Source: a virus
Reading direction: 5' to 3' (one strand)
DNA length: 30,094 nt
IMG/VR virus record: IMGVR_UViG_3300017989_000325
Location: 1-30,094 of that record
How positions within the stretch are numbered: the stretch's first letter is position 1; the number at the start of each line of letters is the position of its first letter. This document shows, in pieces, positions 1 to 30,094 of the stretch. Both the position numbers and the translations under genes were made by a program. The notes beneath the pieces were generated by a model, which was given only the letters and a program-made list of their open reading frames with translations, was not told where the DNA came from and searched no databases.

Positions 1-2523
1 GACCCCGGCGTTGGCGTCGTTGTAGGCGATTTTAGACCCAGAGTACAGATAGGTGCCGATGGTAAACGACCCGATGGTCCCGGACGTGGCCGTAATGGCC
101 CCGGTGATCGTGGCAGAGGTGGCAGTGAAAGCGCCCGCTGCGGTCAGTTGAGTGTTGGTGCCCTTCCAGGATATATTGCTGCCATCGAACTGAAAATATT
201 GATTGGCGCCGTCGCCGATATAGGCTTTTGGAGTTCCGCCGCTGTATAATAGTTGAATGCCTTTTGCGCCGTATGTGGGATCGTTGATGCTAATATACGA
301 CCACACGCCGTTAGCAACGAGGTGAATAATATTAGACGCCCATGCGCCTGAGCTCATTGCATTGCCGGAGAGGGTCCACCCACCAATAGTGCCCGATACG
401 GCGCGCATCAGCCCTGCCTTGCTGACCGCGAACGGGTTGGTCCCAATATCGTAAGTGGCGGCCCCCAGCCACATGTTGCCGTCTGTATCGACATGGAATG
501 ACGTGTTGTCGGCCCCGCCAATATCGATGGCCGTGGCGCTGATAGTGCCGGAGATGGTGGCGTTCGTGGCGATCAGGGCCCCGGTTTTGGTGACCCGGAA
601 GGGGGCGGACCCGGCGGTGGCATGCCCGGCCCACAGCCGATACGTGGCGTCGGCGGCGGAGACGATCACCACGTCGTTGGATGTGCCCAGGGTCACTACG
701 CCGGTGCTCGACAGGGTGGCATTGCCGCCGGTCAGGGTGGCCGTAGTGATGGTCCAGCCGGAGATCTGGGTGAGCTGGTCGGATATCTCAAAAAGGATGT
801 TGCCGGATCCATCATACCCACCCATACCCCAGTGATCCGTGCCCCCGTCCTCATACAGATAGCCCACCTGGGCGCGCCGTAAGGGAGTGGCGTCCCAGAC
901 TACCAGCTTGGCCTGCGACCCGGATTCCAAGACAATGCCGGAGTTGGGAGAACTGGTAGGCGTGCCGGACACCAGCGAATAAATGTATCCCGAGATAATC
1001 GTCCACCCGCCGATCGTCCCGGTCGTTGCGGTAACAGAGCCTGTGATGGTAGCCGATGTCGCGGTCAGTGCCCCGGCGTGGGTGACCCGAAACTCGGCGC
1101 TGCCAGGGGTGTTATCGCCCGCCCAAAAGGCGTAGGTGGCGTCCCCTGCGCTGGTAGCCAGACCAATGCCGGTGGAGGTCATCTTGCCCGCGGCGATTAC
1201 CCAGCCCGAAGCCCCGCCGATGTAGCCGGTGGTGGCCGTGATGACGCCGGTAATGGTGGCGCTGGTGGCAGTCAGGGCCCCGGCCTTGGTGACCCGGAAG
1301 GGGGCGGACCCGGCGGTGGCATGCCCGGCCCACAGCCGGTACGTGGCGTCGGCGGCGGAGACGATCACCACGTCGTTGGATGTGCCCAGGGTCACTACGC
1401 CGGTGCTCGACAGGGTGGCATTGCCGCCGGTCAGGGCGGCCGTAGTGATGGTCCACCCCGAAATCTGTGTGGTCTGGTCGCTGATCTCAAACAGCAGGTT
1501 GCCCATGGCGTCCAGCCCGCCGATGCCCCAATGGTCCGAACCGTCATCGTATAGCCAGCCCATGGCGGCCCGCTGAAGGCCGCTCGCGTCATAGACCGTG
1601 ACGCACGGAAATTCCGTGGATCCGTCGCCCACATCCAGCACCACCCCCTCCTGGGGGCTGCTCCCGGGCGTGCCGCTGCCCAGGTTGTAAAAATACCGAT
1701 GATCAAACGTCCACCCAGCCAGTTGAATCAGTTGATCGCTGATCTCGAACAGTACGTTCCCCGATCCGTCCTGACTGCCGATGCCCCAATGCTCCGTGCC
1801 TCCGTCCTCGTACAGATACCCCATGCGGGCACGGGTCAAGGGTGTCGCGTCGTAAACGATAATGCTCGACAAATCGCCCCCCAGCCCTGCTGCAACACTG
1901 AGGACGATCCCGGCATTGGGGCTGCTTTCGGGCGTGCCGGAGGTGAGTTTGTAAAAGTATTCGTCCGTAAAGGTCCACCCGGCGAAGCTCTGGCCGGCAT
2001 TGCTGCTCTCAAATACAATATTCCCGCTGGCGTCCCGGCACCGCAGGCCGTATTCGTCGGACCCCAGATCGCCCAGATAGATGCGCTCCTGGTCCGAGAC
2101 CAGGACGCGCAGGCAGGGGGCCGTGCTCATCTCGTCGGTGATCAGGATCTCGCCCGAGACAATTTCATGGGCGGTCAAATAGGTGCTGGGCCACCACTCA
2201 TAAATCTGCACCCCAGACCCGCTCTCCACAAACAGCTTGACGAACCGGGCCTGCACGATGGCGGGCAGCATGGTCACCACCTTGTCGTTGGCGTCCTTGT
2301 CGGTGGTCAGGTAGTTGGTCTGGGCGTCGGCCTCCGCGCTGTATGCAGTCAGGACCAGGCCGGTGTCCAGGGCGTGGGCGGCGGTCCCGGCGTAATAGGT
2401 CCAGCTATCGTCCTCGCTCTCCCGCATGGCAATATAGATGTTGGCGTTCGCTGCCAGCCAGAGCAGGTGCTTTTGGAACAGGTGCGTATACGCATAGGTG
2501 TAGGATATCTCGCGCCAGGCCAT
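1..2523 (-). CDS. Modular tail fibre / receptor-binding protein, 3' end outside the window
   Basis: The frame is open from an ATG at 2523 to position 1 (841 codons, no stop), so the C-terminus is missing. The ATG shares one base with the TGA of the J-like gene, which suggests translational coupling. Residues 1-180 form a non-repetitive N-terminal part, likely the baseplate attachment. Two modules then alternate. The first starts around SGTPxSSP, contains YDATPL..MGYLYEDGG.HWGIG and ends LFEISDQ; copies lie near residues 188-272, 278-358 and 514-590. The second has the pattern ALTATSATITG.ITATTG.IGGW. Such repeats are typical of trimeric beta-rich phage fibre shafts. Position after J supports a distal host-recognition role. 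No chaperone or enzymatic domain is visible in the part present. Fibre is confident; the receptor is unknown. Confidence 0.85.
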   Translation of the reverse strand, partial: MAWREISYTYAYTHLFQKHLLWLAANANIYIAMRESEDDSWTYYAGTAAHALDTGLVLTAYSAEADAQTNYLTTDKDANDKVVTMLPAIVQARFVKLFVESGSGVQIYEWWPSTYLTAHEIVSGEILITDEMSTAPCLRVLVSDQERIYLGDLGSDEYGLRCRDASGNIVFESSNAGQSFAGWTFTDEYFYKLTSGTPESSPNAGIVLSVAAGLGGDLSSIIVYDATPLTRARMGYLYEDGGTEHWGIGSQDGSGNVLFEISDQLIQLAGWTFDHRYFYNLGSGTPGSSPQEGVVLDVGDGSTEFPCVTVYDASGLQRAAMGWLYDDGSDHWGIGGLDAMGNLLFEISDQTTQISGWTITTAALTGGNATLSSTGVVTLGTSNDVVIVSAADATYRLWAGHATAGSAPFRVTKAGALTATSATITGVITATTGYIGGASGWVIAAGKMTSTGIGLATSAGDATYAFWAGDNTPGSAEFRVTHAGALTATSATITGSVTATTGTIGGWTIISGYIYSLVSGTPTSSPNSGIVLESGSQAKLVVWDATPLRRAQVGYLYEDGGTDHWGMGGYDGSGNILFEISDQLTQISGWTITTATLTGGNATLSSTGVVTLGTSNDVVIVSAADATYRLWAGHATAGSAPFRVTKTGALIATNATISGTISATAIDIGGADNTSFHVDTDGNMWLGAATYDIGTNPFAVSKAGLMRAVSGTIGGWTLSGNAMSSGAWASNIIHLVANGVWSYISINDPTYGAKGIQLLYSGGTPKAYIGDGANQYFQFDGSNISWKGTNTQLTAAGAFTATSATITGAITATSGTIGSFTIGTYLYSGSKIAYNDANAGV
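587..756 (-). repeat. 170-bp direct repeat, copy 1, inside tail fibre gene
   Basis: This segment matches 1286-1455 at 168 of 170 positions by eye. The two copies are offset by 699 bp, which is 233 codons, so the repeat is in frame. It encodes the module running from GWTITTA through the RLWAGHATAGSAPFRVTK region. Confidence 0.9.
1286..1455 (-). repeat. 170-bp direct repeat, copy 2, inside tail fibre gene
   Basis: Partner of the copy at 587-756. The differences seen are an a/g change in the cagccgatacg segment and a t/c change in gtcagggtgg. The flanking module sequence diverges much more, so similarity is concentrated in this block. Confidence 0.9.
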
Positions 2524-5500
2524 CAGGTGACTGTTACGCCTCCGCTGCCTAAAACGTTGTTATAGAGTTCGTCCACGTCGCCGGTAATGCCCGCGCCCGC
2601 GGTCATGGTTAATTGGACATAGGCCGTGTAGGGCTGGTTCGCCGTGCCCGATCCTGAGGCTGGGGTCTGAATGGTGTAGGCCCCGGCGGCCGGGTTGCCC
2701 ACGACCGTGAGGACGGTGGCCGTATTGCTGGCGATATCGAATGGGGTGAACGTGCTGTCCAGGAGGACCGATCCGGCCCATTCGTCGGGCGTCCACGATT
2801 TGGTGGTGTCGGTCAGCGAGTTGGTCCCCACGCTGGTGGCGGTCCCGCTGTCGTCCAGGCCGGAGTAGAGATAGAATTTGTCCTCTACAAAAACCTCGAT
2901 GTCGATAGGCACGCGCAGGTGCCCGTTGGCGGCCAGATAGGCGGCGGCCTCGGCCAGGGTGAGACCCCGGTGGGTGCTGTTGGTCAGGATATTTTCCCAC
3001 TCGCCCCACGATCCGCTGTCAATGCGGGTGCGCACAAAATAGCTGGCAACGTCGGCCTCGGTGTTTTCGGGCCAGGTGAACTCCACCCCGCCGATGCGGC
3101 TGTAGGCGGTAACGCTGGCCGGGGCGGCCGGGGCCTCGTTGGTGCAGATAATGACAGCGGGCTCGGCGGTCTCGCAGCCGTGGATAATGCCCCACAGCTT
3201 GATGGTGATCACGCTCTTGGGATACCCGCCCGTATCCAACACGTTGGCGTCGTAAACATAGACGGCCTCGGACCCCGGCCCCATCACCTCGCGCAACACC
3301 GTCCCGGTGGCGGTGTCAATGGCCTGGACGCGAAACTCGTCAAACTCCTGAGAGGGAGGGGCAATGCCAGCCCCGCCGGGTTCGTCCCCGGCATCGAGAT
3401 CGAAAAACACGGTGGTGTACCACTCGATGTGCAGATCCAGCCCGGTCCAAATGTTTTCGCCGGTATCATCGCCCGTGACCCGGAGCCCATGGGCCCGCCA
3501 ATACGGCGGCAGGGTGTCGCCATAGCCCTTGAAATCAATATCCACAAACTCGGCGTCCATCCCCAACGCTCGATTGGCGCTGACTGCAAACTGATAGGTG
3601 GTCATGGGGTGGAGCAGGTCTCCCGCGATCTTGGCCTCGGGGTCCGACGTCTCGCCCCAGTAGGTCCATGCGGCCTCGGTGTCATAGATGCGATACCACA
3701 CATACCAGAGATAGGCGTGGCCCCGCCAGGTAAGGTGGACAAATGCCTCGAAATAGGGGCGGTCCCAGTTGAAATACTCGGCGGCGGCCAGATCGCTGAC
3801 CAGGACCAGATCGGAGATGGACTCGTCCTCGGCAATGATCTGATCCGGGGTGTAGACATCCACATCGTATTCCAGGGCCGTGATCTTGCGGGTGAGGTCC
3901 CCGGCCCGCGTGATGTTGACGATCCGGTAATCCCCGGCCAGGGCGCCCACGGCCCCAAAGGCGTACACGGCGCCGGCAGCCGGGTTGTTGGTCCAGGTCC
4001 CGGCGGCCAGGGTTACCTCGTCCGTGGTGGTCTCGACCCCGACCGCGGCGATGGTCCCGGTTTCCATGTCGTCGTAGCCGTCGGCGTCCACGTCGGTCTG
4101 GTGGCGGATCATGATCTGGTAGGTGGTCCCCGGCTGCATGGTGACGCTGCGGTCAATGGTGACGGTGTTGTTGGTGGACGAGACCACCCGCCCCGAATAC
4201 CCCCACTGGGGCACGTCGTGCGACACATAGATGAGGTCCCCGGCCTGGGCGGCGAGGGCGTCGACCTCCACCTGGAAGCTGACCACCTTTTTGAGCAATT
4301 GGTTGCAGGCCAGCATATACTGGGCGTGATAGATGGCCAGATCTCGCCGGGTGCATCCGATGAGGTCGAGCTGGGTGGTCTCATAGATGGTGTCGTCCGA
4401 TTCGGCGTAGTCCTGGCGGTGGACCAGGACGGTCTTGCGCACATAGTCGTCCTGCTCGTCATAGAAGGTGCACTCGATCTGGTTGCAGCGGTTTTCCTGG
4501 CGAAGATAGTCGATTTCGAAGGTATCCTTGACGATGTTGCCAATGCCGAAGAGCTGCACGGGCGTCCCGGGCCGGTCCACCAGGCAGCCGTAGCTGGTGC
4601 CCTTCTGGACCACGCGGCCCCAGCCCAGGGTCTCGATCAGGCCCAGGGCCACGTCGAAGCGGCGGGTCAAATCAAAATAGATATTGCATTTAAAATCGTG
4701 CTTGCGGATGTAATAGCGGTTGCCGTTGACCCCGCCGGCCCCACCCTGGAGCGTCAGGGTGTCGTCGGTGTTGCTCTCGATGGTATAGGATGCGCCCGCG
4801 TCATAGTCCACCGCGACGTACCCCTTCCACTGATTTACCGTCCAGTCCTTGGAGGTATCCTCGATCTCGCCTGACCCGCTGCCAGCCGTGGCCGTGCCAA
4901 AATCCGCCGCGGAATAGATGCCATACGCCCCCGCTGCCGGGGTCCCGGATACGGTCAGGGTGGTGGCGGTGTTGGAGGCGATCTCGAACCAGACGTCGGC
5001 TGAATCGATCAGGATATAGCCCGCATAGGCGTTGATGTTCCAGGCCTGGGCCGTGTCGGTCAGAAAGGTGAGCCCCACGCTGGTGGCGGTCCCGGCCTGG
5101 GCCTTGTCGCGTTCATCGGAGGCGTCGTCGCACCAGTCGGCCCAGTCGTCAAACTCGGAGTAAAGCATCTTGTCGCCATCCACCCCATAGCCGTAGTCGT
5201 CGTTGGTGACCATGTCGAACGCGGCCCAGGCCGGGTTATTGGACGGCTTGTCCACCCAGGCGGCCCCGGTGTAGACGCTGACGTTGTCGCGCTGGACCAG
5301 GCAGGAGATGCGGGGGATCATCCCGTTGAGCTGGTCGGTGGACAGGGCCCTGACGGCCAGCAGCGATGCGCCCGGATAGGTAAAATCGTCATAGATCACG
5401 GTCTGATAGTAACTGAACGTGACAGCGTTCATATAGAGGTTGTCCCCCACCCCCGGGGGCTGCTCGGCATAGGCCAGCTTGACCTGATAGGACCCGTGGG

Positions 5501-7010
5501 TCAGGTTTTTAAACGTCCACTGGTATCGGATAGGATCGGCCTGGGCCCCGGTAAACTCATGGACCTGGTTGACCCAGGATCCCCCGGAGATTTTAACGCC
5601 GGCCAGCACCTTGACGGTAATCGATTCGATGCCCGACCCGGTATGGCGGCCCAGCCCTGGCAGCACGGCAAAGACCCGAATCTCGTCAAAGGCCGATCCG
5701 GGCACGTTTTCAACGACGCTTTGACCGGCGGCCCCGTCCGAAAAGGCCCGGTATCCCGTGAGCAAAATGCCGTGGCCGGATTCCGCCGTGCTGGAGTACA
5801 GCTTGACCTCGACGTCATACTGATCCGCAGCGAGGCCGTCGATCTCGCAGTTGATGAACCGCGTGTCTTCATTGACCAGCCATTCGGTCCCTGCCGTGCC
5901 GGTATAAAATATCTTGCGCGTGCCGGGGAATGAGAGCTCCGAGCTCCAGGCCCCAGCCGGTGAAGATCGATAGCGCATTTTGACGACAAAATCCGCTGAG
6001 CCGGGGATGGTGCCCACAAACGAGCCAGGATCCCCCAGCTCCTCAAAAAATTCCTCGTCAATTTCGAGATCGATCAGGAGGCGGACAATATCGTCTTTAA
6101 CGGTGGTAATGGTAGATGACCACGACCCCACAATGAGGGTTTCGTCCGGGTCGATGTCTACCTCGACGGGTACGGAGGGGGCAGCGGAATCGGGGTCCAA
6201 CTGGCCGGATTCTACGTTGTGATCCGTAATGGTGTCGCCAAAATTTTCTAAGGGGACGTCGTTGTCAGATCCGCCAACCCGGATCTCATGGTAAACATTA
6301 TCAAAATCCTCGATGGCCGTGTCGTTGATAATGATGTCCGTAATGCCGTCCACGGCATGGTCGGCCACGGCATAGAGCATGTTGAGATATTGCTTGTTTT
6401 CACACAGCTCCGTGTATTTGCAGATCAGGGGCGGCTGCACGCGGCAGCGGCCATACACCACGGGCCAGGGGATGCCCTCGTTTTCCAGGTTCTGGCGGGT
6501 GTCCCACGAATACGTTGGGCTGCCGGCTGACAGATCCGGCACGTCGGCCTGCTGGGGCTTGAGCAGCGTATTGACCAGGACGCCCCCGGCCATCATGATG
6601 CCCCCCGCAAGCATGGCCCCGCCCATGGCAGACCCGCTCACGCCCCCGGCGATGAGCGGCGCGGTCCACCACTGCTGGGCTGCGACCGCGGCCACCATGA
6701 CGGCGAGCATGGCCACAATGCCCAGGATGTTTTTACCCCCCTGGTCCCCGCCGTGGGGGACCAGGCAAAAGACGATGTTGTCGCCCGGCGTAATGGCGAC
6801 CGAGGCGATCTGATCGGGTACAAGGGGAACCCGGTTGAGGCTGACGGCGATCTCCATATCAGCCGGGGCCTGGGGGAATATCTGGCGGGCATACTCCGGG
6901 ATGGCGCGTCCGGGCACGTGGTCCACCCATTGCGAGACCTGGCTGGTGGTGGGCTGCCAGGGGTTTGTGACCGCTGTGATCAGGACCTTGTTATCCGGGA
7001 TGATAGGCAT
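2523..7010 (-). CDS. Tail tip / host specificity protein, lambda gpJ-like with gpI-like N-terminus
   Basis: 1495 aa from an ATG at 7010; the reading frame extends further upstream but only as an antisense-like shadow of the NlpC gene. Residues 1-85 look like the beta-grasp domain of lambda gpI. A hydrophobic, Gly/Ala-rich stretch follows (about 88-150, containing LGIVAMLAVMVAAVAAQQWW), which is characteristic of gpI/gpJ membrane-interacting segments. The rest is the large J-type tip protein with fibronectin-like beta domains (for example APAAPASVTAYSRIGGVEFTW near the C-terminus). A GTATSVG...LTDT...WAG...SNTAT.LTV.G.PAAGAY module appears at least twice. There is no separate gpI gene, so gpI and gpJ functions appear fused. 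It overlaps the NlpC gene by 20 nt and abuts the fibre gene. Its role is central tip assembly and DNA delivery. Confidence 0.88.
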   Translation of the reverse strand: MPIIPDNKVLITAVTNPWQPTTSQVSQWVDHVPGRAIPEYARQIFPQAPADMEIAVSLNRVPLVPDQIASVAITPGDNIVFCLVPHGGDQGGKNILGIVAMLAVMVAAVAAQQWWTAPLIAGGVSGSAMGGAMLAGGIMMAGGVLVNTLLKPQQADVPDLSAGSPTYSWDTRQNLENEGIPWPVVYGRCRVQPPLICKYTELCENKQYLNMLYAVADHAVDGITDIIINDTAIEDFDNVYHEIRVGGSDNDVPLENFGDTITDHNVESGQLDPDSAAPSVPVEVDIDPDETLIVGSWSSTITTVKDDIVRLLIDLEIDEEFFEELGDPGSFVGTIPGSADFVVKMRYRSSPAGAWSSELSFPGTRKIFYTGTAGTEWLVNEDTRFINCEIDGLAADQYDVEVKLYSSTAESGHGILLTGYRAFSDGAAGQSVVENVPGSAFDEIRVFAVLPGLGRHTGSGIESITVKVLAGVKISGGSWVNQVHEFTGAQADPIRYQWTFKNLTHGSYQVKLAYAEQPPGVGDNLYMNAVTFSYYQTVIYDDFTYPGASLLAVRALSTDQLNGMIPRISCLVQRDNVSVYTGAAWVDKPSNNPAWAAFDMVTNDDYGYGVDGDKMLYSEFDDWADWCDDASDERDKAQAGTATSVGLTFLTDTAQAWNINAYAGYILIDSADVWFEIASNTATTLTVSGTPAAGAYGIYSAADFGTATAGSGSGEIEDTSKDWTVNQWKGYVAVDYDAGASYTIESNTDDTLTLQGGAGGVNGNRYYIRKHDFKCNIYFDLTRRFDVALGLIETLGWGRVVQKGTSYGCLVDRPGTPVQLFGIGNIVKDTFEIDYLRQENRCNQIECTFYDEQDDYVRKTVLVHRQDYAESDDTIYETTQLDLIGCTRRDLAIYHAQYMLACNQLLKKVVSFQVEVDALAAQAGDLIYVSHDVPQWGYSGRVVSSTNNTVTIDRSVTMQPGTTYQIMIRHQTDVDADGYDDMETGTIAAVGVETTTDEVTLAAGTWTNNPAAGAVYAFGAVGALAGDYRIVNITRAGDLTRKITALEYDVDVYTPDQIIAEDESISDLVLVSDLAAAEYFNWDRPYFEAFVHLTWRGHAYLWYVWYRIYDTEAAWTYWGETSDPEAKIAGDLLHPMTTYQFAVSANRALGMDAEFVDIDFKGYGDTLPPYWRAHGLRVTGDDTGENIWTGLDLHIEWYTTVFFDLDAGDEPGGAGIAPPSQEFDEFRVQAIDTATGTVLREVMGPGSEAVYVYDANVLDTGGYPKSVITIKLWGIIHGCETAEPAVIICTNEAPAAPASVTAYSRIGGVEFTWPENTEADVASYFVRTRIDSGSWGEWENILTNSTHRGLTLAEAAAYLAANGHLRVPIDIEVFVEDKFYLYSGLDDSGTATSVGTNSLTDTTKSWTPDEWAGSVLLDSTFTPFDIASNTATVLTVVGNPAAGAYTIQTPASGSGTANQPYTAYVQLTMTAGAGITGDVDELYNNVLGSGGVTVT
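2667..2849 (-). repeat. Beta-module repeat in J-like gene, copy near C-terminus
   Basis: Encodes the module GTATSVG..SLTDT..SW...EWAG..LLDS....F.IASNTAT.LTV.G.PAAGAYTI. It is related at the protein level to 4914-5093, and short stretches are identical in DNA (cacgctggtggcggtcccg). Confidence 0.7.
4914..5093 (-). repeat. Beta-module repeat in J-like gene, internal copy
   Basis: Encodes GTATSVG..FLTDT..AW......AGYILIDS....FEIASNTAT.LTV.G.PAAGAYGI. A third, more diverged copy follows directly at about 4700-4910 (EDTSKDW...QWKGYVAVDY...YTIESN..DTLTL). Confidence 0.7.
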
Positions 7011-7410
7011 AAAACCCTTCGATTTTGCGCGTGAAATACGGGTGTGCGATCCGCTCCAGCACGCTGTGCTGTTTTGCGAGCGTATGGAGCATGAATCCGT
7101 TGCCCACATAGACGCCCAGGTGGTTGCAGGCCTCCGGGATATTGGGATCGATCCGCATGACCACCAGGCAGGGGACCTCTGGCTGGGCCGTGCGGCGCCA
7201 CTGCGCCCGCTGGGAATCCACCGTGTCGTTGATGTCTGCGGTGGCAAAGCACGACACGCGGTAATCCGGCAGCTCGATGCCCCACAGGCCCCGGTAGGCC
7301 AGCATGGCCAGGCCCCAGCAGTCGGCGCCCCTGGCGATAGAGCGCCCGCCGTTGACAAACGGGATCCCGATGAATGGCCGCAGCCGCTGCATCACGTCCC
7401 GGTTACGCAT
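6991..7410 (-). CDS. NlpC/P60-type tail peptidase, lambda gpK-like
   Basis: 139 aa. The start is the ATG at 7410, which overlaps the end of the gpL-like gene by 8 nt; a longer frame exists upstream but reads as a shadow of that gene. The NlpC/P60 pattern is visible: catalytic Cys31 in GADCWGL, His97 in NHLGVYVG and a third polar residue, His109, in FMLH. The length fits a lone NlpC domain, whereas lambda gpK also has a JAB/Mov34 domain. This family cleaves peptidoglycan during tail assembly or DNA entry. Its place between gpL-like and gpJ-like genes is the canonical lambda order. Confidence 0.88.
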   Translation of the reverse strand: MRNRDVMQRLRPFIGIPFVNGGRSIARGADCWGLAMLAYRGLWGIELPDYRVSCFATADINDTVDSQRAQWRRTAQPEVPCLVVMRIDPNIPEACNHLGVYVGNGFMLHTLAKQHSVLERIAHPYFTRKIEGFYAYHPG

Positions 7411-8020
7411 ACAGCCCCCGTCGGCCCGCGCCCGGAGCGCCCCCAAACCGGTCGGAATTGCCCAGCTCGCGGCAGCGGGTGAGGGTTCGGTCGCAGACGG
7501 TCTCGGCCCCCGCATAGCCGCAGCGGGTCCCCTTGAAAACCTTGTAGCGGCAAAAGTTTTTAAAGACCCGGTTGCGAGGCCACCGCCGGTCAAACGGCCC
7601 GACGCTGCCCAGGGTAAAATGCGCCCATTTGCTGTCGGCCCGGGCGTCGATGACCCGGTAGGTCAGCTCGATCTCGGGATCGGTCAGATTGAGGTGGGCC
7701 GAATGCACCACCCGCAGGGTTACCTCCGCATCGATGCCGCCGTTGCCTGCCTCCATATACTGCTCCATCACGCGGGAGGCGTTGCCGAGCCGGACGGTCA
7801 CCTTGGGCCGCTCGCCCTTGGCGCTGTCCCCCACCTCTTCCAGCTCGAAGGGAAATGCCGTGTACGTGTCTCCCCCCGTGGGCCAGACGATATTCGCCGT
7901 ATTTGAGCACACGCGCACCGTGGTGGGGCCGTCGAAGGTGATCTCCATCAAGATGAGCCAGGCCCCGGTGTTGACCAGGGCGTTTTTCTCGGCAATCGCG
8001 GCGGTGGAGAGCGTGTGCAT
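7403..8020 (-). CDS. Minor tail protein, lambda gpL-like, Fe-S cysteine motif
   Basis: 205 aa. The N-terminal two thirds resemble the beta-rich DUF1833/gpL domain (residues 20-145). The C-terminal end holds four cysteines, Cys157, Cys167, Cys176 and Cys183, in a FCRYKVFKGTRCGY...CDRTLTRC arrangement. Lambda gpL has the same pattern, which binds an iron-sulphur cluster; cluster binding here is inferred from the family. The sequence ends FGGAPG, another gpL trait. The ATG is 1 nt after the TAA of the preceding gene, with a short AGG upstream. It acts at the tail tip between the M-type and K-type proteins. Confidence 0.88.
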   Translation of the reverse strand: MHTLSTAAIAEKNALVNTGAWLILMEITFDGPTTVRVCSNTANIVWPTGGDTYTAFPFELEEVGDSAKGERPKVTVRLGNASRVMEQYMEAGNGGIDAEVTLRVVHSAHLNLTDPEIELTYRVIDARADSKWAHFTLGSVGPFDRRWPRNRVFKNFCRYKVFKGTRCGYAGAETVCDRTLTRCRELGNSDRFGGAPGAGRRGLYA

Positions 8021-8021
8021 A

Positions 8022-8378
8022 TTATGCCTGTTCGATCTGGAGCCCCGACATGCGCCAGGCCGTCACGCCGGAGACAAACCCGCTGAACATGGCCGGTGGC
8101 AGGCGGTCCTCGGAAAACCGGCAGGTGTAGACCGTGGACGTAATCGGGTGGGTCCATGAAAACGTGGTCCCCAGGTTGGTGTCGAAAAACGTGCACAGGG
8201 TAGCGTAGTCCGTCTGGCTGAGCGCCCGCCATCCCAGGACAAAGACCCACCGGGTGCTGGTGGCCCGTGCCCGGCTTTGAACCGCGCCGTTTTCAAACTC
8301 CGTGCGGACCTGGCCCCGCTGCGGGTATTGCTCAAACAGGTCGCTGCTGCACTGTGCGATGCTGGGCCAATTGGCCAT
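8022..8378 (-). CDS. Minor tail protein, lambda gpM-like
   Basis: 118 aa starting at 8378, with GGGAGG seven bases upstream formed by the last codons of the tape-measure gene. Aromatic-rich beta protein with a central FVLGWRALSQTDYATLCTFFDTNLG segment and a WTHP..S..YTCRF.ED.L motif, as in the phage minor tail protein family that includes lambda gpM (COG4718). It sits directly after the tape measure and before gpL, as expected for a distal tail protein linking tube and tip. Assignment rests on pattern and order rather than strong residue identity. Confidence 0.75.
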   Translation of the reverse strand: MANWPSIAQCSSDLFEQYPQRGQVRTEFENGAVQSRARATSTRWVFVLGWRALSQTDYATLCTFFDTNLGTTFSWTHPITSTVYTCRFSEDRLPPAMFSGFVSGVTAWRMSGLQIEQA

Positions 8379-8382
8379 ATCG

Positions 8383-10665
8383 TTACCTCCCCATCATGTT
8401 GCGAAGCCCGCCCACGTTGCGCTCATAGGCATCCAGCCACACGCCGATAACCCACTCCTGTCCATTCCATTTGGGTGCGTCCTGGCGGGCCTGGGCGGCC
8501 TGACCGGTGTTGTTGGTGACTACCACGGTGACGTTGGGCGGGGCAGCGCCCGAGCCCTTGATCCCCAGATCGCCACCCGGCAGCCGGGTAATAGGAAAAA
8601 TCGCCTCGTCCCCGGCCTCGCCCGCCAGCCCCATCCCGCCCGAGGCCATGGGGAAGAGTGTCGGTCGATCGATAATCCCGCCTTTGGCGTAGGGCTGGGG
8701 CGCGCCGGCCACAAATACGTTCCCCTGGGCGCTGGGGAAAGCGGCGCCCATCCATCCGGTGAATGCGTTTAGCAAGGGCTGCACTACCATTTGCTGCATA
8801 ACCATTTGGGTCAGCATGCGGCCAAAGGATTCGGCGATGTCGGAAAATGAGGTTTCGGCGCCCCAAACCAGATCGGAAAGGGTCTTTGAAAACCCGGAGG
8901 CCCAACCGGTGACGGCGTTTTTGACGGATTCGGCCATACTTTCGGCGCTGTCTGTGATTTTGCCGAAATACGCGTCGGGGTCGCCAAGGGCTTCTTCGAG
9001 CCGTTCGGCCATATTAGGCATATCGGGAGAAATACTTCGAATAGCCTCCTCACTCCATTGTTTCGCCAGGGCAATCGCTTCTCGCTCAGCATTATTATTT
9101 TTCTGTATCCATTCATTCATGCTTTGCCATGTGCTGGTGGATTGCGTTTCGAGCACCTTTAGAGAATTGGCAGCCTCTATTTGAAGACGATCAACCTCCC
9201 TTAAAAAAGCGTTATACTCCCTGAGATCTTGAGACGCTGTGACTGTAATCGGCGGCAATGTAAAGGGTTTTACAGACGAAGCGACCTTTTTTAAAGCGTT
9301 GGAAATAGCGTTGGACTCTGCCTCCATTGCCGACTGTAAGGCTCCCGATATATCGTAATCTTGAAGTTTGGCTTTAGCTTCTTCGAGCGCACGCTCATAG
9401 TTTGCCAGTTCCTTGCGGAGATAATCAGGGGCCGGGAGAACGCTGGATAACTGCCCTCCATACATGCGCTCCCGCAACTGTTGAACTTTGTCTTCCAGGT
9501 CCACCACGGTTTGTTCGAGTTGATGTCGGATCGGACCAGCATCGAATTGATTGACTAAGGCCTGTAATTCCTTGAAATTGGCAGTGGCGACCTGCGATAT
9601 TTTGAGCTGGCCTGATGCAACAAGCGCAAATGCAGCGGCTTGTGTTCTAACGACTTCCGCCATGTGGGCCATGCCGCCGATCAAAACAGCCCCCTTTTTG
9701 CCACCGACAGCCAAGCCGATCAATCCATATTCAACGATAGCGGGGTCATACGATATTATTGTCCAAATGCGTTGCAGTCCGTCTGTGATTTGCTGGATAA
9801 ATTCCGGGACTCGCTGTTGAATTAAAGCTCGGTTCTGAGTAATCCAATTGGACAACTGCGTATTGATATTCACAAGGGTGTTTTTAACTTCATCGAGTAC
9901 GCCTGACTCCATGACTGTTTTTTGCAAATCGTACCATGTATTTTTTAACCGATTGACAGACGCCTGTGCAGAATCAGCGGCATTGGCCACCTGCCCTGCA
10001 AACTGACTGCGCAACGTCTGGGCAAATCTGGGAAGAAAATCGTCTGCGAGGACTTTCCCCTCTTCGAGCATTTTGGACAACTGGGCCGTGGTAACACCCA
10101 TCGCTTTGGCTGCAATTTGAAAAGCGCCCGGCAACCGTTCTCCTAATTGCCCTCGGAGTTCTTCCGCCTGAACCTTCCCCTTGCTCAGCATTTGGCCAAT
10201 AGCAGTCAGGGCGCCTTCAGCTTCGTATGTGGACATCTGAAGGGCTGTAGCCGCTTCAGCGACTGCGATATAAATGTCTTTTGTGGCCTGCCCTTCCAGT
10301 GCAGTGCCTCTCGCAGCGGCGGCCAGGTTTTTGTAACTGTTTACCTGGTCCTCAAATACCAAACCCAGCCGCTCAGATTCTTCTTTTAAAAATACCTGCG
10401 CAGCAGTTGCCTCCTGTATAGACCCGGTGGCCGCAGCCAGACTGCGTGCAATGCGGTCGCTCGACACTCCGACGTTCCACATGCTGTCGGCTAAACTTTT
10501 CAGTCCGTAACCGCCGACAAGACCAACCAAAGCGCCTTGAACGCTCAGAATATTTTGGGTCAAAGACGTTAGAGACGTTTTGATGGCATGAGCGGCGCCC
10601 TGAATGGTTTTGGTCGCCATGTCTTTGGCGGAAAGAACGACCTCTAACTTTGCATCCGCTGCCAT
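8383..10665 (-). CDS. Tail tape measure protein
   Basis: 760 aa. Its length sets tail length by family knowledge. Residues 1-70 carry a hydrophobic, helical start with NILSVQGALVGLVGGYGLKS. Residues 70-265 are the classical tape-measure domain (FEDQVNSYKNLAAAARGT..., ALTAIGQMLSKGKVQAEELRGQLGE). Residues 370-450 and 480-560 look coiled coil. The C-terminus has KGGII..PTLFPMASGG.GLAGEAGDEAIFPI, a hallmark of lambda-family tape measures. The ATG at 10665 overlaps the TGA of the preceding gene by one base. DNA from about 9050 to 11250 is clearly more AT-rich than the flanks, while the last 600 bp are GC-rich, suggesting a mosaic gene. Confidence 0.93.
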   Translation of the reverse strand: MAADAKLEVVLSAKDMATKTIQGAAHAIKTSLTSLTQNILSVQGALVGLVGGYGLKSLADSMWNVGVSSDRIARSLAAATGSIQEATAAQVFLKEESERLGLVFEDQVNSYKNLAAAARGTALEGQATKDIYIAVAEAATALQMSTYEAEGALTAIGQMLSKGKVQAEELRGQLGERLPGAFQIAAKAMGVTTAQLSKMLEEGKVLADDFLPRFAQTLRSQFAGQVANAADSAQASVNRLKNTWYDLQKTVMESGVLDEVKNTLVNINTQLSNWITQNRALIQQRVPEFIQQITDGLQRIWTIISYDPAIVEYGLIGLAVGGKKGAVLIGGMAHMAEVVRTQAAAFALVASGQLKISQVATANFKELQALVNQFDAGPIRHQLEQTVVDLEDKVQQLRERMYGGQLSSVLPAPDYLRKELANYERALEEAKAKLQDYDISGALQSAMEAESNAISNALKKVASSVKPFTLPPITVTASQDLREYNAFLREVDRLQIEAANSLKVLETQSTSTWQSMNEWIQKNNNAEREAIALAKQWSEEAIRSISPDMPNMAERLEEALGDPDAYFGKITDSAESMAESVKNAVTGWASGFSKTLSDLVWGAETSFSDIAESFGRMLTQMVMQQMVVQPLLNAFTGWMGAAFPSAQGNVFVAGAPQPYAKGGIIDRPTLFPMASGGMGLAGEAGDEAIFPITRLPGGDLGIKGSGAAPPNVTVVVTNNTGQAAQARQDAPKWNGQEWVIGVWLDAYERNVGGLRNMMGR

Positions 10666-11246
10666 CAGATACGCTCCCCTGCCAGCTTGCGGCGGTAGTT
10701 GTTGCGGATATTGCGGTATGCTTGGTGTTGATGACGTTGCCAGAACGGCGTAATGATAGGCCTGGCCGGAGTTTTAAATATGGTGGTAGATTCTTTCGGT
10801 ATAAAACGGCGATAAATAGATCGCTTGCCTCGTTCGGTCATGATTTTAACCAAATACCTGCGCCTGGCTTCACGTACCGGAGACGTAAACCCTTCCTGAT
10901 GCATTTCGGCAAGTCGTTTCCAGCTTTTGCTCACTCCTGGCCCTACCCAACCGATATGCATCACAATCGGGTCTTTTGTGGGGATGTAATATCGCGCTCC
11001 AAGGGTAAGCCTAACGAGTGGCTTTTGCCGAGGCTTTCGAGTGTACGCCTTGCTGATATAGGTCCTTGGAGCAAATGCTTTTCCGCCTGGGGCTCCTTGT
11101 TTTATTTCATCGATAAGGACTTTTCTCAGCCTGAATCCTTCAACTTTAATGGCATTGTTAAGGGCCTTTCTCTCCGATTTTATTTTTGCCCCCAGACTCT
11201 TTTCCAATGATTTCAGTCCGGTCATGGTTATTTGTATCGGCAGCAT
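10665..11246 (-). CDS. Putative tail completion / morphogenesis protein between chaperones and tape measure
   Basis: 193 aa, strongly basic. It starts with LPIQITMTGLKSLEKSL, has a GAPGGKAFAPRTYIS...RYYI region and ends ARPIITPFWQRHQHQAYRNI. This pattern (amphipathic N-terminal helix, central beta region with a PARPF-like box near the C-terminus) is like the HK97 gp10 / virion morphogenesis proteins that sit at the head-tail junction. The start at 11246 lies inside the 3' end of the G-T frame. An unusual place: such proteins normally precede the tail tube. The DNA is more AT-rich than the head genes. Function is inferred and moderate. Confidence 0.6.
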   Translation of the reverse strand: MLPIQITMTGLKSLEKSLGAKIKSERKALNNAIKVEGFRLRKVLIDEIKQGAPGGKAFAPRTYISKAYTRKPRQKPLVRLTLGARYYIPTKDPIVMHIGWVGPGVSKSWKRLAEMHQEGFTSPVREARRRYLVKIMTERGKRSIYRRFIPKESTTIFKTPARPIITPFWQRHQHQAYRNIRNNYRRKLAGERI

Positions 11247-11807
11247 GGGCGTTTACCTGTTTGATCTGTTGTCGTTCTAACATTTGTATTTGGGCGATCA
11301 GGCGGCGCGTGATGGGGATGTCCATTCGGTCGGCGACGGCAAACAGTGCCGAGTAATCCAGGCCGATCAGGCCCCCCATTGGGCCGACTCGCCACTGAGA
11401 TCCGCATACATTGAACACATCCCAGGCATCCTGGTTGGTGGAGATGAGGTCTGGGGGTCGGCCCCACTCGCAGGCGAGGCAGTCCGACGGGGGGCGACCT
11501 TTGCGGCATGCTTTGCAATACGCGATTCGGGACTCGTCATGATGCCACTCCCAGACCTCAATCAGTTTTTTGCGTCATCGGGTGAAACGCTGCCGCTGGT
11601 CTCGGCGATGATCTGGTTTAGAATCTTCATGCAGTCTTTTTGATCTCGCTCATCCAGTTCGGCAATCTGTTCCGGCGTGAAGACCAGAAGGAAAATCTCG
11701 TCCATTAAATCGTCTACCTGCTCCGGACGCAGATTGCCCATATTGTAGCCCTTGGCCTTTAAGGCCTTGACCTCTTTGCGTTTTAACGATCTCCCCTCAA
11801 ATTCCAT
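11158..11807 (-). CDS. Tail assembly chaperone G-T fusion made by minus-1 ribosomal frameshift (DUF1799-like T part)
   Basis: The 81-codon G frame ends GCA AAA AAC TGA. The heptamer A AAA AAC (11565-11571) is the classical minus-1 slippery sequence placed just before the stop. Shifting back one base makes the ribosome read on from CTG at 11565 through 135 further codons to TAA at 11158-11160, giving a 216-aa fusion. The extension contains VCGSQWRVGPMGGLIGLDY followed by ALFAVADRM.IP, which is the DUF1799 pattern of phage T-type chaperones. It also has a Cys-rich patch (CKACRKG..SDCLAC). In lambda, gpG and gpGT bind the tape measure during tail assembly at a fixed ratio. The 3' end overlaps the next gene. 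Confidence 0.88.
11562..11807 (-). CDS. Tail assembly chaperone, lambda gpG-like (unshifted product)
   Basis: 81 aa, acidic and helical (LRPEQVDDLMDEIFLLVFTPEQIAELDERD), the size and type of short tail chaperones. The start at 11807 has GGAGG seven bases upstream. Stop TGA follows the slippery heptamer directly. It is placed between the tail tube and tape-measure genes, as lambda G is. This is the major product expected when the ribosome does not slip. Confidence 0.88.
   Translation of the reverse strand: MEFEGRSLKRKEVKALKAKGYNMGNLRPEQVDDLMDEIFLLVFTPEQIAELDERDQKDCMKILNQIIAETSGSVSPDDAKN
11565..11571 (-). promoter_or_regulatory. Programmed minus-1 frameshift site A AAA AAC
   Basis: Read on the minus strand in the zero frame as xxA AAA AAC followed at once by TGA. 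Both tRNAs can re-pair after a one-base slip. No AGGAGG stimulator or strong downstream pseudoknot was identified by eye. Confidence 0.85.
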
Positions 11808-11821
11808 TAGTCATCCTCCGC

Positions 11822-11890
11822 TTTCTGACCTCCGACCTCTGACCTCCGACCTCTGGCCCTTGACCTCCAACCTCCAACCTCCAACCCCTC
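11822..11890 (-). repeat. Purine-rich tandem repeat between tail tube and chaperone genes
   Basis: On the minus strand this reads as repeats of GGAGGTTGGAGGTT and then GGAGGTCAGAGGTC with a period of 7/14. It fills the gap between the tail tube stop (11895) and the chaperone start (11807). It contains several Shine-Dalgarno-like GGAGG motifs, the last of which serves the chaperone gene. Confidence 0.85.
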
Positions 11891-11894
11891 CCCC

Positions 11895-12836
11895 TTAAGC
11901 GTGCGCATCCGCATTCAGACACTGCACCCAAATGCTGGAGGCATCTGCATCATCGTCATAATAGGCCGCCCAATCGAGGCTGATCAGAATACCCTTGGGG
12001 CCTTCCACCAGGGTTTTGGGGCGAGCATACTGAAGCTCGTCAAAGTAGATCTTGAGCCCATAGCTGCCTGACACGATCTCGATGCCGATGCTGGTCTCGG
12101 TGCTGGCGACGGCCTTGTCGGCCAGGGTGTGATTTTCGAACAGCGCGGTGAGATTGCCGGTGACCGATAGCACCCCTTCGGGCAGGCCGCCGCGTATGCC
12201 TGCGCCTCCGATCACAAAACAATCGGGATCGAGGCCGAAGTCGACCGCAAAGGACAGGGTCTTGACATTGGCGATACTGGAACCGCCCTCCTTCAGGCTG
12301 GCCTCGAAATTGTCGAGACGGCCCAGGGTCAGGCTGTTGGGCGTAGCGTCGAGGGGAGACGTGCCAAGGGTTTCGGCGGAACCGATAATGTCGAACGTGC
12401 TGACCAGCTCCTCATCCCCGCCTAAATTCATGGACCATCGGGATATTTTGCAGCCGTTGTATTTCCAGTATTTGGTGATGTCGGTAAACCCCTTGTCCAA
12501 CACCAGGGATTCCTGGTCATCCTGTACGGTAAATTTGTGGGTATAGACCGGTCCGCCGGAGGTGGTCGGGTCTTTAAACATAGCCTGGAGCCAATACCAG
12601 AATGCGGTGTAGTCCACCGGGACCACGATCGATCCGTTGACGTTACGATTACCGTCCCAGGGGACGGTGGGGTTTCGATCGCCGCGCAGGGTGGCCGGGC
12701 TGTTTTTGGACTGGTCCGCCGCCAAGGTGATGCTGTTGACCGGCATGATATACGCGTTGGGCACTGCGGGATCGGCGCCGTATGTGGTTTCGTAATCCAG
12801 TAAGAGCTGGACTGAAGAGCCTTTTGCCTGGGTCAT
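11895..12836 (-). CDS. Major tail tube protein
   Basis: 313 aa beginning TQAKGSSVQLLLDYETTYG, a typical opening of phage tail tube proteins (short lead-in, then a beta strand with a YE.T.G motif). Regular beta-rich sequence with DNG-like turns follows, including FTDITKYWKYNGCKISRWSMNL, a tail-tube signature of a strand pair ahead of the second half. AGGAGG lies five bases upstream of the ATG. It is followed by the G/G-T chaperones and preceded by the tail terminator. The protein polymerises as hexameric rings forming the tail conduit. The length is at the upper end for tube proteins and may include an extra C-terminal Ig-like part, though none is clear. Confidence 0.85.
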   Translation of the reverse strand: MTQAKGSSVQLLLDYETTYGADPAVPNAYIMPVNSITLAADQSKNSPATLRGDRNPTVPWDGNRNVNGSIVVPVDYTAFWYWLQAMFKDPTTSGGPVYTHKFTVQDDQESLVLDKGFTDITKYWKYNGCKISRWSMNLGGDEELVSTFDIIGSAETLGTSPLDATPNSLTLGRLDNFEASLKEGGSSIANVKTLSFAVDFGLDPDCFVIGGAGIRGGLPEGVLSVTGNLTALFENHTLADKAVASTETSIGIEIVSGSYGLKIYFDELQYARPKTLVEGPKGILISLDWAAYYDDDADASSIWVQCLNADAHA

Positions 12837-12845
12837 AATAACCTC

Positions 12846-13319
12846 CTATTCAAACGGGTCGACGCCGATGAGCGCGTCTTCCAAAATGGTGATCGACATG
12901 TCGCACACAAACCAGGGGAAGTTTTCTAAGGGGCCATACTCGGTGGCAATACTGTCCACCGTGCAATTTCCCATACTGGCCCCTGTAACAGCGTTTCGAG
13001 TGTAGCGGCGCATGGTTTCGAGCCGAGATCCGCCGTTGTACTCGGTTTGGTTGGTGTGGGTCGGAGTGGCCTTGGTGCTGTCGTTTACCGCGCACCGAAC
13101 CCCAATACCGTGGCTTCGAGGATCGACGCCCTGGCCTTCGGTCTTGCTCTGCTTGTAGATCACCACAAACGGCGCATCCGACGCCTCCGGCGGCGCATGC
13201 TGGTCCATGTTGATAAAAACCTTGTGGGCCTTTCCATACGTGGTAGTTGCCCAGGCCGACAGCGTGGCGTTGGACGCGATCGCGTCGGCCAGCGTATCGA
13301 GCAGCGTGTCGATCCTCAT
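12846..13319 (-). CDS. Putative tail terminator / minor tail protein (gpU/gpZ-like position)
   Basis: 157 aa from the ATG at 13319, which overlaps the previous TGA (ATGA) and has GAGG upstream; a longer frame to 13358 lacks support. The N-terminus MRIDTLLDTLADAIASNATLSAWA is an amphipathic helix, followed by DAPFVVIYK, a beta-strand pattern common in tail terminators, and an acidic C-terminus. The location between the head-tail joining gene and the tail tube gene suggests it caps the tail tube. No catalytic motif. Role is inferred from order. Confidence 0.65.
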   Translation of the reverse strand: MRIDTLLDTLADAIASNATLSAWATTTYGKAHKVFINMDQHAPPEASDAPFVVIYKQSKTEGQGVDPRSHGIGVRCAVNDSTKATPTHTNQTEYNGGSRLETMRRYTRNAVTGASMGNCTVDSIATEYGPLENFPWFVCDMSITILEDALIGVDPFE

Positions 13320-13645
13320 AGCGTCGGCCTCACGTTGCGAACGCAGATACAGACCCACTCTCCGCCGAAGTCGCCGAAGTCGCGGGCCTCTTTAACGGCC
13401 ATAACCTCCCATGACTGGGAGGTCCCTGCGCCATCCAAGGTGGTAAAGGTGCTTCGGTATGCCGGTTTTGCAGCCACCTCGGATTGCCGAACGCGAATCT
13501 CTGCCGGATGTTCGAGCTGCATATCTTCAGCGGACGCGTCGGCCTCTTCATCGATGAGGACAGTGACCGATGCCGCTGCGCCGGAAACCGGCGTATAGGT
13601 GGCGGCAGTCCCCATCAGGGTGTAAATCGCATCTTCCGCGCTCAT
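13316..13645 (-). CDS. Putative head-tail joining protein (gpFII-like)
   Basis: 109 aa. Short beta-rich protein with MSAEDAIYTLMGTAATYTPVSG at the start, a central HPAEIRVRQSEVA strand and FTTLDGAGTSQSWEVMAV near the end. The size and fold pattern match lambda gpFII and related head-closure proteins (a protein that caps the connector and presents the binding face for the tail). It overlaps both neighbours by 4 nt (ATGA), in a tightly coupled run of four genes. Assignment is from order and size. Confidence 0.65.
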   Translation of the reverse strand: MSAEDAIYTLMGTAATYTPVSGAAASVTVLIDEEADASAEDMQLEHPAEIRVRQSEVAAKPAYRSTFTTLDGAGTSQSWEVMAVKEARDFGDFGGEWVCICVRNVRPTL

Positions 13646-13806
13646 GCCGGCTCTCCGGTGAGCGACCGGCCTTCCTCATCCTGAATCCAGTTGCCAGATT
13701 CATCCAGGATGGGAAGGGCGCTCACGTCTTCCAGGGTCAAGTTGACCCTGCGAAGGGACACGGGGGTTAATATGACCTCTCTGAGTGTGGGATACGGCTC
13801 AAACAT
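13642..13806 (-). CDS. Small conserved-context protein, 54 aa
   Basis: 54 aa, MFEPYPTLREVILTPVSLRR to the end LTGEPA. The ATG overlaps the TAA of the upstream gene (TAATG) and its stop overlaps the next ATG (ATGA), so it is locked into the translation-coupled run between the capsid-associated and head-tail genes. It contains PILDESGNWIQDEEGRSLTG, a small beta hairpin-like acidic stretch. I do not recognise a family. Position suggests a connector or decoration accessory. The overlaps at both ends are the main evidence that it is real. Confidence 0.7.
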   Translation of the reverse strand: MFEPYPTLREVILTPVSLRRVNLTLEDVSALPILDESGNWIQDEEGRSLTGEPA

Positions 13807-14120
13807 TAGCGGTCGCTCCCAAACAGGTAGGCGTCATAGGTTTTTGCCGCATCGAAGCTCGCCGGGGTAATCTGGACCGAATCGGCATAACAGTCGAAAT
13901 CGACCACCAGTTCAGATCCCGTCATGTCAATGGACCCAATCTCTGAGTACGCATCGGCCCCCGGCGTGCGGACGGCTACGGTCAGCGTGCCCGCCGTTGG
14001 CGTGGCGCTGGGCACGATCTGAAGCTGATGGCGGCGCGTTTGCTCCCACCCGGTCAGATCGAACACCTGGGCGCCATCGGCCTGGGCAAGCCCCGCTTTT
14101 ACCAGGGTCTTGTAACTCAT
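13806..14120 (-). CDS. Small beta-rich virion protein of unknown role
   Basis: 104 aa, starting SYKTLVKAGLAQADGAQVFDLTGWEQTRRHQLQIVPSATP in two segments and continuing as alternating polar/hydrophobic strands with GTLTVAVRTPGAD. A GAGG lies 8 bases upstream of the ATG. It is located in the head module after the capsid and before the head-tail connector genes. The sequence style (PSATPTAGTLTVAVRTPG) is like Ig-like or decoration domains in capsid accessory proteins, but I do not recognise a named family. Confidence 0.7.
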   Translation of the reverse strand: MSYKTLVKAGLAQADGAQVFDLTGWEQTRRHQLQIVPSATPTAGTLTVAVRTPGADAYSEIGSIDMTGSELVVDFDCYADSVQITPASFDAAKTYDAYLFGSDR

Positions 14121-14130
14121 GGGGCACCTC

Positions 14131-14526
14131 TTATGCGGTCATGTAATATTCAAGTGCAACACAGATTTTGCCGGCAGTGAGCGCAGCCACTGCGACGGTG
14201 AACGTCAGCGCTGTAATGTTGCTGGTGACTCGGATTGCCGAGGCTGCGCTGCCCACCGGGACCGTGGCCAGCATAGCGTTGAGTGAATAGGTGGCTTTTC
14301 CGGTGGCGGCCTTGATGTCTTCGGTGGTCAACGCCTTGATGGCGACCGTTGCAGACCCGCCGCTGAGGACCGCAGTCTTGACATGAATCATCCCATCATG
14401 AATAATTGCGCCGGAGGGGATAACGTCCCCCTCGACCTCGATGTCGCCGACGCCTCCGCCATCTCGAGCAAAATCGTATTCGAAATAGGCGACCCGTTTG
14501 TATTCAACCAGTCCTGAATTTTCCAT
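14131..14526 (-). CDS. Putative capsid decoration / head-associated protein
   Basis: 131 aa, Ala/Thr/Val-rich and predicted all-beta (ATVAIKALTTEDIKAATG, ITALTFTVAVAALTAGK). It follows the capsid gene by 52 bp with AGGAGG nine bases before the ATG, implying high expression, which fits a structural protein made with the capsid. No cysteines or catalytic motifs. Its position matches decoration or head-stabilising proteins such as lambda gpD in other phages, but the sequence is not gpD-like. Confidence that it is a gene is high; function is moderate. Confidence 0.7.
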   Translation of the reverse strand: MENSGLVEYKRVAYFEYDFARDGGGVGDIEVEGDVIPSGAIIHDGMIHVKTAVLSGGSATVAIKALTTEDIKAATGKATYSLNAMLATVPVGSAASAIRVTSNITALTFTVAVAALTAGKICVALEYYMTA

Positions 14527-14549
14527 GTGTCAAATCCTCCTTTAGTGAA

Positions 14550-14567
14550 GCGGGCCTTTCGGCCCGC
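14550..14567 (-). terminator. Hairpin after the capsid gene (GNRA loop, no U-tract)
   Basis: Minus-strand RNA forms GCGGGCC, loop GAAA, GGCCCGC: seven perfect GC-rich pairs closed by a GNRA tetraloop. No run of U follows, so it may protect the capsid mRNA 3' end or cause partial termination rather than act as a full terminator. The next ribosome-binding site starts 8 nt after it. Confidence 0.6.
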
Positions 14568-14578
14568 CCATCGGGATG

Positions 14579-16054
14579 TTAATTGCCGTTGTTGCAGTAC
14601 AGACCGCGCCAGTCCATGGCCTTGGCCCCGCAGTCGATGCGGACCTTGTACTCGACCCCGTCCACGTTCCACCCCTCTTTGGATTCCATGAAGGGTTTTT
14701 GGTTCCCGTTGAGAAAGTAGACGATAACGGTCTTTCCCTTGGCGGCCGCCAGATACCACTCTGCCGGATCGTTGTCATCCAGGCGGGCATCGTAGACGCG
14801 GGTAAAATAGTTGCCTGCATAGGGGTTGACCCGGGTTCCTGCCAGGGACGAGTCTGTTCCGACAGTGTCGCTGTCCGTGAACCGCTCGGAGCGAAAAAAC
14901 ACCTCGGCGGTCCCTTCGAGGGCCTTGGGGCTGATGAAAAACCGGGGGCGAATGTTGAGACGCCTCAGGTCCTGGAGGTCTTTTTGGGTGCCCATGGCCA
15001 GGATGCCAGCCGCGATGGTGGCAATGCCGGGGACGGCGCCGGACCCGCTGGCGACGTAGTTGTTATGGGTGGATGCGTCGAACAGGGAAACTCCGTCGCC
15101 CATGGCCGCATTGGCGGTCAGGATGGCATAGGCCACATCGCCCACTTTGCGGGCCGCTGCCTCGCCGTGCATTTGCGGAATGTTGGTCAAGGCCCCCAGA
15201 TCGTCATTGATGATGGTCTGCCGCGTAATGGCAAACATTTTTCCGTAGGTGGCGATGCTGAAGCTCTCCTGAGTCTCGGTCCGGTCGCCGTACTTGTATT
15301 CCATCCCCTCGGGGAGCTCATCCAGGTCGGACGCCTCGGAGGCGCGAGGCCGGTAGTTGGTTTTGAAATCCGGGACGCTGCCGACCCCGCACCACTCGGC
15401 CCATGTTTCCTCGGCGGTGTCGAACCCGTCGAACAGGGCCTTGTTGGCCACATTGGCCAGGATGTAGGGGAAATCGGAGGTAGTAAGCGCCCTTCCGACC
15501 ATCTCCATGGGCTGGCCGGTCTCCTTGAGGCTGTTGATGCGTAGGCAATGGCGGGCCAGTTCTCGCAGGGAATAGCCTGCCAGCTCCTGGGCGCCGGGGG
15601 CCGGGGCGGCCACCTGAGACCCTGCGCGAAGCAGGACCGCATCGATGGAGGCGGCGCGGAACTTGTCGCGCTCATCGGCGATCATCTCGACGCGAGGGCC
15701 GCGATACCCGATATCGGGCGGCTCGCTGGTTCGTTTGGCCAGGGCGGCCTCCATTACCTCTTTGCGAGCCTGATCAACGGACGTTCCTGCATCGACCATA
15801 GCCTGGGCCATGTCAGCCAGGTCAAATCGCGCACACATGGCCGTGATCTCTCGAATGCGGTCTCGTTCGGCGGCGATGGCGGCCTGTCGAACATCGACGG
15901 GCGGGATACTGGCTTGGGGCGGGTCCTGAGCAGGCTCAGACCTCCCTGCGGAATCTGGAGAGGTGAGGGTGTCCAGGTAGGCCCACGCCTCCTCATCCGT
16001 CGCATCCTTGGGCAGGCCCCGGGCTTCGAGGGTTTGTCGCAATCGTTTTTCCAT
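14579..16054 (-). CDS. Alternative product: capsid protein with scaffold domain from internal in-frame start
   Basis: Met200 of the fusion is preceded on the minus strand by AGGAGG with an 8-nt gap to ATG (16052-16054). This is a stronger ribosome-binding site than that of the full-length protein. Initiation here would give a 491-aa protein starting MEKRLRQTLEARG, with scaffold and capsid domains but no protease. This would supply many capsid subunits per protease, much as lambda makes Nu3 from an internal start in gene C. The signal is seen; use of it is inferred. Confidence 0.7.
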   Translation of the reverse strand: MEKRLRQTLEARGLPKDATDEEAWAYLDTLTSPDSAGRSEPAQDPPQASIPPVDVRQAAIAAERDRIREITAMCARFDLADMAQAMVDAGTSVDQARKEVMEAALAKRTSEPPDIGYRGPRVEMIADERDKFRAASIDAVLLRAGSQVAAPAPGAQELAGYSLRELARHCLRINSLKETGQPMEMVGRALTTSDFPYILANVANKALFDGFDTAEETWAEWCGVGSVPDFKTNYRPRASEASDLDELPEGMEYKYGDRTETQESFSIATYGKMFAITRQTIINDDLGALTNIPQMHGEAAARKVGDVAYAILTANAAMGDGVSLFDASTHNNYVASGSGAVPGIATIAAGILAMGTQKDLQDLRRLNIRPRFFISPKALEGTAEVFFRSERFTDSDTVGTDSSLAGTRVNPYAGNYFTRVYDARLDDNDPAEWYLAAAKGKTVIVYFLNGNQKPFMESKEGWNVDGVEYKVRIDCGAKAMDWRGLYCNNGN

Positions 16055-16651
16055 AGTACTGTCCTCCTGTGTATCGTTGGGTGTGGTATAATGTTCCGCT
16101 CGGGCCTTGGCCTGCGGATCGGCGCCGATGGGTACGGCCGACAGCTCCTTTAGCTGCCATTGGGTGGATACGCGCAGGGGGCCGGCGTAGGTCTTCCCCT
16201 GAATCTCGGCTTGTTCGTTTTCGGGCACCCACTGGCTTTTGGTGACGCGGTATCCAACCGAAAAATCGGTGAGATGCCCCTCTTTCAGCTTGGTGAACGC
16301 ATCGGCCGCGGCCTGGCTGAACTGAACGCGGCCTACGATTCGGTCCGGCTCGGTGCGAATGTTGCGAAACGACCCGATGACATCCCCGATGTCGTACCGG
16401 TTGTGGGCGTTTAGCAGGGGGACCTGGCCGCTCTCGGGCAATTCCATGCCGGAGGTCAGCAGGACCTCGCGCACCACTTCGAACCGCTGCCAGTCGAATA
16501 CCTCCGCCGGGGCCTCGGTGGTGGCCACGACCTCGACGGTTCGCTCATCATCGTTGACGGTCTGGGGGATTCCCCGCCGGTCAACGGACAGCGCGAAGCT
16601 GCGACAGGTGAGCCCTTCTGGTTCGGTCGGCTTTGTCTTGTTCTTCGGCAT
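14579..16651 (-). CDS. Prohead protease - scaffold - major capsid protein fusion
   Basis: 690 aa. The start at 16651 has AGGAG nine bases upstream and lies inside the portal 3' end (71-nt overlap). Residues 10-190 are an HK97-type prohead protease (U35): VPLLNAHNRYDIGDVIGSF holds the candidate catalytic His83 and LTDFSVGYRV the candidate Ser131. Residues 200-340 are charged and helical, like the capsid delta/scaffold domain. Residues 340-690 resemble Mu/HK97-type major capsid proteins, with NYRPRASEASDL, a GDRTETQESFSIATYGKMFAITRQTIINDDLGA-type strand-helix region in two parts and RNR-like C-terminus ending RGLYCNNGN. In HK97 the protease and capsid are separate genes; the fusion is known in other phages. 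It self-assembles the procapsid and cuts the scaffold. Confidence 0.9.
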   Translation of the reverse strand: MPKNKTKPTEPEGLTCRSFALSVDRRGIPQTVNDDERTVEVVATTEAPAEVFDWQRFEVVREVLLTSGMELPESGQVPLLNAHNRYDIGDVIGSFRNIRTEPDRIVGRVQFSQAAADAFTKLKEGHLTDFSVGYRVTKSQWVPENEQAEIQGKTYAGPLRVSTQWQLKELSAVPIGADPQAKARAEHYTTPNDTQEDSTMEKRLRQTLEARGLPKDATDEEAWAYLDTLTSPDSAGRSEPAQDPPQASIPPVDVRQAAIAAERDRIREITAMCARFDLADMAQAMVDAGTSVDQARKEVMEAALAKRTSEPPDIGYRGPRVEMIADERDKFRAASIDAVLLRAGSQVAAPAPGAQELAGYSLRELARHCLRINSLKETGQPMEMVGRALTTSDFPYILANVANKALFDGFDTAEETWAEWCGVGSVPDFKTNYRPRASEASDLDELPEGMEYKYGDRTETQESFSIATYGKMFAITRQTIINDDLGALTNIPQMHGEAAARKVGDVAYAILTANAAMGDGVSLFDASTHNNYVASGSGAVPGIATIAAGILAMGTQKDLQDLRRLNIRPRFFISPKALEGTAEVFFRSERFTDSDTVGTDSSLAGTRVNPYAGNYFTRVYDARLDDNDPAEWYLAAAKGKTVIVYFLNGNQKPFMESKEGWNVDGVEYKVRIDCGAKAMDWRGLYCNNGN

Positions 16652-18155
16652 CTTCTGATTCTCCTGTAATGGCCGCCGGGTTGTTGTGAACGCCGGTGGC
16701 CGGGGTTTGGGTAAAGTCGAGACCCAGCTCCTCGGCCAGGCTGTTAGCGGCGGCAATTTCTCTATAAACCTCTTCGAGGTCTCTGCCTCGGGACCGGGCA
16801 ATCTCCTGGGGGGACCGCAATCCAAAGCTCACCTCATCGATGCGGGCCTTGACCTCGCGGAGCGGGTCGATGGACTCCATACCGGGCGGCTGCCAGTCGG
16901 ATTTGAGCCATGGGGCCGGGTTGGCGTAATACCCGGGAAGCGACAGCCTGCCGGTCAAGACGGCCATGTCCATAAACTCCCGCAGCGTGGGCAGGCAAAA
17001 ATGGCGAATGTGGCGAACGCAGATGGGGCGAAGCTGCTGGGCAAAATCGTTGCGGACCGTGCGCGAGGTGCTGTAATTCATCCCCGCATAGTCGCCGGAG
17101 AGCAATTCATAGGGGACGCCGGTCGAGACCGACAGCATGGTCAGCACCAACTTGACCATGGGGGGAAAATTGCTGCCGGGCCGAGGATTGGACGCGATCT
17201 CGATATCCTCGCCAGGATTGAGGTATTCGATAATGGCGTTTTCCATGGTCTCGATCTGCTGGTCCGTGTCGGTATCCGTTTCGACGCGGCCATATTGACG
17301 TTCGTATGCATTGGGGGTCTTGACGAAGGTGAGATATTTGGCGGCCATTTTGGCTGCATCCATCTCGGTGTCCATGTAGTCGCCCAGGTCGTGGGCCACC
17401 AGGACCCCGGCGACAAAGGGAGAAATGCCGCGCAACTGCCCCGGTCGAAGCGTCTGAAAGTGATGCATCACGCGATCGGCCGGAATGCGCTGGGCCTTGC
17501 CCCACCCGTCGGGATCGGAAAAATGATAGGCCATGATCTCGCCAGTGGCTGTGTTGTACTCGATGCCCTGGTCCACCTCGTTGGCCGGGGACGCGGCCTG
17601 GGCGTGAAGATCGGTCAGCCAGTCGGCCTCATAGATCTGAAGGGCAAAGGGGAGGTAGGCCGATTTGTTGCGGGGCTGGGTCTTGACCAACAGAAACTCG
17701 CCGGTCTCGACATCCTGTCGCTTGGCGAGCTGCATCAACTCGTAATAATGGAGCTTTCGGGCCACATCGGCCTCGTCGGCCCAAAATGAAAAGGCGTCTT
17801 CAATCTGTTGAATAGCGCGTTTATTGAGGCCCCCATCGGGAAAATCGACGCGGCTTTGAAACAGGATGCCCTGGCCCACGGTGTAGTCCACCATGACGTT
17901 GACGGCCCGGGCAAAGTAGGGGAAATCACGCACCAGTTGGCGGACCCGGTTGCGCACGGTGGGGCCGGAGTTTTTGAGGATCGTGTTGACATTGGCATCG
18001 GTTGCGGACCAGGCCCCTGTCATGCGGTTGGTTTTGCTGGCTGCGTAGGCATCGGATCGAAGGCGGAGCTTGGCCAGTTTGCTGCGGTAGAAGTGTCGTT
18101 GAATGGCCCGTTGGGGAGAAAAGTAGGCGATAATGCGGTCTGCCAGGTTTTTCAT
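16581..18155 (-). CDS. Portal protein, lambda gpB family
   Basis: 524 aa, the usual length for lambda-type portals. Residues 60-110 have the family pattern of NTILKNSGPTVRNRVRQLVRDFP and ARAVNVMVDYTVGQG. Further features are DVETGEFLLV near residue 150, a VMHHF....PGQLRGISPF segment in the middle, and SGVPYELLSGDY-type sequence (STGVPYELLSGDYAGMNYSTSR) near residue 340. It forms the dodecameric ring at the capsid vertex through which the terminase drives DNA. Overlaps gpW by 4 nt (ATGA) and the protease-capsid gene by 71 nt, the canonical W-B-C order of lambda. Confidence 0.95.
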   Translation of the reverse strand: MKNLADRIIAYFSPQRAIQRHFYRSKLAKLRLRSDAYAASKTNRMTGAWSATDANVNTILKNSGPTVRNRVRQLVRDFPYFARAVNVMVDYTVGQGILFQSRVDFPDGGLNKRAIQQIEDAFSFWADEADVARKLHYYELMQLAKRQDVETGEFLLVKTQPRNKSAYLPFALQIYEADWLTDLHAQAASPANEVDQGIEYNTATGEIMAYHFSDPDGWGKAQRIPADRVMHHFQTLRPGQLRGISPFVAGVLVAHDLGDYMDTEMDAAKMAAKYLTFVKTPNAYERQYGRVETDTDTDQQIETMENAIIEYLNPGEDIEIASNPRPGSNFPPMVKLVLTMLSVSTGVPYELLSGDYAGMNYSTSRTVRNDFAQQLRPICVRHIRHFCLPTLREFMDMAVLTGRLSLPGYYANPAPWLKSDWQPPGMESIDPLREVKARIDEVSFGLRSPQEIARSRGRDLEEVYREIAAANSLAEELGLDFTQTPATGVHNNPAAITGESEDAEEQDKADRTRRAHLSQLRAVR

Positions 18156-18367
18156 GAGGATCGGCCCCCGTTATAGGCATAAACGCGGGTATAGACCGTT
18201 CCCACCTGGGCCTGCACGATGGAGCGCAAGGCCTGGAGCTTGTCCATGTCGCATTCGGCGTATCGAATGCTGCGGTCTCCGACGGCCACCTGGACCTCCC
18301 GCGCCCCGGTGGCCAGGTCGATAATGGCGGCCTCGATGTTGGTCAGGTCTGTGCTGGTAAACGCCAT
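18152..18367 (-). CDS. Head-to-tail joining protein, lambda gpW-like
   Basis: 71 aa, the gpW family length. The pattern TDLTNIEAAIIDLATGAREVQVAVGD..IRYAECDMDKLQALR is the alpha-beta-beta-alpha gpW fold: a helix, a hairpin around the GDRSIRYA turn, then a second helix. In lambda gpW binds the portal after packaging and prepares it for gpFII. AGGAG lies five bases before the ATG at 18367. It is first in the head operon, with a strong intrinsic terminator just upstream. Confidence 0.9.
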   Translation of the reverse strand: MAFTSTDLTNIEAAIIDLATGAREVQVAVGDRSIRYAECDMDKLQALRSIVQAQVGTVYTRVYAYNGGRSS

Positions 18368-18393
18368 GAGTGCTCCTGTCTGTTCCTTCCCTC

Positions 18394-18447
18394 CAAAAGA
18401 AAGACCCGGCGCTTGCGGAGGTGGCGGCCTCCGCCAAGGCCGGGTCT
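18394..18447 (-). terminator. Strong intrinsic terminator directly upstream of gpW
   Basis: Minus-strand RNA: AGACCCGGC pairs with GCCGGGTCT (18439-18447 with 18402-18410). Inside, CTT(G)GCGGAGG pairs with CCTCCGCAAG, with single-base bulges and a CCGCCA loop. A UUUCUUUU tract (18394-18401) follows. This gives about 19 base pairs and a U-tract, the classic form. Only about 27 bp separate it from the gpW start. Confidence 0.85.
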
Positions 18448-18516
18448 GGGAAGGGAGGTGGATGAAAGATGACAGACTATATCATGGCTTTTTGATGGTT
18501 TTGGAAAACCGGTGGA

Positions 18517-18556
18517 GAATAGCGGAATTTAGCGGAGTTTAGCGAACTTTGCAGAA
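18517..18556. repeat. Phased 10-bp iterons agcggaattt
   Basis: On the plus strand agcggaattt, agcggagttt and agcgaacttt follow one another without gaps, preceded by gagaat and followed by gcagaa. The period of 10 bp is close to one helical turn, so a protein would see the motif on one face of the DNA. Located between the terminase/winged-helix genes and the head operon. Confidence 0.75.
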
Positions 18557-18597
18557 AAACCGACTGACTTTGTGCTTGACAGGGATTAAAAAGCATA

Positions 18598-18628
18598 TTT
18601 CTCGCGCAGAGACGCAGAGGCGCAGAGA
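18598..18628 (+). repeat. Dispersed GCAGAGACGCAGAGGCGCAGAG repeat (copy A)
   Basis: Plus-strand tttctcgcgcagagacgcag followed by aggcgcagag. Together with copy B at 18671-18701 in the opposite orientation it forms an inverted pair with a spacer of about 43 bp. Confidence 0.9.
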
Positions 18629-18660
18629 AGGTCAATTAAAACAAAAACCCCTGGTCTATA

Positions 18661-18903
18661 TCACGCCCTCCCTCTGCGCCTCTGCGTCTTTGCGCGAGAT
18701 AGTTTTTTGGGTTTGGGTGGGGCGAGGGGGGCTACCATGATTTGATTTTTGCGCCATTTGTCGATGAGGTCGGTGTCCGACATCCAGATCCCTCCGGTGA
18801 CTTTGCGTGCGGGGAAATCCTGATTACGAATCAGCGCCAGGATGGTGGAGTGACTATACCCAAAATACGATGCAATTTCGGCCATGCCGTCCAGTCGGGA
18901 CAT
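18661..18903 (-). CDS. Small winged helix-turn-helix protein (HTH_17 / Nu1 or excisionase type)
   Basis: 80 aa; AAAGGAG lies seven bases before the ATG at 18903. Residues 6-52 read as a MerR/HTH_17 winged helix: GMAEIASYFGYSHSTILALI, then DFPARKVTGGIWMSDTDLIDKW. Families with this pattern include excisionases, AlpA activators and the DNA-binding domain of the lambda Nu1 small terminase. Located 24 bp after the large terminase, so a packaging role is possible. The last dozen residues (RAKTQRRRGRA) are encoded by dispersed repeat B, so the C-terminus was probably rewritten by insertion of the repeat. Regulator versus terminase partner cannot be decided from sequence. Confidence 0.75.
   Translation of the reverse strand: MSRLDGMAEIASYFGYSHSTILALIRNQDFPARKVTGGIWMSDTDLIDKWRKNQIMVAPLAPPKPKKLSRAKTQRRRGRA
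18671..18701 (-). repeat. Dispersed repeat (copy B), inside the 3' end of the HTH gene
   Basis: Plus-strand cctctgcgcctctgcgtctt followed by tgcgcgagat, the reverse complement of copy A with one change. It supplies the C-terminal codons of the winged-helix gene. Confidence 0.9.
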
Positions 18904-18927
18904 TGCGGGGTCTCCTTTCTGTGTTTG

Positions 18928-20838
18928 CTACCAGCGTTTTTCTCGCGGCGCGGGGATGCGCGGCGGTCTGGGGGTTAGGGTTTCGGGGCGCTGCCAGTGA
19001 CGGACAAAGATGTCCGCTGCGGCCCAGTTGTAACAGCTACAGTCCCAGGCGTGGTTGTCTTTGCCGGAAGGGCATTCCCACACGCCTTTGTCGTTGACAA
19101 ACTCGGCGCACATTTGGGTGGCCCAGGTAAGCGGGGTTTCGCTGTGCAGATGCCAGGCCCCCGGATCGGCGGGGGCCACCTCGATGCGGCCGGCGAGCTG
19201 GTCTTTGTAGAGGTTGACGTTGAGCCGAAGGATCTGAATGCCGCCGGGAATGGGTTTGTTAGTGCCGGGGATCGTGTCTTGTTTGGACCAGGCATGCGTG
19301 CCGGTCATGCGGCCCTCGCCCTTGATGGGGATTACATGCCTGCCTCGGCTGCGGCACCACTGATAGACCTCCCAGGTGCGGTGGCCGCCCGAGTCGATAA
19401 AGACCAGTTGGACCGGGTAGGCTTTTTTATCGATGTCGTAATACGCATCCTCGAAGAGCACCTTGTCGAGGGCCGAAAAATCGGCCTTTCCATCGGACGG
19501 GACGTATCCCTCTCGAATCTGCCACGACTCGAATCCCTCGCCCCAGGCGCGGATCTCATACCAAAATCCATAATCCTGCGTATCCACGGCGGCAGTCAGG
19601 CCCACCACGCCCTCGGAGGGGACCAGGCCGCGGGGGCGGGTGTCGCGCAGGGCGAGGATGGCATCCTCTTTGCGGTCCTGGGTGTAGTCGAGCCACGGGA
19701 TGGCCTGGTGGGCGTTTCTAAAATCCTTGAGCAGGGTTTTGTTGTGGAGCGATTTGACGAAGGCGGCGGCCACGGTGGAGAGCGACACAAATGGGGAGAT
19801 CCACGAGGGGAGGTGGAACCCGATCTTGCGGGGCTTGTGGGCCTTGAGATACGCATCGATGGGGAGGCCGGTTCGCTGTCCGGTCCATTGGCCTGCGGCA
19901 ACTGCCTTGTCTCGGTCGTGGTCGGCCCAATCGGCCTGACAGTGAATGCAGATGTAGCGGGCCAGGGAGTCCTTTTCGATCCGTTCGGGTGAAGGGTGGG
20001 ATTCCTCGCCCTTCTCGTTTTTCTCTTTGGGCCAGCGAATCTGGTCGAACTCCATGGCCTGGCGCTCGCCGCAGGCCCAGCAGGGGACGTGGTATTCGAA
20101 CACCTCCTCGGCCTCGGTCTGCAATGCCTGCCAGATGGGGGCCTGTTCGATGGTGGGGGTGGAGAGCTTGATGACCTTGTAATCGTACCGGTAGGTGATG
20201 GTTCGCTTTTCGCCCAGGCTGATGGGGTCGGCCTCGCGTTTGTTAGAGACGGGGGGGTATTTGTCGGTTTCATCGAAGATGACGTACCGAATGGGCTTGT
20301 TGGCCAGCCGGGCGGCGGACCCGGCCCATGCCAGGTAGATGGGCATGTGGGCCAGCTTGATGCGGAGCGATGTTTTATCGTCCTCCCAGCCGGTGAGGTA
20401 GGACCGGAGGCGGGGGGAGGCCTCGATCATGGGGAGGATACGGTCTTTGGAGTTTTCGCGGGCGGTGAGGGCGTCGGGGTAGACGTAGAGAACCGGACCC
20501 GGGGCGCGGTCGACGGCCCAGCCCACGAAATTATTGACCGCCTCGGTTTTGCCGATCTGGGGCGCGGCGCACAGGATCACGGTGCGGATGGACGGCCAGG
20601 CCATAGCGTCCATGATCCCCACGAGGTACGGTGTCACCTCGTTTCGCCACGACCCCTGATATTTGCCCATGGTGATCACCCGGTGCCGCTCGGCCCAGGC
20701 CGACACCTTGATCCGCTTTCGCTTTTTAAGTATCCGCCGCTCGGCCTCGCTGAACGCGAACCGAATCAGCCCGGCCGGCGACGGAAGCCCGGCGAACCAG
20801 CGGGAGGCGGAGCGGGGGATGGTAGTGATGAGATCCAT
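18928..20838 (-). CDS. terL: Terminase large subunit, GpA family
   Basis: 636 aa, the usual length for lambda gpA-type terminases. The ATPase domain has Walker A AAPQIGKTE (91-99) and Walker B VIFDETD (186-192). A zinc-ribbon insert is formed by Cys253, Cys256, Cys297 and Cys300, as in many GpA proteins. The nuclease domain has Asp419 in AAVDTQD, Asp482 in FIDSGGH and Asp594/Asp599 in DNHAWDC. It cuts concatemers and pumps DNA into the procapsid via the portal. The ATG at 20838 has only a weak AAGG, partly contributed by the adjacent dispersed repeat. The GpA family usually makes cohesive ends, so cos packaging is expected but the site was not identified. Confidence 0.96.
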   Translation of the reverse strand: MDLITTIPRSASRWFAGLPSPAGLIRFAFSEAERRILKKRKRIKVSAWAERHRVITMGKYQGSWRNEVTPYLVGIMDAMAWPSIRTVILCAAPQIGKTEAVNNFVGWAVDRAPGPVLYVYPDALTARENSKDRILPMIEASPRLRSYLTGWEDDKTSLRIKLAHMPIYLAWAGSAARLANKPIRYVIFDETDKYPPVSNKREADPISLGEKRTITYRYDYKVIKLSTPTIEQAPIWQALQTEAEEVFEYHVPCWACGERQAMEFDQIRWPKEKNEKGEESHPSPERIEKDSLARYICIHCQADWADHDRDKAVAAGQWTGQRTGLPIDAYLKAHKPRKIGFHLPSWISPFVSLSTVAAAFVKSLHNKTLLKDFRNAHQAIPWLDYTQDRKEDAILALRDTRPRGLVPSEGVVGLTAAVDTQDYGFWYEIRAWGEGFESWQIREGYVPSDGKADFSALDKVLFEDAYYDIDKKAYPVQLVFIDSGGHRTWEVYQWCRSRGRHVIPIKGEGRMTGTHAWSKQDTIPGTNKPIPGGIQILRLNVNLYKDQLAGRIEVAPADPGAWHLHSETPLTWATQMCAEFVNDKGVWECPSGKDNHAWDCSCYNWAAADIFVRHWQRPETLTPRPPRIPAPREKRW

Positions 20839-20847
20839 AAAACACCT

Positions 20848-20878
20848 TTTCTCGCGCAGAGACGCAGAGGCGCAGAGG
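20848..20878 (+). repeat. Dispersed repeat (copy C), just upstream of the large terminase
   Basis: Plus-strand ttttctcgcgcagagacgca followed by gaggcgcagagg, about 10 bp before the terminase start codon, so its end forms part of the terminase leader. Confidence 0.9.
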
Positions 20879-20896
20879 GGGTTATGGGTTGTGGAC

Positions 20897-20953
20897 CCTG
20901 TTCCCGTGATTGGGAACAGGGGGGGTTAATGTTATTGCGCGACCCTTGTCGCG
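20897..20953 (-). terminator. Two adjacent hairpins between the ParB-like gene and terminase
   Basis: CCTGTTCCC and GGGAACAGG (20897-20905 and 20912-20920) form nine perfect pairs with a 6-nt loop. CGCGAC and GTCGCG (20938-20943 and 20948-20953) form six pairs with a 4-nt loop. Neither has a proper U-tract on the minus strand, so weak termination or mRNA processing is more likely than full termination. Confidence 0.5.
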
Positions 20954-20958
20954 TGCTA

Positions 20959-21879
20959 TTATTTGAGGGGTGGCAATGCTTTGCTTGGCATATATTTCAA
21001 ATTTGTCTTGGAATTGGACCGGACTGCATTCCATGCTATGATGCTTCTGTATGCCAACTCGTGATTTGTCACTTTTCGGTAGAAAGATCCTTGTTGACAC
21101 CCATAGAGCCCTGATTTGATCAAAAACTCTCTGAGTTGCATCTCGGGCATGTCTTTCCTGAGTCCCTCTCCATCTCTCGTATTCTGCCAAAAGATCGTGG
21201 CGTCTTCGCTGTCTTTGCGATATGTCTTAATCATTATAGCCACCACAGCGGCCCTCGCCAGATGTTTCACCGAGGTTCGAGTGGCCTTGGCATTCCCTTC
21301 AAAGGTTAAAACGGAAGCTATAAAATCCCCTTCCAGTAAATATTTTGCCAGGTATTGCACGCGGACATCTTTCGTGATAGCGTTACGCTCATTGGTACTT
21401 CCTACGCCAGAAGTAAAACTGAATCTCGTATTAGATATGTTGTTCAAGAGGCCTGCTGCCGAAACCACCAAAGAGCTCACCCACAGAGGCCACGTCACAC
21501 CCAACGCTTCAGCCTCGACCTTGATCATTTCACGAAGAGATCTGGGCAGATATTCAAATTGACGATAAGCCTCCGACAACTCCCGCGCATTCTCAACTCT
21601 GAATTTTTCCAAGACGCACGGATATGTCTCACCTGACTTTATAATTGCTTGGCACTGATGTTGGCCATTTATCATAATGTCGGCGTTTAAATAGCTGGCA
21701 AAAGAAACCTCGGCATACCGGAACAGCCCTTGAACCATTTTTTTTGCAAGATCGTTTACATGGTGTGGCCGCAATGCTCTTTGTGTGCTATACGTGTTGA
21801 AGTTCAAATAATGTTTCGCCAAATCCGGCGACAACTCAACATTCCGACGTTCAATTAATCTTTTTCTTAAATCTAACAT
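20959..21879 (-). CDS. ParB-like domain protein with NGQHQ motif, phage type
   Basis: 306 aa with GGGAGG seven bases before the ATG at 21879. The N-terminal part (residues 15-90) has ELSPDLAKHYL...ALRPHHVNDLAKKMVQG and then ADIMINGQHQCQAII (71-79 core), which is the ParB/Srx-like sheet and its NGQHR-type motif with Gln in place of Arg. The remainder (100-306) is helical and matches nothing I recognise. Phage proteins of this form are often of unknown role, and some act as nucleases or regulators. It lies between another ParB-like gene and the large terminase. The DNA is more AT-rich than terL or portal, which suggests separate origin. Confidence 0.72.
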   Translation of the reverse strand: MLDLRKRLIERRNVELSPDLAKHYLNFNTYSTQRALRPHHVNDLAKKMVQGLFRYAEVSFASYLNADIMINGQHQCQAIIKSGETYPCVLEKFRVENARELSEAYRQFEYLPRSLREMIKVEAEALGVTWPLWVSSLVVSAAGLLNNISNTRFSFTSGVGSTNERNAITKDVRVQYLAKYLLEGDFIASVLTFEGNAKATRTSVKHLARAAVVAIMIKTYRKDSEDATIFWQNTRDGEGLRKDMPEMQLREFLIKSGLYGCQQGSFYRKVTNHELAYRSIIAWNAVRSNSKTNLKYMPSKALPPLK

Positions 21880-21900
21880 CTCGCATCCTCCCTTTCCCTT

Positions 21901-22668
21901 TCAAACATTGATGACATTGACGATCTGTTGAGCGCATGCCAAGGCGTATTCTTTCGACGTATTTTTCCATGCCTCCATCTTCACCCGCTGCATTTCCCAC
22001 AAAAATGCGTCGAATGCTTTTTGAAACGCCTCATCCCGCCGGTTGGCCCGCTCCCAGATCTCCCTTTCCCGCTCTCTCTGTTTTTTGGTTTTTTCTTTGG
22101 AATCAAGTCGCCTTTTTTGCGTTTCCTCATACGCTTTGTTGATGCTGATCTCCCCCTGTTCAATTGCCTGTTTGGTCTCATCGTCGCCGTGGTCTAAAAC
22201 AGTGCGAACTTGCTCTACCTTGCGGGCGGATATGCCCAGAGTTTGGGCGGTCTGTTCGGCGGATTTTGGATTTCGTGTTTCTGACTTGGCGCAAGATTGC
22301 GCCAAGTCTGTTCTCTCTCCCCGCTCTTTCCGCTTATCCATCCACTCAATACACTTCCACAGCTCCGCATCACTCAGGTTTCGCCGGTCCCTCTGCCGGT
22401 GGATGGCGTACTCGACCGCTGCATCGTCGGTATCGAATGATTTTTCAATCACAGGAACCTGCAATAAGCCGAGGGCCTGGGCTGCCATATAGCGGGTGTG
22501 GCCGTCCACGCAGACCAGCTTTCCGTTTCGCTTCCAAACAATAAGGGGCTCGGCTTCATCAAACCCATGATGTGTGATGTTCTCCTGAATCGCCCGAAGC
22601 GTTTTATTGTCAACCGGGAATATTTCGCTGAAGGGTTCCGCTATATGGACCTGGCCGATGTCGATCAT
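21901..22668 (-). CDS. ParB/sulfiredoxin-like domain protein with HTH
   Basis: 255 aa. Residues 5-90 are a ParB N-terminal domain: VHIAEPFSEIFPV, FDEAEPLIVW and the signature VDGHTRYMAA (55-60 core). Residues 115-185 have a KorB/ParB-type helix-turn-helix with AQTLGISARKVEQVRTVL and EQGEISINKAYEE. The C-terminal 70 residues are very charged and probably coiled coil (KEKTKKQREREREIWERA). It starts at 22668, overlapping the upstream gene by 4 nt (ATGA). The domain family covers partition proteins, CTP-using DNA clamps and some nucleases. With no ParA nearby, a role in regulation, packaging or host takeover is more likely than partition. Confidence 0.8.
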   Translation of the reverse strand: MIDIGQVHIAEPFSEIFPVDNKTLRAIQENITHHGFDEAEPLIVWKRNGKLVCVDGHTRYMAAQALGLLQVPVIEKSFDTDDAAVEYAIHRQRDRRNLSDAELWKCIEWMDKRKERGERTDLAQSCAKSETRNPKSAEQTAQTLGISARKVEQVRTVLDHGDDETKQAIEQGEISINKAYEETQKRRLDSKEKTKKQREREREIWERANRRDEAFQKAFDAFLWEMQRVKMEAWKNTSKEYALACAQQIVNVINV

Positions 22669-23069
22669 TGAGGTTTCTCCTTCTCTGCTGGTTTTATTCG
22701 TGCACCCACCACGCGGTTGACGCGCCAGGTGGAGCGGTTGGCGCCGATCATTTCGACCTCGATTTCTCCTACCTCTTGGTCGATTGCGTTGAAAAGCTCG
22801 TCTTTTTCCCTGGTGAATGCCGATAAGTGGGTTTCCAATATATCCATTACGGTTTGGTGGGGGGCGTTGTCGAAGAGTTCAACCACCTGGTTGAGTTGGC
22901 TAATCCAACACGACAGCCAAAACTCCAATTCGACGGCATACGTGTAGACCGCATAACCATAGGGCGACATGTAGACGGAATCGCCATCGGCAGAGATGAT
23001 TTCTTTTAGTTGGGTTTCGGGGCGGATGTAACAGGGGACAATACGCTCAGATGTGTCCTTTTTGGGCAT
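22665..23069 (-). CDS. Unknown 134-aa protein, first gene behind the structured leader
   Basis: 134 aa. The ATG at 23069 is chosen because AGGAGG lies seven bases upstream; the frame continues open to 23336 but crosses the structured leader. No known family is recognised. It has an aromatic helix (YTYAVELEFWLSCWISQLNQVV) and a long acidic helix (TVMDILETHLSAFTREKDEL), followed by EIEVEMIGANRSTWRVNRVVGARI, a possible beta tail. Its ribosome-binding site is part of a 15-nt sequence repeated at the 5' end of its own transcript, so its translation is the likely target of the leader RNA. It is translationally coupled to the ParB-like gene by ATGA. Confidence 0.75.
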   Translation of the reverse strand: MPKKDTSERIVPCYIRPETQLKEIISADGDSVYMSPYGYAVYTYAVELEFWLSCWISQLNQVVELFDNAPHQTVMDILETHLSAFTREKDELFNAIDQEVGEIEVEMIGANRSTWRVNRVVGARIKPAEKEKPQ

Positions 23070-23079
23070 GATGGAACCT

Positions 23080-23094
23080 CCTACGATTTGAGAG
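23080..23094 (-). repeat. 15-nt direct repeat copy 2, overlapping the ribosome-binding site
   Basis: Minus-strand CTCTCAAATCGTAGG, followed by AGG so that the end forms the Shine-Dalgarno of the 134-aa gene. 14 of 15 positions match copy 1 at 23260-23274. Confidence 0.9.
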
Positions 23095-23111
23095 TTGATA
23101 TCGCCGAGCCC

Positions 23112-23274
23112 TAAAAATAAAGCGGCCCGAGTGGTTCTCACGTCCGTAGGAACGCCCCAGACCTCGCGGTATCCGGGCCACTCGAGCCGCAACAGCTCGC
23201 TCTTAAATTGGCTTACCCCCCTTTCCGTAGCCGACATCAGACACGGAGACAAGGGCGCACCTACGGTTTGAGAG
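23112..23274 (-). ncRNA. Candidate structured leader RNA or small RNA with three-way junction and U-tract
   Basis: Stem P1 is 13 pairs with one G-U (23178-23190 with 23122-23134). P2 is CCCGG-AU-ACC closed by GCGA, a GNRA tetraloop, with GGU-CUGGG (23177 to 23056+100, that is 23177-23156). P3 is GCGUUC, loop CUAC, GGACGU (23155-23140). P1/P2 and P2/P3 join without spare bases and a GAGAA linker closes the junction. UUUAUUUUU follows P1 at once (23113-23121), so the fold can end transcription. Upstream, CCGUAG (23261-23266) can pair with CUACGG (23225-23230). The transcript would start near 23273. It is either a cis switch for the 134-aa operon, a stand-alone small RNA, or both. I do not recognise a known riboswitch class. 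Confidence 0.75.
23260..23274 (-). repeat. 15-nt direct repeat copy 1, at the predicted transcript start
   Basis: Minus-strand CTCTCAAACCGTAGG. Its last seven bases CCGTAGG are the exact complement of CCTACGG in the P3 hairpin (23144-23150). It lies at about +1 to +14 of the predicted transcript. Confidence 0.9.
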
Positions 23275-23279
23275 CTTCC

Positions 23280-23308
23280 TTTATAGCCCAAACCGGAGAT
23301 GCTGTCAA
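23280..23308 (-). promoter_or_regulatory. Consensus sigma-70 promoter for the leader RNA and 134-aa/ParB operon
   Basis: Minus-strand TTGACA (23303-23308), a spacer of exactly 17 bp, then TATAAA (23280-23285). This is the best promoter seen in the window. The expected start is near 23273, the first base region of the 15-nt repeat. Confidence 0.88.
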
Positions 23309-23339
23309 CCTTTTTTTGAACGATACAGTTTATCAATTT

Positions 23340-23368
23340 CTCTGCGCCTCTGCGTCTCTGCGCGAGAT
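23340..23368 (-). repeat. Dispersed repeat (copy D), touching the stop codon of the upstream gene
   Basis: Plus-strand ctctgcgcctctgcgtctct followed by gcgcgagat. It begins one base from the end of the small-terminase-like gene and precedes the promoter. Confidence 0.9.
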
Positions 23369-24078
23369 TATAGGGTTAGCTGAAATTCGCCGGCCTGGCT
23401 TAAGCGGTTGAAAAGGTCGTCCAACTGCTGGCCCATGGCATCGATGAGGGGGGCCGTGGATGCCGGGTCGCCGGAGACAATGCCGATCCAGTCGCCTGCG
23501 CAGGTCAGGTGCAGGTTGCGGACATTGGCCTCGATGACGCTGATGGCGGCGGCGCGGGTGAGGTCCGCCTCGTCCCGGGGGACAAACAGGCCTTCTTTCA
23601 CTTTGAGTTCGTGGGTCAGGATTTGGGTCTGCTTTTCGAGTTTGAGGGTTTCCAGCTCCAGCTTTTTGCGCTGGGCTTCCTCCAGGCCTTTGAGTGGGTC
23701 GCCCAACAGCTTGAGGGTTTTGGCATAGGCATCGGCATCCTTTTTGAGCACCGATCCATCGGGTTGAACGCGGATCTGGTGGTCTTTGCGGTCTTTGTAG
23801 ATCTTGGATTTTGCAATCTTGAACCCCTGGCTTTTGAGGTAGGCCACCACGGCCAGGACATTCGGGAACCGCTCGGCCTCGGGGTGGTAGATCGGCCACA
23901 TGCGGTCGATGGCCTCGGCCAGGCCTGCGCGGGCCGCATCCAGGTCGCGCTTGCGGGCAGCCGTGGGATCGTCGTTGTAGGCCTTTAAACAGGAAACGGT
24001 GGCGTTGTGGCAGATCTTGAGCTCCACCTTGTCGGTGTCGCCCGCGATTTCCAGTAATCGGTTCAATCGGTCTGTCAT
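23368..24078 (-). CDS. Putative terminase small subunit (coiled-coil DNA-packaging protein)
   Basis: 236 aa from the ATG at 24078, chosen for AGGAG seven bases upstream. A helix-rich N-terminal half includes NVLAVVAYLKSQGFKIAKSKIYKDRKD (DNA-binding-like, in the style of Nu1-type proteins). A charged coiled coil follows (about 135-185, LEEAQRKKLELETLKLEKQTQ) with GLFVPRDEADLTRAAAISV. A C-terminal part with AGDWIGIVSGDPASTAPLI and LDDLFNRLSQ resembles the end of small terminase subunits from delta-proteobacterial phages. The large subunit, however, is three genes away. The role fits recognition of the packaging site, but a scaffold or regulator is possible. Confidence 0.55.
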   Translation of the reverse strand: MTDRLNRLLEIAGDTDKVELKICHNATVSCLKAYNDDPTAARKRDLDAARAGLAEAIDRMWPIYHPEAERFPNVLAVVAYLKSQGFKIAKSKIYKDRKDHQIRVQPDGSVLKKDADAYAKTLKLLGDPLKGLEEAQRKKLELETLKLEKQTQILTHELKVKEGLFVPRDEADLTRAAAISVIEANVRNLHLTCAGDWIGIVSGDPASTAPLIDAMGQQLDDLFNRLSQAGEFQLTL

Positions 24079-24146
24079 GGGGGCACTCCTGTACATCGGC
24101 CCCGCCAGACCGGATGGATGGGTTGAGTCGGGTTAGTGTCTGCATG

Positions 24147-24593
24147 TCACACATACAGCCAGTCGCCATCGATGCGGCGTTTTGCAAATGACACATGATT
24201 TTCGTAACAGTCGGCGCAGAAAAACCAGTTATTGTTCATGATATCGTGGCCGCACAGTCGGCACTTGCGGCGGGGCTTTTGCGGCGCCGGGTCTTTTTTC
24301 GGTCGCGGGTTTTTGGGGGGTCCCTGGTGTCGCAAATAAAGCTCCCGTTTCCAACGGTATTGGCAGTCGGGGGCGTCGCACACGGTCCTGCGGTATTGAG
24401 TGCGGGTAATATCGGCCCCGCAATATTTGCAGGATCGTTTCGGTAATGCGGCAGGGCGGCCCCGTTTGATTCGTGCCTGCGTGTTGCAACACTCGCGGCA
24501 GATGTGGCCTTTTTTCGTTGGAAAGGCCGCTATTGGCTTTGTTTGGCCGCAGCGACGGCATTCTTTCGAATCCATGACAGCTTTGGGTTTCAT
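24147..24593 (-). CDS. Triple zinc-ribbon protein
   Basis: 148 aa with three CxxC...CxxC type units: Cys12/15/32/35, Cys55/58/72/77 and Cys111/114/126/129. Linkers are basic and proline-rich (PKNPRPKKDPAPQKPRRK). This suggests nucleic-acid binding. The first unit (CRRCGQTKPIAAFPTKKG..CRECC..ARIKR) resembles the zinc-binding part found at the start of some phage endonucleases and recombination proteins, but no HNH motif is present. The start overlaps the upstream gene by 4 nt. I do not recognise a named function. Confidence 0.78.
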   Translation of the reverse strand: MKPKAVMDSKECRRCGQTKPIAAFPTKKGHICRECCNTQARIKRGRPAALPKRSCKYCGADITRTQYRRTVCDAPDCQYRWKRELYLRHQGPPKNPRPKKDPAPQKPRRKCRLCGHDIMNNNWFFCADCYENHVSFAKRRIDGDWLYV

Positions 24594-24859
24594 AGGTATG
24601 GTTCCTTGTTAGGGTCTGCATCGGTCATTGGCAGCGGTCGCTGGCTGGGCTGGGTGCGCGTGCGCATGACGCGGAAGCCGTTTCGCCGGGCCTGGTCGAT
24701 GAGGTAGAGGGTTTGTTTGATGTGGTAATTCACTTCCCACGGGGCCAGTTGAAGGGAATAGGCCGCCTGCTCCTTGGACATCCCTTCCTCGGCCACCAGC
24801 ATGAGCGCGTTGAACGCCTGGTCGGTAATGACCACGGCGGGTGTGTTGGTTTCAGCCAT
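24590..24859 (-). CDS. Small helix-turn-helix-like protein, 89 aa
   Basis: 89 aa starting at 24859, one base after the TGA of the upstream gene. Residues 10-60 are helical with AFNALMLVAEEGMSKEQAAY and LAPWEVNYHIKQTLYLIDQ, a sigma-region-4/HTH-like layout (helix, GMSKEQAA turn helix, recognition-like helix). The C-terminus is basic and proline-containing. It lies in the middle of the coupled early operon and overlaps the zinc-ribbon gene by 4 nt. A DNA-binding role is inferred, not shown. Confidence 0.68.
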   Translation of the reverse strand: MAETNTPAVVITDQAFNALMLVAEEGMSKEQAAYSLQLAPWEVNYHIKQTLYLIDQARRNGFRVMRTRTQPSQRPLPMTDADPNKEPYL

Positions 24860-24860
24860 A

Positions 24861-25043
24861 TCAGTCTAACCCCAATGTGTTTCTTGCAGTTCCATAGATG
24901 CGAAATTTTTCATTGATAACACCTTCCATTTCGCCGACCATAAACAGACGGATACGAAACCAGTCGTGAAAGTCGGCGATTACTTCCAGGGACGCATCGA
25001 TATCGCCCTCAACGACGTTTTGCCTTAGAGACGATAGCATCAT
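24861..25043 (-). CDS. Small unknown protein, 60 aa
   Basis: 60 aa with GGAG nine bases before the ATG at 25043, 14 bp after ssb. Acidic N-terminal half with VEGDIDASLEVIADFHDWFR, then IRLFMVGEMEGVINEKFRIYG. Looks like one compact alpha/beta domain. No family is recognised. Its spacing, ribosome-binding site and near-contact with the next start codon support a real gene. Confidence 0.65.
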   Translation of the reverse strand: MMLSSLRQNVVEGDIDASLEVIADFHDWFRIRLFMVGEMEGVINEKFRIYGTARNTLGLD

Positions 25044-25057
25044 TGCCTTATTCTCCT

Positions 25058-25486
25058 TTAAAACGGAATATCATCCTCCGGCGGCGCGGTTGCAGCAGGG
25101 GCGCGTTCGGGAGGGGGGTCACCGTAATAGTCGCGGGAGGCCGTCTGCCCGGCGCCGCGCGTGTCGAGCATTTGCATGGACTGGGCGATAATGTCGGTTG
25201 AATACCGCTTGTCCCCGTCCTTTTCGTAGCTGCGGGTCTGGAGCTTCCCCTCCACATAGATCAACGCCCCCTTGCGGAGATATTCGTGACAGATCTCGGC
25301 CAGGCGGCGCCAAAAGGTGATCCGGTGCCACTCGGTCAGTTCCTTTTTCTCCCCTGTGTTTTTGTCCTTCCACGTTTCGGACGTGGCCACCGACAGACGG
25401 CACACCGCAGTCCCGTCGTTCGTGTACGCCAACTCCGGGTCCTTCCCGAGGCGGCCAATAATATGGACTTTATTGAGGCTGGCCAT
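25058..25486 (-). CDS. ssb: Single-stranded DNA-binding protein
   Basis: 142 aa. OB-fold residues 1-107 with the SSB signatures NKVHIIGRLGKDPEL, TWKDKNTGEKKELTEWHRI and YLRKGALIYVEGKLQTR. A flexible Gly/Pro/Ala linker precedes the acidic tip DDIPF, the conserved protein-interaction tail that recruits replication and repair enzymes. GGGAGG lies seven bases before the ATG; the gene overlaps the upstream one by 17 nt. It coats single-stranded DNA during phage replication, alongside the primase and D5 helicase of the same transcription unit. Confidence 0.97.
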   Translation of the reverse strand: MASLNKVHIIGRLGKDPELAYTNDGTAVCRLSVATSETWKDKNTGEKKELTEWHRITFWRRLAEICHEYLRKGALIYVEGKLQTRSYEKDGDKRYSTDIIAQSMQMLDTRGAGQTASRDYYGDPPPERAPAATAPPEDDIPF

Positions 25487-25688
25487 TTACGTTCCTCCCT
25501 TTAACAGTCCTGCTTGAGACCTTATTGGTTGCTTTTCGCTTTTCCAGGATGTCAGCCATGTCTCGAAGTTTTTCAGCGACATACCTGCGATCGATCGCCC
25601 TAAAGTCGTATGCTGCCTCCACCCCAACGGCCATGTGTTCCACCACTATTTGAGCCATTTGGCTTCCGCAATAATCCTTTTCTTTCAT
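25470..25688 (-). CDS. Small helical protein upstream of ssb, 72 aa
   Basis: 72 aa from the ATG at 25688, chosen because AAGGAG lies seven bases upstream; the longer frame to 25922 runs through a dispersed repeat and is not supported. Two helices are likely (QMAQIVVEHMAVGVEAAYDF and YVAEKLRDMADILEKRK), with a basic C-terminus. No family is recognised. Overlaps ssb by 17 nt, implying coupling. Confidence 0.65.
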   Translation of the reverse strand: MKEKDYCGSQMAQIVVEHMAVGVEAAYDFRAIDRRYVAEKLRDMADILEKRKATNKVSSRTVKGRNVNGQPQ

Positions 25689-25704
25689 CGATTTTCTCCT
25701 TTTG

Positions 25705-25726
25705 TTCTCTGCGCCTCTGCGCGATA
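25705..25726 (-). repeat. Dispersed repeat (copy E), shortened
   Basis: Plus-strand ttctctgcgcctctgcgcga. It matches the other copies but lacks one internal 8 to 10 bp unit. Located in the short gap between two small genes. Confidence 0.75.
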
Positions 25727-25776
25727 ACATGCCGTCATTTCTTATCGCATGCCTCCAGCACCGCTCACGCGTCGGG

Positions 25777-25932
25777 TCAACAGTGGGCGCGGCAGTGTTC
25801 GATTTCGACCGTGACGCGGTCCATGAGGCCATTGGCCTGGTCGCGTACCTCGGGCCATGTGGAGAGGGTGCGCATAAAGGAGAACCACTCCACAAACCAG
25901 ATCTCGACCCTGTCGACCTCATCCAGCGTCAT
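25777..25932 (-). CDS. Small unknown protein, 51 aa
   Basis: 51 aa, MTLDEVDRVEIWFVEWFSFM followed by RTLSTWPEVRD and ending EIEHCRAHC. Start at 25932 with GAGGGA five bases upstream, inside the 3' end of the preceding gene (14-nt overlap). Amphipathic, tryptophan-rich helix first, then a second helix. The Cys/His end (HCRAHC) could bind metal but has only two cysteines and two histidines close together. No family is recognised. Support comes from ribosome-binding site and operon packing. Confidence 0.6.
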   Translation of the reverse strand: MTLDEVDRVEIWFVEWFSFMRTLSTWPEVRDQANGLMDRVTVEIEHCRAHC

Positions 25933-26101
25933 GGCCGTCCCTCATCTTCAACCGGACCAACTCGGCCCGTTTGTCAGCCAGAATGTTTTCCAACTCCATG
26001 ATCTGCATCTCCAGCTCCGACCTGCCCGATGTGGCGCAGATGCCCAACACAATGATTGTCAGACAGATCCCTATTAAAAATCCTGTGAGTGCCATCCACA
26101 T
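25919..26101 (-). CDS. Small membrane protein with coiled coil, 60 aa
   Basis: 60 aa from the ATG at 26101 with GGAG seven bases upstream. A single transmembrane helix near residues 3-23 (ALTGFLIGICLTIIVLGICA) is followed by a charged heptad-like helix (SELEMQIMELENILADKRA). The layout resembles small phage inner-membrane proteins, for example spanin-like or superinfection-exclusion factors, but none is specifically recognised. Location is in the early operon, 13 bp after a zinc-ribbon gene. Confidence 0.65.
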   Translation of the reverse strand: MWMALTGFLIGICLTIIVLGICATSGRSELEMQIMELENILADKRAELVRLKMRDGHDAG

Positions 26102-26114
26102 GCCATATCTCCTG

Positions 26115-26333
26115 TTAAGCGTTTGACAACCGATGGCACTCATTCACACACTTAGTGATCAGCGTATCGTACGCAAACGGGTCCGCCATGGTCTGCCAGG
26201 GTTTCGGTTTGCCGATAGGCTCCAGCCACTTGTGGACCCATTGCCAGCCCACAGACGCCCCACACCGAGGGCAGGTGTCGCCGACGAAGATCTCATCGCA
26301 TTCGATACAGAGCTTTGCATCCTTCAGATTCAT
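26115..26333 (-). CDS. Small zinc-ribbon protein, 72 aa
   Basis: 72 aa starting at 26333, where AGGGG precedes the ATG by six bases; the longer frame upstream crosses the preceding gene. CIECDEIFVGDTCPRCG gives a C-x2-C-x9-C-x2-C zinc ribbon near residues 9-25. The rest is amphipathic with two tryptophans. Such small ribbons are frequent in phage early regions; the target is unknown. Confidence 0.68.
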   Translation of the reverse strand: MNLKDAKLCIECDEIFVGDTCPRCGASVGWQWVHKWLEPIGKPKPWQTMADPFAYDTLITKCVNECHRLSNA

Positions 26334-26415
26334 TTTTTCCCCTCCCCTTTTAAAAATCCAAACCAAGGTCCAAACGACCGCCTGGCGCCTGCCGCCGGCG
26401 ACCGCAGCTTTAAAC

Positions 26416-26961
26416 TTATCCAAATTGAGCCATATCCCACATAATCTGCTGCTCGACGGTGCGAAACTGATCTTTTGCTCTGGAGGTGATCGCGTCGAGG
26501 GTGGCTGGGTGGTCAGTAAAATCGAGAACAACTTTGAGCCGGTGCCGCTTGATGGTCGATGCGGCATCCTTTCGCTTCTGCGCGAAACAGTCGCGGCAGA
26601 GGGTGTTGACGACAACCCCGTTTTTGTCGATGATCGCCTCGTTTTTGCCGCATTCCTGACACGGGTTGGTGAGAACTTTGGAGGCGGGCTGTCGTGGTTT
26701 TCGTGAGAGACTCGGGGCTTCAGTAGGTTTTGGCATGGGGTCGATCCTCCCTGTTGTCTGATATTCGATTTGGGCGCCCTGCTCGCAATGCAAGCATGAT
26801 AGATACCGTTTGTGGGCGAGAAAGTTTGATTTTAGGCCGTCTCTGACCATGCGGGCCATGATGCGGTATTGAACGCACCGGTCGCGCTTCATCCAGCAGC
26901 TCAATCGGTCGCAGAAGAAATACGCCGGATCTGATTTCATATCGATTGCTGCCTCGGCCAT
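26416..26961 (-). CDS. Cys-rich zinc-binding protein next to primase, 181 aa
   Basis: 181 aa. The ATG at 26961 uses the last base of the primase stop (TAATG), so translation is coupled. The reading frame is open for a further 240 codons upstream but that part mirrors the primase gene. Two zinc-like clusters are seen: Cys17, Cys22, Cys29, Cys56 and Cys59, then Cys101, Cys104, Cys122 and Cys125 (CQECGKNEAII...TLCRDCF). A basic helix (AQKRKDAASTIKRHRLK) follows. I do not recognise the family; a DNA-binding helper of replication is a reasonable inference from its place. Confidence 0.7.
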   Translation of the reverse strand: MAEAAIDMKSDPAYFFCDRLSCWMKRDRCVQYRIMARMVRDGLKSNFLAHKRYLSCLHCEQGAQIEYQTTGRIDPMPKPTEAPSLSRKPRQPASKVLTNPCQECGKNEAIIDKNGVVVNTLCRDCFAQKRKDAASTIKRHRLKVVLDFTDHPATLDAITSRAKDQFRTVEQQIMWDMAQFG

Positions 26962-28127
26962 TACAGAAACCATCCTTTCGGCAGGTGGGACTGTATCCAG
27001 GCGCGAATGTCCACGCCCTGCTGGTAGGCCTCGCCGGGGTCCTTTCCCTGGGGGACCGGGCAGAGGCGGGCTTGTGGGTATTGGGCCAGCCACCACTGGG
27101 AGGCGTCCTGGCCGGCTTTGTCGGCATCGAGGGCCACCAGAATAGATGATGCGGTGGACAGGGCGGCCCATGTTACGACATCGGGTTTGCGCGATGCGTT
27201 GCCCAGGGCGATGACGCCGGTCATGTCGGAGGCCTGGTTGTCGATCAGGATCGCGTCGAGCTCCGACTCCACGATGGTGTAGGCGAACCGGCCATAGGGA
27301 TACTTCTTCATCAGGCACCGCATGTCGCTGCCGGGAATGATGTAGTAGGGGGGATCGTCGGCATGGGGGCGGCGAATGCGGATGCGCAGGACCTGGTCCT
27401 CGAAATAGAGCGGGATCACCAGGCCGATGGGGAACCAGAGGCGCTTGGGCTGGCCGTTGGGCTTGATGTCGGGTTCGAGGCCCCAGGTCTGGCGGGGGCG
27501 GAAGATGTCGGCGCCGTTTTCGCCGGGGTTGAAGCCCAAGCGGAAGTGTTTCATCTCCATGTCGTTGATGCCTCGGGCTTCGAGCCAGGCGCGACATTCC
27601 ATGGCGCCGGGGGTGGCTGGCCGAACGCGGTTGGTGGGGGGGATATACATCAGGTGGCTGTGGCACCAGTCCACGAAGGCGGCAGCCTTGTCGCGCCATG
27701 GACGAGATGGGCCAGGGGTTGCAGGGCCCGGGGCGTAGGGCTCGGGTGCGGCGGCGCGGCGAGGGGGGGCCGAAGGGGCGCTTGAATCGGAAGCGGAGGC
27801 CGAAGGGGGCGGCGCCTGCAGTTGAGTCGGGATCTGTGGCGTCTTGAACGGCTGGGGGCGTTTGCGCTCGATCTCTTTACCCAGGCGGGCGCAGGCTTCC
27901 TGAAACGAGAGATTTTCGAAGTCTCGCAAGAACTGGATGGCGTCGCCAGTCTTGTTGCACTGGCGGCACCAGTAGGATCCTTCACCGTTGTTTTCCTCGG
28001 GCCAGATGTGAAAGCGGTCCTTGCCATGGCAACCAGGGCAGGGGGAATGGTATTCGCCGCCCTTGTTGGAGGACACCTTTTTGGCGACAACGTATTTTTC
28101 GGCGAGGTCGAGGACGTTGGTGGTCAT
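26961..28127 (-). CDS. DNA primase (CHC2 zinc finger plus Toprim)
   Basis: 388 aa. The N-terminal zinc finger has Cys30, Cys33, Cys54 and Cys57 (CPGCHGKDRFH...YWCRQC), typical for phage primases. A proline/alanine-rich linker covers residues 95-150. A Toprim domain occupies about 270-345, with AYTIVESELDAILI (the conserved Glu) and SILVALDADKAGQDAS (the DxD pair). It makes RNA primers for phage replication. Helicase functions are on a separate gene (28560-30062), whereas in T7 or P4 they are fused. The start overlaps the upstream small gene by 4 nt (ATGA). Confidence 0.93.
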   Translation of the reverse strand: MTTNVLDLAEKYVVAKKVSSNKGGEYHSPCPGCHGKDRFHIWPEENNGEGSYWCRQCNKTGDAIQFLRDFENLSFQEACARLGKEIERKRPQPFKTPQIPTQLQAPPPSASASDSSAPSAPPRRAAAPEPYAPGPATPGPSRPWRDKAAAFVDWCHSHLMYIPPTNRVRPATPGAMECRAWLEARGINDMEMKHFRLGFNPGENGADIFRPRQTWGLEPDIKPNGQPKRLWFPIGLVIPLYFEDQVLRIRIRRPHADDPPYYIIPGSDMRCLMKKYPYGRFAYTIVESELDAILIDNQASDMTGVIALGNASRKPDVVTWAALSTASSILVALDADKAGQDASQWWLAQYPQARLCPVPQGKDPGEAYQQGVDIRAWIQSHLPKGWFL

Positions 28128-28321
28128 TTCGATGAATCCTTTTTAAAGGTCTGCGCCTTGGGGCAGGTGGCCCAGTGGGGCATATACACGTCGATCACCT
28201 GGCCAATGCCCTCCTTGACCTGGACGGCCTTGAACGGGGCGGCGTTCAGGGGCATTTTTTTACCGGCTGCGGTGTCTACCCAGAGCAGTTTTGCGCCGCA
28301 GGCTTTACAGGTTGCTGCCAT
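28124..28321 (-). CDS. Small CxxC protein, 65 aa, conserved phage replication accessory
   Basis: 65 aa from the ATG at 28321, where GGAGG lies seven bases upstream; the frame can be extended by 14 codons but without a good site. Starts MAATCKACGAKLLWVDT, then GKKMPLNAAP, and ends PHWATCPKAQTFKK. This combination (CxxC, GK.MP and PHWATCP near the end) is familiar from small phage proteins next to primases. The two cysteines plus the TCP cysteine and HW histidine could bind one zinc. Biochemical role unknown. Confidence 0.75.
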   Translation of the reverse strand: MAATCKACGAKLLWVDTAAGKKMPLNAAPFKAVQVKEGIGQVIDVYMPHWATCPKAQTFKKDSSK

Positions 28322-28559
28322 ATATGCACCTCCAAAACAGGCAAAAGTGGCGGTTTGGACCATTGAATCGGTCGATGCAGCTTTCAGTTTGATAAAAAAA
28401 AGCTCTATTCATAAACATATTAAATACTTACCTTCTTTTTATATATATCTCTTAGGGATGATTGGACTATAAAACGCCTATATGATAGAAAAAACAAAAC
28501 TGGGTTTTTGAAATACCGGCTATATAGGCGTGGATCGTCCAATGGTCCCATTCGTCCCA
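28322..28559. other. AT-rich intergenic region with composite palindrome; no gene
   Basis: About 240 bp between the D5 helicase stop and the small CxxC gene, strikingly AT-rich compared with the surroundings. It carries a composite palindrome (28455-28549) and a tandem gtcccatt pair (28545-28552 and 28554-28561). No clear promoter with both boxes was found. It could be a replication origin, an operator or a two-way terminator. Confidence 0.7.
28455..28549. repeat. Composite palindrome centred at 28502
   Basis: Four nested arms share one centre: ggga/tccc (28455-28458, 28546-28549), attggac/gtccaat (28461-28467, 28537-28543), cgcctatat/atataggcg (28475-28483, 28522-28530) and aaaac/gtttt (28496-28500, 28504-28508). 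All arms match perfectly; the segments between them do not. Confidence 0.85.
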
Positions 28560-30062
28560 TTATTGCGCCCCTTGGGTGAGCAGTCTAAGCCCTTGATAGT
28601 AAAAAATGCCGGATTTGACTTTTTCAAACCGGCCTTTCATGAGTTTTCCGAATTTCTTCTGACTGATGCTGGCCTTCTTGGAGACGTTTTCCTCAAACCA
28701 GGCCTTGAAGGCATCGTACAAATCGGATGCCTGGACGCGGGATTCGGGGGAGATGTAACAGCGTTCCTCGATGAAGTCGGCGAGGAGGTCCTCATCGCGG
28801 CGATATTCTTCGGTGGCCTGGCGGATCACCTCTGGAGGGGCGAGGCCGATCTGTTGCCACTTGAGACATCCGCGGACCAGCCAGGCCAAAATGCCGGACG
28901 CCTCGGCCTGGAGCTTTTCGCCCAGGTCTTTGTCGGCTTTGAACTCGTTTTCCTTTTGGGGTTCGCGGTCAACAAAGCTGTAGTTGAAGGGGATCAGGTG
29001 GACCCGTTCCCAAAAGGCGAAATCAGAGGCCGGCGCGTGGGGCTTGTGGTTGGTCAACAGGATCAGGGTATGGGTGGGCCTGAAATGGGTCTCGCGGCGG
29101 TCATGGGGCGAGCGGCCCACCAGGGTGTCGGAGCCGGACAGCCATTTAATGCGGCTGGGGGAGAACTTGCGGTCCTCATCCGCCTCGGATGCAAAGGCCA
29201 TGCGAAGGCCGCGAAGGGCCATAATGTCGGGAGACGGGCCTGCACTGTTGCGGCTGCGGCCCTGATCCAGGAGCATTTCGGATTGAATGGGAGCCGCCAG
29301 GGGACCCAGAACCCGGGAGATGGTCTCGACAATGGTGGTCTTTCCGTTGCGGCCCTGTCCCCAGAGGATCGGAAGGATGTTCTCCTTGGGCACACCGGTC
29401 ACGGCGTAGCCAAAAAGGCGGTTGACGTAGGAGATAAGCTCGTCCCCGCCGGCGAAAATCTCAGACAGGGTCTTGTCCCAGGTGGGGCAGGGGGTATCGA
29501 TGGCGGTCCATTGTATTGGCGAAGCTTTGCTCAGGTAGTCGGTAGGGCGTCCTGGGCGGAGCTCACCGGTACGCAGGTCGATCACCCCGTTGGCGCATGC
29601 GAGTAGCCAGGGGTCCTGATCGAGCTGCTCTCCGAGGATGGCGAGGGGTTTGGCGTTGTTGAGGTGGGCCATACGCAGGCAGTTGAGACGGCCTCGGTCG
29701 GATCGAAGGCGTTTAACCCGGTTGTAGATCTCTTTTTGGATATGCTCCAAACTGGATTGAGCATCTTTGTCTTTGTGGGAAATGGCCTGGTCGATCTGGT
29801 CTACCAGCCGATGGGCCTCCTCCAGGTAGGCAAGGGCGACCGATTCAACGGCAATGTGGGACAAATCGAGTTCGTCCAGTTGCCAAAAATGCTCAGACCA
29901 TGCCATCCATTCCTGCGCCGATTTGTTGAAAACGAATTTTCCATCCTGCAGGGCGGCATACAAGGTTCCATCGCCCAGCTCGTTGGCGAACAGGCAGTCC
30001 CTGATAAATTGCGATGGCAGGCCTGTGGACATGTCGTTACCCATTCCGTTTTTCCGCTCCAT
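28560..30062 (-). CDS. D5-type SF3 helicase (phage/plasmid primase-helicase family)
   Basis: 500 aa. An N-terminal D5_N-type region has FIRDCLFANELGDG.LYAAL..GKFVFNKSAQEWMAW. The SF3 helicase core has Walker A GQGRNGKTT (about 235-243), Walker B-like AFASEADED, a sensor strand LILLTNHKP and an arginine-finger-like FWERVHLIPF. A winged-helix C-terminus follows (VQASDLYDAFKAWFEENV). It unwinds the origin or fork in P4-like replication. The ATG at 30062 has AGGA five bases upstream; ATG at 30068 or 30044 are alternatives. The frame stays open to the window edge, so a start further upstream cannot be excluded. Confidence 0.92.
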   Translation of the reverse strand: MERKNGMGNDMSTGLPSQFIRDCLFANELGDGTLYAALQDGKFVFNKSAQEWMAWSEHFWQLDELDLSHIAVESVALAYLEEAHRLVDQIDQAISHKDKDAQSSLEHIQKEIYNRVKRLRSDRGRLNCLRMAHLNNAKPLAILGEQLDQDPWLLACANGVIDLRTGELRPGRPTDYLSKASPIQWTAIDTPCPTWDKTLSEIFAGGDELISYVNRLFGYAVTGVPKENILPILWGQGRNGKTTIVETISRVLGPLAAPIQSEMLLDQGRSRNSAGPSPDIMALRGLRMAFASEADEDRKFSPSRIKWLSGSDTLVGRSPHDRRETHFRPTHTLILLTNHKPHAPASDFAFWERVHLIPFNYSFVDREPQKENEFKADKDLGEKLQAEASGILAWLVRGCLKWQQIGLAPPEVIRQATEEYRRDEDLLADFIEERCYISPESRVQASDLYDAFKAWFEENVSKKASISQKKFGKLMKGRFEKVKSGIFYYQGLRLLTQGAQ

Positions 30063-30094
30063 TTGCATCCTGAAAAATGCGCGAGCTTCGAGGC

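What the first reader, a model, noticed from the sequence alone, without database searches (positions are those of the whole stretch)
23112..23274. Compact three-way-junction RNA with GNRA loop and U-tract behind a consensus promoter
Directly downstream of a TTGACA-17-TATAAA promoter, about 160 nt fold into a 13-bp P1, a P2 with GCGA tetraloop and a P3 hairpin, joined with no spare bases at two of three junction strands and followed at once by UUUAUUUUU. The paired positions include G-U pairs, which points to RNA rather than DNA function. It does not match a riboswitch class known to me. It may be a regulatory leader or a phage small RNA.
Basis: partly seen in the sequence, partly recalled or inferred. 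Interest (0 to 1): 0.88.

Follow-up and report, generated by a model that had tools for sequence, protein, structure and literature searches.

The report
C4-type antisense RNA in temperate phage
A temperate phage makes a small folded RNA whose loop and junction are complementary to the ribosome-binding site of the next gene; it is built like the C4 antisense "immunity" RNA of phage P1 and probably shuts that gene off in a lysogen, but public RNA-family models do not recognise this variant.

Summary
In detail: minus strand, TTGACA-17-TATAAA at 23308-23280, three-way junction at 23190-23122 (13-bp P1, GCGA-capped P2, P3), then UUUAUUUUU. The junction folds far better than shuffles (z -5.0). It belongs to a real RNA family: 7 further distinct copies by pattern search and 28 more by covariance model (22 analysed), in phages and in Desulfobacterota, Nitrospinaceae-phylum and Fibrobacterota genomes; 24 of 26 pairs show two-sided compensatory change.

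A 15-nt direct repeat (CUCUCAAAyCGUAGG) lies at the transcript's 5' end (23274-23260) and over the Shine-Dalgarno of the next gene (23094-23080). The P3 loop (UCCUACGG) and the P3/P1 joining strand (UGAGA) are complementary to both copies, and change with them in homologues. This is the a'b' / a1b1 / a2b2 layout of the C4 antisense RNA of phages P1/P7. Fold and logic match Rfam c4-2 (RF02944), but the window copy has no hit to c4-2 or C4; a close sister scores 33.6 bits (cut-off 41).

Most likely: a C4-type antisense repressor of an immunity-type operon in an integrase-bearing phage. In relatives the operon encodes Bro-N, ORF6N or Rha regulators; here an unknown 134-aa protein and a ParB-like protein.

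The parts
23280..23308 (-). sigma-70-type promoter TTGACA-17-TATAAA
   Evidence: 11 of 12 consensus matches; exact TTGACA upstream of most homologues
23260..23274 (-). upstream target a1/b1 (CTCTCAAACCGTAGG; a1 23273-23269, b1 23266-23260), at the predicted transcript 5' end
   Evidence: complementary to a' and b'; swapped-partner test p = 5e-5
23191..23259 (-). 5' hairpin domain between a1/b1 and the C4-like core (several homologues, e.g. L033 and L055, have a terminator-like hairpin with a U-run here; the window lacks the U-run)
23122..23190 (-). C4-type antisense RNA core, three-way junction: P1 23190-23178/23134-23122, P2 23177-23156, P3 23155-23140
   Evidence: folding z -5.0 and extensive two-sided compensatory change
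23144..23151 (-). b' (UCCUACGG) in the P3 5' strand and loop, complementary to b1 and b2 (Shine-Dalgarno)
23136..23140 (-). a' (UGAGA) at the end of P3 and in the P3-P1 joining strand, complementary to a1 and a2
23113..23121 (-). U-tract UUUAUUUUU directly after P1: probable intrinsic terminator / 3' end of the small RNA
   Evidence: U-rich stretch (at least 6 T in 8) in all 29 elements tested
23077..23094 (-). downstream target a2/b2 (CTCTCAAATCGTAGG; a2 23093-23089, b2 23085-23079) overlapping Shine-Dalgarno AGGAGG (23082-23077)
22665..23069 (-). 134-aa protein of unknown family, first gene under the predicted control
   Evidence: no Pfam, PHROG or NCBIfam match; AGGAGG 7 nt before ATG
21901..22668 (-). 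ParB-like 255-aa protein, second gene, overlaps the stop of the first
   Evidence: ParB_N E 3.7e-4 (below cut-off); phrog_4715 E 1.1e-18

Best explanation
It is a C4-type (c4-2-like) antisense RNA with its two sets of target sites in one transcription unit. The promoter at 23308-23280 makes a transcript whose first 15 nt are a1/b1. The three-way-junction RNA follows and can end at the U-tract after P1. Read-through transcripts go on into a2/b2 and the 134-aa / ParB-like operon. The core RNA pairs through b' (P3 loop, anti-Shine-Dalgarno) and a' (joining strand, specificity) with a2/b2 on read-through mRNA and blocks ribosome binding; a1/b1 is a second, competing or autoregulatory site. By analogy with P1 c4-icd-ant this would keep a lytic or antirepressor-type operon silent in a lysogen. 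Shown here: fold, covariation, complementarity that co-varies with the targets, promoter and U-tract sequences, integrase in the same phage. Inferred: transcription, RNA processing, action in trans, repression, and the role of the controlled genes.
For: P3 loop and joining strand match a1/b1 and a2/b2 (7+5 Watson-Crick pairs each). Across 29 elements the joint a/b complementarity to the element's own upstream region averages 11.3 nt against 7.1 for swapped partners (largest of 20,000 permutations 8.9, p 5e-5); downstream 8.6 against 6.5 (p 5e-5). P1 yardstick: same order promoter-a1-b1-c4-a2-b2-icd-ant and same kind of three-way junction. A published summary gives the C4 mechanism: P1/P2/P3, RNase P cleavage, b' occluding the ribosome-binding site, a' giving specificity (PMC5320573). 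Rfam c4-2 hits sister L008 with the same fold (33.6 bits); L063 passes both c4-2 (45.6 bits, above cut-off) and model R1 (44.1 bits). First genes in relatives: Bro-N (four above cut-off), Rha, S24, HTH; ORF6N as second gene in L012. The same phage carries an integrase. R1 hits 18 of 395 Desulfobacterota genomes but 0 of 299 in the phylum of a Nitrosomonadales genome, so the model is not ringing at random.
Against: No transcript or repression data. The window copy itself is not detected by RF01695 or RF02944 even at E <= 10. Its controlled genes have no antirepressor domain. Several homologues have a1/b1 but no clear a2/b2 (L007, L010, L055 and others), so repression at a downstream ribosome-binding site cannot be the whole story for the family. 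No operator shared with the phage's putative repressor region was found.
Confidence: 0.82

Rival explanations
1. Cis-acting switch: in the nascent transcript a1/b1 folds back on a'/b' as a pseudoknot and competes with a2/b2 or alters termination at the U-tract; no separate trans-acting RNA is needed.
For: a1/b1 is present in nearly all elements while a2/b2 is not; a1/b1 and a'/b' are in one molecule; predicted duplex energies are alike (-17.4 and -17.6 kcal/mol).
Against: In P1 the same layout works in trans (record annotation; PMC5320573, PMC8546580). In the window, L012, L008, L017, L033 and L064 the b' loop matches the ribosome-binding site, which a purely cis pseudoknot would not require.
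Confidence: 0.1
2. Only a promoter with an intrinsic terminator (late-gene attenuator, like lambda PR'-tR') upstream of packaging genes; the RNA itself has no pairing function.
For: Consensus promoter, strong stem plus U-tract, position between a small-terminase-like gene and the large terminase.
Against: A terminator needs no three-way junction, conserved P2 core or target-matched loop; both co-vary. Homologues sit before Bro-N, Rha, integrase and unknown genes, not only packaging genes.
Confidence: 0.05
3. DNA-level element (cos/pac site, or a mobile repeat with a 15-bp target duplication).
For: Adjacent to terminase genes; 15-bp direct repeats flank it.
Against: Conserved G-U pairs (columns 36-53 G-U in 6 of 8; 6-66 U-G in 4 of 8) would be A-C mismatches on the other strand; the repeats are complementary to the loop and change with it in homologues; single copy in the record.
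Confidence: 0.02

Closest known systems
c4-2 RNA (Rfam RF02944, clan CL00128)
   Same: Three-way junction, P2 with a UA bulge and GNRA loop, P3 with target-matching loop, 3' U-tract; RF02944 hits L079 (above cut-off), L080 and L081 (below) show by eye the same a'b'/a1b1 logic, L080 and L081 also a2b2; L063 is recognised by both models
   Different: Window copy not recognised by RF02944; continuous 13-bp P1 without the internal loop of the c4-2 consensus; near-invariant P2 core CCCGGAUACCGYGAGGUCYGGGG in the window's subgroup
C4 antisense RNA of phages P1/P7 (Rfam RF01695) with c4-a1b1 (RF03163)
   Same: P1/P2/P3 junction, b' in the P3 loop and a' in the P3-P1 joining strand, a1b1 upstream, a2b2 at the ribosome-binding site, temperate phage
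   Different: No detectable sequence similarity; ends in a U-tract instead of the CCACC end of P1 c4; shorter P1; a and b only about 2-3 nt apart at both target sites
P4 CI RNA with seqA/seqC; IsrK-anrP of Gifsy-1
   Same: Phage antisense/leader RNA with complementary sites on both sides, or a short terminated leader RNA upstream of an antirepressor-like gene
   Different: Compared only from the literature (PMC4825925) and, for IsrK, a weak model match in P1

Membership tests
c4-2 (RF02944) | score at or above Rfam gathering cut-off (41 bits) | tested here: not met
   no hit for the window at E <= 10; sister L008 33.6 bits
c4-2 (RF02944) | three-way junction, P2 with UA bulge and GNRA loop, P3, U-tract | tested here: met
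   alignment of L008 to the c4-2 model and identical layout in the window
c4-2 (RF02944) | continuum with recognised members | tested here: met
   L063 45.6 bits with RF02944 and 44.1 bits with model R1 built from the window's subgroup
C4 antisense RNA (RF01695) | Rfam C4 model score | tested here: not met
   no hit in the window at E <= 10; P1 control 68.8 bits
C4 antisense RNA (functional sense) | b' loop complementary to the ribosome-binding site, a' to a site just upstream | tested here: met
C4 antisense RNA (functional sense) | second copy of the targets (a1b1) upstream of the RNA on the same transcript | tested here: met
   direct repeat 23274-23260 and 23094-23080
C4 antisense RNA (functional sense) | controls an antirepressor (ant) operon | tested here: inconclusive
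   Bro-N/ORF6N/Rha in relatives; window genes unknown and ParB-like
C4 antisense RNA (functional sense) | RNase P processing at the P1 5' end | not testable with these tools
   needs RNA data
C4 antisense RNA (functional sense) | repression in trans giving phage immunity | not testable with these tools
   needs genetics

The most novel reading that the evidence does not exclude
A subgroup of C4-type RNAs that end their own transcript and in this phage control a non-antirepressor operon (unknown protein plus ParB-like protein beside the terminase genes), so that C4-type antisense control has been recruited outside the classical immunity/antirepressor circuit; in members without a2/b2 the a1/b1 site at the transcript 5' end would be the real target, making the RNA a feedback controller of its own transcription unit.
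Probability: 0.2. Interest if true: 0.62.

Novelty: new variant of a known kind. Interest (0 to 1): 0.5.

Why it matters
C4 antisense RNA is the textbook RNA immunity repressor of P1/P7. These results extend the same logic to phages and prophage-like loci of Desulfobacterota, Nitrospinaceae relatives and Fibrobacterota, where the existing models miss nearly all copies: of the 18 Desulfobacterota genomes that match model R1, only one matches RF02944 above its cut-off. They also give the c4-2 class a specific pairing mechanism that can be tested with compensatory mutants. The target rule (P3 loop = ribosome-binding site, joining strand = site just upstream) lets the specificity of each RNA be read from sequence.

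Tried and rejected
Rfam at gathering threshold and at E <= 10: only chance-level hits for the window itself. blastn against phage and plasmid collections: nothing. TerS relatives L003/L004 give no homologue (L004 has two other small genes where the cassette sits; L003 ends too soon). Relaxing the tetraloop in the DNA pattern gave only chance matches. Most genome contigs pattern hits were chance; only L017 and L033 were real. A hammerhead-like CUGAUG...GAAA in the 5' hairpin was considered and dropped: the core position after CUGAUG and stem II do not fit. A target-site-duplication reading of the 15-bp repeats was dropped because the repeats match the loop in homologues. No operator shared with the putative repressor region of the same phage. 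Pairing of TTTAAGAG just before P1 with the repeat was not consistent between homologues. The Weinberg 2017 paper that presumably described c4-2 is not in the library, so I could not check whether the a/b pairing of c4-2 was already published.

Full report
Check of the observation. The promoter, the 13-bp P1, the GCGA-capped P2, the P3 hairpin, the spacer-free junction strands and UUUAUUUUU are all present on the minus strand at the stated coordinates. The 79-nt junction plus tail folds at -42.6 kcal/mol, z -4.99 against dinucleotide shuffles; the 163-nt transcript z -2.91. The three-way junction is 69 nt (23190-23122); the other 84 nt are a 5' domain.

Homologues. Rfam gives nothing for the window. 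A DNA pattern for the P2 core found five further independent copies among viral contigs (L006, L007, L008, L010, L012; L011 is the same phage as the window, L009 repeats L006) and two in genomes (L017 Chitinispirillaceae, L033 Nitrospinaceae). All keep the junction and a U-rich tail while P1 changes sequence widely. With 8 distinct sequences P1 has 11 of 13 pairs with two-sided changes; over the whole structure 93% of cells pair against at most 52% in slid registers. A covariance model from these (R1) hit 18 of 395 Desulfobacterota genomes, 4 of 77 in the phylum of the Nitrospinaceae genome, 4 of 168 in the phylum of the Chitinispirillaceae genome and 0 of 299 in the phylum of a Nitrosomonadales genome. 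In the enlarged alignment 24 of 26 pairs have two-sided changes. G-U pairs at conserved positions mean that the minus-strand RNA is the selected molecule.

Anatomy beyond the fold. CTCTCAAACCGTAGG (23274-23260) and CTCTCAAATCGTAGG (23094-23080) are the only exact matches to this 15-mer in the window. The first lies at the predicted transcription start, the second runs into the Shine-Dalgarno AGGAGG, 7 nt before the ATG at 23069. The P3 region UCCUACGG (23151-23144) is complementary to CCGUAGG / CGUAGGA, and UGAGA (23140-23136, last base of P3 plus joining strand) to UCUCA. In the other core homologues both stretches have other sequences and still match their own sites: for example L008 UCUUGUGG/CCACAAGA with UUAGUA/UACUAA, and L010 CUUUGUG/CACAAAG with UCGAUA/UAUCGA (L012 matches better at its downstream site). 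A swapped-partner permutation test gives p 5e-5 for the joint a+b match upstream and 5e-5 downstream; 19 of 29 elements match their own upstream region better than any of the 28 others. A U-rich 3' end is present in 29 of 29 elements and TTGACA with a 16-18 nt spacer in most. Many homologues (for example L033, L055, L056, L073, L076, L077) also have a hairpin followed by a U-run between a1b1 and the core; the window, L006, L008 and L012 have G-rich hairpin-like sequence there without the U-run.

What it is. Phage P1 provides the yardstick: promoter - a1 - b1 - c4 - a2 - b2 - icd - ant, with b' in the P3 loop and a' in the joining strand. The mechanism is summarised in PMC5320573 and PMC8546580. 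The window element has the same order and geometry. Formally, RF01695 and RF02944 (c4-2) do not hit it, but RF02944 aligns to sister L008 helix by helix including the UA bulge (33.6 bits, cut-off 41), and L063 is recognised by both RF02944 and R1. The RF02944 hits L079-L081 (one above, two below the cut-off) show, by eye, the same a'/b' complementarity. I therefore call it a C4-type antisense RNA, a c4-2-like variant, without filing it as an Rfam c4-2 member.

What it controls. The first genes after the element in relatives include Bro-N proteins (L006, L008, L010, L064), Rha (L068), an S24 peptidase-like protein (L007) and an HTH protein (L076); in L012 a small ORF is followed by an ORF6N protein, a parallel of icd-ant; others are integrases or unknown. 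In the window the operon is a 134-aa orphan and a ParB-like protein. The nearly identical 45-kb contig carries an integrase and a candidate divergent regulator pair without Pfam match, so the phage is probably temperate.

Limits. No expression data; the target genes are of unknown function; several homologues have no a2b2, so in them either the RNA acts through a1b1 or the downstream site was lost. I could not read the paper that introduced c4-2, so what is new about the a/b pairing in that class is uncertain.

Noticed in passing
L088:4792-7776 (same phage, outside the window): Reverse transcriptase (RVT_1, E 8.8e-12) next to a 532-aa protein ending in ...WRVVGFGGAAGSASAAGAFCVSAG...: looks like a diversity-generating retroelement; template and variable repeats not analysed.
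   Followed up: partly
L088:12498-14962: Integrase and a putative divergent repressor / Cro-like pair; the 239-aa and 95-aa proteins have no Pfam match.
   Followed up: partly
window 23338-23366, also near 18.7 kb and 20.9 kb: CGCAGAGACGCAGAGGCGCAGAG-type repeat between genes, resembling a widespread intergenic repeat that yields 'AETQRRRE'-like ORFs.
   Followed up: no
window 20959-23308: The promoter-RNA-134 aa-ParB-like-phrog_5931 cassette sits between a small-terminase-like gene and the large terminase; in relative L004 two other small genes occupy this place.
   Followed up: partly
homologues L033, L055, L056, L073, L076, L077, upstream of the core: Hairpin with U-run between a1b1 and the core, as in P1 c4-a1b1/isrK; no U-run in the window's subgroup.
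   Followed up: partly
L012:2592-5948: c4-2-like element, small ORF, ORF6N protein, then small- and large-terminase homologues: the element is near packaging genes here too.
   Followed up: no
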